NCBI GenBank assembly: GCA_907163375.1
Contig: CAJQUW010008650.1
Span: 1 to 64,000, forward strand
Source of the DNA: Prostheceraeus crozeri
Lineage: Eukaryota; Platyhelminthes; Polycladida; Euryleptidae
Direction: 5' to 3'
DNA: 64,000 nt
The position numbers and the translations under genes were made by a program. Below the pieces are notes generated by a model that worked only from the letters and a program-made list of their open reading frames with translations, ran no database searches and was not told where the DNA came from. This document shows positions 1 to 64,000 of the stretch, one piece after another; position 1 is the first letter of the stretch, and each line of letters starts with the position of its first letter.

Positions 1-479
1 TTTACTCACTCAATATGATAATGAAAACTATCTAGTCCGAACAATTTATAGCATCATTTAAAATATATATTAGATTGGATGGCCATTTATTGATTTAAAA
101 GAGATTCACCGTCAGCATTATTAAATTTAGACAGAAAGCCTTCCTCAAGTCCCTTCATATGATAGTAACAGTCAGGAAACGGTGCACTAGCCCAAAATAA
201 TTTTTGAAAAGATTTATATATAAATAACTCAAGCAAAATCAGTGCAATTTATGGTAGATAGTTTGTGAGGAGATGTTAGAGAAAGCGCGTATTCTGAGAA
301 CTACAACTAGTTAAATGATGATTCTAAAAGTATCACAAATTGATCTCATCATCCCCCTCTATCATCGATAGAGAGACATTATCGATGAGAGATCTTGTAG
401 GTGTTTTTATAAACTGATTAAAAATCTGAAGTTGATTGTGCAAACCCATCTATATGTGGTCAGCTGTTCTAGAATTACT

Positions 480-1103
480 CCGAAGCTTGAAAGTGATCAA
501 CTCTTCTATAAAATACTAAAACCGTGTCCTCTCGTAAAAAGGTTCGTTTGTTGAGGTGATACACAGATATTTTCTTCTTAGGTATTACCACTCAAAAAAT
601 TTAAATTTTAATGAAGTAGGAAAATCTTTAGAAAGATATTTTTGATACATCATATTATCCTACTGATCACCACTAAACCGATGTACCACAAAAATAAGCA
701 AAACTTGGCTGCTTTAAGGATGAGACAGCAGAAGGAATAGCTGAAATGATTCTCCTCTCCGCCCTAAAATGTATTCTATGAAATTAAGATAGTATGATAG
801 CATTAAGCGCGCTAAAGGCATATCAAGATCCATTTTGGCACCTAACATGAAACATAATGTTTGAATTTCAGGAAACCTATAGAAATAAAAATAAAAACGT
901 TTGTCAATATGACAATCTTAAAATCTAAGTCGCGAAAGGATAACAAACTCATACTTTTAGAAACGGCCTTTTCAGCATGGGAGGATAAGAGGTGCTGGTT
1001 AGAACACAACATAGCTCTTCCACATGGACATCCTGACACAAACCTACCACCACCCAAAAGAATTAAACTCACACTACCACATTCAGGAGACGTCTTAGCA
1101 TAA
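480..1103 (+). pseudogene. PolB C-terminal remnant of element 1
   Basis: The 80-codon open frame at 861-1103 matches the C-terminal tail of the PolB fragment at 48386-49090: both have MTILKS followed by a SAW segment, and this copy retains the conserved AWEDKRCW and LPHGH words typical of Polinton PolB C-termini. Upstream, scattered frames at about 480-860 still show decayed polymerase words, including a damaged GDT-type motif C (about 555-575) and an EMILLRPKMYS-like stretch (about 740-780), all broken by stops and frameshifts. It is a dead gene oriented opposite to the virion genes, as in other Polintons. The rest of the polymerase lies left of the window. Confidence 0.75.
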
Positions 1104-1408
1104 TCATCCTTAACTTAGTATTTTGATGTTGATTTCTGTAGATAAACATTGTTGTTTTATGTATCGCATGAGATTGTTTTTTCCTTGTGAATATGTGTCC
1201 ACATCTGTACATTCCCCATGTGATGACTTTTCCACTTAAAGACATTTTTCCTATCCCTGTATATTTCCACCCTTCACGAAGTAAAAAGACTTTTTGTATA
1301 TAACAATGTTTATTGAAGTGCGCTCATGTATATATTTTCAGTGGATGTTGTATAAAGTCTATTGCTTCACATTCATGTACATATTTCAATAAACATATCA
1401 CAATGACT
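1104..1408. other. Short intergenic stretch between convergent genes
   Basis: Non-coding. An AATAAA polyadenylation-type hexamer lies at 1388-1393 on the plus strand, suitable for the end of the PolB transcript. I see no other feature. Confidence 0.4.
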
Positions 1409-1879
1409 TCACTTTGTTTTCCGAAACACTAACATTATGAGGGATTTAGTATCTTTCACATGGATGCACTCTTGTAAACCATTGGTAATTTTGATAGCAA
1501 TAGAGGGTATAGTTTGTTTGACGACGGGATGATAGAAAATAGATTCAAACATCTTCTCGACTATTCCATATGAAGCGTCTTTATCATGAATGAAATCACG
1601 TAAAATGTATTCTTTTTTCTCAACAACAGAAATAGGTAGAATCAAATCACTTTGAATGTAAAGGTGCTGTTCATGTTTATCAAGTGTCATTGGTGTTTCT
1701 ATACCAATCGTATGCGCAGCAGCAAACACAGTTTTTGTAGCATTGAAAAACCAAAGAGTTTTTTCAAATTTTTTACTCAATTGACATTGAATGTCATCAC
1801 CCAGTCTCAGAACAACGCGTTGATTTTCAATTGAAAACGAAATGTGGTGTGTCTTTACATCATATTTACTTTTCATCAC
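1409..1879 (-). CDS. Fibre-like/minor structural protein, C-terminal part (copy B)
   Basis: This 156-residue frame resembles the C-terminal domain of the Polinton-associated family often labelled 'uncharacterized F54H12.2-like': a strand written LYIQSDLI (compare VYCDLV in the family), an acidic/hydrophobic middle, and a terminal series of strands ending in a LVFRK motif. The neighbouring 2979-3551 frame shows the same architecture ending in LHFRMKS. It overlaps the preceding frame 1866-2186 by 14 bases in another phase, so together with 2314-2901 it probably represents one gene broken by frameshifts. A role in the virion is inferred from family context and position, not shown. Confidence 0.5.
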   Translation of the reverse strand: MMKSKYDVKTHHISFSIENQRVVLRLGDDIQCQLSKKFEKTLWFFNATKTVFAAAHTIGIETPMTLDKHEQHLYIQSDLILPISVVEKKEYILRDFIHDKDASYGIVEKMFESIFYHPVVKQTIPSIAIKITNGLQECIHVKDTKSLIMLVFRKTK

Positions 1880-2186
1880 ACAACTTCAACTTCTGTTGTA
1901 TATAAGGATTTACTACATGAATGAAGCTTTCAACTGTATGATATAGACGCGGCATTATATTGATAGCAACTTTAGATTCTTCATAAGACTGGTAAATTTT
2001 CTTGATGCGATCGCCATAGATGTCCACCCACCATTCATCATTAACTGAATCAGCTTTAGTGTGATATTCATGAGAAGCATACACCACACCGCTTCCAATA
2101 ATAGGTGTATAATGTCTTACAAAATGACGCAAGGTTGGAGAGAAATAAACTGTAAGTTTGTCATTATATTTCTGAATAACCAACAT
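1866..2186 (-). CDS. Fibre-like protein, middle part (copy B)
   Basis: This 106-residue frame lies between the N-terminal-type domain (2314-2901) and the C-terminal-type domain (1409-1879). It has the same relative position and a similar start (short hydrophobic, YNDKLTVYFSPTLRHFV) as the 3527-3820 frame of copy A (LDDDDLVLVCSKDFHQFL region). Both look like the central linker of the same protein family. The gap of about 125 bases to 2314 and the 14-base overlap with 1879 indicate frameshift or indel damage rather than separate genes. Function unknown. Confidence 0.4.
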   Translation of the reverse strand: MLVIQKYNDKLTVYFSPTLRHFVRHYTPIIGSGVVYASHEYHTKADSVNDEWWVDIYGDRIKKIYQSYEESKVAINIMPRLYHTVESFIHVVNPYIQQKLKLCDEK

Positions 2187-2313
2187 TTTATTTTGTCCGC
2201 CATAATTTTCTCTCCATACTTCTTACCCACAGTCTCATTCCATCGTTTTACTAACTCAATAAGTGATAAAGGTTGAACACCACGCTTTTTCAAAATGATG
2301 CGTTCTTCGCATT

Positions 2314-2901
2314 CTACAACATCTTCATCAAATATTTTAAATCTATAATGAAATTTGTTGATTCGATTTGAATAAACTTTTTTCTAACATTTGCAGTAGC
2401 AATTGACGTTAGATGTAGTCCATGACCAAAACCGAGATGCGGATAGAATTCACTATCCAACCTCAGCGTAAGACCTTTAGTAAAAGAATGAAAGCGGAGG
2501 AACTGTCTCCCACTCCAATGATAGATAGTAAACTCATAAGCTTTCTGATTTTTATTCTTCATGATGGAAGTATTACCACTGTTGAATGCCTTAATAATTT
2601 TCTCATTCCCAAATGGCTCATAAGAATCTGATTTTATCTGAATCCATTCATAGTTCCACTTTCCATCTGATGTTAAATTGTATGGGAACTGAAATGCATT
2701 ATTCATCGTTATTCCATCATGGGTGCGAGGAGTCAATATCATTTCTTCCAAATCATTCACATTCTGAATATTGCTATCATAGCAAATACTAGAAACGCCA
2801 ACCTCCCATTCACCTTCTAAATGCAGTGGGCGATTTAATTCTACTCGATAGTCTGATGGTTTATTTTTGGGAAATTTATTCATAGAAGCATTACTGGGCA
2901 A
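2314..2901 (-). CDS. Fibre-like/minor structural protein, N-terminal domain (copy B)
   Basis: The 195-residue product starts with the signature LPSNASM-type motif (here MPSNASMNKFPKNKPSDYRV) followed by LEGEWEVGVSSICY. This SNSS...FPxN...L.G.WEVGL pattern marks a protein family I recognise from many Polinton-like elements and from hypothetical invertebrate proteins derived from them. The family is thought to be structural, possibly penton- or fibre-like, but its role is not established. A paralogous domain occurs at 3830-4399 (LLSNAATKRFTSN then LNGNWEVGVTQLVY), so the element holds a tandem duplication. Downstream parts are in other frames. Confidence 0.6.
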   Translation of the reverse strand: MPSNASMNKFPKNKPSDYRVELNRPLHLEGEWEVGVSSICYDSNIQNVNDLEEMILTPRTHDGITMNNAFQFPYNLTSDGKWNYEWIQIKSDSYEPFGNEKIIKAFNSGNTSIMKNKNQKAYEFTIYHWSGRQFLRFHSFTKGLTLRLDSEFYPHLGFGHGLHLTSIATANVRKKFIQIESTNFIIDLKYLMKML

Positions 2902-2978
2902 GTAGATTAGAAAACGAGTCCTTATTTTTCACTTTCCATATTATTCACATTGGAAAAATATATTAGCATACGTTTGCA

Positions 2979-3551
2979 TTAACTCTTCATTCGGAAATGG
3001 AGTGTGATACTTGTCACAGCATCTTTATGAAAAGGAATCAACGCACCAGCATCGTCATAAATGGCAATATCAATTTGTGGGATGTAGTTTGATTTCAGCT
3101 TTGTATAATGCACTTTCTTGAAAGTATGCTCAGATAAAATACTGCAGCTCTTTGGCTGGTATGGTATCATTGCTAGCAATGGAGCTTCAACATCTCCCAC
3201 ACGTACATCTTCACCAATATTGGAATATATCTGAAAATAGTTAATACGACGCGATAGCGACATGTCTGCGCTAGCTTTGGTTACAGTACCACTTTTAAAG
3301 ATATTTTGGTCAAAACCCAAAATGTCCATTAGAGTTTTATCCATAATTAGTTCAATACCTTTTCCACTTATAGTGAGAGACAAAGTACCTTCTTTTTCAG
3401 AAAATGAAATATGTTGGTCATTAATCACTTCATTTAAATAATCTACAACCAATTTAACTGAAGTAATAATGCGAGGCATCAACACTCTTGTTTCATGTAA
3501 GATACCACCGAAAGGCTCTACACACACTATCTGTATAAAGATACGGACCAT
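2979..3551 (-). CDS. Fibre-like/minor structural protein, C-terminal domain (copy A)
   Basis: The 190-residue frame contains NYFQIYSNIG, then VRVGDVEAPLLAMIP, and ends ALIPFHKDAVTSITLHFRMKS. The GDVxAPLLRxxP block followed by a PF...TLHFR terminus is the standard C-terminal signature of the F54H12.2-like Polinton protein family. It overlaps frame 3527-3820 by 25 bases in another phase, so copy A (2979-4399) is one gene split by two frameshifts. It lies on the same strand as the capsid module. A virion role is inferred. Confidence 0.55.
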   Translation of the reverse strand: MVRIFIQIVCVEPFGGILHETRVLMPRIITSVKLVVDYLNEVINDQHISFSEKEGTLSLTISGKGIELIMDKTLMDILGFDQNIFKSGTVTKASADMSLSRRINYFQIYSNIGEDVRVGDVEAPLLAMIPYQPKSCSILSEHTFKKVHYTKLKSNYIPQIDIAIYDDAGALIPFHKDAVTSITLHFRMKS

Positions 3552-3820
3552 TCTGTATCAAATTGATTTGACCTTTCACATGGTAAATGTTGCATATCAG
3601 ATTTTCCATGAACAGCTGCAGAACGATGTCGCAAGAACTGATGAAAATCTTTTGAACAAACTAATACTAGATCATCATCATTTAATTTACTTATTGCAAT
3701 ATGATTAGATGATTTAATATAAGTCAATGTTGCCACTTGTTTACCATCAACTCGAAGGAGATAATTAAATTTCTTCAATAATGTTTCAGGAGTCATGTTT
3801 TTCTTTCTTGGCTTAATCAC
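3527..3820 (-). CDS. Fibre-like protein, middle part (copy A)
   Basis: A 97-residue frame bridging the N-terminal domain at 3830-4399 and the C-terminal domain at 2979-3551. It includes an LLKKFNYLLRVDGKQVATL strand/helix segment and a DLVLVCSKDFHQFLRH segment. The ATG is 9 bases past the stop of 3830-4399, so it is most simply the continuation of that gene after a frameshift. No function of its own is recognisable. Confidence 0.4.
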   Translation of the reverse strand: MIKPRKKNMTPETLLKKFNYLLRVDGKQVATLTYIKSSNHIAISKLNDDDLVLVCSKDFHQFLRHRSAAVHGKSDMQHLPCERSNQFDTEWSVSLYR

Positions 3821-3829
3821 AATCTTCTT

Positions 3830-4399
3830 TCACCAACGTCTTCTCATTTTTTGAATAAGATCTACATAATAAGCTTCCTCTCGATATATTAACTGTTTAT
3901 GACCACTTATGTGGTAATTAACGTTAAAATTATCATAGCTTGTCAAGGCGCTAGCGAGGTAACCTAAATCATTTCTTAAACTTGGACTTAAACCAACAAT
4001 CCAATCTTTCTCAACTACATGATGTATATAAGTATAATCATCATTGTGTGGAGTAAATTGGGCAATATGTTTACACGCTTTATTCAAGAAATCATATATA
4101 AACTTTTTACATGATAAGAGATCTTTCTTTGGCCACTGTGGAATGTATACTCGGCAGCCCTTTTCACATTGGTAAGCAGCTGTACGTCTCATATTAATAG
4201 TCATCACCTCATGATCAAAAGTATAGACACAGTTGCTATAAACAAGTTGAGTGACACCCACTTCCCAATTCCCATTTAGCTGTTGTGCATGATCAATGGG
4301 AGTAGAAAAGACTGCGGCTCGATTACTAGTAAATCTCTTTGTAGCCGCATTGCTAAGCAAAATATGATAAAACGACATTTTTATATTGCTAATCTGCAA
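3830..4399 (-). CDS. Fibre-like/minor structural protein, N-terminal domain (copy A)
   Basis: The 189-residue product has the family signature near its start: LLSNAATKRFTSNRAAVF followed by LNGNWEVGVTQLVYSNCVY, equivalent to LPSNASM...LEGEWEVGVSSICYDSN at 2314-2901. The rest is a mixed strand-rich sequence with a C-terminal SGHKQLIYREEAYYVDLI segment. Together with 3527-3820 and 2979-3551 it makes a three-part gene with the usual domain order of the family. The first methionine is uncertain: MQISNIKM could start at the second Met just before SFYHILLSN. A structural role is inferred from association with the capsid genes. Confidence 0.55.
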   Translation of the reverse strand: MQISNIKMSFYHILLSNAATKRFTSNRAAVFSTPIDHAQQLNGNWEVGVTQLVYSNCVYTFDHEVMTINMRRTAAYQCEKGCRVYIPQWPKKDLLSCKKFIYDFLNKACKHIAQFTPHNDDYTYIHHVVEKDWIVGLSPSLRNDLGYLASALTSYDNFNVNYHISGHKQLIYREEAYYVDLIQKMRRRW

Positions 4400-4413
4400 C
4401 TTTGCATAACATC

Positions 4414-4769
4414 ATGAAGACTTGGATTTTGGACTCTCTACAATATATCAGAGTTGATCGTGATGGAAACGTACATTTCAATATTCTCATGGTCATACAT
4501 CAAGAGGAATTACATTAACATGGCGACAATTTGTCAACCTCAATGATATCATGAGGGATTTGGAATATTTTGAAACATTAAGATTCATCTCCTTGGGTGA
4601 TCAAGTTTGGCATCAACATTACAGAAATGAAATTCAAATCTACCATTCTCATTCCGCAAACTGTTTCTCATTTCGCAAATACAATTGGGAGAAGTATAGA
4701 AGATACATACATCGCTCCATCATGACATTTATTCGTCGTGAGTTCATCGCCCTACTATGCAAATCTTAA
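4414..4769 (+). pseudogene. Upstream partner of TBP-like gene, first tandem copy (frameshifted)
   Basis: An ATG at 4414 opens with a WILDSLQYIRVDRDGNVHF segment that parallels WKLDSLQRIETDHDRNVYF of the 4792 copy. The frame then breaks near 4470 and continues in another phase (open from about 4500, ORF 4551-4769) with IMRDLEYF, GDQVW and NWEKYRRYIHRSI. The 4792 copy has IMKDLKYF, GNRIW and SWEKYKRKVHRSI. It is therefore a tandem duplicate carrying one frameshift and ending before the disordered tail. The strand-rich first half plus an ALS..HF..L helix weakly recalls the PC4 single-strand-binding/coactivator fold, but this is only an impression. Confidence 0.5.
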
Positions 4770-4791
4770 TCAGACATGACTATAACGCACC

Positions 4792-5061
4792 ATGAGTTGG
4801 AAATTAGATTCCCTACAACGTATTGAAACGGATCATGATCGAAACGTCTATTTCAAAGATTCAACTGGAAATGTGAGAAGAGAGTTTGCTTTATCTTATC
4901 GTCATTTTCAATCTCTACATCATATCATGAAGGACTTGAAATACTTCTATATGAAAAGACATTCACGTATTGGAAATCGCATCTGGCTGCGCGTCAACAA
5001 TCGGCGAATTCAACTCTATCATTCCCAACTTCATACTAACTTTCACATTTCATCAAGGTAG
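4792..5061 (+). CDS. Upstream partner of TBP-like gene, N-terminal part (second copy)
   Basis: The 89-residue frame contains DRNVYFKDSTGNVRREFALS, RHFQSLHHIMKDLKYF and GNRIWLRVNNRRIQLYHSQ. It stops at 5061, but the conserved continuation (SWEKYKRKVHRS) sits in the next phase at about 5058 onwards, inside the 4970-5446 frame. A single frameshift, or splicing, would be needed to connect them; the sequence AAGGTAGT at the break could also be a donor. The first tandem copy reads through this point without a break, supporting the frameshift view. Function unknown; a PC4-like DNA-binding fold is a low-confidence guess. Confidence 0.45.
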   Translation: MSWKLDSLQRIETDHDRNVYFKDSTGNVRREFALSYRHFQSLHHIMKDLKYFYMKRHSRIGNRIWLRVNNRRIQLYHSQLHTNFHISSR

Positions 5062-5446
5062 TTGGGAAAAGTATAAAAGGAAGGTACATCGCTCAATTTA
5101 CTCATTCTTTCATCATGAAGCGCCATCGCTACACACCATCGTCAACATTCTCTCCGTCGCTTCAGACTCTACACCAAAATCGATCTCACAACATTACACC
5201 AACAGCTTCCAAACAGCAAGTATTACCCGGTCGTCCTCAAATGTTAGTGGTGAAGATGAACAATTCACGGAATCTTCAACTCTTCCCAAATGGGACTGTA
5301 CAGATTCTCGGCGCCCTTTCTCATTCATCGGCGCAGTCAATGCGCTTAGAGCTACAAAGACTACTACGTCGGATATGGAAGAGGGAGAGGTGTGTGATGT
5401 CGAATCTGACTGTGGACAATATGGTGATCTCTACTCAATTGAGTGA
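4970..5446 (+). CDS. Overlapping-frame protein (C-terminal part of TBP partner)
   Basis: This frame overlaps the TBP-like gene over 5115-5446 in a different phase. From SWEKYKRKVHRSIYSFFHH onwards it is homologous to the plus-strand frame 46810-47250 of element 2: SWEKYKR.VH, then a Ser/Thr-rich low-complexity segment, then RRPFSFIGAVNALRA (compare RKPFSFREAVHVLRS), then an acidic tail with SIE. The two elements are clearly diverged, yet both keep both frames open for about 330 bases. The segment before about 5058 is likely not the natural N-terminus; 4792-5061 supplies that. Function unknown. Confidence 0.55.
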   Translation: MEIASGCASTIGEFNSIIPNFILTFTFHQGSWEKYKRKVHRSIYSFFHHEAPSLHTIVNILSVASDSTPKSISQHYTNSFQTASITRSSSNVSGEDEQFTESSTLPKWDCTDSRRPFSFIGAVNALRATKTTTSDMEEGEVCDVESDCGQYGDLYSIE

Positions 5447-5663
5447 CAGTCTATCATTTTTGAAGATTCGTACCAGCAGTTACAGTTTGTGTTATGAACC
5501 CGAACTTTTTCCTGCAGCTCTCATTAGTTGTTGGTTACCTGTGCATGTGGCAATCTTTCATAATAGTAAAGTGATCATTACTGGACTAAAATCTCATGTA
5601 CAAGCAAATATGATCCTAGACTATCTCATTGAGTATGTACGTACCCAGCGGATTGTAAAATAA
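5115..5663 (+). CDS. TBP-like protein (TATA-binding protein fold)
   Basis: The 182-residue product shows both TBP repeats. Repeat one runs from about residue 39: RPQMLVVKMNNSRNLQLFPNG then VQILGALS, equivalent to the R...LIF.SG...TGA core of TBP. Repeat two has VDNMVIST, then YEPELFPAALI, a diagnostic TBP motif (YEPELFPGLIYRM in cellular TBPs), then VAIFHNSKVIITGLKS, equivalent to LIF.SGK.V.TGAK. Cellular TBP repeat length (about 90 residues each) fits. The first 38 residues are basic and unrelated. It faces the protease gene convergently; AATAAA-like sequence follows at 5660-5667. It would plausibly bind TATA-type promoters of the element. A homologue is at 46910-47449. Its first 332 bases overlap another conserved frame. 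Confidence 0.8.
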   Translation: MKRHRYTPSSTFSPSLQTLHQNRSHNITPTASKQQVLPGRPQMLVVKMNNSRNLQLFPNGTVQILGALSHSSAQSMRLELQRLLRRIWKRERCVMSNLTVDNMVISTQLSDSLSFLKIRTSSYSLCYEPELFPAALISCWLPVHVAIFHNSKVIITGLKSHVQANMILDYLIEYVRTQRIVK

Positions 5664-5689
5664 AAAACAATTTTTCCAACATGATGTTT

Positions 5690-6151
5690 TTATTTCAAAT
5701 CATGATAGAACTTACAAATCATTTTTTCATTAGAGGATGGATTACATGAAAAGTTTTGAATAACAGATGCAAATCGAGATACATGTAAACGTCTTAAGAT
5801 GAAGTACAGTACAAAAGCACCACACGTTGATGAAAGTGGATGTTGTAGTATGCGTTCATTTCGCTGATATTGACGCGTATGTTTTCTCAACCACTGCTGT
5901 GTTGGTATATTTGGAGGTTGAGCAAGAGAGTCAAATAGTTCACCACGTCGGTCTTCTCCAATAAAGATCGCTTTCCAATGCTCACCGCCTAAATTCTGTG
6001 AATGAGTGTTTAGCACAATAAAGATGGGATAGTGATTTACTGCAGGTGGTAAGGTATCGAGTGAATAGACATTATCGAAAGCTTTCAACGTCGCTTCGTC
6101 TGCATTACGCTGCACTTTAGTCTTAATATCGTCAGCAGTCAACCAACTCAT
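5690..6151 (-). CDS. Adenain-like cysteine protease (maturation protease)
   Basis: The 153-residue protein has the catalytic layout of adenovirus-type proteases (C5/Ulp1-like fold): GGEHWKAIFI with the catalytic His, then GELFDSLAQPP with the acidic residue, and STCGAFVLYFILRRL with the nucleophilic Cys. The N-terminus (LKAFDNVYSLDTLP) matches the usual F.GVF..D.LP region. Its length is a little under that of adenain. Its ATG overlaps the stop of the capsid gene in a TAATG arrangement at 6151. It would cleave virion precursors; the two basic neighbours carry candidate QRGG/QKGG sites. The frame is intact and all key residues are visible. Confidence 0.88.
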   Translation of the reverse strand: MSWLTADDIKTKVQRNADEATLKAFDNVYSLDTLPPAVNHYPIFIVLNTHSQNLGGEHWKAIFIGEDRRGELFDSLAQPPNIPTQQWLRKHTRQYQRNERILQHPLSSTCGAFVLYFILRRLHVSRFASVIQNFSCNPSSNEKMICKFYHDLK

Positions 6152-7401
6152 TAACGATTATACTGAAGAATCACGTCACGATACTTTGTAATTTCAATAT
6201 TTGAATCGAAGACTGCATAAATTAATACATTGATCGTCTCAGGTAGTGTTCTTTTGAACGTTAAATCCAAACGAATATTATGAGGCACGTTCGCTTGACG
6301 ATAGGGTGCACTAATATCGCTGTCAGCAGTCAAATCAAATGCATAAATAGTATATCCACTCTTAAACTCTTTCATAGTCAGTCCGTTGGTGTCATCCGTA
6401 TTGTAAAAGCCAAAAACATCCATAAAATCAACATAACTGCGCATAAATTGATCTGAAGCAAAATCTGGTTTGTAGGGTGGACCAGGATGACTCACACCAT
6501 TTACACGTAAAGCAATTTCACTTAACTGATTGTGTTTAAAATTGAAAGGATTCTTCTTTATATTACCATTAAATGCATCATTTTCAACCATTGCCACCAT
6601 GAGGAGCTTCGGTGCTTCCGATGGAAAGAGGCCATCTTTCATGAAACTCTTTTGATCTTTCGGAATTGTAAAGGTGAGAAGCTTTGTATGCTGAATGGGG
6701 TAAATGGCATTTTGGCGGTTAAGGCCTTCAGCATGCCCTCTAATGACACTTGGATTCGGTACTACTCGACGAATGTAAAGTGCAATATCTTCCACATGAA
6801 TTCTAAAATTGTCAACTTTAGCAAATGCATTCAGCGCAAATTCAGGCTTATTCAATGTCAGCTTGAGTCGCATGCTGGTATTACACAGTAAAAACTTTGA
6901 CTGTCTAAAGAAGTCTAAATTCAGCGGACCATATAGCTGACATACTCTACTATCTTTAATCATAGCAGATCGCTTTACAAAGCCACTGTTTGTTTCAACA
7001 TCAAATTTTCCTGCTTCATCTCTGTACCATCCCATGGCTTCCATATGACTTTTTTGTGCTGCTGGATGAAACTGTGATACATGATTGAAATATGATTTAT
7101 AGGGATAATCGCTTTGACCACCTTCCACTTGCTGCTCTCCAATCGTTAGAGAAACATCACGAAGTAATGTAGTCAATGGTAAATTGTTCAGTCCAACTTT
7201 ATGTGCATCGTCAATAGCAGTTCCATCTGCTTGCTGAATTCTAAACCTCAAATCAAGCATCGCATAACTCAAATCTATGTAGTCATCACTACCACCAGGA
7301 ATAACAAATTCAATGGGGCCAGCATTCTCAGCTGTTCGAGGATGATAATCTACAATACTTGAACTAAGAATATCTGTCTGTATGGCTTGTTGATCGAACA
7401 A
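6151..7401 (-). CDS. Major capsid protein (hexon-like, double jelly roll)
   Basis: The 416-residue product has the Polinton/adintovirus capsid pattern: an N-terminal QTDILSSSIVDYHPRT segment, then PIEFVIPGGSDDYIDLSYAMLDLRFRI, the typical strand pair of the first jelly roll (Ser/Tyr-DL...L.V.h), and later NQLSEIALRVNG, FMRSYVDFMDVFG and a C-terminal NIRLDLTFKRTLPETINVLIYAVFD, as in major capsid C-termini. Somewhat shorter than many Polinton capsid proteins. Located between the basic core protein and the protease, overlapping the latter by one base. Frame intact, so the capsid function may have been preserved until recently. Confidence 0.88.
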   Translation of the reverse strand: MFDQQAIQTDILSSSIVDYHPRTAENAGPIEFVIPGGSDDYIDLSYAMLDLRFRIQQADGTAIDDAHKVGLNNLPLTTLLRDVSLTIGEQQVEGGQSDYPYKSYFNHVSQFHPAAQKSHMEAMGWYRDEAGKFDVETNSGFVKRSAMIKDSRVCQLYGPLNLDFFRQSKFLLCNTSMRLKLTLNKPEFALNAFAKVDNFRIHVEDIALYIRRVVPNPSVIRGHAEGLNRQNAIYPIQHTKLLTFTIPKDQKSFMKDGLFPSEAPKLLMVAMVENDAFNGNIKKNPFNFKHNQLSEIALRVNGVSHPGPPYKPDFASDQFMRSYVDFMDVFGFYNTDDTNGLTMKEFKSGYTIYAFDLTADSDISAPYRQANVPHNIRLDLTFKRTLPETINVLIYAVFDSNIEITKYRDVILQYNR

Positions 7402-7429
7402 ACAAAAACCGAAGTTTTACACTCCATGA

Positions 7430-7885
7430 TTAGAAGTTATAGCAGCGTCGTCGTTTAGCGCCTGATGAATGATTAGAGCCTCTGCGACGTTTGCGTGAAT
7501 GCCTTTTGACTGAAGATCGCACCTTACCAGCTCCGCGATGTTTCCTCCTTCCTTTATTCATTCGTTTAGGTGATTTCTTTCCTTGAGTAACACCAGCAAT
7601 GGTCTGCTTCAATGTTTTTAAACCGCGTTCCTTCCCACGATTCAACAAACTGCTCTTAAAACTTCTACCTCTGGAAAGATCACTAGCAACATCACCAGCA
7701 AAGCCAACGGCATTACTTAAAACATTTCGTTTTAAAGATCTACCGACATTGGATATGAGAGGTGCTACAACAGATTTCAGTGCACCAAGTATGCTACCTC
7801 CACGTTGGCGGCGAGCACCGATGTAAATTTGTCCTCCGCCACTTACATAGGAGGGTCGTGAATAAAATGAGGCAGTTGGATTCAT
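7430..7885 (-). CDS. Basic core/minor capsid precursor (adenovirus pX/Mu-like)
   Basis: A 151-residue, strongly basic protein. It starts NPTASFYSRPSYVSGGG, followed at about residue 28 by RQRGGSILGALKSVVAPLIS, an apparent protease cleavage context plus amphipathic helix, and ends in an Arg/Lys-rich tail (RRKHRG, KRHSRKRRRGS, KRRRCYNF). Such proteins sit next to the capsid gene in adintoviruses and resemble adenovirus core proteins. It likely condenses packaged DNA and may be matured by the neighbouring adenain-like protease. The QRGG-x(2-3)-L..L motif recurs in the basic protein at 10533-10874. Confidence 0.7.
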   Translation of the reverse strand: MNPTASFYSRPSYVSGGGQIYIGARRQRGGSILGALKSVVAPLISNVGRSLKRNVLSNAVGFAGDVASDLSRGRSFKSSLLNRGKERGLKTLKQTIAGVTQGKKSPKRMNKGRRKHRGAGKVRSSVKRHSRKRRRGSNHSSGAKRRRCYNF

Positions 7886-7926
7886 AGCTCAAACCCTAAA
7901 CATTGTTAGTTACAACTTTGCATGAA

Positions 7927-9147
7927 TCACTGTCGATCACTTAGATGAAAGATGTCGGCACGACGCATCCAAGAGTTCATACTTGAAGGATAACCAGTCC
8001 ATTTAACAAGACACCATTCTTCACCTTGCCGTTTTTTACATCGAATGATTTTCTCTACCAAATATGTTTCACTTTCAGTGACTACCTCAATCTCATCGCG
8101 GTAAAAGCTACCCTCAATTTCTTCATTATCGTAATCTTTCAACTTGTAGGTGGTCGGAGAGTCTTTTTGATTAATCCTTGATACTGTAAATACCTCCTCT
8201 GTCCAATTCGGAAGGTACCCTTTAGCAAAAACACTTTTCACTTTTGAGATACGAACTTTATCGCCAATTTTCACATCACTTTTCACATGAGTGCGTTTAC
8301 GTTGGAATGATTCGCGCACTTTATCTACATTGTCAGCATTTACATCTACTGGTCTGAGTCCAATAGAACGATGGATAGAGTGATTGTAGGCATGGAGTGT
8401 ATCTTGTAGAACCTTTGTCCAATTTTGTGTCAAGTTGGCAGTAAAATGTCGCCACAAGCGATTTTTTAATGTGCGATTAAAACGTTCAACGAGTGCAGCT
8501 TTATAAGCGCTCTTTACACTAAACAACTCAATGTCATGCCTCTCAAATAATCTTGTCACATGCTGATTTTCAAACTCTTTTCCTTGATCACTCTGAATTC
8601 TTTTTGGAATGCGACCTTCTCGAAAAATTGTTTGGAATGCTTTTGCTACTCCTTTCCCTTCTTTAGTTTTTAAAGGTTGAGCCCACGCATAACGCGAGAA
8701 AATATCAATGACGGTTAAAATAAAATTATTGCCCGAGTTATGTTTTGAAATGGAGGCAACATCGCACAAATCTGCTTGCCACTGTTCATCGATGTCATGA
8801 ACAATATAATGGCGGGTGCGGTACTTCTTTTTCGCTTGTTTGTGGAGTGTATAGGTAGCCTGACCCTTTAACCATCGTTTCACTTGTGATTGTGGAAGAC
8901 CACTCGCTTTTGATAATTTCTTGATAGATGCAAATCCTGCCGGATGTTTTACATCATAATAGATTGACTTCAAACGTTCAGTCGATGACGGCTGACTCTT
9001 TTTCCTCCTTCTCATCTTTTTTCTTTCTTGCCTTTCTACATTTACAACAACTGCAGCATTTAGCTTTAGCGGTTTTGCGATCGTGTTCACATTGCTTAGG
9101 GGTTTCATTATGAGAGCTGGCGCAGCAAGTGCAAGTGACAACGACAT
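7927..9147 (-). CDS. Retroviral-type (DDE) integrase with C-terminal chromodomain
   Basis: The 406-residue product contains an HTH-like region (ASIKKLSKASGLPQSQVKRW), then the rve core: QADLCDV with the first catalytic Asp, IQSDQGKEF with the second, and ALVERFNRTL with the Glu, 33 residues after the second Asp by my count. Residues about 360-400 form a chromodomain: VEKIIRCKK...WCLVKWTGYPSSMNSWMR. This is the integrase class that defines Polintons and generates 6-bp target duplications. The annotated ATG gives a leader in the same frame, but a cysteine-rich frame beginning at 9193 overlaps it. True N-terminus uncertain. All catalytic residues present. Confidence 0.9.
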   Translation of the reverse strand: MSLSLALAAPALIMKPLSNVNTIAKPLKLNAAVVVNVERQERKKMRRRKKSQPSSTERLKSIYYDVKHPAGFASIKKLSKASGLPQSQVKRWLKGQATYTLHKQAKKKYRTRHYIVHDIDEQWQADLCDVASISKHNSGNNFILTVIDIFSRYAWAQPLKTKEGKGVAKAFQTIFREGRIPKRIQSDQGKEFENQHVTRLFERHDIELFSVKSAYKAALVERFNRTLKNRLWRHFTANLTQNWTKVLQDTLHAYNHSIHRSIGLRPVDVNADNVDKVRESFQRKRTHVKSDVKIGDKVRISKVKSVFAKGYLPNWTEEVFTVSRINQKDSPTTYKLKDYDNEEIEGSFYRDEIEVVTESETYLVEKIIRCKKRQGEEWCLVKWTGYPSSMNSWMRRADIFHLSDRQ

Positions 9148-9193
9148 TCACCTCTGGCGGCTCATTACATGGCAAGCAACACATCTGCTTCAT
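8978..9193 (-). CDS. Cysteine-rich small ORF overlapping the integrase start
   Basis: This 71-codon frame begins one base after the stop of the upstream gene (9195-9887) and overlaps the first 57 codons of the integrase frame in another phase. It is full of paired cysteines: CCLPCNEPPE, CTCCASS, KQCEHD, CCSCCKCRKARKKK, then an acidic end. Such spacing suggests metal binding. The tight spacing to the upstream gene matches the compact layout of this strand, so the ORF may be a real zinc-binding protein or the natural N-terminus of the integrase joined by frameshifting. Unproven. Confidence 0.4.
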   Translation of the reverse strand: MKQMCCLPCNEPPEVNVVVTCTCCASSHNETPKQCEHDRKTAKAKCCSCCKCRKARKKKDEKEEKESAVID

Positions 9194-9194
9194 A

Positions 9195-9887
9195 TTAATA
9201 GTCTGAGAACATGTATTTCCTAGGAGGAGCTGTTTTACGTTTTCCTTTTACCAGTTTTAGTGGCGATGTAGATCTACGTCGAGTTCTTCCTCTTGTTTGC
9301 TTAGTGAGTGTGGGAGGGGATGTAGCAGGTGACGTCTTAAACCAATTTGTTGGCATTTTCATCGCCTGAAGCATTGGAGTAGTAGCCACTGTTGAATCAA
9401 GTTCTTTCAATGTCTCATTATTTAAAGCAAATTTTGGCACATTATGCTTTTTCAATAGTTTAAGAAAGTATGACCAACCAGGTGGAACATAGCCCTGACG
9501 GCGCTTTCTACGTGTCGCATACTGAATCAAGTCTTCATAACGTGAAGCATCAATCACTTTATTTTCATCTGTAATGATTTCTCCTCTATCATTTACATTG
9601 AGATGGGGTTCAATACTGTTGAAAAGAGATATGGCATGTGCGCGAGATGCTAAAGGTGTAGCAGTCGATACAGAGTCACGCATCTTATTCTTCAAGTTTT
9701 TCAATTGCTCAACAGTTTCCGATTGTAATAATACAGCACGATGTGGATCTTTGATGTGAACATTTTGCTGATAATCTATTTCTTTCCTATACATTTGATT
9801 TGCAAGAGGTTGCTTTACTTGCTGCATGGCAGTCAATTGTACATATTCATCCTGAGGAATAACAATCATGCGAGAATAAGAACTCAT
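9195..9887 (-). CDS. Conserved Polinton/adintovirus protein of unknown function
   Basis: The 230-residue product begins SSYSRMIVIPQDEYVQL, a start type familiar from Polinton proteins located beside the ATPase. It has a central SLFNSIEPHLNVNDRGEII helix-turn, an RRKRRQGYVPPGWSYFLKLL segment, and a Pro/Arg/Ser-rich basic C-terminus (TRGRTRRRSTSPLK). The ATG overlaps the ATPase stop (ATGA) at 9884-9887. Its position between ATPase and integrase, in an overlapping cluster, points to a virion or packaging role, but no known domain is recognisable to me. Confidence 0.6.
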   Translation of the reverse strand: MSSYSRMIVIPQDEYVQLTAMQQVKQPLANQMYRKEIDYQQNVHIKDPHRAVLLQSETVEQLKNLKNKMRDSVSTATPLASRAHAISLFNSIEPHLNVNDRGEIITDENKVIDASRYEDLIQYATRRKRRQGYVPPGWSYFLKLLKKHNVPKFALNNETLKELDSTVATTPMLQAMKMPTNWFKTSPATSPPTLTKQTRGRTRRRSTSPLKLVKGKRKTAPPRKYMFSDY

Positions 9888-10549
9888 AGTTTGTAGATAA
9901 TCATGGGAGTTTTCAAAATATCACTTCGAAATCTAAATTCTTCCGGACACTCTTGCGTAAAGTCAATGAATAAGTAACCGTATGGTTTTTCAGTAGCTGC
10001 TTGAAAAATTTCAATTAAGGCTTTTGATCCTCTGGGTGCAACTTGTCGCGCTAAAATTTCAAATTGACTTTTATCTCGCGGATTCTTGAAAATAGCATAA
10101 TAGTGTGTATTCAGGTTTCGTGTACGAGCTTCTTTTCCATCAGGAAACAAATTTTGTGTGATATAGATGATAAAGCACCTTTTATGATGTGCTGCGCGAG
10201 TGAACATATCTGTAACATCTTTTGAATTCTTACTTTCTTTTAATAAATCATCCAATACAACAACATCATTAGACTGAAGTTTATCCACTGCAATAATTCC
10301 TTCATGTCGAATAAAGTTGCGACTTTGCAATTCCTGAAACAGCGACGGTTGATAAATACCATAACACCAAATCACTCGATTGATAGGTTCCCTAAACAAC
10401 TCCCTTCTTTTATCCAATAAATTCAGCGTGAAAACAGTTTTACCTGCATGAGATGGACCTGATACAGTCAGAACTTTATCGCATTGAAGTCTGAAATCCA
10501 TTTTATTACTTTGAGACTCAACATTTGCATAATTAACGCTTAGAGCCAA
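9884..10549 (-). CDS. FtsK/HerA-type DNA packaging ATPase
   Basis: The 221-residue protein has a Walker A motif VLTVSGPSHAGKTVF near residue 27, a Walker B motif SNDVVVLDDLL near residue 90, a sensor-like FIIYITQNLF, and a helical C-terminal half. Size and motif spacing match the A32-like packaging ATPases of Polintons and adintoviruses, which translocate DNA into the capsid. It overlaps the upstream basic protein by 17 bases and the downstream gene by 4 bases, indicating a compressed transcription unit. Frame and catalytic motifs intact. Confidence 0.9.
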   Translation of the reverse strand: MALSVNYANVESQSNKMDFRLQCDKVLTVSGPSHAGKTVFTLNLLDKRRELFREPINRVIWCYGIYQPSLFQELQSRNFIRHEGIIAVDKLQSNDVVVLDDLLKESKNSKDVTDMFTRAAHHKRCFIIYITQNLFPDGKEARTRNLNTHYYAIFKNPRDKSQFEILARQVAPRGSKALIEIFQAATEKPYGYLFIDFTQECPEEFRFRSDILKTPMIIYKL

Positions 10550-10874
10550 AGATATTTCCCAATAGGTTGCCCACGGCAGGAGCTATCATTGGAAGTATTG
10601 CTGAAAGGAAACCGCCCTTTTGTGTTAGAGTTTTCCTCTTTCTTTGAAGGGCGACTTTAGGATTGGAGATGAAACGCAATTTTGTAGCATTTCGCTTAAG
10701 TAACTTTCGTTGTTTTGGTGCTAATTTCTTCGTCCTCAACTTTCTCACATGAGAAATAATTTCACAAATGAATTTATCGTTAGCATGTCGTATAGCATTG
10801 TATCGCTGATTTGCTTTCATTCGTCGGAGAGCTTGAATGGCTGAAGAAAACTTTTGACTTTTACGTTTCGTCAT
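10533..10874 (-). CDS. Basic protein with C-terminal QKGG hydrophobic tail (putative minor virion protein)
   Basis: The 113-residue product is very basic for its first 85 residues (KLRTKKLAPKQRKLLKR) and ends with LTQKGGFLSAILPMIAPAVG and a Gly/Leu-rich tail. The tail resembles the pVI-type membrane-active helix or the small GG-FL proteins found in many Polintons. QKGG mirrors QRGG in the 7430-7885 protein and may be a site for the element's protease. Immediately upstream of the ATPase, with overlapping frames. Function inferred, not demonstrated. Confidence 0.6.
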   Translation of the reverse strand: MTKRKSQKFSSAIQALRRMKANQRYNAIRHANDKFICEIISHVRKLRTKKLAPKQRKLLKRNATKLRFISNPKVALQRKRKTLTQKGGFLSAILPMIAPAVGNLLGNIFGSKR

Positions 10875-10941
10875 TTTAACGTTTCGCCATTTTCCGTGTT
10901 AGTCTTTGCTAAAACCTATCTTTACCACATTTGCATAGGTA

Positions 10942-11265
10942 CTAACTATTGCGACATAAGTGACACTCGAAATGAGCAATATCACAGTGGTTACATTGGC
11001 AAAGTTGAATGCAATTACGTATGAAACAGCGTTGACAAAAAGCATGCTTACATCTCTTGAAGATGCGCTTTTCATTTCCATCCTTCCGCTTACATACATC
11101 GCAACACATAGTTTCACCGTTACTGATGTCTATAGCAAGTCTTTTTGAAGATATGAATTTGCTAGCCTTTTCTAAATAATAGACGCATGTACAGAAGGAA
11201 TATACTTCGAGAGTGAGCAGACATAGCTCGAAAACCAGTTGTGCTACAATCAAGTACCACTGCAT
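10942..11265 (-). CDS. Membrane-anchored RING-type zinc finger protein
   Basis: The 107-residue product has an N-terminal hydrophobic stretch (YLIVAQLVFELCLLTLEVYS) that could be a membrane anchor or signal, then a RING-like finger: CCDVC, then FKRCKHAFCQRCF (Cys-x-His-x2-Cys-x2-Cys core), then a C-terminal CQCNHC/CHLC pair. Such small RING proteins are probable E3 ubiquitin ligases or zinc-binding regulators. Two other, soluble RING-like ORFs occur at 12347-12595 and 43937-44206. It lies upstream of the packaging genes on the same strand. Confidence 0.6.
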   Translation of the reverse strand: MQWYLIVAQLVFELCLLTLEVYSFCTCVYYLEKASKFISSKRLAIDISNGETMCCDVCKRKDGNEKRIFKRCKHAFCQRCFIRNCIQLCQCNHCDIAHFECHLCRNS

Positions 11266-11404
11266 TTTTAATTTTTGTTTATGGAAAGTTGAATGTGAAT
11301 ATCTGAAATCGCTTCAATCACTAGACTGCTACCATGATGGTTAAATGCGTTAAGACGTTCAGCAATTTTTATCATATGTCTTTTAAAAAATTCTTCGGGG
11401 TGAT

Positions 11405-11677
11405 CTACCACTTCCATTGAATAAGAAGTAAATGGAAAGAGCGAGTTTCCACCTCTTCCTTTCCAAAATGACTAAACTTAATTTTCGCAACTAATCGCGC
11501 CATGACAATGCTATCAGAGAATGTATTCATTAACTCTAGAAATAGAGTGCTAGCATCATCGAGCACTGCTTCGATGTCAGTCTCATCTTTATGAAAATTT
11601 ATCACATAATCTTGAACAGCTCCTTTTAAACTTTGCCTATGAAAACGTAATGTTCCGCAGTCGTTTGAGAAAGACAT
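11405..11677 (-). CDS. Small conserved early-region protein ('FHRQSL' family)
   Basis: The 90-residue frame opens SFSNDCGTLRFHRQSLKGAV and continues DYVINFHKDETDIE and MARLVAKIKF. The element 2 frame 42261-42563 has CSLRFHRQSLRGVIRDYIISFHHEKVDLE and NGRLVAEIEF; 45060-45365 is a more diverged relative (GFLQDWKLAFKMKMNDMKI ... KGRLVAYIEL). Conservation in three copies shows it is a real gene. It overlaps the C-terminal end of the 11626-12294 frame by 52 bases, probably because that frame has shifted. No known domain recognised. Confidence 0.55.
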   Translation of the reverse strand: MSFSNDCGTLRFHRQSLKGAVQDYVINFHKDETDIEAVLDDASTLFLELMNTFSDSIVMARLVAKIKFSHFGKEEVETRSFHLLLIQWKW

Positions 11678-12294
11678 GATCGCCCTTTATCTAACCCATC
11701 CATTGCATGAAAACAACAACTCTTCTCATAGTAACATTTATTGAATAACGGTAACAAGCATGCATTATAAATCAATGGTTTGAAAGAGATAAAATAGATA
11801 CAGCTGGTAACTATCATACAGCGAGCAATGATAACCATACAGGACTTTGGCAGTGTTGAGGTAGGAGGAAAGAAGCATTGGTTATGAACGTAGCTACTAC
11901 AACGAACAGACAAAATAGGAACACACAAATCCTTAAAACGTTTCGTGACTTCATGATAATGTTGATTCACTCTACTATCCCAAGGCGGGAGCAAAATATC
12001 ATCAATGATTAGATTGGGAAATACTTTCCTCTCCTTACCAGGATTATTACAAAAGATGCGTATAACATTGAAAGCAGCTAACCATCGTTTAAAGTCAATA
12101 AGAAGAGCACTCTCACAAGAAAAGCCATAGTCTTGCAAATATTTCAGATTAAGTCCATGAATGTGTTTTCTCGCCCATTGATCAACATTGGGATCGCAGT
12201 TGGCATGTTGATGATAGACACTAACAATCTGATATGTCCAATTGTTCATAGCAATAGCACTGAGCTCCTGTACAGGTTCACCCTCACAATCCAT
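11626..12294 (-). CDS. Putative DEDDh-type 3'-5' exonuclease (degraded C-terminus)
   Basis: The start segment FMDCEGEPVQELSAIAM resembles motif I (hhhDxE...ELh.I) of TREX/DnaQ-like exonucleases. It is followed by WARKHIHGLN (compare the I.GL element) and a FKRWLAAF...NNPGKE block where element 2 has GNDSELE. Element 2's homologue is 44229-44792. Homology fades after about residue 120, and the matching C-terminal words reappear in another phase, so this copy seems frameshifted. An acceptor-like TTTTAG stop lies just upstream, as in element 2, hinting that the natural 5' end comes from an upstream exon. Exonuclease assignment tentative. Confidence 0.45.
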   Translation of the reverse strand: MDCEGEPVQELSAIAMNNWTYQIVSVYHQHANCDPNVDQWARKHIHGLNLKYLQDYGFSCESALLIDFKRWLAAFNVIRIFCNNPGKERKVFPNLIIDDILLPPWDSRVNQHYHEVTKRFKDLCVPILSVRCSSYVHNQCFFPPTSTLPKSCMVIIARCMIVTSCIYFISFKPLIYNACLLPLFNKCYYEKSCCFHAMDGLDKGRSCLSQTTAEHYVFIGKV

Positions 12295-12346
12295 AAAAAT
12301 GATGATAGAAGCCTAAAACGGAAATTTACACATCTAAGGAAGCGTT

Positions 12347-12595
12347 CTATAACATATTACAAAATGAAGAATTACATCGATGCTTTTCACGACAAAATAC
12401 ACAAATGATATGATGGCAACGAAGAAGTAAAATGTATCTAATAAGACCACGTCTATGACACTCAAAGCACATAAGCGAATTGTCATAGGGTAGAGTTAGG
12501 AAAGGACTAGTAATTCTCCTTCTTTGATTTGCGTTTTGATGTAGCATTCTTCTCCGACTTGCGCTTCGTACCACTGCTGTTGAGGATTTGATCAA
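12347..12595 (-). CDS. Small RING-like zinc finger protein
   Basis: The frame carries LMCFECHRRGLIRYILLLRC followed by HHIICVFCREKHRC and SFC: C-x2-C, C-x-H-x3-C-x2-C, C...C. The same finger is found in element 2 (VCSECGKRGPARYV..KHCNHVVCIYCYVKDRHPC). The N-terminal part before the finger overlaps the tail of the preceding gene and may not be translated; the real start is unclear. Likely a zinc-binding regulator or ubiquitin ligase fragment. Order of genes (unknown-function protein, RING, exonuclease-like, FHRQSL) is the same as in element 2. Confidence 0.5.
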   Translation of the reverse strand: MIKSSTAVVRSASRRRMLHQNANQRRRITSPFLTLPYDNSLMCFECHRRGLIRYILLLRCHHIICVFCREKHRCNSSFCNML

Positions 12596-13022
12596 TTATG
12601 TCATCTACGCTGGCTGGTTTTGGAATATATAGGATGGATTCCATATGCATGGAGAGAGAGGCTATTTTATTATCTTTGTGCTGACCATAATATAGTCCCA
12701 TTCACTTGAAAAGGATATCCCAAGTACCTTCTCCGAGCTCGTCGCATGTGATGATTGTTGAATGATCTCCCTCCTTCTTATAGTAAGTACACCAATGTGA
12801 TACCGGTAGGCAAATTTGATTACCATCCCAAATCTTTCTATAGGGAGTATCCTTGTCATCTCTCGCTTTCCACTCTTGAGCAAGAGGAGTAGGAATGTCC
12901 ATATTTAATGTCACGTACTCCTCAATAATATCAAGTTGGCGGCGAATGTACGGACTCACGGGGATCAGTATGTAGTCCCCATACTGATTGTGCATTATCT
13001 TGACATCCGTGGAAGGGAGCAT
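12507..13022 (-). pseudogene. Early-region protein of unknown function ('GPH' family), frameshifted copy
   Basis: Frame 12702-13022 (DVKIMHNQYGDYILIPVSPY, RRQLDIIEEYV) and frame 12507-12701 (YYGQHKDNKIASLSMHM, then a Lys/Ser-rich tail) together match element 2's 43546-44055: GQNLSIPIDNW, RQQLDILEDVV, GFYSFNIEVPAVYVGPHQSDG, then a basic tail. They are in different phases here, so the gene is broken at about 12700. A third, intact member is 45889-46527. The shared core is G.G.Y.F.I...Y.G....DG....LN. No database family is recognised by me; the repeated retention argues for a real early-phase function. Confidence 0.5.
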
Positions 13023-13050
13023 TCCCGTTTGGAGTACTACGCTATGATCA

Positions 13051-13283
13051 TCATAAACGCAAGACTTGTTTAAATTTACGCTGTAGCGGTGTAGGATTAT
13101 GTACCTTGGTTGTTTCTTCCACTGGCCTCAGTTGTAGATGATCTGATCGGAGCGAACCTTGTAACGTTTGACCGTCATTTTGTCCTACTAGTGCAGCAGA
13201 TGGAGTAGATGCCTGAAAATGAAAAAAGATTGTATTAAGTTTACGTTCAAGGGAGGAGAGGGAGGGAAGTAGCGACTTACCAT
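13051..13283 (-). CDS. 5' exons of the 'GPH' family gene (short intron right after ATG)
   Basis: On the minus strand an ATG at 13281-13283 is followed immediately by GTAAGT, and a CATTTTCAG acceptor ends at 13213. Exon 2 therefore starts at 13212 and encodes a segment reading ASTPSAALVGQNDGQ and later DHLQLRPVEETTKVHN, similar to MAMNPTPTAASLN...HLELWNPKIEKVIHG at 43379 in element 2. The exon frame stops at 13051, while the homologous continuation is in another phase from about 13110 downwards, so there is a frameshift. The 68-nt intron is short, and element 2 has an acceptor-like CGTTACAG at the equivalent place. Confidence 0.45.
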
Positions 13284-13381
13284 TTTAGTTGGATAATAGA
13301 ACAGGGAACTAGAGAGAGAGAAAATGTGCGTCCGTCACTCGTGTGATTCAACGATGGAATGATTCTCACTGTGGAAGGCTC

Positions 13382-13433
13382 GCTATTTATAAAGAAATGC
13401 TTGATTCTCATTGGATGATGATCCTCATTGGAC
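13382..13433 (-). promoter_or_regulatory. TATA/CCAAT promoter of the early region
   Basis: Reading the minus strand, two CCAATGAG boxes (forward CTCATTGG at about 13408-13415 and 13425-13432) precede TATAAATAGCG (complement of 13380-13390). The ATG/GTAAGT of the first early gene lies about 100 bases downstream. The spacing fits a polymerase II promoter. TATAAATAGC recurs twice in element 2. Confidence 0.5.
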
Positions 13434-13439
13434 AATAAC

Positions 13440-14862
13440 ATCAAGCTGATTCGAAATCTAACTCCGTCGTTTTTCGCCAATGTCCCAAAATCGTAAATGG
13501 CGTCTCACATCTAAACGAAGGCAGATAGGAACAAGCCGATTGTTTCACTGAATTTGTCTCACTCTTAGCTTTCAAACGAGCTATCGCACGACAAAATCCG
13601 TCCACTGGAAGCCAAAATCGAAGCAAGCTGTCCAGAGGGGGGGGGACGTCAGTGAAATTTCAAAGTTTGATGAAACAAACTTTGGTAAAGGTCCCAGGTC
13701 GAAATTCCACACTTTGGAAAATTTTTAATTTTTCCCATACAAAGTCACTCTGACACTTAGGATTTTTTTCAGGTGAGCTCCGACCTAAAATCTTGTAACC
13801 GCTCTAACTTTTGAACGGCTGCTCCGATTGACTCGCAACGAAAAATGCGGTCGAGCAGTGTTTCATCCTCTTTCCAATGCAAGTCGAACGAACAAAATCC
13901 GTCCACTAGAACCAAAGTTAGATCAAAGGGGGGGGGAGTCAGCGAAATTTGATGAAACAAACTTTGGTAAAGGTCCCAGGTCGAAATTCCACACTTTGGA
14001 AAATTTTTAATTTTTCCCATACAAAGTCACTCTGACACTTAGGATTTTTTCAGGTGAGCTCCGACCTAAAATCTTGTAACCTCTCTAACTTTTGAACGGC
14101 TGCTCCGATTGACTCGCAACGAAAAATGCGGTCGAGCAGTGTTTCATCCTCTTTCCAATGCAAGTCGAACGAACAAAATCCGTCCACTAGAACCAAAGTT
14201 AGATCAAAGGGGGGGGAGTCAGCGAAATTTGATGAAACAAACTTTGGTAAAGGTCCCAGGTCGAAATTCCACACTTTGGAAAATTTTTAATTTTTCCCAT
14301 ACAAAGTCACTCTGACACTTAGGATTTTTTCAGGTGAGCTCCGACCTAAAATCTTGTAACCGCTCTAACTTTTGAACGGCTGCTCCGATTGACTCGCAAC
14401 GAAAAATGCGGTCGAGCAGTGTTTCATCCTCTTTCCAATGCAAGTCGAACGAACAAAATCCGTCCACTAGAACCAAAGTTAGATCAAAGGGGGGGGGGAC
14501 GTCAGCGGAAAATTTTTATCTCCGATTGCTTTCAAATTCACCATACAGATGCAGAATTTCACGCTGAATCCGAATCTGACCTCCGTTTTCACATCCGAGG
14601 CTTCGTTTGGACACTACACACCAAAACATACCACAGTTTAACCAAGACAACCTAGACGGTCGCCCACGTCAACCTAGACGGTCGCCCAAGTCCACCAGGC
14701 GGTCGGACACAGACACCCGAGACTCACACACTGGCGGACCAGAGGGGGGGGGGACGGCAGCAGAACCTCGACGGCACATCACGACACTGGCGGACCAGAG
14801 GGGGGGGACTCAGCGATGGCGGCCATCTTGCGCTATCTGGTGTTCGCCGTTTTCTTACTACT
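13440..14862. repeat. Terminal repeat region of element 1 with 281-bp tandem array
   Basis: 13440-13640 is an inverted match to 42020-42205 in the left end of element 2 (shared words such as CGCCAATGTCCCAAA, AATTTGTCTCACTCT and GCTTTCAAACGAGCTAT). A tandem array follows: the word GATGAAACAAACTTTGG begins at 13669, 13951 and 14231, giving units of 282 and 280 bp, with the third unit ending near 14508. Every unit contains a run of 7-10 G followed by (AC)GTCAG. 14510-14862 has further degenerate units, including two GGCGGACCAGAG-G(n) blocks, and ends in ACTACT. The short ORFs inside the array are repeat artefacts. Confidence 0.75.
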
Positions 14863-15390
14863 CACAAATTAGTCTATGAGCCCTACGTTGGAACTTTTCC
14901 AACTTCTCCATCAAAGAAGCAGGCAAACTGCCGTAAGCTGGGGACGCATACAAAATAAATTGCGTGATTAAACTGTGATAAATGCGAATTAAATCTTGTC
15001 TGCATAGAAAGTATTTCAGCCGTTTGATGATATAAAATCTTTGAGATGCAACTCTAAGAACACAGGAAATCTGGGTGTCCCATTTGCACGATTGATGGAA
15101 AACTACGCCCAGGAGTTTGACAAGATCAACTTGAACAAAACCACCGAGACTTACATGACCCGAGTTGTAGGAGCGCATTATTACCATCTGCTTACACTTG
15201 GCCGTATTTAAAACGAGGCCTTTACTTTCAATGATTGATTGACAATCATTAAGATCAACTTCAGATACACATTGTGTTTTACAGCTTCAATGATCACGAT
15301 GTCATCAGCGTACTTAATGCAGTCCACATTAGGAAAGGGAAAACTGAGCGAGCCCATAAAGGCCGCAAAGAGCATGGGGCCCAAAACAGA
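14863..15390 (-). pseudogene. LINE reverse transcriptase fragment
   Basis: The minus-strand frame 14858-15187 contains VKLLGVVFHQSCKWDTQI, ASQRFYIIKRLKYF and LEKFQRRAHRLIC, the usual C-terminal part of non-LTR reverse transcriptases. Upstream in other phases, the complement of 15301-15312 encodes the catalytic YADD, preceded by GPMLFAAFMGS-type residues. Two or more frameshifts separate the pieces. The fragment is cut by element 1 at 14862 and by a dispersed repeat near 15391. Confidence 0.7.
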
Positions 15391-15640
15391 TCGAGAAAAC
15401 TTCTGCGCAATGATCTGAATTCATCGAATCTGAAGGAGTCGTGACGATCGGAGCATTTTGAAGGAATTCACAGCAATCCGCAAGCGACGCACGACTATTT
15501 TTCCTGTCTCTGCAAGGTATATTGAAAATTTCTTTTTTGCCCACTTATTACGTTCTTGCATGTGCCATCTGTTTGAATCAGTTTGCACTTCTAGCAAAGT
15601 GACATGGTCAAACAAACTAATTCTGTGGGCGTGCATGCAT
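15391..15640 (-). repeat. Dispersed repeat family A, partial copy
   Basis: The stretch with CAATGATCTGAATTCATCGA, GGAGTCGTGACGATCGGAGC and GCTAGAAGTG-type words recurs at 27765-28025 (same strand) and on the plus strand at 29328-29580 and 58158-58679. The end is CTAATTCTGTG at about 15618-15628. Non-coding; a short non-autonomous DNA transposon is likely. Confidence 0.65.
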
Positions 15641-17580
15641 TATATACCCTACAATGCCGAGCAATAATTCAAACTCATTTCAATCATTTCTATGACCTCC
15701 AAAGCCATCGAGAGTGAAATACAATATAATCTATATGGTTCATTTCGATGTCTACATTCAACAATAGCTATGTCGTATAGACATCATATTAACATTGCTA
15801 TAATGTCACCAGGAATTTGGTGAATTTATTAAATTCCTGATTTGAATTGCGACTGTTCGTCATTGATGTACATCAGTGCTGTTAGTGACCTCTTTTACAT
15901 CCTTTACAAGGAGATGATATGCGGAAGACATTTCTCCACTCTCTTCACTTGAATGCGTCATAGTTAGCTGCACTGAGCTAGCAGTCGCTGCAATATCGTC
16001 AAATGAGTAGGTTATTTGAACAATGAAGACACAGTTACATTATTTGATTCACAACAATGAACACGTAAACTTGCGTCAGATTAAAGTGCTTTGATGAAGG
16101 CAATTGTGGGTAAAATGAAGGTCAAATGAGATACAGACATTGTCCGACTGAGAGTTATCTTCTTTGTGTCAATAAAAACACGAAGAATTCATCACATTTA
16201 AGTTCTCTGTTGCCGACAGTCACTGCGATGCGCGCTTCATCGCCGTCTAGAGGAGTTCGCCAAGGAGAATGAAGCGAGTAATTCAAAGATATAATTATTT
16301 TCACGGAGATTAAAAGTCAACTTTTCAGTATGATATCATCGAGGAGCGGTATCATTGTAGAGCACAGCGATCGAGACAACGATATCGCTCTAAGTATTGA
16401 ACAGGACTTTTTGATCGAGTGAAGGTAATTTATTTCTCTGCATGCATCTCTATCTGGAATATGTTAGATATCTTAGCGTCCAATTTGGCGGCCATGCACA
16501 TTAAGAAGTCTATGGCCATACTTGGAAATACATGATATTTCTATCCATGGACATAGACATATGCTACTAAATAAACATGGTAATAGAAGACTTTTTGAAT
16601 TTAAATCAGTTTCCAGTATTTGTCACATTCCATTCATGAATGAAAAGAACCGCAAAAATGATAATAAAGAAAATAACAGTTTGTAAAAGATACGAAGATC
16701 GAGGAGTCAATTTTCTCGAATATTGTCAGCTATGTGACAGAAAACGGAAATACCAATAATGTTGATAATAAATCGTCTACCAATTTGATATTTTTGATTC
16801 TGCTTCAGGTCGATATAATACAATTGAGCAATTGTAATGGTCCTATGTTTCCAATTCTAGATTTATGCACTTGTCAAAGACATTTAACGTAATTACAATC
16901 AAAATAATACATAGGGAAAATAAAATCATGACGAAAATGCTCTTTGTAGCACAAAAGTTCACGAACTGCGAAGTGTTGACCGCAAACACTGAAAAGTTGA
17001 TCAGGGACTCATGCACTCTCAACTTTTCAACACATACAAAATATTAACAAAAACAACACAAACAAAAATGCATGTAGCAGAATCACTCATCATAAAATCA
17101 CGCCAGACCTCATCATGAACTATCAAACATCATCCAAACTTTTGCATCTATTTTAGCTGGTGGCCAATTATATTTCTTTGCATGCATGGACCGCGGAAGT
17201 GGGGGGGGGGCAAGGGAGGCCAGGCCACCCCTATAAAAATTTGCCGGGCCACATGTGTATTTAGCCCCCCTCAAATTTGAGCTGTTAAAATATTCATCTT
17301 AATGATAATTTGCAATCTAATTCTTTATTATCTATTAAATAAATACAAAGTCGGGAGATGAAACGATTCCCACTTGAATTAACAGTAACAGATCTTCTCC
17401 TCATCAACTCTGCGAGTTAATTCTGACGCAAAAAAGTCGAAAAAGTGCTTTCAAATCCGTGCGACCCATGGACCGTCTACCCACATGTGTAGTGGTTTAC
17501 TAATTGGAATGCTTATCACATGTGCATTCGATTCGCTCTCGAATGTATCTTATATGTCGGTGGTAAACTTATGCATCAAA
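15641..17580. other. No gene recognised
   Basis: AT-rich intergenic sequence without convincing ORFs, motifs or tandem structure. A G-run of ten lies near 17201-17210. I see no homology to coding families here. Confidence 0.4.
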
Positions 17581-17800
17581 GGATAGACAAGTGGTTCTCA
17601 ACATTGCATGGTCTATGGCCCCCTTCCCAGCCATTCGACTTTCCGTGGCCCTCTGCTAATGTCTGATAGCAATTCATTTCCCATTCAACTTCTTTGTTGC
17701 TACTTTCTCCAAGTTTCTTCAACCCTTACGATTACATAAATTTACTTGAATTGTGCCGTTATAAATTAGGCGCCCCCGGTTGAGAACGACTGGGATAGAC
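17581..17800. mobile_element. Short hAT-type MITE with 8-bp target duplication
   Basis: The octamer GGATAGAC occurs at 17581-17588 and again at 17793-17800. Between them the ends are AAGTGGTTCTCAAC (17589-17602) and GTTGAGAACGACTG (17779-17792), an imperfect inverted repeat of the CAGTGGTTCTCAAC type common to hAT elements. At 204 bp it has no coding capacity. An 8-bp target duplication is characteristic of hAT transposases. Confidence 0.85.
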
Positions 17801-18679
17801 CATGGTTGACTTCTATTGTGTCGTGCACATATAACAGATTTTGTTAAACGCTCAGCGGATTTTTTGCACTTTGACTTGAATTCACGGAAAGTAAAATTCA
17901 TCATGAAATGATGAAATTGGTGTTTTCACACTCAAGATCGGTGGTACATTGCGGTATAGGGTAGCCCCATCAGCGGTTCCAGAAGCCCATTCGCTGTGTG
18001 GTTCCTGGAAACAGTTACGACTAAACTTCCAAGACAGATGAACGACGACAAATGCTCTCTTCCAAGCGCGTGTGATCTTTTTTCGTGCGAAATATAAGGT
18101 TATACGCAAACAAACGCTTGTTTATATAAATCACAATCAGTATGAGATTATATTCAAAGCCCTACACTAACACTTATTATTGAAATTTTGAATAGGCTGT
18201 TTGGTTTTTCTTTCATTTCATTTAACATGGAAATAAAGTATAATGATGTAGTACAGAAGTGAAATATCGCTAAAATTTATACAATGAATTGATTTTTCAA
18301 GATGATCGATGAACTACAGTTATTTCAATTAGGCATGTAATACAACTATATTACTTCTAACAAGCATTGGTAATAGTTATATTTCATATGAAAGATGTTC
18401 ACTTTGATCAACAGATTTTGTCTATCAATTCGTCGAATTATATACATCTGCAACTTCTATTTAAGTCTGTGATTTATGAGTAGCTTTCATGATTATACTT
18501 TGCACTATGACCGTAAATCAGAGAAAATAAATAACGATACTGATGCAGATCAATAATGCTTCCATTGTGATTGCGAATGTTAATAAACAGAATCTTTTAT
18601 GTCTATACAACCTTATTGTGATGAAACATTGTACAAATCTTCTGGCCCTCCTCGTGAAAAATTGTTCCGCGGGCCCTGT
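17801..18679. other. No gene recognised
   Basis: AT-rich, unremarkable sequence; no ORF above 75 codons that looks coding and no tandem repeat. Confidence 0.4.
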
Positions 18680-18800
18680 GCATGTAACAGATATCTCACC
18701 GTCAATTTTAATACGTGGCTCATTCGATTTCTATTCAAACTGACAGACATTCCTCTCGATTTAAGTTTATGCTCCTGCCTTCGAATGTCCTGTCATTTTT
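18680..18800 (+). repeat. Dispersed repeat family C (copy 1)
   Basis: GTAACAGATATCTC...CCGT...TTTTAAT.CGTGGCTCATTC and the following AACTGACAGACA...CCTCTCGATTTAAGTTTAT recur at about 29169-29290 with scattered substitutions. Non-coding. Confidence 0.6.
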
Positions 18801-18974
18801 AAATGTATTCATCATCAATTTCATGTCCAAAACTGCATATGGTCCTGTCGGTTTGTTGTACGAGTATTATCGGCAATCTGCAAACCGCACGCTGCCAAAC
18901 CGATGAAGTACTTGCTGTGCACTGATGATGAATGCCACGATATTTGATAATCTCACTTGAAGATTATTTGATAA

Positions 18975-19213
18975 GATGTCTACAGTTCTGCATAAGTTAT
19001 TGTTTTCATTGACGTTCGAATCATTTCATTCAGCATGTCCATATTGCCTTCTTTTCTCATTCCACGTCCCCATTGATGAATGTTGAAGAGATAATAGACT
19101 CTGTATCCTGCGATCCTTATCAATCCTTGCGATATTGAGCTCTCAGGTAGCACTCTCCCACGCAGGCTCCCACGGAGGCACATCTGAGAGCACGTGATTC
19201 CCTCAGGGTCAAA
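18975..19213. repeat. Dispersed repeat family B (copy 1)
   Basis: About 240 bp from GATGTCTACAGTTCTGCATA to CCTCAGGGTCAAAAA are almost identical to 29733-29976. A 67-codon minus-strand ORF lies inside but is not recognisably coding. The near identity implies recent dispersal. Confidence 0.75.
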
Positions 19214-19429
19214 AAACAGGTGCTGTGGTTGCTGTGGCTCATTTTCAACGTCCAGTGCAGAAGGAAAGGTGGTAGCATATCCAGAGCTGTTTTTGCAAAT
19301 TTTCAGACACCGCCTTCGGAAAACAGATCTCCATGTTTACAGAAAAAACGTCGAAATGAATGAGAATAAAGGATCCAGACCATCCAAGTCCAGTTTTCAA
19401 GCAGAACAGTTTTACGTCATTCTTTGTTC

Positions 19430-19530
19430 TGACACTTACTCGCATAGTGTTCGCACTCCACATTTGCACCAGTGTGAACCATCTCACGGGTTGCGGAGCA
19501 CCACAAGGAGTATAACCTATTTAGTATATT
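19430..19530 (+). pseudogene. Tiny reverse transcriptase remnant
   Basis: In one plus-strand phase, 19480-19520 reads TGCGAPQGV, the GxPQG motif of non-LTR reverse transcriptases (motif B'), followed at once by a stop. Only this core is recognisable; a LINE relic is the likely source. Confidence 0.4.
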
Positions 19531-21303
19531 AATCTGAAAATTACACAATACTTTTATGATAACATTGACTCTATTTGCCTCAGCAGGTTGAAAACTGCTC
19601 ATCTGTAGAGGACGCAGGACGGTTCTTTACATCTACAAGACTTGATGTCTTCCTAACTCATGAACTTCAGAACACAAATTCCTCCTCCAACCGTCACACG
19701 TTTCCCTTCCACCCTCCAAGACTTCGATGCAAAGAGAAATGTGTGAGACCTCTCCTCCTGACATGTTTTCATTCTTCTGTGAATGTCATTGAAACAACGA
19801 ACTTCTTCCACTGTTCCGTCAAATTGGAACGATTCTTAGAATGAAGTGGAAAGTCTCAATAGTTGAAACGTGAACAGTCTGCGTACAACTGAATTTCTAA
19901 TACGAACAAGTGATAAAATCCAGAGAATGAGTATTCACCAAGTTTGAAGAAGTTTACAATGCTACTTCTCATCTGCTGCATCGCTAATGATTGATTTGCT
20001 TTATGCTTTGCTTTACACCATCTCCATATTTCACTTTTAATCTGCATTGTTTGCATACAGGACGATCTCAATTCCATACTACTTGTATTATATTTTATAA
20101 AATGTATTTTTTTACATTTTATTACTCATGAATATCCGCTAAAGACGTCATCAAAGTATCCATGTGATTTGTTTATTGAATTGCCTGCGTTTTAGATGTG
20201 CGAATCCCAGCCATGTGCGGTATGTCAGATCAACACCGCAGTAGAAAAGGCGGAGAAGCTTGTAAATTTCAAATACTTGTCACAGTTTGAAATAATTGTT
20301 GTTGATGAACTAAGACCAAATTCAACTTTGACTAAGATGGAGTTCTCCAATAATGAAGTGCATAATTTGCGTTATTCATCAACGGATGAGTAGGAGATGG
20401 CATCCTGACTGGGTTTGACCCTATTTGCCTCAGTTGGGGGCATCATGGCTCTCCCCTCGGTTTTTATCTCACGCCGGAACGAATAATTGTTTGAAGGTCT
20501 CCTTTAGTGACTTTTCCTAACTTTGTGTTGGCGTTCTCTGAGTGGCAGCTGTTTTTTGTAGACCCAATATTTTAGCCACAGGAGCCACATGAAAAACATT
20601 TACGACCACATTTATCGATATTTTGGATTTTCTCTTCTACTGATAAGAATTTTGAGTTTGAAGTTGATTTGCAACTTCTGTAGTTTGTCCGTTCAGGAAA
20701 TATGGTCGAGTAATTATGTTAATTGATACTCAGATACTTTTTACCTCCTTGTGATGACTAATATTGCGTATGGACTATAAATGCTATTCAATAACTGAGC
20801 GAAATACACAAACTTCTCTAATATTCACCGATGTTGTTCTGAAAGATTTACCGGTGTGATTATTGATACATAGAGCTATAAATCTTGTTGATATGATTCA
20901 TAAAAATATTGTTTGAATTTTAAATTGCTATTTATAGTGTCAAGATTAACTTGGAATGAAAAACCGATACCACCAACGAATAGAGCATACCCAAAATAAT
21001 TGTTTATTCTCATGTCTTGCCACATAAGTCAATGGTTTAGAAGATCTCAGGGGGGGACAAGAAAAAGCCTAATTTCTGAGTGGTTGTCAAGAAGAAGCTT
21101 TGCAGCATCGTACTGTCCTCACCAACGGGTTACGAGTAATGGCTTCAATTTCGTCCCATTGTTGCCTACATGTCAACAATTGATTGGCACTTGAAAAACT
21201 TGTATATCACTGAACAATGATTGAAGTAGTACCTCACTGCTGAGATGGTAGAAACTAAATCCACGAAAACCAAATGAAGTCGGTGGTTGAAACAATGTAG
21301 GCC
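19531..21303. other. No gene recognised
   Basis: No convincing coding sequence. The 20196-20393 ORF contains AEKLVNFKYLSQFEI, which weakly recalls the FKYLG segment of LINE reverse transcriptases, but nothing else supports it. Confidence 0.3.
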
Positions 21304-21987
21304 TACACTGTAAATCGCTCAATACCAATCACATACGAAGGATGCATACCAAAGTATTTTGTTGGTATATTTCTGTATTTTCTTGGTATGTATTTGTATG
21401 CTTTTCGTATGTTATTTCAAATGTGGTATGCTTTACATACTAGAGCCATACCAGCACAATGTTAAAGGAAAGCATCAATGATTTCTAATATATGTTGATT
21501 GAAGGCTTTTTGTCAATAAAGATCACACTAATGTTACTACTGTTTTTGTAAGTAGTAAGATAATGACATTTAATAGTCAAACTTACAATACTGAATTCGA
21601 TTTTAATACATGTAAGACTGAGGCATTTCATAAATAATTAATAAGTATTTGACCATCAACAATTACGCATTATGTAATTTTGGAACTAAGCATATTATCA
21701 ATCCGAAATAAAAACACATTATAATTCATGAACGCAAAAATAGTTATGTTTCAGATATATAAGTCAGCATGGTTGCTCGAAAGTTATCGTTTTATTGAAA
21801 TGATGTTTATCAATATAGTTCATGGAAATTAGCTAAAAATTTGTCTTGTGAATGCTATAAGACAAGTTGCAAAGATGACATGCGGCTTTAATTTCTCAAT
21901 ATATCTAATCTAGTCAAATACCACACTCTGAGAAAGAAATATTCACGACTGGTATTACTGGGAAAAAGTTATTTGTAAGTAGTATGT

Positions 21988-23542
21988 GCTCACCTTGTCG
22001 ACCCTTGTCCCGCGTATCCGAAGGTAGGTCCAGTCCTCTTTTTCCATTCCTTCCGGTTATGGACCAGGGAGGCATCCACTCCTTTTGCCTTCATGTCGGC
22101 GGTTATTGTCGCTGTCCAGGTTTTCTTCGGGCGGCCTCTACCTCTTCTTCCTTCCACTTGCAGACGTGATGCTTTCTTAAGGGGATAGCTCTCTCCGCGA
22201 CGCTGCACATGACCAAACCATGACAGCCTTCTTGCTCTTGCCACTTCTTGAATAGGGGCTACCTCCACATTAGATCTTATTTCTTCATTGGTCTTCCGGT
22301 CCAAGCGTGTGTAGCCCTGCATCCACCTTAGCATCCGCATCTCCGCCACGTGCAGCTTCTGCTCATCTGTCTTGAGAGGGGCCCAGCACTCAGAACCATA
22401 AAGGATTGCTGGCTTGATCATAGAGGAGTATACTTTGCTCTTTATCTTCAGTGGCATCCTTCTGTCACATAGCACAGGAGTCAGTCTCTTCCATGTGTTC
22501 CAGCCGCAACGTACTCGATGTGCAACATCACATGCGCTGGTCACCTCAGTATTGACCATGGACCCCAGATATTTAAAGCAGTCCACACTCTTCACCGGCT
22601 GACTCTGAATCTCCATAGTTGTTCTTCTTGGGTCGGACGACAGATATTCGGTCTTGGAACGGCTTACCCTCAGGCCCTTACTCTCAAATGCTCTCCTCCA
22701 TGCTTCCAACCTTCGCTCTACATCTTGATGACTGCTTCCAAATATTACGAGATCGTCGGCGTATAACATATCCCAGGGACCACCTCTTCTGCAATCCTTG
22801 GAAATTTCATCCATTATTACGATGAAGAGAAAAGGGCTTAAAGCTGAGCCTTGATGTAGCCCAACAGAGACAGGAAAGGCACGACTTTCACCTTGTCTAC
22901 ATCTCACTGCAGTTGTGCTGTCCCTGTACATGTCCTGTATTAAACGGATGTAGCACTCCGGTACTTCCCGTGTGCGGAGACAATTCCATATCAGCTTCCT
23001 TGGGACTGTATCGTAGGCCTTTTCGAGATCAACGAACACTGCGTGGAAAGGCTTATTTTTCTCTCTGAATGCCTCCATCGCCATTCTCAGACAAAATTGT
23101 GGGTCTGTTGTGCCAACTCCTGGTCTGAAGCCAAATTGATTGATATCCACCTCAATAAGATCACGAAGACGCTTCTCCAAAATCTTCTCCAGAATCTTCA
23201 TGGTGTGACTGAGAAGCTTGATACCGCGATAGTTGCCAACATCTTGATGGTCTCCTTTACCCTTGAAGATGGGTGTAATAACACTTTTCCGCCACGCGTC
23301 CGGTATTCTTCCCGATGTCAGTATCTCATTGAAGAGGTACACCAGAAGGTCCAAGCCGTAGTCCCCAAGCACCTTGAAAACTTCAATAGGAATGTCATCC
23401 GGTCCACAACTTTTACCCGATCTCACTTTTTTCAGTTGCTTAGCCACTTCATCCCTTGTAATCATCTCCACTGGACCCACAACAGCAGCTCCAGCAGGGA
23501 TCTCTTCATGCGGCCTTGTTTGATTAATTTGATTGAATGAAC
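21988..23542 (-). mobile_element. 5'-truncated RTE-like LINE insertion
   Basis: An 18-bp direct repeat TATTT(G/A)TAAGTAGTATGT flanks the insert at 21970-21987 and 23543-23560 with one mismatch, consistent with target-primed reverse transcription. On the minus strand the insert starts inside the reverse transcriptase domain region and ends two bases after the stop codon of the ORF, so there is essentially no 3' UTR. Confidence 0.75.
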
Positions 23543-23582
23543 TATTTATAAGTAGTATGTAATATAACTTATTTTTTGCCAT
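21990..23582 (-). CDS. Reverse transcriptase ORF of RTE-like LINE (endonuclease missing)
   Basis: The 530-codon uninterrupted frame includes the RT palm motifs in order: KSCGPDDIPIEVFK, VITPIFKGKG and NYRGIKLLSH, INQFGFRPGVGTTDPQF, HAVFVDLEKAYDTVPR (catalytic Asp), SVGLHQGSALSPFLF, MLYADDLVIFG (catalytic YADD), then FKYLGSMV and the C-terminal RMLRWMQGYTRLDRKTNEEI and RRLSWFGHVQRR segments of RTE/craniate-like ORFs. The first 13 or so codons (up to about 23543) come from the host transposon. The apurinic endonuclease is absent, so it is 5'-truncated. The intact frame suggests a fairly young insertion. Confidence 0.88.
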   Translation of the reverse strand: MAKNKLYYILLINSSFNQINQTRPHEEIPAGAAVVGPVEMITRDEVAKQLKKVRSGKSCGPDDIPIEVFKVLGDYGLDLLVYLFNEILTSGRIPDAWRKSVITPIFKGKGDHQDVGNYRGIKLLSHTMKILEKILEKRLRDLIEVDINQFGFRPGVGTTDPQFCLRMAMEAFREKNKPFHAVFVDLEKAYDTVPRKLIWNCLRTREVPECYIRLIQDMYRDSTTAVRCRQGESRAFPVSVGLHQGSALSPFLFIVIMDEISKDCRRGGPWDMLYADDLVIFGSSHQDVERRLEAWRRAFESKGLRVSRSKTEYLSSDPRRTTMEIQSQPVKSVDCFKYLGSMVNTEVTSACDVAHRVRCGWNTWKRLTPVLCDRRMPLKIKSKVYSSMIKPAILYGSECWAPLKTDEQKLHVAEMRMLRWMQGYTRLDRKTNEEIRSNVEVAPIQEVARARRLSWFGHVQRRGESYPLKKASRLQVEGRRGRGRPKKTWTATITADMKAKGVDASLVHNRKEWKKRTGPTFGYAGQGSTR

Positions 23583-23875
23583 GTGACTTAAAGCTATTCA
23601 TACGAAATGCATACGAAACACATACCAATTTCCATCGGGCTTCTTATATAAAACATACCAACAACTCGTATTTCATTGTAAAACAGCCAATCACAGATAG
23701 AATAGTTCGTATCGCTACATAACAATCACATACGAAAGTAAGTGAGATTTCGTATGAAAAATATACCAGATCTCTGTAAACATACGAGAATATCGTATCA
23801 GATGTTAGTTTCAAATTGTATGTGATTTTGGTATATGGTTGTATGTAATTTTCGTATCCAGCGATTTACAGTGTA

Positions 23876-24752
23876 TATATGGTACCTCCTTCGAGCTGGC
23901 TCCATCATAGCATATAGGGTAAGCCATAGAGTAGGTATATTAGGTAGAGTGGTAACTCCGCATTTGTTAAATACCCAATGTGTATACACTTTCGATTTTA
24001 TTAAATGAACTCAAGGGAGATGCAGTCGGAGTTGTTTCAAAATGTGAGATATGCACATTTATGCAGTTTTGAAGAAATTGCAACGGAATTGACTGATCAT
24101 GATTGTAATACAGAAGGAATGATGGTATTTCACAGATTCTCAGTGGAGATTTAATATTTGTTAAATTAGCAATTCGAAATGTTCCTATTACTTTCATGCT
24201 CAACCTCAAGAATAGGCCTATTTTCTTAAGCGTGATCATATCACAGTCAACCTGCCACTTGCAGAGCAAAATCACGTAATCAAAGACAATGATTTCAATG
24301 AACTTAGAAAGATGTAAATGGTTCCACATCACTATTCAGATTTAAGAAATGAAACATGAATATAGTGAATCATAAAATCATACCGGTGAAAGTTGAATTA
24401 GAAACTTGAAATTTCGGCCAAAAAATGCAAGCACGAATGATATCGCGACTTTTTTCATGAAGACTTCCATTAGAATACGGATCATGAAATTCCCTTGATA
24501 ATCAGCTTAATTTCCTCTTAGTAAGGATGCTTATTAGCAAATATTCATTCCTTTTGATATCCAACTTGTTTCATACTACTTATACAGGGGAGTCATCTCG
24601 GTAGTAGGCCTATGTAAATTGGCAAATTTTGACTTTTTTCAAAAGTGCTCAAATAATTTTGGGACCACGGGAACGTAATCTCCGCAAAAAACTGAACTTT
24701 TGATATAAAAATTTCCACTATATGCACTTACAGACACTCTACCTACATATCC
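23876..24752. other. No gene recognised
   Basis: Intergenic sequence. The 121-codon minus-strand ORF at 23967-24332 shows no recognisable domain and may be fortuitous. Confidence 0.35.
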
Positions 24753-25127
24753 CTACTCTATGAGGTAAGTAATTATCAAGTTTTCCAAAATAACGTCGGT
24801 CATCCATGAAGCATCCAGTTTCAGAGACATCGGCATGCAGAGTAAACATTCTTCCACTTTTCCATTCTTAACAAATCGAACTGAAATGGAGATATTTTCG
24901 ATGTTGCTCTTGTCACGCGTTCCATCCGCTAAAAGTGTAAAAAACGGAACGTCAGCATTCAGACAGTCTGATGCATCTCCGCTCGAAGCGATATCTGCAA
25001 GAGTGTCAGTCATTTTGAATCGACGGCGATGAGTAGGTGGAATTGCGAGGTATTTCGGGCTCAATGTCAGCAAGCTTTTTATCCTTTCGAGGAAGTGTTC
25101 ACTGATTGAGTCAACACTTAACGTCAT
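24753..25127 (-). pseudogene. hAT transposase-derived (DUF4371-like) fragment
   Basis: The 124-residue frame includes PFFTLLADGTRDKSNIENIS and ISVRFVKNGKVEECLL, matching the conserved FSIhADEttDhs..EQhShchRYVd..ghh.E.FLGF core of DUF4371/ZMYM1-like hAT proteins. The catalytic hAT dimerisation domain is missing, so it is a fragment. It lies 0.1 kb from the hAT-type element at 25229-26336 but is not inside it. Confidence 0.65.
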
Positions 25128-25220
25128 GCAACAACTCCATTCATCATTATGCTAATAGAATTTTCTTGGATAGACTTTGTCATCAATTAAGACTAGACAC
25201 GTGTGAACATTATTTAATAG

Positions 25221-26344
25221 GGTTAAAATAGGGTTTACAATCCCGGGATCTCGACTCTATTTCCGAGATTAAAAATCCCGGGATTACGTCTTCGAGATCT
25301 CGAGGTATTTCGAGATATTTGAAAGATTGGCCCTGAGTTCCTTCTAAGTGACATAGTTAAGAGACTCAATGGCTTTTTTGAAAATGCATCCAAATTTTTT
25401 ATGTTCCAAGTTTGATAAATTGCCAATGTGCTGTATTTGCTGAGCCAGCTGGTTAAGCCTCGTTCCCACGATGACACCAGTGTCGTGACATTAGTCCGAG
25501 GAGCAGCGCGAAATCTGGGCTAAATCAATGCCGTGACACAAACCGTTCAGACGCTTAATAAACAGTGTTGTGACACTGCTACTGGTATTGCTTCTGTAAA
25601 CTGAAAATACTTCGTAAATTGATAGCTGAAAGACAAATCACAACGATTTAAAATAACGACTAAAGGCCCGTTCAAGGCTCGTTCAGACAGAGCTAAGTTT
25701 GCGGTTTGCGGTCTTCGAGGGAAAAACCGTCGAAGAAACGGTGAGTCTCCCGAATTCGCTCTATTGACAGGTCACCGGACTACTGCTACTGCAGCTGCGC
25801 TGTGTTGGTTTTCACACATCGACAACGAATTGTGTCTCGGTGATTAATTGACGGTGAAAGACAATTTGAAAAAAATTATCAGTTATCGACAAAATGACAT
25901 TGCAGTTGTGTTCATCTTGTTGTGATGAAGACAACGTTTCGTTCATCAAAATCGACCCAGTGGTTCAGAAGTTATGTCAAAAAATGCATTTGTTCTCTAA
26001 GTGAATGTATGCTCAACTGATAAGTGAGTACCGTTGACAGAAAGTCTTCGAAACACAAAATTGGCGATAGCTCAGCTAATATTAGATCAAATTTAACAAA
26101 TAGACTTCATTTTACTTGTCATTTCATGATTGTGAAGATGGTGTTTGTTTAGTTCACGTTGAAAGATATACATTTTACAAGCACGTATCGTCTTTTGAAA
26201 TATTTCTTGAAACTTAATGATTAAAAACATATACAGTATATATAAATCTCGATCGAGATTCCGGGATCCCGGGATTGCGATTAGCCAGTCTCGAAAATCC
26301 CGGGATTGAGAAAACGGCTCGAGATTGTAAACCCTAGGTTAAAA
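25221..26344. mobile_element. hAT-type non-autonomous element with perfect 8-bp target duplication
   Basis: GGTTAAAA is present at 25221-25228 and 26337-26344. The intervening element starts TAGGGTTTACAATCCCGGGA at 25229 and ends in the complement GATTGTAAACCCTA at 26336. Subterminal CCCGGGATT and CTCGA words repeat several times near both ends, as expected for transposase binding sites. The 1.1-kb interior has no transposase. Confidence 0.9.
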
Positions 26345-26690
26345 CGATAGTGAAATTTTCATTATCGATATTTCAAAATTCTTTATTGATAATTTCGATA
26401 TTAATATCGATATTATTGACGATATTAATATCGACAATAATATTCATATTGATAATGATCTCTATGATGATATCGATGCAACATAACGCTATCTATTCAC
26501 TATCTGTAAATCGATTAAAGATCAAAAAATTGTGAGTATCGATATGAATATTTGCATCAAGATATTAATAATGATAGCTATATCCGTATATTTATCATTT
26601 AGCCTATGGAAAATCAACATGTACAAGTACACCTATATATCGATGACGTTCGTATACAATTTTCGATCAGACATCAGCTAAGTTCTAATG
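26345..26690. repeat. Degenerate ATATCGAT-rich tract
   Basis: Many copies of TATCGATA/GATATTAATATCGA variants in an AT-rich stretch, a decayed microsatellite-like tract. A larger one is at 28620-29095. Confidence 0.55.
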
Positions 26691-26696
26691 TCGAAA

Positions 26697-26960
26697 ACAC
26701 AGAATTAGACAGGTCGTCTCTTCTTCTGTTTGACTAGAAGGGAAGCATTGGAACATGTAACGTAAATGAAATGGAACAATCTCCTGACTAAATACCATAG
26801 CAATCGAACAATGAGCAGCCAGTTCAACATTAAACACGCCAAATTGTGCAAAGTTTCAGTGACTGTTATCAACCGGATCACACAGCAAAGAAACACAGTC
26901 GATGTCAAGTTCTACAGAGAAGTTTGTGAACGTTTTTTCATGCGCCTGCTAACTTTTTTT
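26697..26960 (-). repeat. Dispersed repeat family A, 3' half
   Basis: Complement of the 58410-58679 segment: CACAGAATTAGACAGGTCG at one edge, then the words GGAACATG, CAACATTAAACACGCCAA and AACGTTTTTTCATGCGCC. The end CACAGAATTAGA matches the family terminus. Confidence 0.65.
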
Positions 26961-27764
26961 AACCCTTTCACTGCTGATGGTAAGTATACTAGCCATGGGT
27001 GCATTCTCTCCTGTGCTAAGTCAGTTTTATAATTCATTCTCTCCCGTGCTTGATGCTTCCCTGCAAAATCCACCGACAGATAATGACAGTTTCAATCAAC
27101 AAACATGTGTTTTGGTTCCGCTTACAATACAGCTCATTAGGGGCGTGGAATGACGACAAGTTTCGAGATAAGAGCTTTGACATCCAAATATATTGAAATA
27201 TCGGAATACAACTGTGAATGTCAAACTCTCACATTTTTGGCACGGAATCACAAGCCTCAAGCATCTGATGACCGTCTACAAAGCAAGCGTGATAAAAGGA
27301 CATTAGGGCAAAGGTGCGACGAAGCAGGAGAATGAAACGGTCTCTGCAAATGCTTGTCTGGATGTAAGAAACCTCAGGAAGAAAATGACGGAAATTGTTC
27401 ACTTGTCATGACTCATGATCTGTGTACATGTAGCTTCACCAAGACCGCCCTCTCTTCGAAACATCTTGGCGACGTTCCTGAAATACATGTACTTTTGCAT
27501 CAAAGTTTGATCCCACAGAAGGCTCACTAATGCAGCCTACTGATATATATGCATTTTCCATCAAAGTGTTGCCGAATGTGCATTCATTATTCACCATCTT
27601 ATTTATCTTACATGTATAATAAGTAGGAAAGTTTCGTGTACGCTTTTGCGCAAATGCAACGAAATTGTTAGAAACTTTCCGATGCACTAGATATTTTGTT
27701 TCTTCGAATTTCGATTCTTTGGTTGTTTAATAAATTTTGCGTACGTGTGTGCGTAAAACATTCT
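26961..27764. other. No gene recognised
   Basis: No convincing coding or repeat structure apart from small ORFs below 90 codons. Confidence 0.35.
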
Positions 27765-28025
27765 GAGGAGTATCGAGAAACCAACATTATCGAGAAAACT
27801 TTCGCGCAATGATCTGAATTCATCGAATCTGAAGGAGTCGTGGCCATTGGAGCATTTGGAGGAATTCACAGCAATCCGCAAGCGACGCACGACTATTTTT
27901 CCTATCTCTGCAAGGTATTAAGAAACTCGTTTTTCCCACTTATTAAGTTCCTGCATATGCCATCTGTTTGAATCAGCTTGCACTTCTAGCAAAGTGATAC
28001 GCTTAAACAATCTAATTCTGTGGTC
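27765..28025 (-). repeat. Dispersed repeat family A, partial copy
   Basis: Same words and orientation as the copy at 15391-15640 (TCGAGAAAACTTTCGCGCAATG, GGAATTCACAGCAATCCGCA, CTTCTAGCAAAGTGA), ending in CTAATTCTGTG at about 28012-28022. Confidence 0.65.
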
Positions 28026-28619
28026 GAAAATGATAAATTTGATAAGTCTAACTGAAAGTATGATCGGTAAGTATGAAGAAACTGAAGGCAAATGATATGT
28101 CTTGTAATGATTAAACATCATGTCAAGTTATAGATTTTGTTAGCTATCACGAATGCAATACCGGACTTAATTTCACTCGTCCCATGGCATGAAGTATTCG
28201 AAATGAGTGAGATCAAGTGGTTGTCTGTCACTAATATGACAAGAGAAAGTAGGATGGTCTCGCTTAGTCAATGTGTAACCAGGACAGTGTGCGTCGCCTT
28301 GGGAAATTTGCTCGATCGATAGCAGGCTGCGCAAGCTTATGTCGTCTGTTGATGTTTGGATCAGCTGACCTATTGTTCACGGGGGAGACTGAGTAACGAA
28401 CGATGATTGATAAAAGGTCATTTACATTGCTTATCGCTAGCAGTCGTTATGTGTGCGCCATGAAACAATGGGCTGCTGCCGTTTACTCCGACGAATCATA
28501 TCGTTATGTTGAGAGCATTCATCTTTCTCTCAGGACAGAAATTAATCTCTGAGGCTGCGGTCTCCTACTATGAGCTACCGAATATAGTGTATAAGTACAT
28601 ATGTACATAGGAGTGTGTA
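28026..28619. other. No gene recognised
   Basis: Intergenic; nothing recognisable. Confidence 0.35.
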
Positions 28620-29095
28620 AAATATAGGTGCGATATCGATATTTTTATGAAAAGTACGGTAGGGAAAATCAATATTCTAAACGATATTTAACATCGACAT
28701 ACATTCTTTAATATGGACTATATCGATACCTGTATTATCGATAGCAACTTATCATCAATATTACACCAATACTTATAACGATATCATTATCACTGATTAT
28801 GTCGGTAATACTACTAGTGTATGCCTAAATATTGATCTTGTCATCAACATATACGTATATATTGATATTAGAGCCAATATGATCATTTGACACCAATTTC
28901 AAGATTTATCAAGATAGATAGCATTGTTAAAAATAATACCGATGTCATCATCGGTGATGATATTGACATTCACATCGTTATTGTTATCGATATTTTTATC
29001 AGTATTATTTCTAGAAATATCGATATTATTGGTATCGGAAAAATACCGATAATATCGATATTATCGTATCGGTATCGATATCGTTTTAACCCTAT
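28620..29095. repeat. TATCGATA-type degenerate simple repeat
   Basis: Dozens of overlapping GATAT/ATCGATA words in both orientations, partly spelling an ORF of Ile/Asp residues at 28887-29102 that should not be taken as coding. Confidence 0.6.
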
Positions 29096-29168
29096 TATTT
29101 AACAGGAGGGGAGAAAGTTTTAACACGGGGGACCTTGCCCTGCCCCCCACCCGCTGGCGACGGGCCTG

Positions 29169-29976
29169 GTAACAGATATCTCTCCGTAAATTTTAATGCG
29201 TGGCTCATTCAATTTATATTCCAACTGACAGACAATCCTCTCGATTTAAGTTTATTATCTGCCTTCCAACTGTGCGGTGTTAAATGTGTTCATTATCGAT
29301 TTCATGTCCTAAATTACACATAATCACACAGAATTAGATTGCTTAAGCGGTGTCACTTTGCTAGAAGTGCAAACTGATTCAAAACGATGGCACATGCAGG
29401 AACCTACTAAGTGGTCAAAAAGAAATTTTTATGCCTTAGGGAGATTAAAAAATCGCCGTGCGTCGCCTGCGGATTGCTCTGAATTCCTCCAAAATGCTCC
29501 GATCGCCACAACTCTTTCAGATTCGATGAATTCAGATCATTGCTCAAAAACTTTCCCAATAATGTTGGGCCCTCCAATCATTTCAAAAAAAGTTAGCAGG
29601 CGCACGAAAAAAACGTTCACAAACTTCTCTGTAGAACTTGACATCGTCTGTGTCTCTTTGCTGTGTGATCCGGTTGATAACAGTCACTGAAACTTCACAC
29701 AATTTGGCGTTTTAAATGTTGAACTGGCTACAATGATGTCTACAGTTCTGCATAAGTTATTGTTTTCATTGACGTTCGAATCATTTCATTCAGCATGTCC
29801 GTATTGCCTTCTTATCTCATTCCACGTCCCCATTGATGAATGTTGAAGAGATAATAGACTCTGTATCCTGCGATCCTTATCAATCCTTGCGATATTGAGC
29901 TCTCAGGTAGCACTCTCCCACGCAGGCTCCCACGGAGGCACATCTGAGAGCACGTGATTCCCTCAGGGTCAAAAAT
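29169..29976 (+). repeat. Composite of dispersed repeat families C, A and B
   Basis: In order: family C (29169-29290, as 18680-18800), family A 5' half (29328-29580) and part of its 3' half (29585-29732), then family B (29733-29976, nearly identical to 18975-19213). Family A ends CACAGAATTAGA / TCTAATTCTGTG. The junction A/B at 29732 suggests insertion or recombination between dispersed copies. Confidence 0.65.
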
Positions 29977-30367
29977 GATTCATCACTGCTCTCAAGGTCG
30001 CTCGCTAATCCGCAAATGTGGAACACGTGCAGAGAAATTTATAAAAACCAGTTTTTGATGAATATGCACCGCGCGGTGAATGCAACGTAACGTTTTTAAG
30101 GAGAATCCGATGCCAAGTTAGATCAGTTTCCTGCTTTCTACTGAACTAGGCCAACCAGCAAGTGATCAGCAATGTTTCTCCGACGGGCAATTTTCCGTTA
30201 ACTGTTTCCATTTTTATGGGAGTGGTTCAGTTTGGAAAGACTTTGAGAAATCAACGCCAAATTTAAACATGAAATTTTAATCAGCGATGAAGTAGCGGTG
30301 TAGGGTCCCGTTTTGAAAAGGCATTCAAGGAAAACCTGAATATAAAGTGACCCACATACATTATACA

Positions 30368-30756
30368 AGTAGTATATAGTGTGACATCCGGCGCGACGCT
30401 TCGCTTCGCTTGCGCCGGATGTCACACTTTTGCGGGGTTTTTTCAAAATTTTCAAAAAACCAAAATTTCAAAAATTTAGGTAGACTTCAAATTTCACGTG
30501 GCCGAAGGCCGAAGGGCGAAAATTTAGGTAGTGACAAATTTTCAAAAAAAAATCAAAATTTCAAAAATTTAGGTGGTCTCAAAATATGTGAAAAAAAATC
30601 AATGTCAAAATATGTGACTACAAATCGTGAAATTTGAAGTCTACCTAAATTTTTGAAATTTTGGTTTTTTGAAAATTTTGAAAAAAACCCGCAAAAGTGT
30701 GACATCCGGCGCAAGCGAAGCGAAGCGTCGCGCCGGATGTCACACTATATACTACT
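30368..30756. mobile_element. 389-bp foldback element with Polinton-type ends
   Basis: Two arms of about 125 bp (30368-30492 and 30632-30756) are near-perfect inverted copies, starting AGTAGTATATAGTGTGACAT, including the GC-rich block CATCCGGCGC and its internal small palindrome, and a poly-A/T-rich AAATTTTTGAAATTTTG segment. The ends AGTAGT...ACTACT equal those of both large elements. Six-base flanks are TATACA and TATGCA, 5 of 6 matching, as for a slightly decayed 6-bp target duplication. No coding capacity. Confidence 0.7.
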
Positions 30757-33700
30757 TATGCAAACATTTACATGCAAGACAAATAATCATATATATGTAA
30801 TGTAGCCTACTGTACACAGATATGTGCAAAACTTCGTCTTAAATCAAATTATGCTCCGCATACATTTTGTATTGATGCAGGCCCGTTATATGCTTGCACA
30901 GTTGCACATATCAAAAACACTACACATCAACAAATTGAAAAAATTAAATGTTGGCTTGCTTATGAAGAATTCTATAATTATAATCCAAACATTGAACACA
31001 TACAAACGCAGATCACGACAACACTACTTCATTTTACAAAATTCATCAAAATCACAGAAATTTTAATAAAAGTTCGATAAACAGATTTTTTCAATTATTT
31101 TCGAATTACTTGTCCTATCAATTTCTTGTGTATGTCTTCAAGCACTCCAAAAGTTGCCTAAGTGCATCTGAATCAACTGAAAGTTGCCCTATTTCAGCAT
31201 CACTATTCAAATTCCTTGGTTGAATTGTGGATGTGATAAAGCATCATCAGCGGTTCTGCATGTCTCTGTATAGCTGTGTGTGATTCCATGATTACAGGAA
31301 TGATGGCAAAAAACAGATGCTGCCCAATTGCCCCGCATTCTCTATCCCGACAATGTTATTCAGCCCATCAGGTTGAATAGTAGCCTCACGCTTGTAGAAT
31401 TGAAGCTGATAGTATAAGCGACGACATGGTGCCGATAATTAAGGAGTCTTGCGATAACGCACCTAATATAAGTGTTATTGTTCTTAGTGTGCGTACAACC
31501 AACAGTTGAAATATTGTCGTTCAGTGAATTGGTTGTTGTTCAGTGAAGTTGAATGGCGCCACATTAAATGAGGGGCTGCTGTGATTTTTGGAGATGGGCG
31601 ATTTGACCACACCTAACTCATTGTTTGGCAATTAATGCGGGGCGCTATTTGGTGTTTCGAAGTTTGCATAGATGAGGCGGTGTTGAGGTGTGAGACAAAT
31701 TCAATGAGGGGCTGTTGACTGTTTTTTCTTGAAGGTTATTCAAAAAATAAGGTTCTTAAAGGTTCTTGAACTGTTATTCCTACCTTTCAAATACGAACGT
31801 AAATCGTGTGTCCATTGTCGTCGGTCTTCCACTATTGATATGACTTTGTTTTCTGTCAAGCGATGTCTACATATGTAGACTGGTGGGCCGATGAGGGTTA
31901 ACTTGAATATATTTCAGTCTGATTGCATCATATTAAGTGTGACTGAATCATCTCTTTTAAAGTATGCAAATTTCAGATAGCAACTCGCTTTAACCAGAAG
32001 TCCAATATTAGAAATAATAAAATGCGGGGCGGCTCCTTCTATTTTCGGAGATGTGTCATGACAGAACAATGAAGGGCAAGATTAAGCAAAAAAAGGGGGT
32101 TTTCCTAAGAGAGTCGGAGATTCGCAGCTTCATTTGAGAGGGGCGTAAAAGTCAGACACTAAGAACAAGGTAGTTGTCGCCATAGAGGTAGAATATCTTC
32201 CCTGGCTTCGCCCTCGTCTAACTTTCATGAGCGACAACTATCACTTGTCGCTAAATGTTAAAGGAGACGTCCAAGAAACAAGAAGTGGAATCAAAGTTGA
32301 CGCTGATTGATATCGTTGCTTGTTTCAATAGCTACTTTCGAATCAAACCGAATTACTAAGCCGTAAAGCAGTTGACTAATTACCATAAAAATTGATGGAA
32401 TCAATTCACAACTTTACACAGAGAATGAACAAGGTATTAAGTGAATACTGTCAATACTATACACGCTACGTCAAAATTCAATGCAGTCATTATTAGTGAT
32501 CCTTTAACTGACCTGACCTCATCTAACTGCTTTTACTGCTAGGGTACGCATGTATTTTCCATCTGTGTTCTCAAATTTGTCTAAAATCTGCAAAAATAAA
32601 TCAATCGTCACAAAACTTCTACCAACATGCAAAACATTGTCGAAATCGGAAGAGTACTTGAAGTCTTGACCCTCACTATTATAAAGTTCAATTTCATTAT
32701 AATTTAATTAAATAATATAATATCATTAAAGATTAAGTAATTAATTGACTAAATTTATTAATTTAATTAATTAATTAATTAATTAAAAATTATATTAAGC
32801 AATTACTAATATTAAATTAATTTGATATTTATTTTAATTATAATTCGTGTGCGCATTATTCTCTCTCTTCGTCTTCATATCCTCCTGATGCGGCCTTCTT
32901 CACGAGCTGATGTCGTGTAATGAAATTATTGACGTTATATGCCACAGTCAGATCAAGCTGCTATTTTTCCGTACACTTGCATCCATGCGGTGGATGCATG
33001 CAGGGATGGTCAAAAATTAATTGACCTCGGTTAGTAGGCCACATTGCTTTTCTAATTTAGACTCTTCAGTCTTTTGCTTCTCACAATTATAGCAAGTATT
33101 TCAGATTGCATTTCAGGTTGGCAAGCAAAAAACAACAACGTCAACCTTCGGCCCAGTGGGGGGGCGATCTCCTACCGAAAATTGTATCTAGCTCCTCAAC
33201 GAAGGAAGATGCGAACTCCAAATTATAGATTCTGTATTTTCTGTGTATTCCACAGCTTTTCACCATTTGTGAATGATATCGGTTCAATACTTTCGTCACA
33301 ATGAGATTTCAAAAATTTGTCGAATTTTGGTTACTTCTATTCTTTCCCCTTACATTTTCCAATTTTTCCAAATTCATCAAATTTCGTCAAACTTTGTCAC
33401 ACTGGATCTGGATTAGACTTGATCTGTCACTAAGTGATAGCACAACACTACTGAGAAGTCTAACGTGACCACTGGGATGAAGGATTGGTCCTTTGGATAC
33501 TCAGTTAGAATGTAAGATGCCGCTGTGATCATAAACTTCGTGCGATTGTTGTCTACAACTCCACACTACAGAGAACGGCACAGCAAGTGCTGTGAAGTTT
33601 CTACAAACCACAGGAATTTTACACACAACGGTTACAACTCAAACATTTTAAAATTGCGTAATGCGGTGCTAAGTGGAAAAGAGAAAACTCTCTGTTAGGG

Positions 33701-34780
33701 CATCCCTGATATGGTCACAGACCGACGGTAAAAGAGCAACAAAACCACAGATTATTGCCACTTGCTGAAGCCCGCATTTATTGACTAACGCGAGTATTCT
33801 CCGTAACTTGTTCAGTGTCTTGACAGAAAGAATTTCATTGAGAAAACACAGATAACGTCCCTCTTTGTAGAAATTGCGTAATGAAACTTATGAGAATGCC
33901 AACCTGTTTGATTGTAGACGAGGAAATTATTAGGTAAGAGAAACCTGGGCTCTGGCACGGCTCTGGTCAATTGCAGACATTATGGAGTCTGAAATTTAAC
34001 GTTGCGCAACGTGAAAAGGGAAATCTGGATTTTCATACTATTCATACAACTTGTCATCCAACGCTATAAAGAGATGAACAATTTACATCGATGAAAGGAT
34101 AACTAACCGAGATTTTAGTTGTCGCACGGTGTGGTCACTTTATTCCCTTCTCGTGGAATAAGAGAAGATCGTTGACGATGCAATGCAACACTCGCGGTTG
34201 TCAACAACAAAAATTGGGAAGAATGGAAGTAACGAATTTTGCACCATTACCGCTTTGAATGTTTTCAGGTGTCCCTAGGAATATCAAAACTACTCGAAGT
34301 TAATAGAAGAAAGTGTTCTCGTGTCAATTAAACAGGATTTGATAATTCCCTTGTAGATTCTATTTAGACTTCGACGTTTTGAATTCAAAATTCAAAATTT
34401 AAATGGCTTCCTAGATAGGACAAGAAATGATACCCATAGTGAAAAAGTCTTCTTTTTGACCTTTGACCTGTACAGTGACCTTGAGTATCAAAACAATAAT
34501 GATATTTTGACTGGTCATGAAGAGAGCTTTCATTTCGTGCATTTTGTTTTGACTTTGGACCTTTATTATGGGAAATAAGCAAGGAGGCGAGCAGGTCGCG
34601 TTTGTCAAAACACCTCATTTGGGCGAGAGCTAATATTGATTACTGCTATGCTTTCTATTTATTATTTAATTTGTTTTTACTATTTTTTATCATCATTGTT
34701 TTTCATCCTCGTTATTCATGGATTCCTACTTTAGAATAGAATTACATTTCCTCCACGACAAGTGTGGTTACTTCATTAAA
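30757..34780. other. No gene recognised; AT-rich core at 32690-32850
   Basis: Four kilobases without credible coding sequence. 32690-32850 is nearly pure A/T with a (TTAA)n run. Loosely similar G-rich words (AATG[AC]GGGGC) recur at about 31566, 31637, 31702 and 32023, maybe a decayed repeat. Confidence 0.35.
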
Positions 34781-34981
34781 TCAATTGGCGGAACAAAAAA
34801 TGTGAAGAGAAAGTTTAAAACTTTTATGGGTCTCTTGGTTGATGATCTCACAAGGCAACTCATTCCATTTAGAGATAACGTAGACTGAAAAGCTATTCTC
34901 CCAAACTTTGCACTTTGTGACCGATGGATTTTTCAATGATCTCCGCAGATCTTCAGTCAAAATAAGTCGCTTCACGTTCAA
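34781..34981 (-). pseudogene. LINE ORF2 C-terminal fragment
   Basis: The frame contains SFSVYVISKWNELPCEIINQ and FKLSLH, equal to the F..R.I..WN.LP..I......FK..L terminus of many LINE reverse transcriptases. Only this terminal segment of about 65 codons is recognisable, so it is a 5'-truncated relic. Confidence 0.55.
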
Positions 34982-37900
34982 TCATTTCAATGGTGACATC
35001 ACAATGAATCGATTCATAGTCGGTATACTTTTCCTAATTGCTGACCTACTGTGCTATGAGTTGCCTGCATGTATCTTGTTACCCTTTCTCCGTATTTCCC
35101 GTTACAATACATCAATAAATCAATACATCAATAACGTTAAAAACTCAACATCAACAACAAAAACCACGTGAAATATCATATGATTGAACTGAAACTTTTT
35201 TTGAATTGATTAATATAGATCCAAGCCCAAAAAATCCGATCATTTTTCATTTGAGGTGGTTGTTAACTATCAAAAACAAATGATAATACATAGATGAAAT
35301 AAATGTTTAATTATTATGATTGGTGCGAATGTTTATCGAATACAAATATTTTTAGCACAAGATAACACAAACATCGACACGCTATTCGCTGCTGAGATTC
35401 AGCAAATAATTTGTTCAAGGTCATGTTGTCATTACCTTTTACTTTTGTAAGTAATATGTAAAGGTACTCACCAATTTTCTGTTGGATATCCAAAATTTGA
35501 AGAGCGAAGAAATACGGATGACAAGCGTGTAGCACCTTCATATTTTAGTGAAATATTCCCTACAGATTTCACCATCTTTATCAATAAATCATTCAAAATT
35601 GGAGAGCCTACCCGAGCCCCCCCGGAACTGGGCCATGAAGAAAGTGGGTAGGCTCGGCCCCCCCCGGGGACCCCCCCCGAGCGTACCCCTGCCTTTCTCC
35701 GTATTTTCCGTTGCGTTCCCGTGGCGCGGTAACGTAATAGCGCGCCGTCAGTGCGATTCGAGGTTTAATTTAATAGCACGCATTGAACAAAACAACTGTA
35801 CAGGCCTACCTGTATATTAATGATATTAATGAATTTTAATAAAAGTATTGTTAAGCGTTTCCAAGCAAATTCAAATTTCAAAATAGGCAGTAGTTAATTA
35901 AATACATATGTATTTAATCCAATCACGTTTTGTGGGAACTGGAGAGTGAACTGCAATATGCACAATAGTCCCACGCATACTCAAGTCTCCGGCAAGGAAT
36001 CTGCTCTTTAGTCTCTGCAATCGAGAAGTTGAAAAATTATTATTATTATTACACAAACAATTAGTAGTGCAAAATATTTTTCTTTAAATGAAACACTTTC
36101 TTTTTAAAAACCTTAATATTGACCTAAGACGTCTATTTTTCATTATCTTTATCATAATAACAGAGGTCAATGGCGAATTACCAAAATTACAAAATGATCT
36201 GTTAATAGATTAAATTATATGTAGTTTGAGCAATAGACTTACCACACGAAGTTTGCCATTTCGACTCTCGAGAGCGTTATTCGTCTTTATTCCACTGTCA
36301 TTATCGAAATGACACCAGATATCTCGCGAAAACATTGCGTCGATATCATCCACGTAGGTATTGGTGACGTCGTCAACGAACTTCTGACAACTCGGGGAAA
36401 GCTATAATACGTGCTTCCTGAGCTTCCTGAGTGCTTCTTGAGTCCATACAATGTTCTCAAACAACCTAATATTTTACTTTTGTCTCTGATGTGACATTTG
36501 GTGCGCAGGTGTGATCGAAGCTATAGGAAGGCCTGTCATCTATACAAAATCACCGAGTGAAACGAAAATCCTTTTTTCACTATCACGGTTCACTCCCTCA
36601 ACTATTACAAGCTTTGCACGCACTGCTGTCTCTGTACTTTGGTTTGACGGAGGAAGTTGACATCAGGACAGTGACAGCTATGCAGGAGAATAAATAATTT
36701 GTTTGTATTATATTTCGGGTCTAATAATTGGCCGGAGTCCTATCATTTGATGGGAATCCGACTCCGACTCCTCATCCCTGTTTTGTATAGGAGCTGTGCG
36801 AGAAGGCAGCGTGCACAGACTGCGAGTTGATCAATGCATCTAGATAACACCAATGAATGCGGCGATGCCTCACCGTTGTTAAAACTCTTTAGATGTAATT
36901 TCCCTAGATTTAATGGCTTTCCACTGGGTTTTATGCGATATTCAGAGCCCAAATTATCCTCATTCTTGGGAAGGATAAAAATTGTTAATTTAGCGAATTT
37001 AAGCGAGGCATTCACCGCATCTATTGACCGCACGCCACTGATAGTGCACCTATGCATTAATCATTGATCCCCGTCATCGTAACTATATTTAGTGTCAGAC
37101 TAGAATGTGTTAGTAGGAACTGGCGACTATAAGTAATTCTGCCGCTTTGATTATTCCTCTTTGGGCCGCTGTTACACAGAAAAAAGGCGTCTTCCATCTT
37201 CCATTTGGGATTTCCCTTTAATTGCATGTAGAAAAGAATGCAACCTATCACACAGGAAAAGTCATCAGCCACAAGTCATCTTCTATCTTCCATCGTCCGT
37301 CACGCTGTCGCACAGGAAAAGTCATAACTCATAAGGCGTCGTCGATCGGACATAAGGCACGAAATTATGCGGCTGAGGAACTTCATTTCCATAAGCCGTC
37401 AGCCCGCGAGCATTGAGATAGAGAAGGGGAGAGAGCTAACTGACAACAATCACGCGTGCTGCGAGTTTCTGCACTGACAATAATGATCAAATGCGCTCTA
37501 CGCCTCGATCTACAGATGAGATCTAATCTCGATCTGATTTCATTTCAAAGAGATTTAGAGATCATTGCTTCACACTGTAGGTAGGACCATTTATAAAATT
37601 TTAGGAACTGTTATTCATATCATTCAACATAAGCAATGTTAATACAGTACATAGAATGCAATAAGACAGTGATAAGATAATCGCACCCGGTAAATTAAAT
37701 TTCCTTTCTCTTTGTAAAATCCCTTCTCCCCTTCTCTATCTCAATGGCCGCGAGACAGTTCTAAAAATAGAACAACGTGCAGTGACGTCAGACGGAAGAT
37801 TTAGGAAGCTGTCATTTGCGAACACAGATTTAGAGGGGAACAGATCAACTGCTTTCCGCAATTCACGCCGACGACGTTGAAGCCCGCCGATCGGTGTTTA

Positions 37901-40223
37901 CTTTGATGACAATTTGCGATAGACAGGCAAGAAATGTGTTGGTCAGAACGGATGCCTATCGCGTTGAGGCGATAATATCTCACATTTTTGACACTTTGAT
38001 GATACTGCTCATGTATGTGACGTATCTGTATGTTACGTCTATTTTGAGATAAATTGATGTCGACATGCATCATTCTACAACAATTCTGTAGGGCTGCTTA
38101 GCGGGAATTTAGATTTAATGAAATGATAAGTCGTCAGTCGTTACAGATGTTTACTTCAGATATCGCAATAAGTGAGATGCGCTAAATCTGACTAGCTGTT
38201 ACTTTTTCATGATAATTCCAATGCAATGATGACTTCATGTTGTGTTCCTCAGTGTACGAACAAAGTATCGAACGGCTAACTTTTTACTTCAAATCGGCAA
38301 CGAGAAATTGAAGAAAACATTCAATGAGAAAGAGTCTGTGGATTTGAGCGTGGCCCAATCAGTGCTGGAAACGACTCACGAAAAGTTAACGGTCGTTCAA
38401 TACAAAATTGAAAAAACAGAGTAAACAGGGAAAGTTGGACAAAAGGAAAGAAACTCTATGTGTTTTTAAAGTTCAACTCGTCTTAAAATCTACCCTTTCT
38501 TAAAGCAGGTTCATGATTTGAACTTTCTCGGTTGTATACATCTCAATACCGAATTTTCTGAGTTAAATGAATAAAAACTGAAAGCTTAGTGTGTATAAAT
38601 GAATTTGAATGATAAAGTACATACACGCTAACATCAATGAAACCCAAACGTTGGCCATCCTTAATGATACTTCTAGATATCGGAAAAGGTTCTCAGTTTT
38701 ATTTTGATTTAACCTATCGCTTTTCGTAATTTGTCTGTCTGTCATAATATATATTCTAAAATTTGATCAACTGTTTTTACCAATAATTATTCTGTAGATA
38801 TTTTCTATTCCTATAGTTTATCTGCTACTAACATTTGGTATTTATTGTTGATTGCTCATAAATTTTTGTTACCAAATCGATTGTAGTTCATAATATGAAA
38901 CCAATTTTGTTGATCTTTGCAAGGATTAATAATTTTTCAGTAATACAAATTTTATTTTCTTATGTTGCATGAGGAAAATCCTATACTTTCCGATAATTTG
39001 CTGGAAAAATCTTATATTTCTTCAATATCTTCCGAAAAAATCCTATACTTCCAATTTTTTAGTTATAGTGTCTGATCTAATCTTGGAGTATGGATACATG
39101 CTCATTGAAAAATGAATCATTCTGCGATGAATAGGAATTAAACTTAGATATAAATGAATTAATCTAAAAGAGGTTTAATATCCTGGGCACTTTATTCCCT
39201 AATTGATAAGCAAGTGACACAATCCATTGAGTTTGCTAACTTTGTTGACAAAGAAATCATTTGACAACATGACAATGATGGTTTTCAAGTATGTTTACCC
39301 TGGAAAAGTCATCGCTGTAATCATGTCGCGATTTGTTTCTTGTCCGTCTATCGCACATCAGTGTCTCTCCCGTCCTGTGTTTACGGGCTTCACGCAGTTG
39401 TGTAAATAGTTCATCTGTTTCCTCTCTAAATCTGTGTTTGCGAAGAGATGCAGCCAGAAAACAGCCTTTGTTCGAACGAGGACGAGGATCAAGACGGTAG
39501 TCGTAGCAACGGTAAATAGTGTAAAACAATGCTGACTGTTTCGGAAATGGATTTCTCTAGTCTGACTGCGGTCCGTGGAGAGGGCAGATGATTAGTTGTA
39601 GACGTGACGCTAACATGTTAGAGGTCAAGATAAAGTAATAAAGAGTTGAATATTTCTTTGGTTTTCATTGCATTCACCTTTTTATGCATATTGTGGTCAC
39701 TTGAGGACGATCCAACTCGCTTCTTTTGATACACAGCAATGCTGATCCCAAAGCGGCAAAAATTTGTGACCCAAAGAAAGAAGAGATCAATGCAATTATA
39801 CTGGCATCTCTCCTGACTTTGTATGATCCCTAGAACACCCGCAAATTGCATTTAGAGAAAAAAATGAAAAAATCTTTAATTTTGAAAATATTTTAAGTAT
39901 TAAAGGGTTAACATGAGAAGATAGCCAAAATACGTCATGGACATGACATTAGGCTACAACACACAATACTCCTCACTTGTTGTATTGAACTTTCACCAGG
40001 CCTGCATATCTCAGGTTCTAACTATTGTTATCCACAAGTTTTCATCTTCGGAAATGTTTACAAACTGTTTTCATTATCTAAAAAACAATATAGAAAAGAA
40101 CAATTAAAAAAATGATGCTCTTTGAGTTAGAAGACTTGTTTTAAATTGAGACCATGTTTTTCATGCAAACAAATTTTCGTGGATACCAGGACACCCACAT
40201 GATTATAAGGCATGTTTATCAAT
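34982..40223. other. No gene recognised
   Basis: Five kilobases of intergenic sequence. Noted items: C- and G-runs near 35620-35690; a two-copy word CACAGGAAAAGTCAT at 37251 and 37311; small ORFs of 60-104 codons with no recognisable domain. Confidence 0.35.
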
Positions 40224-40250
40224 GAAAGAAAGAAAGAAAGAAAGAAAAAA
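40224..40250 (+). repeat. (GAAA)n microsatellite
   Basis: About six perfect GAAA units. Confidence 0.8.
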
Positions 40251-40814
40251 TGCTTTATTCACTGTCAATACAAAAGCGGTATATGACATTATTTTGCGAT
40301 ACATGTCGATGAAAAATCGTTGTACGGCGATTTTGTGAAAATATCTGTAGTATAATCTAGCACTGAAAATTCATTTATATTTCACAGTGCGATGATCTCT
40401 ATGATTATTGCTTCCATAATGAAGTCTATGCTTTCCAGAGAGTGTATGAACTTCAGGTAGTGCAATAAACTGTCATCATTGCACTCCTTCATTGGAATAC
40501 ACTATCACATAGAACTTTCTTCATCCTCTAAAACGGTGAATTCTACATGGAAATCTCAAGAAATACTGTTGATATCTACAATTCCATAAGAAATAGAGGA
40601 AGACTTGACTGCTTCAAGGTTGCGATGGTCATAGATTTATTTACGCTATTTATCCAACTAGTGCATGATTGCTTCTTTATAGCATTCCACGTTAGATATC
40701 TCAAATGCCCAAGCCCGTAGGGTGAGAGCTATTTAAATCTAACGAGTTCGAATGCTATGATGAAGCAATCTCATGCACGAGTTGCGTAGAGAATTTTATT
40801 TGACGACGTGCTAT

Positions 40815-41199
40815 GATGATGAAGGACAGATTGTGATTGACATGTCTATGATGATCAAGGACAGATTGTGATTGACATGTCTATGATGATCAAGGACAGA
40901 TTGTGATTGACATGTCTATGATGATCAAGGACAGATTGTGATTGACATGTCTATGATGATCAAGGACAGATTGTGATTGACATGTCTATGATGATCAAGG
41001 ACAGATTGTGATTGACATGTCTATGATGATGAAGGACAGATTGTGATTGACATGTCTATGATGATGAAGGACAGATTGTGATTGACATATCTATGATGAT
41101 CAAGGACAGATTGTGATTGACATGTCTATGATGATCAAGGACAGATTGTGATTGACATGTCTATGATGATCAACGACAGATTGTGATTGACATGTCTAT
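40815..41199 (+). repeat. 35-bp minisatellite, 11 units
   Basis: The unit begins GATGATCAAGGACAGATTGT and ends GATTGACATGTCTAT (35 bp). The array is 385 bp, exactly 11 units, with a few substitutions (GATGATGAAGG in three units, CAACG and ACATAT in others). No spacers and no coding frame because 35 is not a multiple of three. Confidence 0.95.
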
Positions 41200-41455
41200 G
41201 ATTATCAAGAGTATTTGAATAGAAATTTAGCTTCATCAATCGTGAAAATATCTATTCACAGACCTAGTCTATACTAAAGCAGGACAAGAGCACTCATAAT
41301 TGGCATAGATTGCGTTCCTTCCAGTGCATTGGAGAAAATATTATCTCCCGCGCGGGCAATAATCTGCTTTACATAAAGTGATAGAACGAATAAAGTTGCT
41401 TACACAACTCGTGCAAAGATCTTCATTGCATTATTCTCGATCAACAAACTCTACC

Positions 41456-42113
41456 AGTAGTAATCCCCTGACAAAATCAAGTGCAAAATGAGGAGCAATG
41501 CTGACTCATCCTCTCCTCTGGTGAGAGGAAGGAGGTCGCCAAGGATGTGATGGAAGGATGGGTCCGAGAGGAGAAAACGGGTCCCTACCCCCTTCCCTCT
41601 GGAAGGAAGGAAGCAGGAACTGTGAGGCAAGGGGTGGGAAGGAAGTCGGTGGGAATGTGGGAAGGCTAGAGTGAGAAAAGGTGGGTGTTGGTGGTTTTGG
41701 GATGAGAAAAGTTGGAAATCGTCATGAAAGAGGGTTCGGATGTGAAATTGGAGGTCAGATTTGGAATTTACGTGAAATTTTGGGTAGGGAAGGAAGGCAG
41801 GGAGGAGTTTTCCTGAGAGACAAGGGGTGGAATCTCTGAAAACGACAGAGTTGGAAAAGTCAGGTTTTTTTGATGTTTTGGGATTAGAAAAGTCGTTTTT
41901 CGACATGAAGGAGGTCTCGGATGGCAAAACGGAGTGCAAATTCGGACGTTTTGGCCAATGTTGGGTTAGGAAGGATGTTTCCAGCGACATCGGAGAGAAG
42001 AAGTTCTGACCTCCCCCCTCCCGGCAGCGATCTTCCAACTTTGGCTGTAGGGATCGTAGAAAGTCGTGCAATAGCTCGTCTGAAAGCTGAGAGTGAGACA
42101 AATTCAGTGGAAA
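41456..42113 (+). repeat. Left terminal inverted repeat of element 2
   Basis: Positions 41456-41856 are nearly identical to the complement of 56842-57243. 41857-42010 match the complement of about 56370-56540, and 42010-42113 match one unit of the right-hand array (GCTGAGAGTGAGACAAATTC). It contains a single G-tract motif, written CCTCCCCCCTCC on this strand, at about 42009-42022. The 254-codon minus-strand ORF over this region is a by-product of the repeat. Confidence 0.85.
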
Positions 42114-42260
42114 ACATGGCTTGCTCCTATCTGCCTTCGTATAGATGTGAGACGTCATTGAAAATTTGGGACATTGGCGAAAATACGACAGAGTTAGAAT
42201 TTTTACGAAAATCACTCTAGCGAGTGAACCAAGCCTCGGACGGGAAAATAGAGACTAGAT

Positions 42261-42563
42261 TTGGAATCAGCGTGCCATTCTGCATCTGAATGTCATTCAT
42301 GCTATGTCTCGAAAGTGATAGGAAGAAAGATGACAGAAGCAGTACAGTTTACGAAAGAATTTTGTTCACTACGTTTTCATCGACAAAGTCTTCGTGGTGT
42401 GATTAGGGACTACATCATCTCATTTCATCATGAAAAGGTAGACTTAGAATTTGCTATCGCTAAAGATTACTTCGTTTTCCAACTGCTCATGGACAGTTTG
42501 ATGAATAAAGATGTGAATGGACGATTAGTTGCAGAGATTGAATTCGAGAAAGTGACTGATTAA
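42261..42563 (+). CDS. 'FHRQSL' family small protein
   Basis: From about residue 24 the frame reads TEAVQFTKEFCSLRFHRQSL, then DYIISFHHEKVDLE and a closing GRLVAEIEFEKV; this matches 11405-11677 in element 1. The natural start is probably the Met just before TEAVQ (42330). It is the first gene inside the left terminal repeat, whereas in element 1 its homologue is the last of the early cluster. A second, diverged member is at 45060-45365. Function unknown. Confidence 0.55.
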   Translation: MESACHSASECHSCYVSKVIGRKMTEAVQFTKEFCSLRFHRQSLRGVIRDYIISFHHEKVDLEFAIAKDYFVFQLLMDSLMNKDVNGRLVAEIEFEKVTD

Positions 42564-42889
42564 CATGCAGGTGAGCGCGTAGTGTTTCATTTTGCATCCT
42601 ATTCCGCAGAGACGATACATGATCCCAAAGATTTCTATCAGCGACACATAGCGAAAATTGCATCTCGACTAGATTCATTTCATGAGCATGGATCCAACTT
42701 GCTCTTATGTTGCATAAAACACATTCATATTCAACTCAAAGAGCTAAACTAGATTTGACTACAAGATTTGGGAAAAGCATTCATGAGTCAGTCGTCCGCG
42801 TGCCTCCTTTTTCCTGCCGCAACGAAGTCAGGGGAGAAACGGAGGTCTCTGATTGGGTCTCATAGTGTCAAATGGGATTCTCAGGAGAC

Positions 42890-42897
42890 TATAAAAG
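42890..42897 (+). promoter_or_regulatory. TATA box of the element 2 early region
   Basis: TATAAAAG preceded about 35 bases upstream by GATTGGG (inverted CCAAT). A CT-rich initiator-like stretch follows at 42905-42935. A GTGAGT donor-like site near 43015 and a CGTTACAG acceptor at 43372 suggest a 5' UTR intron of about 350 bases. Confidence 0.45.
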
Positions 42898-43009
42898 CAG
42901 ACGTCTCCCCATTTTCTCTTCATTTCATTCTCTTGACTTGGAAAGCCTGTGTGACTTGCTGAAGCCATTCTCCCCTCTCAAATTTGTCTGATCAATCCTG
43001 TTTGCAAAT

Positions 43010-43255
43010 TTGCAAGTGAGTGTCATGTTTGTCTGGCCTAAACCTTACCAACATTTTAGAAGAGAGACGCAGGAGAGTGTGTGGCCGATGATTGTACAAG
43101 CTTATTTTGTTGAACTATCACCACCACCGCCTCCACCACCTAGACGCTTTACCTTTAAGTCTTTTAGGGAATTGAAACTCAATTCGGGTCCTAAGCCCAA
43201 GACATTTAATTTACTGGACAATGACGAAGACCTAGACTTTGGTGAGAAGCTTTAA
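43010..43255 (+). CDS. Small proline-rich ORF, doubtful
   Basis: An 81-codon frame with a polyproline run (SPPPPPPPRRF) and an acidic end (DNDEDLDFGEKL). It lies between the TATA box and the first homologous early gene, exactly where I propose an intron, so it may be intronic. No homologue is seen in element 1. Low confidence. Confidence 0.2.
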   Translation: MQVSVMFVWPKPYQHFRRETQESVWPMIVQAYFVELSPPPPPPPRRFTFKSFRELKLNSGPKPKTFNLLDNDEDLDFGEKL

Positions 43256-43378
43256 ATCATGTGAATGCTCCAAAAGGTCCTCTTAAGGGCCACCTCATAT
43301 GTCACTGCTAAGCTAACAATTTTCTTTTCTCTGATGATCATGAATGTACTTAGTGGTATTCTTTCGTTACAGACTGCC

Positions 43379-44055
43379 ATGGCCATGAATCCTACTCCAA
43401 CTGCTGCATCACTGAATCCTCAACATCTTGAGCTGTGGAATCCGAAAATTGAAAAGGTAATTCACGGCTATCCTACCAACAAACAACAAGTGCGCTACAA
43501 CGGTGTTCGACTCTATCTTCAAACGCCGGCGGTATACTTACCAAAATGCAAGTAAATCGTTGCGGTCAAAACCTGAGTATCCCTATTGATAATTGGTTAC
43601 GTCAGCAGCTTGACATTTTAGAAGACGTTGTGAGGCAAAAGGCTCTTATTCCCACTGAACTATTACAGTTGTGGCTAGAAAAGAAAACTTCTTATTATAA
43701 ACCATTGTATCGCGGCACTCGCTGCTATATTTTGCAAAGCAAGTATTGTAAATTCACTTCAGGAGTGACAGTTGAACAGTCAGTTGAAACAGAATTGTCA
43801 TCGCTAGGTGCAGGCTTTTATTCTTTTAATATTGAAGTACCTGCTGTTTATGTGGGACCTCATCAATCTGACGGGAATTTGATTTCTCTCAATTTGCGCA
43901 TTGCTCAAATTCATCATCAACCTGAGTTAACAGGACTTGATCACATTGAGAAAGTCATTGATTCTTGTGTCAAAGAGTGTCAAGAACCTGTCATTAAACC
44001 TAAACGTCGTCGCGCATCAAAGAAAGATGGTGCTACCATCAAAGAGAAATCTTAA
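43379..44055 (+). CDS. 'GPH' family early protein, copy 1 (one apparent frameshift)
   Basis: The frame starting at the ATG at 43379 (NPTPTAASLNPQHLELWNPK, YNGVRLYLQTPAVYLPK) ends at 43555. The homologous continuation, starting at 43546 in the next phase, runs to 44055: GQNLSIPIDNWLRQQLDILE, GFYSFNIEVPAVYVGPHQ, LISLNLRIAQIHH and a basic tail (KPKRRRASKKDG). Comparison with the unbroken 45889-46527 copy shows the two parts belong together, so there is one frameshift near 43550. Element 1 has the equivalent gene at 12507-13283. No known domain recognised; a regulatory or DNA-binding role is only a guess from the basic tail. Confidence 0.55.
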
Positions 44056-44206
44056 GTATTGTAATCAGTTAGTATGTAGTGAATGTGGAAAACGTGGTCC
44101 TGCGCGTTACGTTCAAATAAAACATTGTAATCATGTTGTATGTATCTATTGTTATGTAAAGGACAGACATCCTTGTAAAGTTCCTGCTCAATGTATTATC
44201 TCGTAA
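43937..44206 (+). CDS. Small RING-like zinc finger protein
   Basis: The conserved part is LVCSECGKRGPARYVQIKHC followed by NHVVCIYCYVKDRHPC and a final Cys, giving C-x2-C, C-x-H-x3-C-x2-C, C...C spacing as in 12347-12595. The first 40 codons overlap the preceding gene in another phase and are probably not translated. It is followed after about 20 bases by the exonuclease-like frame, which lacks its own upstream ATG. A role as an E3 ligase or zinc-binding regulator is inferred only from the finger. Confidence 0.5.
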   Translation: MITLRKSLILVSKSVKNLSLNLNVVAHQRKMVLPSKRNLKYCNQLVCSECGKRGPARYVQIKHCNHVVCIYCYVKDRHPCKVPAQCIIS

Positions 44207-44228
44207 TTAAGTCTTTTCGATATTGTAG

Positions 44229-44792
44229 GTTGTCATCTTCATATACAGTGAGGGAACACCCATGCAGGAATTGAGTGCTATTGCATTGAGAAAAAGTGAT
44301 CAAACTGTTGTTAGTGTATATCATAGATTTGCCTACTGTCCTCAACACAAAGACGAATGGTCACGACGTCATGTGCATGGACTTGATCCTTCTATTTTGA
44401 TTCATATTGGATTTGTAAATGAAAAGTATTTGATAAGTGATTTCAAACGGTGGCTGTCAGGTTTTCATATTGCTAAAATATTAGGAAATGATTCTGAACT
44501 AGAAGCAACAACACTTCAGTTGCACATTGATAATTTATATTTACCATGTTGGGTAGATCGTGTAAGACCAGACTATCATATGCATTGTGATCATAAGAAG
44601 TTTAGAGATGAAATGATTTTTGATATGGCTGTATGTTTCGGTGAGAGACATCACCTTTACAGACCACCATACCATTGTAATACTAGAAATAAAGCCACCT
44701 ACATTGCAAAACTCTCTTCACGCTGGCATTGTAGTCTCTATGACGTTTATGAATTGTATCTATATTATTGTCAACGGCATGGGTCTATGTAA
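44229..44792 (+). CDS. Putative DEDDh-type 3'-5' exonuclease (possible second exon)
   Basis: The open frame begins right after a TAG at 44226-44228 in an acceptor-like context (TCTTTTCGATATTGTAG). It opens with hydrophobic residues then SEGTPMQELSAIALRKSDQT, aligned with the MDCEGEPVQELSAI start of element 1; the first Asp of motif I is replaced by Tyr here. Then come WSRRHVHGLDPS, ISDFKRWLSGF and GNDSELEATTLQ, and a C-terminal WHCSLYDVYELYLYY. These resemble the TREX/DnaQ fold only loosely. The first internal ATG is at 44262, too late to include motif I, so a spliced upstream exon or a damaged start is likely. Confidence 0.45.
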   Translation, partial: VVIFIYSEGTPMQELSAIALRKSDQTVVSVYHRFAYCPQHKDEWSRRHVHGLDPSILIHIGFVNEKYLISDFKRWLSGFHIAKILGNDSELEATTLQLHIDNLYLPCWVDRVRPDYHMHCDHKKFRDEMIFDMAVCFGERHHLYRPPYHCNTRNKATYIAKLSSRWHCSLYDVYELYLYYCQRHGSM

Positions 44793-44881
44793 AACATGTT
44801 TTTACTACTTGTGAATGAGTGATGCTCATTTCATGAAGTGTATTCTGTAATTGTAAATTTTGACTGATGTTGAATAAACTT

Positions 44882-45095
44882 ACAGTGGAACATGATTGTT
44901 ATTTCTGTTTTATTCATATTTTTATTAATAGTGGAAGTCATTGAAGCAATGTGAAATCTATAGTCACAACGTTTATGATGGTTTATGATTACAGTGGAAC
45001 ATGATTGTTATTTCTGTTTTATTCGTATTTTTATTAATAGTGGAAGTCATTGAAGCAATGTGAAATCTATAGTCACAACGTTTATGATGGCGCAT
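44882..45095 (+). repeat. 109-bp tandem duplication
   Basis: ACAGTGGAACATGATTGTTA to ACGTTTATGATGG occurs at 44882 and again at 44991, nearly identical. The second copy leads into the 45060-45365 ORF, so the duplication may have copied that gene's 5' region. Confidence 0.8.
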
Positions 45096-45365
45096 CGTAC
45101 ACTCAGTAACCACATGTGTGATTTGACACCTGATCAACAAGGATTCGATGGATTTTTACAAGATTGGAAACTTGCATTTAAAATGAAGATGAATGATATG
45201 AAAATAGTGCTCACTGAAAGCCTTCCTCCCTTCAAAAGATTGATAGAGAGTTTACAACCTCAAGATGTAAAGGGTAGACTCGTTGCTTATATAGAGTTGA
45301 ACGATTTGCAAAAACCACTTCGTTTTGGATCTTATTGCTCAGAATGGATTACTCTTAGTGATTAA
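45060..45365 (+). CDS. 'FHRQSL' family small protein, diverged copy
   Basis: 101 codons. The pattern GFLQDWKLAFKMKMNDMKIV, FKRLIESLQPQDVKGRLVAY and IEL matches the spacing of 11405-11677 and 42261-42563 (FHRQSL...D..I.F..E..D.E.......F..LM.......GRLVA.I.F), though the FHRQSL words themselves are lost. The likely start is one of the Met residues near TTFMMAHR. It follows the exonuclease-like gene, as in element 1. Confidence 0.45.
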   Translation: MKSIVTTFMMAHRTLSNHMCDLTPDQQGFDGFLQDWKLAFKMKMNDMKIVLTESLPPFKRLIESLQPQDVKGRLVAYIELNDLQKPLRFGSYCSEWITLSD

Positions 45366-45555
45366 TTTTATGGTCGTCATATGGAGAAAATTATGGAGAG
45401 AATAGTAGAGACGTTGGAAGGAAATGTGTACGTTGTTAAACATATCATGATTCAACTGAGTGTGTTACATCCGCGACTTTGTTTGATCGTCGACACATTG
45501 TGTAGATGCAATAAAGTTTTCTTTTCACTGAGTATTTTGTATTGGTGTATAGAGC

Positions 45556-45780
45556 AACATGAGTCATTGCGCTTTGTTAGATAAATGAATGCGTATTTGT
45601 TCGAGAAAAGTGGCGTGACACAACATGAGTCATTGCGCTTTGTGCATTACTATCAGGCTCTTTTTTAGATAAATGAATGCGTCTTTGTTCGAGAAAGGGG
45701 TGTGACTAAATATGAGTCATTGCGCTCTGTGCATTACTATCAGGCTCTTTGTTAGATAAATGAATGCGTCTTTGTTCGCT
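45556..45780 (+). repeat. Degenerate tandem repeat with AP-1-like sites (about 3 units)
   Basis: Units of roughly 65-90 bp: (A)TGAGTCATTGCGCT.TGTG, CATTACTATCAGGCTCTTT, TTAGATAAATGAATGCGT, TTTGTTCG. TGAGTCA begins at 45560, 45626 and 45713. Non-coding tract between two genes. The adjacent 45381-45584 ORF overlaps it and is not recognisable. Confidence 0.65.
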
Positions 45781-45888
45781 AGAAGGGGTGTGTCACTAAA
45801 GTCCACCCACGCAGTCAAATATTCACGTGCGATAACTCTTTGTCACGTAAAAAAAACAGGGAAAATGTGAAAAGGGAAACGCATGTGA

Positions 45889-46527
45889 TTGGAGCTAGGT
45901 CTGCTTATGAAACGGACGACTGAGCTCATGGCAATCATTTCCGTCCTTGCGCTAACCATGCAGTTGCTCGAAGCCATCAACTCCTCTGCTCTCGCACTGG
46001 GTACACTGAAGTCCCTTACTTTAGCATCGGGTAAAAATGCTTTCAATCAAAAGATAACTCATCATGGAGAAGCCGTGACCATAAAAACACCAAGTCATCG
46101 GATAGATTATCTAAAGGTTATGTCAACAAAGTATGGACTGGCCGTGTGTGTGCCGTTAGACTATTGGACACGATTACAATTCAATACTCTTGAAACATTC
46201 CTGAAAGAAAATCTCACCATTCCCAAAGTAATTGTTCGACACAATGGGAAGCGGCCACAAGTTCCCATCATGGAAAGACGATACATGTATGTTCTTATGG
46301 ATAGACACTGTCTCATCATCCATGAAAAGGAGGGCAGCGAATTCGACTTACTCAATTGCAAACCACTCCCCATTTTGGGAAAAGGATTCTACTCCTTCGA
46401 AATTAAAAGTCAAACCATCTACATGGGTCCACGCAGTGACGGAAGGTTGTTTACGTTGAATCCCTATCTTGTCTCCATCACCTTTAAAAATGATGTCCAT
46501 GTTGATGATGATGATCAACTACAGTAA
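45889..46527 (+). CDS. 'GPH' family early protein, copy 2 (intact)
   Basis: A 212-codon frame with a hydrophobic start (MAIISVLALTMQLLEAI), then HGEAVTIKTPSHRID, YGLAVCVPLDYWTRLQFNTLE, GKGFYSFEIKSQTIYMGPRS, DGRLFTLNPYLVSITF and an acidic end. Strands and spacing match 43379-44055 and the element 1 copy; this one keeps a single frame and so shows the full-length form, but lacks the basic tail. The hydrophobic first 30 residues might be leader or 5' extension. Function unknown. Confidence 0.6.
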   Translation: MELGLLMKRTTELMAIISVLALTMQLLEAINSSALALGTLKSLTLASGKNAFNQKITHHGEAVTIKTPSHRIDYLKVMSTKYGLAVCVPLDYWTRLQFNTLETFLKENLTIPKVIVRHNGKRPQVPIMERRYMYVLMDRHCLIIHEKEGSEFDLLNCKPLPILGKGFYSFEIKSQTIYMGPRSDGRLFTLNPYLVSITFKNDVHVDDDDQLQ

Positions 46528-46699
46528 CACTCTCCACACAATGAGAACGCACCATCGGTCTTTATGAGACCACGGCCTAACGGCCACCCTATCAAGAAAG
46601 AAAATGTACACTTACCATGCCACACATGAACATGACTCTCTCTCCTTCTTTCTTAGGCATACCCTTCTTCACTCAGGTTTTAATCATGTGGTAAACTTC

Positions 46700-47250
46700 A
46701 GATAACTCTATAGCGCTTTCATCTACGAAGGTTACATCGCGCAATCCTACCCAACTCTTGTCGTGTCATTAACATAGGAGACGGCATTGTATTTATTCGC
46801 ATTCAAGAGATGATTCTACATAATGATCACTGCTACATCGTGATTCCAAAACCCTCATGGGAAAAGTATAAAAGGGAAGTTCACTCAACCCTCATGTCAT
46901 TTATGAGTCATGCTTCCCATCCACATCATCAATGCCATGCGCGAAATGAATCTCAGAAGAGACATCGATTTAGAACTGTTGCACACCCATCTACCCGATT
47001 CAGTCTATCATCGCGGTCGTCCACAAATGTTGGTCATTCGCATGAGCAACGGTCGAAATCTTCAAATCTTTCGCTGCGGCAAAATCCAAGTCCTAGGAAA
47101 CCTTTCTCATTTCGTGAGGCAGTCCATGTGTTACGAAGTCGTCAAGAAAATGCGAACACTCATGCCTCATTTTCGCCTCAGTCCCCTGACACTGAAGAAT
47201 ATAGTAGTGTCTGTTCAATTGAAGATGTTAGTGAATCTAGCCAACATTAA
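46700..47250 (+). CDS. Overlapping-frame protein preceding/overlapping TBP-like gene (5' part decayed)
   Basis: The open frame 46810-47250 has SWEKYKREVHSTLMSF, a Ser/Arg-rich stretch, RKPFSFREAVHVLRSRQ, and an acidic SPDTEEYSSVCSIEDVSES end; it matches the 4970-5446 frame of element 1. Upstream, in-phase codons (about 46765-46809) still resemble the GNRIWLRV..RIQLYHS region of element 1, but the first half is damaged by frameshifts. Codons 46910-47250 overlap the TBP-like gene in another phase. Function unknown. Confidence 0.5.
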
Positions 47251-47449
47251 ATCCAGTAATCATTGTATATTTTATGAAACTGAACTCTTTCCTGCTGCTT
47301 TGATTCGGAAGTGGCATCCTGTACATATTGCAGTGTTTCACAACGGACATTGTATCATGACTGGTTTACGTGATATCAGTAAAGTAGCTGACATTGTTGA
47401 ATCGCTAATGCGTTATCTGTATGAGTCACAGTTAATAGAATCGTGTTAA
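46910..47449 (+). CDS. TBP-like protein, second copy
   Basis: The 179-residue product aligns over its length with 5115-5663: RGRPQMLVIRMSNGRNLQIF, KIQVLGNLSH (repeat 1), LKNIVVSVQL, FYETELFPAALIRKW and VAVFHNGHCIMTGL-type strands (repeat 2). The diagnostic YEPELFP of TBP is FYETELFP here. Both repeats and the linker are present, with no stops. Its ATG sits inside the overlapping frame at the same codon environment (after a ...SF.xH segment) as in element 1. The gene lies directly before the large intergenic region and the convergent PolB gene. Confidence 0.78.
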   Translation: MLPIHIINAMREMNLRRDIDLELLHTHLPDSVYHRGRPQMLVIRMSNGRNLQIFRCGKIQVLGNLSHFVRQSMCYEVVKKMRTLMPHFRLSPLTLKNIVVSVQLKMLVNLANIKSSNHCIFYETELFPAALIRKWHPVHIAVFHNGHCIMTGLRDISKVADIVESLMRYLYESQLIESC

Positions 47450-47468
47450 TCACGTGATGCGTTTTGAA

Positions 47469-47671
47469 TGAGTCATCGCAATGAACTATCGCCCACACTC
47501 TTGTCGGTGAAAAGGTCATCAACAAGGTTCTTCCCTTTATGATGAGTCAGCGCTATTTATACACATGAAATGATATCCACACACGTGTTGGCGAAAAGGT
47601 TTAACAAGACTGATTAGATTCTTATCTAACTGACTGGCACTTTACCCCTTCATGAGTCAGAGCTATTTATA
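47469..47671. promoter_or_regulatory. Cluster of TGAGTCA sites and TATAAATAGC boxes
   Basis: TGAGTCA begins at 47469, 47543 and 47653. Two of them abut CGCTATTTATA (47551-47561) and AGCTATTTATA (47661-47671), which read TATAAATAGC on the minus strand, the same box as the promoter at 13382-13390. They may be relics of promoters whose genes are deleted. Confidence 0.45.
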
Positions 47672-48385
47672 GACATGGGTCACCAAAGTGGTTGATGTTT
47701 CCTAAGCCGAAGAAATTGTCATGATGTTTCATTCGTTGGTGAGGATGATAACTTACAAACTCTAACATGGTTTTGACTTTATTTTATGCTTTACCTATCT
47801 TGCAAGCGGTTCAGGCGGTTACAGGCGGGTTCATTTATATTTCACCTATCTGACAAACAGCGACATGGTTATAACTTTATTTCTAACTTTACAATCATCA
47901 ACTATTTTTCTAACCCTATCTATCTTACAAAATGATCAAAACTTTTTCTTCTGTCTATTGAGTGAGAATTCCATCTTTATGTCAAAATAAAAACGACACA
48001 GTATGTACATGATATGTTATTCATCATCACAGCCGATTTTCATAGCACCGCACATAGGTCATACTGATGGTAGCAGAAAAAGTTTTTATGGCTCACATCA
48101 CCGGAGAAAACAAAGTCACTCATGTGCAGGGAGAAAACAAAGTCAGGAAAACCAGTTGATATGCAAGTGATGATATGAAGTTATCAGGAGTTGGACGCAT
48201 GTTACAAGGCGCTCACTCACAACGCCGCATAGAAAACGCCATGGAGTGAAAAAGCAAAACATCAAGCACAACAGAGAGGAAGCATTCATCATAATACATC
48301 GCCGGACGGAGGAGAGAAAGTTTCTGTCTCTTGGGTGGAGGTAGATGAGTGTCTGGATGGCCGTACGGTAATCAGTGATTAGGAC
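47672..48385. other. No gene recognised; probable deletion scar
   Basis: In element 1 the virion gene cluster lies between the early region/TBP and PolB. Here that interval is only about 0.9 kb of AT-rich sequence with short imperfect repeats (ACATGGTT..TAACTTTATTT) and no ORF of note. Confidence 0.4.
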
Positions 48386-51300
48386 TCATCCAGCATCGCT
48401 TGTCTTCCAAGCTGAGAGACCTCGTTTCTTAAACGTCGTTGTTCTGACTTGATGCGACTGTGATTTTAAGATGGTCATTTCTACTTTTTTAATTTTAAGT
48501 GAATCTAAGGCATCTTGATAGTCCATATGTGTCATTTTTCTAACGATTGACTTCGAGATGCCTTTCGCCCGTTTTATAGAAAGCTCTGAGGATTTTAGCT
48601 TCATGGAGTACATCTTGGGGCGAAGCAAGATCATCTCCTCTATCTGTTTGCCGGCACACTCATCCTTGAAGCAGCCAAGCTTCGCTTTATTTGTGGTAGA
48701 GTAAAGCGGATGGTCAGTGGGATAGTTGGAACTATCAAACTTGGGTGCTAAATATTTTAAAATGTCTTCCTGCATGACTTGGCTAGTGGTTGTCAAAGCT
48801 AGGAAGAAGCTGTCTGTATCGCCTCCTACTAATTCCACATGTTGGATCAATGGACAAGACTTAAATGTGTGGTAAAATAACTTGTACATTTCTAACTTGG
48901 AGTGATCCAAGACAGCTTGACCGACATAAATGGGCTTGCTAAGTTCTACTTTGGATTTTAGCATTTTAAAACCAGTAATGTCGTCGAAAATTACATCATG
49001 GTGACAAAACAACGGCGAGCGACATAACTTGATGCTCGTTTCCGGATCAGTCACGATACCATAGTCCATGCGCTTTCTTGCATCCTCCATGGTTTTACCG
49101 AAGGGGCATTATTCTTAAATTTAAAGAAGTCCTTTTCGAAAGGATTCTTGGATTCAGCCCGTTTCTTACTATTAAATTCTATATACGGTTTTAGAAAGGG
49201 CTTCTGCCTAAACTGGATAGCGCGATGGACTTTGTCAAGTTGCATCCCTATACCTAGATAGAATTCGAGGATGGAATAGTGCACGATGTAATGCTGTTTG
49301 TTCAATTGGGTGAGCAACAACTTCCTAGTGGGTTTATATTTTAAGTCATTTTCCACCTCATATTGCTTATTGTGTTCTTCCATAAAGGGAGAGAACATAT
49401 CTGGACTGACTATGCCAGATTCGGGTGCGAGAGGAAAATCAACTGTCCTATTCTCAATACATTCTGGATAGATGAGGTCGACTTCAAATAAATGACCTAT
49501 GTCGGCCTCATCTCCCAGTGCCATGATGTGTGCTGGATTGGAGAAGTATTCAATGTCATGGGGCTCTACCCATTGGAAGTCAGACTGTGGCAAAGGCTTG
49601 GAGAGTGCACTCCCATACAAATTATTTTGGTCTATGTACATTAAATGCGTGGTTGATCCTATGTCTTGGGTGCTGTTGACAACATGTTTGTTGACAAATG
49701 TTAAGCCACCCCTAATACCACGTTCAAATAACGTGTACATTTCTGCATCTTGCAGTAAATGAATGCTCTCTTTCGTCATCTTGAAGGCTGACTGATAGGA
49801 CAGACCCGGCAGACTAACAAAATGGACGGGGTCTAAGGCGTCCTGTTCTAATGTGACTTTCCTAAAAGTCTCAAACACGTCAGCCAACAGATAGACGTCT
49901 AATTTTAAGTAGGCAAGCATGTAGTCACCAAAAGTGCGACACCTAAATTCTAACCATGCTTGCTCTGCATGCCTATAGTCATCCAGCGAACAGTCCTCAC
50001 CCGTCAAATCATTTTAAATTTATCGATGGACGGAAAGGATGTTTCTTTCAATGTGTCCATTGAACTAAAATAACTATAAGGAAACTCCCCTTTCCGTCGC
50101 ATCAGACTGTTACTTATGTTGGGATAGTCTTTCTTTAAATGTTGAGTGAGGGGAAGTGTTTCTAAATTATTAGCCAACGCGGCTAAGGAAGAAGACATAA
50201 ATTGAAAACTATCTAGAAACTTTATGTCATAGAAGACAGGCTTCCCCTCCTTCGTCTTATCGACTTGTACTTTAGCAGTGATGCACATAAATTTTTCCTT
50301 ACTTTGTGCAATCACTTTGGATGACCAGGATATCATTCTACCGAATCCATGGCGAATGATGATGTCAGCATGATAACATTTAAAGTTATGGAAGATGACG
50401 GGGAGCGTTCGGCGTTTGAGCCTAAGTTTCATATTACATTTACTGCATAAGGCAGACCTAAATTTACCACTGAGATGGCAATGGCCCCTCACTTTCTTAT
50501 GTTGCTGATCATCAAAGGATGAACAGCAGCGGGGACATTTTGTGGCCCTATCAAATTGAAGTTTATCGGCTTCTGTGAAGCACATGGGTTTCCTAGAGAG
50601 TCCGTTGATGAAAACGGACTTTCCTATCTAAAAAGTTGAGGAAGTTTTCAACGCACTCCTCGCCTTGCCACACATGCACCTTATTTTGATTCCTATAATA
50701 TTGATGCCAAACTTCATAACAATGGCTGCTGGCTCATGACTTAGATCTTCTTGTTCAATATAACATTCAATGTCCGCATGGATGGTACATATGGGACTGA
50801 GCTCATTGCCGTTTTCCTCATACCTATAAAATTTATCTTTGGGCATGACTTCCATTTGAAGTTTACCCCGAGAGCACCACTCGTAATGCTGTTCAAAAAT
50901 GGTTTTGACCTAAAACGTCGTATGCAGTGATCACCGTAATAATGTTCGTTGTCACTACTTTGTTGGTGGCGATGCAACTTTGAAATTTTGGGAATGCCAC
51001 AATAATGCCACTCTGGGTGGTTGTCGCTATAGACTAGGAGAAGATTGACAACCCGGTCGAAGTTACTTTGACGGTTGTTATACCTAACGCCCTTTAGACA
51101 TTTTTCCCAGAGTTGGATGACGATCTTAATGTTCTTGAGTTTTTCAAATTGGGCGATGCCTTTAAAATCTAATGTGTTGACATCTAACCCGTCAAACTTA
51201 AGCTCATCCTGCAATTCACGATATTTAGTGATTCGTTCACGATTTATACCTATATAATTATAGTGAAGAATGGAGAGGACGGCATACTTGAAACACTGGG

Positions 51301-51550
51301 ACTGACACTCTACATTGATGACAGCCTTTTTGTCAGCCAGTGCTTTAGGGAGGGTGAAACAACCGCTCCCTTCCAAATTTTCTAAAAGATTGATTTTAAT
51401 GGCTACTTTCTCTATCCCATCAAAGACCAGTCCGCTGTCTCTTTCATTGAATTTATTTAAGTTGCTGACGAGATAGGTTGCATGTCTCTCTATCCACTCG
51501 TTTACATCACCTATGAGATCAGCAGCACAGGAGGCTATCCAAATGGTCAC
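48386..51550 (-). pseudogene. Protein-primed type family B DNA polymerase (PolB), frameshifted
   Basis: Five overlapping minus-strand frames spell a Polinton PolB in order. 50741-51550: N-terminal domain (QSQCFKYAVLSILHY) and a basic finger. 50628-50855: Exo I (IHADIECYIE). 50004-50585: zinc-type CPRCCSSF/CSKCNMK and FHNFKCYHADI, where Exo II normally has an Asp after GY. 49051-50007: Exo III (YLKLDVYLLADVFE), Pol A (YIDQNNLYGSALSKPLP), start of Pol B. 48386-49090: Pol C (GGDTDSFF), thumb. Breaks are near 50860, 50600-50628, 50006 and 49090, the last inside motif B. The C-terminus is truncated relative to 861-1103. An upstream open segment to about 51780 in the same phase is separated by one TGA, and the first frame begins with GTG, so the start is lost. 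Dead copy. Confidence 0.88.
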
Positions 51551-52000
51551 AGTGGACTCTACTTCTCACGTGCTACTGTCTACCTTATTGAAACGAGCAG
51601 TGAGATAGAACATGCCTTTGAGTAATAATCTATCTAAGCTCGCCAACATTTGATGAATCAGGCCTATATTATTCATCAAGAAAGGATGAATATCTTGCTC
51701 AGCTTCAGAGCTTTCTAACTCATAGTCGCGAACGAGCCTCTCAAGGGAAAACTTGCTCGCCTTAGAGTGACGTTGTTGTCAGTGTAAAGCTCAGTGGGAT
51801 GAGTGTGACAGTGTGTGTGAAGAAAGAACAAACTCTGTAGGAAAGGTATTCTGACACGAAGAACAGGAAAAGCCGACGTGCGATGAAGGATGCTTCCTAC
51901 CTGATGACGCTGGTGGTTGCCTCACACTGCCACAGGAACCGCTTTCGATGTGGACTCGCAAGTTGGTGTTGTTGTAGAACGTGCGTCCACAACCTTCACA
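51551..52000. other. PolB 5' remnant and intergenic sequence
   Basis: Complement of about 51570-51780 is an open stretch in the PolB phase (LMNNIGLIHQMLASLDRLLL) without an upstream ATG. The rest holds no recognisable feature. Confidence 0.35.
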
Positions 52001-53062
52001 CTAGGGTCGTTGAGGGATCGGTCGGCGCTTTCCTCCTCTGCAGGCATTGCCAGCGGTGTGACGTCTCAAATTGTAGGCTGAGGCGAAGACCCTGTCACAC
52101 CGCTGGCATCGAAAGTCCTTCTCTTCGACTTCAATCTCCCTCTCCTCTCCCACTATCTCCAACTCCTGTTCCTCCAGCAATCTCTCCACCAACTTGATGG
52201 AGAGGAGAGGGGGGTCGGCCGCTGCAGGCCGTGGTGGTGATGCTGGGATGACGATGGGACGGGGGGGGGAACGTCGCCGTCCAGGAGGTAGGCAGCCAGA
52301 TCTGTTGAGAAAAGAGATTAGTAGCATGATCATAATTTCAAGTTTGAAGTCTTAGCCCCCTATTTCCCAATCACGGATACTTCCCATCGAAGGACTGTAA
52401 CTCCGGCAACACCGATGGACGCGTAGGAGGTAGGAAATGGACGCGAGCCGAGGGTGGAAGGGTCCTTAGCTTCGGTGTCGGAGGGATGGGGTGACGAGAA
52501 GCAGGCACTGGTGCAGGGACGGGCGCAGGGAGCGTAGCAGGTGGTGGAGGTGGGGCAATAACAATGCCCGAGAGAGGAGTCGCAGCTTGGGCGGAGGTAG
52601 ACGGGTGGGAAGGTAGGGCCGGAAATTTGGCTTCGAATCTCCGCCTCGCGGCTTCCTCCCACTTTTTCATCTTGGCCATATCTGTAGAGAGGAAAGAGAG
52701 ATTAGATAATGAGGCAAAGATGGTGCAAAGGATCTGAAACAGTCTAAACATGAAATGTTAAAAATACTTACACTTGCCAAGCCACTCATAGGCTTCCCCG
52801 ATTGTTCCTTGGGGGACGGGTTCCCCATTACGAAGGCATTCATGTACTAAAAAAGAATGACAGCAAAGATAAGTAGAGCTAAGATTTTGGATTCGGTTTA
52901 AACATGAACAGAATAAGGGAGTGGCTCTTGATTTTAATGAGGATGTCTACCCTAATGATGTTAGTAATGGAGTCAACCTTGATACAAATACTTACATTGC
53001 TCGATGGTAGCCTTTTCCATCTCGACAGCAATGCGGTAGTTCTCAACTTTGTTGAATTCCAT
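52001..53062 (-). CDS. Spliced Pro-rich, acidic, C2H2-type zinc-finger protein (four coding exons)
   Basis: Four coding exons are predicted: 52996-53062, 52772-52846, 52381-52681 and 52001-52301. All three introns begin GT (GTAAGT, GTAAGT, GTATCC) and end AG after pyrimidine tracts, and phases agree, giving 744 coding bases (247 codons plus stop). Exon 1 starts MEFNKVENYRIAVEMEKATI; exon 2 has NGEPVPQGTIGEAYEWLGK; exon 3 has MAKMKKWEEAARRRFEAKFP and a long Pro/Ala stretch; exon 4 has an acidic LLEEQELEIVGEEREIEVEE helix and FRCQRCDRVFASAYNLRRHT, a C2H2/C2HC finger. Likely a DNA-binding regulator of the element. If intron 3 is retained, the frame ends at 52371 without the finger. No homologue recognised. 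Confidence 0.6.
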
Positions 53063-53560
53063 TTTCTTGTTAGGATGCAGATTACGTTAGTAGATTTTCA
53101 ATCACTGAAAAGGAAAGATGAGAATCGTTTCATTTGCCTAGTCAACGTTTATCATAGGAACAATCATTGAAGTGACATCTAATGAATTACATTTCACTCT
53201 ACTCCATATCATAAAGACTAACCTTTGTCGAATGGCTGAAGTACTCTGACCTGGCGAGAGAAAGCGTCACGTTGAGTATGAAGTCGAACGCCCAACATGA
53301 GCAACGGCTCAGAGGTTTCGGTCTAACAAACGACGAACAACCCGTGCAACGCAATCCCTCTGCGGCAGTACCCGCCGTCCCGAAGGAACGCTCGAGCAAA
53401 GGAGGTATTACAGCGATGATATGTTTTATGAGCAGAAGATATGATAGCAAGAGACTATTCAACTTGATAGCAAGTCAAAACAAGCTGATAGCAGGAGCTC
53501 ACCGACACTCACCTTGTGAAAGATAAATGTGAAGAGCATAGCTGGTGCACTGCCTTTTAA
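53063..53560 (-). promoter_or_regulatory. Promoter, 5' UTR exon and intron of the spliced gene
   Basis: On the minus strand a TTTTAAAAGG TATA-like box (53551-53560) is followed by a short exon ending TTCACAAG at 53513, a donor GTGAGTGTC, and an acceptor CCTTTTCAG ending at 53105. The start codon lies 42 bases into the next exon. The 408-base intron contains a degenerate module that is repeated upstream. Confidence 0.45.
53275..53440 (+). repeat. Degenerate three-copy module, copy 1
   Basis: Words such as ACGTTGAG, CCCAACATGAG, GGTTTCGGTCTAA, CCGCCGTCCCG.AGGAAC and TATTACAGC recur in the same order at 55080-55245, and more faintly at 54710-54890 (TACAACGTTGAG, AGAGGTTTCACAAGG, CGCTACGG). Each is followed by (C)AGCTTGATAGCAAG or GATAGCAAG words. 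Origin unknown; could be diverged gene copies or repeated regulatory DNA. Confidence 0.45.
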
Positions 53561-53721
53561 AAGATTTTCCTAAGCGGTGAATGGATGAGACCTCTCGTCC
53601 AATCACAGACGGGATAGAGTTTCCGATGTGCGCACGCACATTTGTAACGCGTTCTTAAAATCGTGTTAGGCAAAAATGTTGTTTAGCAATAGACTCAACC
53701 ATGCCACTGAAGTCAATACAT

Positions 53722-54027
53722 TTAAACATGATGATTGCGCGATTCGTAGTCATCAAGAGAGCTTCGGAGGCTTAATTTGCTGAGAGAGTCTTTAATTCTC
53801 TCTATGGTAGCAGCATCAACCTCTACTGCTACTAACTGACTACTTGGGGGTGGTATATAGCCCCACTGAGTCCTATCATCATAATCGACGCAATCAGATG
53901 CGCCTATGCGAGCAAGATTGTTAAAAATCTTTTCTCGCTCTTCAGCCCGCTGAAACTCTTGAAATAGATTTCTCGGCTTCAGCCGAGGATTGTCAGGAGA
54001 GCTGACCAGAGTGTTCGGCGTCTGCAT
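53722..54027 (-). CDS. Small acidic protein of unknown function
   Basis: 101 codons from the ATG at 54027: MQTPNTLVSSPDNPRLKPRN, a helical FQEFQRAEEREKIFNNLARI segment, DDRTQWGYIPPPSSQ and a C-terminal IERIKDSLSKLSLRSSLDDY helix. The frame is open further upstream to 54150, but the TATA box at 54058-54066 makes 54027 the plausible start. Nothing similar is visible in the part of element 1 in this window. Function unknown. Confidence 0.45.
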   Translation of the reverse strand: MQTPNTLVSSPDNPRLKPRNLFQEFQRAEEREKIFNNLARIGASDCVDYDDRTQWGYIPPPSSQLVAVEVDAATIERIKDSLSKLSLRSSLDDYESRNHHV

Positions 54028-54057
54028 GATTGAAATGAAATTAAATGAGAGTCGCCG

Positions 54058-54066
54058 GTTTATATA
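54058..54066 (-). promoter_or_regulatory. TATA box for the 53722-54027 gene
   Basis: TATATAAAC on the minus strand, about 32-40 bases upstream of the ATG at 54027; transcription would start very close to the start codon. Confidence 0.5.
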
Positions 54067-54150
54067 CCCAGCGAGCACAAAGCCATGATTCAGACCTTCC
54101 TTATTTGGCCATACGTTTGACATGACAACAGCCAACAGCGGTTTTGCCAT

Positions 54151-55621
54151 GTATGGGCATCGGCAGTCACCGTGCTTTCAGTTACCAACTCCCAACACAA
54201 AGACGGGTTACCCTATGACGCGAAAAGGATTGACGTAAATGTCTGCAGTAACCCTCTCATTTTTTACGAAGTTACAATGGCAAACGATATACGTTGCCAA
54301 GCCTGAGTTACTGAGACTAGACGAGATTTCTCAAACGCGTGTTGTTGTAAAAACTATTTGACTACACAAGCGCTTACATTTTATGACATTTCTGTGTCAT
54401 AAAACGCCATGATCAAACTTTCTAACTATACATCAACCTGTGTTGCAGTAAAACTTTTGTACAACATGATAAAGTTTCTGACTACACTCACAAGAGCTTG
54501 TTCACTACTAAAGAGAGAAGTCTGATGTGTTTTGTGTGGCGCATGAATGCCCTCCCAATTCATTCCATTCATCATTTCGTCTCCATGATAGAGACAAGCA
54601 GAACGCATGGTTCATTCTCCCATGGTTGGCCAACTGTCGGGATACAAGTGCAATGGAGATTTTATGAGGTAACCTGTGGCAGATAGCTAAATGTCGTCCT
54701 GGCGGTCAGAGTACAACGTTGAGACGAACGGCAACCACTTGGAAACATGACGCAGAGAGGTTTCACAAGGATTACCATTGCCCACGTCCCGTGCAGTACT
54801 CATCGCTACGGACTTTACCGCTGTCTCGAAAGAACGCCCACCAACAGGAAGTATGACACCGAAAATCTCCGTGACTTGCACCGTCAATGACTTGATAGGC
54901 AGACATGAAAACCGGTGGAGTTATTTACAAGAGGAAACATCCCAAGTCGTTGCTTTGATCAGCTTGATAGCAAGCCGTAGAGAGGGATAGCAAGCCGTGA
55001 TTCACCAGCGTTTTGCAATGGAGATGTTTAGATGCCACCCATGACAAGATTGCTAAGACTCAACCGATTGGCGTTCAAAGTGCTACGTTGAGAACTGTGT
55101 CAAATGCCCAACATGAGTTGCCCCAGCGGTTTCGGTCTAAAATATGACACACTCCCTTGCCACACTTATCACTACGGCATCGTCCGCCGTCCCGGAGGAA
55201 CACCCTGTCAGTGGAATATTACAGCAAAACTCTCCGTGTCTTGCTCGCTTTCAGTGAAAAGCCGCTTATACCATGAGAAAACTGGCTCAGACATCATTAA
55301 AAATGCTTTCATTGACTTCAGCAGGGTCGAAAACCCCAGAAAACTTCCAAAACTAGTGAATTTCAAATTTTCAACTTTTTAGCACTACTTATGAAATTTA
55401 TAAGTAGTCTATCACATAGGTTTGATCAATAGCGACCGAACCGTTTTTGAATTAAGTCAAACGGACTTGTAGAAGCAAAGTTACAAGCCTTTAAAGTTTT
55501 GGAGTCTTTTATGGCTTGGAGACGAAGGCCATCTCCTGACAAACCTCTAAGTCTGACGCCTTAGCTGATATCAGCAATGAAATTTTCTAAGTCAGTTTCT
55601 AACAGAACCCGGTTTTTGAGA
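54151..55621. other. Two further copies of the degenerate module; no gene recognised
   Basis: Contains module copies at about 54710-54890 and 55080-55245, see 53275-53440. The ORFs here (60-92 codons) are not recognisable. At 55384-55410 an imperfect palindrome ACTACTTAT...ATAAGTAGT resembles two element ends facing each other. Confidence 0.35.
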
Positions 55622-57243
55622 TTTCCACTGAATTTGTCTTACTCTCAGCTTTCAAACGAGCTATTGCACGACTTTGTACCATCTCTAGAACGAAAAGTTG
55701 GAAGATCGCTGCCGAGGGGGGGGAGGTCAGCACTTTTTCTCTCCGATTGAGCTGGAAAGAAGTTCCTAGACCCAACATTGACCGAACCGTCCGAATTTGC
55801 ACTCAGTTTTCCCATCCCAGCACTCCTTCATGTCAAAAAACGACTTTTCTCATCCCAAAACATCCAAAACCTGACTTTTCCAACTCTGACGTTTTCCTGC
55901 CATTTTCCTCCCTAAAATCAGGAAAATAAGACCAAACTGAGCTTTCCACTGCTTTTTTTTCACTCTCAGCTTTCAAACGAGCTATTGCACGACTTTGTAC
56001 CATCTCTAGAACGAAAAGTTGGAAGATCGCTGCCGAGGGGGGGGAGGTCAGCACTTTTTCTCTCCGATTGAGCTGGAAAGAAGTTCCTAGACCCAACATT
56101 GACCGAACCGTCCGAATTTGCACTCAGTTTTCCCATCCCAGCACTCCTTCATGTCAAAAAACGACTTTTCTCATCCCAAAACATCCAAAACCTGACTTTT
56201 CCAACTCTGACGTTTTCCTGCCATTTTCCTCCCTAAAATCAGGAAAATAAGACCAAACTGAGCTTTCCACTGAATTTGTCTCACTCTCAGCTTTCAAACG
56301 AGCTATTGCACGACTTTGTACCATCTCTAGAACGAAAAGTTGGAAGATCGCTGCCGAGGGGGGGGGGGAGGTCAGCACTTTTTCTCTCCGATTGAGCTGG
56401 AAACATCCTTCCTAACCCAACATTGGCCAAAACGTCCGAATTTGCACTCCGTGTTCCCATCCGAGACCTTCATGTCGAAAAACGACTTTTCTCATCCCAA
56501 AACATCAAAAAAACCTGACTTTTCCAACTCTGACGTTTTCCTGCCATTTTCCTCCCTAAACCCAAGAAAATAGGACCAAACTGAGCTTTCCACTGCTTTT
56601 TTTTCATTCTTAGCTTTCAAATGAGCTATCACACGACTTTCTACGATCTCTAACGCCAAAGTTGGAATTCTCGTTCCAGAGGGGGGACGTCATCGAAATT
56701 TTTCTCTCCAATGTCGCTGGAAACATCCTTCCTAACTCAAAATTTCACGTTGAGTCCGTATTTGGCCTCCAATTTCACATCCGAGGTCTCCTTCATGCCG
56801 AAAAACGACTTTCTCATCCCAAAACCACCAACACCCACCCTTTTCCAACTCTGTCGTTTTCAGAGATTCCACCCCTTGCCTCTCAGGAAAACTCCTCCCT
56901 GCCTTCCTTCCCTACCCAAAATTTCACGTAGATTCCAAATCTGACCTCCAATTTCACATCCAAACCCTCCTTCATGACGATTTCCAACTTTTCTCATCCC
57001 AAAACCACCAACACCCACCTTTTCTCACTCTAGCCTTCCCACATTCCTACCGACTTCCTTCCCACCCCTTGCCTCACAGTTCCTCCTTCCTTCCTTCCAG
57101 AGGGAAGGGGGTAGGGACCCGTTTTCTCCTCTCGGACCCATCCTTCCATCACATCCTTGGCGACCTCCTTCCTCTCACCAGAGGAGAGGATGAGTCAGCA
57201 TTGCTCCTCATTTTGCACTTGATTTTGTCAGGGGATTACTACT
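55622..57243 (-). repeat. Right terminal inverted repeat of element 2 with 321-bp tandem array
   Basis: The word CTATTGCACGACTTT begins at 55661, 55982 and 56303 (period 321), with a diverged fourth unit at 56626 (CTATCACACGACTTT). Each unit carries a run of 6-11 G followed by (A/G)GTCAGC or ACGTCATC. 56842-57243 is the nearly perfect inverted copy of 41456-41856. The left repeat has fewer array units, so unit number differs between the ends of one element. Confidence 0.88.
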
Positions 57244-58060
57244 TATGCCCTCGTCCTTTGGGCTCGTGCGTAGACATGTTGATCTGGGAAAATGCAATAA
57301 AGATGAAATTTCATGGAGAAGATATTGTGTCTGATGAAGATAGTAAATAACAAGAAATACTGCGGAATGCTGTGAAATCGCGATTATTTGGATACTTCAG
57401 CAATAATTGTTTCAGTTTCAAGGTATTCATCCGCTAAGTTTCTCATTCTATTGACAACAAAATTGAAAAAGCATCCAAAACACTTTTGAAAATGGAAATG
57501 GATGTTAAATGAGGAATATTGCAGTGTAATGATAACTATTTTTGACTTCTTTCAGCGAAATGAAACTGTGGAAGCAAATTTAGGCTTTACCGTCGATAAA
57601 TGACCAAACTTGAGAAGGGAAATGTAATTTGATGGAAGCTACGGATCTGCGGGAAATCAATCAGACCGAGATATGCAGGTCTTCGTGTTGATGGGAATCA
57701 ATTGATGGAATGATGGGATTGCGAGCATGGGAATCGACCTCACATCGTCTGAGTGCTTTTACACGTGCAACTAACTTTATTGGTTGCACTTTCGATCTAT
57801 GATAAGTCAGAGAAGAATGGACAAGCAATGAACGTAAGGGTATGCCTTAAATAAGTGATGGCTATCGCACTCTAGGTTTCGTCGAGACAACTCCCTATTG
57901 CTTGACAGCGCGCGGAGACGAATTGCACGGTTTCAGTACGCTTTCATACATAGATACACAGGAGGGTAGCTAAATGACATTGATAAAAGTTCGATTTCTA
58001 TGGCTTAAAATATGCCTATCTTAATGGCATAAAGTAACAATGTACTGTCTTATCCGCAGA
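57244..58060. other. No gene recognised
   Basis: Flanking intergenic DNA right of element 2. No credible ORF or repeat. Confidence 0.35.
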
Positions 58061-58066
58061 ATTACA

Positions 58067-58679
58067 TTGTTTAATTGTAGCACTTTACTAGAAGTGCAGA
58101 CTGATTGGCGATGGCACATGCAGGAACTTACTAAGTGGACAAAGAGAAATGTTCAATGCACAGCATTAGATTGTTTAACCGTGTCACTTTGGTAGAAGTG
58201 CAAACTGATTCAAACAGATGGCACATGAAGGAACTTAATAAGTGGGCAAAAAGAAATTTTTAATACCTTACAGAGATAGGAAAATAGTCGTGCGTCGCTT
58301 GCGGATTGCTGTAAATTTCTTCAAAATGCTCCGATCGCCACGACTCCTTCAAATTCGAAGAATTCAGATCATTGCGCAAAAGTTTTCTCGATAATGTTGG
58401 GCCCTCCGATCATTGTTAAAAAAAGTTAGCAGGCGCACGAAAAAACGTTCACAAACTTCTCTGTAGAACTTGACATCGTCTGCGGTTGACATCGTGTGAT
58501 CCGGTTGATAACAGTCACTGAAACATTGCACACTTTGGCGTGTTTAATGTTGAACAGGCTGCTTATTGTTCGTTTGCTATGGTATTTATTCAGGAGATTG
58601 TGCCATTTCATTTGCGTTGCATGTTCCAATGTTTAATTTCTAGTCAAACAGAAGAAGAGACGACCTGTCTAATTCTGTG
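58067..58679 (+). repeat. Dispersed repeat family A: partial copy followed by a full copy
   Basis: 58067-58150 is a 5' fragment (GCACTTTACTAGAAGTGC). 58158-58679 looks complete: it starts CACAGCATTAGATTGTTTAA and ends GACCTGTCTAATTCTGTG, so the ends are imperfect 12-bp inverted repeats (CACAGAATTAGA). About 520 bp, without coding capacity; probably a MITE. No clear target duplication was seen. Confidence 0.65.
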
Positions 58680-58861
58680 GGGCTACCAATCGATCCATTA
58701 TAGAAAACTCAAAGTGAACGCTACGTTGGCGTTATCATAGCGCTGCTTATAAAAATATTTGTCTATTGCTTCAGAATAGCTCCATACTTAACCATTGTAA
58801 ATATCAATTGTTCTATTTCTATGTCATGAAATAAACGTCTGCATACAACGAACCCTATCAA

Positions 58862-59020
58862 CCACAAAAGTCGCCCAGCGGTCGCCGCAACAGCCCTCGG
58901 CGTCGCCGAAGTCGCCGCCGCCCGGCGACTCCTGGTGGCGGTCGCCTCGACTGTATGTGGGCGACCGTTGCCCGGCGACCGCTGTCAGCAGTTGCCTCGA
59001 GTGTCAACGGCGACCTTCAT
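58862..59020. repeat. GC-rich GTCGCC/GGCGAC repeat element
   Basis: A sharply GC-rich island in AT-rich DNA made of alternating GTCGCC, GGCGACC and CCCGGCGAC words. The edges are AAAGTCGCCCAGCG and CAACGGCGACCTTC, partly inverted. Probably a short transposon end-to-end remnant. Confidence 0.5.
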
Positions 59021-60190
59021 CATATGTCTGGTTTTAGCATTTAACTAGCCTCCATGATGTCAGAAAGGCAATATTCCTGCTTCGCAAAACTGATAAATTG
59101 CAAAAATTTCGGCAATCAGCTTCAGAGTTTCTAATTAAGACTCAAATGTAGAATGCTTGTGGAAAAAGATGCTTCTGATGCAGAAATTCGAACGCATTTA
59201 ATCAAACTAGATCGATGCATTTCCCGCGAGAAAATGAGTCGTGGGTCCCTCGTCAAAAAGTCTTGGGCCACATGAAAAAATTGGGACAAACAAATTTTTC
59301 GAAAATGGCTTATTTGGAAGTAAAAATGCATGATCATATCAATTTGTGACCGCTGTCATCGAAAAATGACGTGAAATGTGATGTCTTGAAGTCGAGGTTT
59401 GGGCCCCCCAATTTTCACGTTTATTTTTTTGACAGGGAGTGGTCGTGAGTCAGCCCTTAAATTCACACGAGCTAATTTTGAAATAGAACGACCCCAGAGT
59501 TGTCACACACATTGAGCAGCGAATTTGTTGTGATTTCTAAGAAAAAACGTATCTCCAATGTTAGTGGAATGGCCCGAAACTGTCATCGATCGGCTGTCTG
59601 GCACATCTAGGCAAGTTTTTCCTTGGAATAAATAACCTTAGCTCTCATTTCTCTCAGTGATTTTCGCTACATGATGATGATGCATTCAATCGTGAAATGT
59701 TGCGTCAAACATCTTTGGTTGCAATGCTTCATATATATTTGCATGACGCATCGATGACAATGAAAAAAATTGCTCAAAATTCTTGACTTGACCGTGAACT
59801 TTATATCATTCTGACCATGATTCTGACTATGCCTGAATTTCACCGCTTGTCAATTTTTTTGGTCAATCAAGGTTGCAAGTTGTATTATTGTTCATTCATT
59901 AAATTGTGAATGAATGGAAGAATCCTCAATGAGTGTTGCATAATATCTCGGTCGCTTCAAGCCTGTGATACAGTGAGGGAGAGAATGGAGAGAGAGAATT
60001 CTATTAATAGAAGAGCGCTTTGTCCAGTCCAGCCCGATAGCAGATAACTTTCTCGTGCGCCTTCGATAGCGTAGCGCAATCGGAAGATCACATTTCAACT
60101 CGAGGGGTGAAATAGAGGTCATCGCTTCATTTCACAAAAAGAAATAGCGCAAAATAATCTGGAAGTTTCATTCGTGTCTCTACACTGTTA
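59021..60190. other. No gene recognised
   Basis: Intergenic sequence; nothing recognisable. Confidence 0.35.
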
Positions 60191-60198
60191 GGCAAAAT

Positions 60199-60470
60199 GG
60201 TCCGTATTACAGGTAGGAAAGGGTCCGTATTACAGGTAGGAAAGGGTCCGTATTACGATGGTCCGAAATTATTTTCAGAAAAATTCTGTCACGTGTGTTA
60301 TTTATTACTGATTAATGCTTGCATACCTGAAAAATTGCTAACAATAAAGTTTAAAGAAAAAAGCAAAGTTGATTTTATCCAATATTGCATGAAATCTTTA
60401 GAGGGTCCGTATTCACAATATATGTGAAGGTCCGAAATATGGTCGGTAATATTTCATAGGGTCCGTAGGC
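60199..60470 (+). repeat. GGTCCGTA-repeat cluster
   Basis: GGTCCGTATT occurs four times (three with intervening ACAGGTAGGAAAG spacers, units of about 24 bp), plus GGTCCGAAAT twice and GGTCCGTAGG once. Between them lies an AT-rich 120-base segment. It may be a small mobile element with such words at both ends. Confidence 0.5.
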
Positions 60471-62548
60471 CACACTGGTTGACAAAATTGCGGAAAAATT
60501 GCAATATATATCCGATAATACAGAAATAGTGCAATTTATAATTTGATGATATAAAACCATTACGATTTATATATAAACTGAAAAATTGCAGTTTCTGAAA
60601 GTTATATATATATTGCAATAAAATCATATGAAATGCAAATTATGAAAAGTATTGTAGAGGGCGCTCAAAGAGATCAATGACTTAGAATATGGTTAGTATG
60701 TATGAATCAGATTGTCTGTAGGTGCGGTGACTTATTATTTTACGCCCGTATTATAAGACGCATAACATTTCGAGAGGCTCTTACTGACTTAAAATGACTG
60801 TATCACTCAACGTCTTTTGGAATTCATTGCAATGCAGTTGTAACATCTCAATGTCAGCTTAATGACGCAAGCAAGTTGACAATGAGTGACATTCAGCGGG
60901 TGCTCCATCCATCCACTTCTTTAGCAATTAAGATTCATTAATTATTCTCCATCACCCACCCCATCAATGTCTTCATTTCTCATTCACATTCATTAACATT
61001 AGCATATGGAAAAGCAGAGCGTTGATTTGAGAATCACGTGCTCCATCTCAATCATCATTCGTTGATTTTAACTTGTAAAACTTTAACATTTCTGTACATG
61101 TGATTGATTTCACTGAGAAGAAAATAAATGTATATATATTTGGTTTTGAGTTCTAGAGCAATGAAAAGTTATGCTTGAAGCGTAAATCAAGGATCTAGAT
61201 ATCATTTGTGGATTAAGGGACATTTGAAATGATCTTCAGATCAGAAATGGAATGAAACATTCAACACAAGTGACAAACTTAATCATACGAAAGAGTCAGT
61301 GCTCCTTTTTAATTGGCTTAAATTTGATGATAGACCAATGAGAATACGCCGACTGCTTTCAATGGATAATGAAATTAGAATTTGCTGTCTTCGACGAGTG
61401 AGAACTGCAAAACTTACGCTCCTGTTCTTTCAAATTAACTACACGTCTGTCGCATCGTTTTTTATGTGATTAGCCATTGAGTGAAATGGTATGTGAATAA
61501 GACATAAATAATATTCAACGTTCGCATAAATTTAAACCATTGATAATTATTTATGTAACATATTTCTTTGAATACCCCGGAATACCCTTGAATTATGAGA
61601 ATGTTATGCTGTACCTTTAAAATGTAGAATTATGGTTAATAATTATTTTTGAATTGAGACTCGAAACAGTAAGGGTCGCATTTTAATAACCTGTATTATT
61701 CATATTATAAATTGCATTGGATAGGTAAGAATATGTTTAGGGAGGAGAAAAGTGAAGACCTAGTGGCCTCGACATGTCGCTTGCCATGTCCATCAAAATC
61801 AAAACTCGAGTTCGGTAGACGAGAGTTATTAGAAAGTTATCTTGAAGGTTTATTCGACTCACGCACGGCGAAAAGAAGTTAAAAACTGTATTCCTTAGCA
61901 TTCATTTCCTATTACACATAGGGAAGAATAGACAATCTCAGCGAATCAACTACGTACCGGCGTACCACCCATGCTCGAGGGATGTAACTTTCCCAGGGCC
62001 TATCACATATGTAATTATGTCTACCTTTATGTCTCACTCAACATCAGTTGGACGAATCAGTAAACGAGTCTACGAGAAGTTAGGTACCTGTATTTTCTCT
62101 AGAAGGTATACCTAACTTGATACGCTCTACATGTAAGCCTAGATGCTTCGTAAAAAAGCGGGTTTGTTCTTGGAGCTACTATTTATACAGAAATTATTTA
62201 CTAGCTTGTTTAGGTTATTAAAACGTACTTTGAATATGTAGGCCTACTGAAATGCTGCATTTGTGCCTATCACATGTAAAAGCCTACGACAAGAGGAAAA
62301 AATTATAAGATACCTAAGGCTTTCGGCTTAGTCCATTACATCCCGCATACAGGTTAACTTGAATTATGTAAACTACCCAAATAACCCTAAACCATTCGCA
62401 ATTATCGTGTCTCCCACACATTTTTCTACTGTGCTTATAGTAGGGCTATTAGGTTATCTTACAATTCGATCACTTGTAGCTACTTGGGCTACCCGGTATT
62501 ATGAAAAGAGTTAGAACTTAAATGACATGATACAAAAATAGGAGGATA
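60471..62548. other. No gene recognised
   Basis: Intergenic, AT-rich; no credible coding frame. Confidence 0.35.
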
Positions 62549-63391
62549 CAAATGAGTTAATCTGCACGTTGTCCACGATGTCGAAGACCAGATTATCACA
62601 AGAATTGTGCACTATTTCTATCATTTCACAATTTCGCTAAGTAAAAGAGACACGTTTTTATGGCAAATTCCGTTCTGGTCACTAATTCAGGCAAAAGCAC
62701 TTTCTTGGAGGACCTCCCCAGACTTGCTTAACATGATTCGGATGTCAAATGAGTTACTCTGCACGTTGTCCACGATGTCGAAGACCAGATTATCACAAGA
62801 ATTGTGCACTATTTCTATCATTTCACAATTTCGCTAAGTGAAAGAGACAGGTTTTTATTGCAAATTCCGTTCTGGTCACTAATTCAGGCAAAAGCACTTT
62901 CTTGGAGGACCTCCCCAGACTTGCTTAACATGATTCGGATGTCAAATGAGTTACTCTGCACGTTGTCCACGATGTCGAAGACCAGATTATCACAAGAATT
63001 GTGCACTATTTCTATCATTTCACAATTTCGCTAAGTGAAAGAGACACGTTTTTATGGCAAATTCCGTTCTGGTCACTAATTCAAGCAAAAGCACTTTCTT
63101 GGAGGACCTCCCCAGACTTGCTTAACATGATTCGGATGTCAAATGAGTTACTCTGCACGTTGTCCACGATGTCGAAGACCAGATTATCACAAGAATTGTG
63201 CACTATTTCTATCATTTCACAATTTCGCTAAGTGAAAGAGACACGTTTTTATGGCAAATTCCGTTCTGGTCACTAATTAAGGCAAAAGCACTTTCTTGGA
63301 GGACCTCCCAGACTTGCTTAACATGATTCGGATGTCAAATGAGTTACTCTGCACGTTGTCCACGATGTCGAAGACCAGATTATCATAAGAA
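62549..63391 (+). repeat. 197-bp satellite array, about 4.3 units
   Basis: Unit begins CAAATGAGTTACTCTGCACG and includes GTCGAAGACCAGATTATCAC, TTTCGCTAAGTGAAAGAGAC and ACTTTCTTGGAGGACCTCCC. Corresponding positions recur every 197 bases (for example 62607, 62804, 63001) with very few differences (a one-base loss in the last full unit). The 76-codon ORF in each unit is a by-product. Confidence 0.95.
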
Positions 63392-64000
63392 TGTGTCATG
63401 TGACCAATAATTATATGCTAACACATGTTTGTAAATGTGTAAAAGACGTGATGAGATGTCCAGATTTTACAGACATTGAATGCATGACGCAAATATGCTT
63501 GCAAATGCTTAGACGAGAGCCTGTTGACGTTATAATTGAGTAAAAACGATGTCAGTAGCATTGAAAATTATCGCTCCTTCTGTAGGCAAAGAAGAATAAA
63601 TGAGAGAAAATGTGTGCGTGTGCAGTAGGCATAATATATGAAAATCCGTTAGTACAGTATCAATGTCATCCACAGATTTTTTTTGATAATCGATGATGGT
63701 TATGATCAAACTATTTACCAGTACATTTCGAGTGTAGTCCCCCCTGAAATCCCCTGAATTCCCTGAAATAATTTCCCAATTTATTTGTTGAATTGAATGG
63801 TCTTCGAATGTGACATAAACGGTTGCAGATATAGAACCGTAAAGGAAACTAATTTATTTAATCATTTCGGACTTCATCCATCGAACAAAAGTGAGTCAAA
63901 TAGCTCACGTTCAACATCTTACCATTTTCCTTATGTTAATTAATGTGTGGGTACCCCAAAAATTGACCTAGCTATTTTAAGGACAGCAGGTCTCCTCATA
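63392..64000. other. No gene recognised
   Basis: Nothing recognisable to the window edge. Confidence 0.35.

Follow-up and report, generated by a model that had tools for sequence, protein, structure and literature searches.

Introduction

Polintons have been proposed as the ancestors of many DNA viruses of eukaryotes, and little is known about the control of their transcription. A described parallel to the genes reported here comes from the beta- and gammaherpesviruses, whose vTBP (UL87; ORF24 in KSHV) is a virus-encoded protein with a TATA-binding protein (TBP) fold that chooses viral promoters in which a canonical TATA box is missing. According to PMC12529657, KSHV ORF24 has 752 residues and four domains, reads TATT, is polar where yeast TBP has L114, V122 and T124 (Table 1 of that paper), keeps and needs all four Phe and has lost the acidic TFIIB contacts. 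TBP is also reported from 59% of mirusviruses (PMC10132985), and scattered TBP genes are reported from mobile elements of mirusvirus type inserted in the genome of a green alga (PMC10675990). Giant viruses and mirusviruses are thus like the elements described here in encoding TBP-fold proteins, but they are large viruses or remnants, whereas the elements measure ~22 kb. Mirusviruses and megavirus encode RNA polymerases; no such gene was noticed among the genes annotated in the ~22-kb elements.

An earlier note on the DNA studied here knew of no TBP described in Polintons, and the papers that our literature search listed on Polintons, Mavericks, adintoviruses and virophages gave none either; the main texts of PMC11071308, PMC11071296, PMC8097293 and PMC10120064, all on Polintons, Mavericks or adintoviruses, contain neither 'TBP' nor 'TATA'. 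As far as the literature was covered, a Polinton-encoded TBP is therefore new in this setting. Here we describe a genuine, conserved, two-lobed TBP encoded by a Polinton lineage, probably an animal one, a conclusion reached because profile matches, fold, gene neighbours and conservation over many copies agree. Our main reading, to which we give a probability of roughly 55%, is that a TATA-driven gene produces a divergent TBP that would recruit host TFIIB and Pol II to the promoters of the element.

The TBP gene and its product

The window (the whole 64,000-nt stretch of Prostheceraeus crozeri DNA that was analysed) contains a left element, E1, truncated by the contig start, and a second element, E2. 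The ORF that the earlier note had called TBP-like is present in E1 (5115..5663, + strand; 182 aa) and matches PF00352 in two stretches (E 7.8e-12, 45.3 bits, cut-off 22.9) and TBPs of solved structure (best E 2.3e-12); on sequence alone, its product is a TBP relative. Both half-repeats had been described as readable. This holds for the second, where YEPELFPAALI and VAIF...KVIITGL sit, but only partly for the first, because in the alignment residues 1 to ~38 are in a frame that differs from that of the relatives. In sibling E1-type copies the 5' part of the gene is open in one frame, so the window copy is damaged at its 5' end and intact copies exist. E2 carries a complete TBP-like ORF (46910..47449, + strand; 179 aa) which matches PF00352 in two stretches (E 5.1e-21) and is 43% identical to the E1 TBP over 144 residues. 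A profile search and a fold prediction had been proposed as checks: the profile returned two half-repeats above the curated cut-off in E1 and in E2, and the predicted model of the E2 TBP (pLDDT 87.4), compared by Foldseek and VIA-align, showed the two-repeat saddle. Giant-virus TBPs were among its best named viral matches in Foldseek, and identity to the 50 listed BFVD matches was 7-19%.

Residues were surveyed in 123 sequences (the E2 TBP and 122 relatives), mapped via alignments to solved TBPs and numbered as in yeast, following Table 1 of PMC12529657; a smaller set of 25 sequences was used for the L114, V122, V71, L205 and V213 sites. N159, V161, F190, P191 and F207 are present in 123/123 sequences, T215 and E188 each in 122 of the 123, F116 in all 122 sequences with a residue there and N69 in 101 of 103. 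The yeast F99 site is Pro in 117 of the 120 sequences with a residue at this place, which leaves three rather than four intercalating Phe, and we therefore consider the element TBP divergent and not canonical. Furthermore, the T124 site is Leu in 106 of the 123 sequences, Met in 11 and Phe in 6 and, in the smaller set, Gln was found at the L114 site (24/24) and the V122 site (24/25), and Met or Leu at the V71 site (20/21). The C-lobe is not fully canonical, with Ala at the L205 site (23/24) and Ile at the V213 site (20/24 with a residue there). The changes lie mostly in the N-lobe, since the F99, T124, L114 and V122 sites are altered whereas C-lobe contacts are kept; judging from the aligned sequences, the family has conserved the TFIIB stirrup and, in the C-lobe, the contacts made by Asn, Phe, Pro and Thr.

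The element TBP thus resembles cellular TBPs (PF00352): it has two half-repeats that form a saddle, most of the DNA contacts of the C-lobe and the ELFP stirrup. It is unlike them in its identity (~14-24% in structural alignments), in the four altered N-lobe sites, in having no N-terminal extension and in being carried by a mobile element. Like ORF24, it is polar (Gln) at two of the three polar sites of that protein, whereas in size it amounts to no more than a core of ~180 residues, in which the stirrup residue E188 is present and F99 is not. The herpesvirus vTBP architecture, a Pol II-binding N-domain plus a C-terminal DNA-binding domain, is absent from these ~180-aa proteins, which consist of the TBP core only.

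The same residues bear on the idea that the element TBP acts on the host, titrating TFIIB or other partners or occupying host promoters and damping host transcription. A near-invariant C-stirrup, the TFIIB contact, combined with the replacement of one N-lobe intercalating residue could make such a competitor. However, the family retains both C-lobe Phe, one N-lobe Phe and, among the residues facing the minor groove, the Asn and the C-lobe Thr, for which reason DNA binding looks selected, and we regard an action on the host as unlikely. The reading in which the TBP would serve the promoters of the element is the one developed below.

Polinton identity of the elements

The elements are like Polintons, Mavericks and adintoviruses in having a Polinton-type PolB, an rve integrase, protease and ATPase candidates, long inverted termini starting with AGT and a 6-bp target duplication. 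The earlier note had placed protease and capsid genes next to the E1 TBP. A Ulp1/adenain-like protease ORF is indeed found there (5690..6151, - strand), with a Peptidase_C48 match just under the cut-off (E 0.001). The capsid, in turn, is a candidate named by position and size, a 416-aa ORF (6151..7401, - strand) with no Pfam match, no PDB sequence match and a single weak PHROGs match (E 0.0044), the target being a transcription regulator of phages. E1 also encodes a retrovirus-type integrase with a chromodomain (7927..9147, - strand; rve E 1.2e-10, Chromo E 6.5e-7) and a packaging-ATPase-like ORF (9884..10549, - strand) with matches to Pox_A32 (E 0.02, below cut-off) and, weakly, to a PHROGs ATPase (E 0.0057). 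In E2, a Polinton-type PolB lies in several frames at 48386..51550 (- strand; DNA_pol_B_2, PF03175, E 3.3e-7; Endonuclease_7, E 3.9e-5). PolB of an E1 sibling is 52-63% identical to that of E2, and the E1-type PolB on contig C13101 is a single ORF of 1272 codons counted from TTG; E1's own PolB would fall beyond the contig start.

E2 is bounded by a left terminal inverted repeat of 404 nt (41456..41859, + strand; 5' start AGTAGTAATC) and a right one (56840..57243, - strand) that is 99% complementary to it, and its flanks match as a target duplication at only 4 of 6 positions. The E1-type insertion on C13101 (~22.3 kb) is flanked on both sides by CGAAGG, and an insertion of a third family on C12605 (~21.3 kb), with 100% identical inverted repeats of ~142 nt, by TGTGAA on both sides; the ends of both insertions read AGTAG.... 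In these two insertions the homologues of PolB, companion gene (see below), TBP, protease, capsid candidate, integrase and ATPase share one order; on C13101 the match of some genes is split over two frames.

Several other features of these elements were observed. Towards its right end, E1 has three 280-nt tandem units, 98% alike (13666-14507), and the right terminus of an E2-type element on C2114 includes a tandem array of ~270 nt. Two E1 genes, 2314-2901 and 3830-4399, are paralogous to each other (33% over 67 aa), and relatives of them occur in families 3 and 4. Elsewhere in the window, the translation of a 530-aa ORF (21990-23582, - strand) resembles, on inspection, the reverse transcriptase of a non-LTR retrotransposon.

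The companion gene overlapping TBP

Upstream of the E1 TBP lies a companion gene (4792..5446, + strand; two frames in the window copy; relatives include P0018), which shares the DNA of its C-terminal half with the TBP gene, read in a different frame. E2 likewise has an open frame with the C-terminal part of the companion (46714..47250, + strand) overlapping its TBP gene. The companion is predicted to have a Whirly/PUR-like N-terminal domain, a likeness that came from VIA-align of the predicted model, and a disordered tail. PC4 was considered for it and discarded, as there was no Pfam match and Whirly/PUR emerged instead; PHROGs gave no match for either the TBP or the N-terminal companion ORF. 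The overlapping tail, with dN/dS of 0.98 (E1) and 1.55 (E2), is without sign of constraint. In addition, the companion of E1 is preceded by a second, decayed copy of itself in tandem, both in the window (4414-4770) and in E1-type siblings; in the window this copy has TATAGAAG in place of TATAAAAG and no TBP gene directly after it.

Copies, relatives and selection

A PF00352 search of the 2.05-Gb genome scored 150 of 10,983 candidates; the listed matches exceed the family cut-off and most of their frames are uninterrupted, free of internal stops. Thirty TBP loci were inspected, four of them host genes, which from their translations we label animal-type TBP exons (L001 and L003) and a TBPL1/TRF2-like gene (L002 and L009). 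Having TBP as well as a TRF2-like gene points to a bilaterian as the host. The remaining 26 are element DNA: 13 E1-type, 9 E2-type, 3 of the third family and 1 of a fourth. Homologues beside PolB or the protease, which the earlier note had suggested looking for, recur across the element loci of this genome: a protease homologue lies near TBP in 12/13 E1-type, 3/3 third-family and 1/1 fourth-family loci, and PolB beside TBP in 8/9 E2-type loci. A companion homologue is present in 25/26 element loci, family 4 being the exception. On C1944, C12493 and C2494, paired inverted TBP matches a few kb apart represent inverted copies.

The capsid candidate has at least 100 open copies that are 100% identical at the protein level (100 scored of 19,268 candidates), including places on C555, C2191 and C86. 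The spread of E1 must therefore have been recent and wide, pointing to a Polinton expansion in this genome that is very recent or ongoing.

That the TBP gene might be a degenerate captured host TBP or a functionless chance ORF would agree with the first ~38 codons of the E1 window copy being out of frame and with small indels in many copies. Against this, many copies among the 150 scored matches are open, most without internal stops, and the TBP frame shows dN/dS values of 0.36 (overlap) and 0.51 (rest) in 12 E1-type copies and of 0.39 and 0.39 in 10 E2-type copies, compared with 0.88-1.45 and 0.62-1.08 in the respective unused frames, one unused E2 frame being as low as 0.62. The copies were picked by TBP match score, and the E1 set excludes L027 and the window copy. 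Furthermore, of 2231 candidates in a protein profile search, 346 proteins passed E<=0.001; the best 120 of these 346 (E<=2.7e-57) all carry PF00352 and are 37-97% identical to the E2 TBP, and the remaining 226 may include other TBPs. A gene without function is thus very improbable given this constraint and these at least 120 relatives.

In a midpoint-rooted tree of 25 sequences, the E1 TBP groups with P0002-P0004 and P0017, and the E2 TBP with families 3 and 4 and P0006; since the two fall apart, two or more ancient lineages of TBP may coexist in this genome. IMG/VR contained no relative of the E1 TBP, the TBP alignment, the capsid candidate or the companion alignment, and no relative was found in plasmid and prokaryote genome collections.

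E2-type elements, in the window copy and the other E2 loci, showed no homologue of the capsid candidate, protease, integrase or ATPase, and five further E2 ORFs had only sub-cut-off matches (C2H2 finger, E 5.9e-5; CTV_P33, E 0.00095). Inverted termini were observed for the window copy and for the element on C2114, and the E2 type may be a derivative without capsid that has multiplied in this genome. E2-type PolB fragments also occur head to head on opposite strands, as inverted copies (L046, 4835-7999). The presence of PolB, companion and TBP in E2-type elements suggests that TBP belongs to an expression/replication core, and its retention there fits a role in expression or replication of the element rather than an action on the host. 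The TBP could also serve replication or packaging, for instance by bending the terminal repeats for PolB, and not promoter choice. TBP next to PolB in nearly all E2 loci, PolB, companion and TBP being the genes recognised as kept in E2 and the predicted likeness of the companion fold to binders of single-stranded DNA are consistent with this; the near-invariant TFIIB stirrup, however, would have no obvious use there, and we find a purely replicative role quite unlikely compared with a TBP that recruits TFIIB and Pol II to element promoters.

Promoters of the element genes

TATA boxes had been reported ahead of several element genes. TATAWAW was found 15-120 nt before the ATG of 6/86 element gene starts, against 4/86 in the antisense control and 7.1% at random positions (~6 of 86 expected), the 86 starts including sibling copies that are not independent and one family-3 TBP start (L040) miscounted as a miss. 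Five of the six starts bearing the motif are TBP genes. This frequency is at chance level, so the canonical TATA box is ruled out as a general driver of element genes, and the earlier claim survives only for the TBP gene itself. Here the box TATAAAAG lies 43 nt 5' of the start codon both in E1 (5072..5079, + strand), inside the companion ORF, and in E2 (46867..46874, + strand). A TATA box was present at 24 of 27 located TBP starts, from 32 sequences of which 5 had no located start, at -43 in E1 and E2 and at -46/-47 in family 3; it is missing in family 4 and in two E2 copies. Its conservation may be coding, because in the companion frame it is translated as Tyr-Lys-Arg.

The herpesvirus-like TATTWAA was discarded as a motif (0/35 starts, 0.7 expected). 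A word count before the 35 starts pointed to TATGCAA/TAAGCAA. E1 contains TATGCAA five times, each time 20-70 nt upstream of a gene start, so that 5/19 non-TBP starts have it (raw P 6.6e-7, ~0.011 after 16,384 7-mers), an enrichment significant in E1 only. They are found 36 nt before the companion start codon (4756..4762, + strand) and, on the - strand, 45 nt before the ORF at 2979-3551 (3590..3596), 30 nt before an ORF with its start at 4378 (4402..4408), 30 nt before the first ATG (10501) of the ATPase-like ORF (10525..10531) and 63 nt before a PX-like ORF (10931..10937). The exact word was absent before genes of E2 and families 3 and 4; with one mismatch it preceded 4/11 (P 0.026) and 5/14 (P 0.017) starts in two related family-3 copies, 2/14 in family 4 (P 0.39) and 0/7 in E2. 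Four further loci taken as possible new families proved to be E1 and E2 copies, leaving the motif without a clean hold-out. TATGCAA is a candidate promoter motif of element genes, weakly supported in the other families.

Were the TBP to damp host transcription, the element promoters would use ordinary host factors, such as POU proteins on an octamer-like word. In this regard, TATGCAAAT of E1 contains ATGCAAAT, which we take to be the POU/octamer word; this would agree with host factors at the element promoters.

A possible mode of action

Under our main reading, the canonical TATA box would let host TBP and Pol II start the TBP gene early. The 5' half of a TATA box is set by the C-lobe of TBP. 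The element product retains most C-lobe contacts for this half, together with the TFIIB-touching stirrup, and its N-lobe is altered (Pro for yeast F99, Gln for L114 and V122, usually Leu for T124). Because of this combination, it could recruit host TFIIB and Pol II where host TBP works poorly; we infer DNA binding and TFIIB use from the kept residues. The target sites would be the other, TATA-less promoters of the element; in E1, 5/19 of these have TATGCAA 30-63 nt upstream of the start codon. Self-encoded promoter recognition, which the earlier note had suggested, would thus probably act on a site other than the canonical TATA box, and the companion, with its Whirly/PUR-like prediction, may help melting or replication. 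In its most specific form, a core-promoter code of the animal Polintons' own in which the early, TATA-driven TBP reads sites of the TA[T/A]GCAA type where a TATA box would sit ahead of the remaining genes, and hands host TFIIB and Pol II over to these with a Whirly/PUR-like partner from the overlapping frame, the proposal is tentative and somewhat doubtful. If true, it would mean a viral pre-initiation system inside a ~22-kb element that has no RNA polymerase of its own.

Implications

TBP is kept in four element families of one genome and in more than 100 listed database relatives. The near-fixed change of F99 to Pro, together with the two N-lobe Gln, offers a natural test of how the lobes of TBP set DNA sequence choice. 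Lastly, the element TBP may direct part of the host gene-reading machinery onto element genes, and a TBP of their own would give Polintons promoter choice without an RNA polymerase, paralleling the late-gene TBP of herpesviruses.
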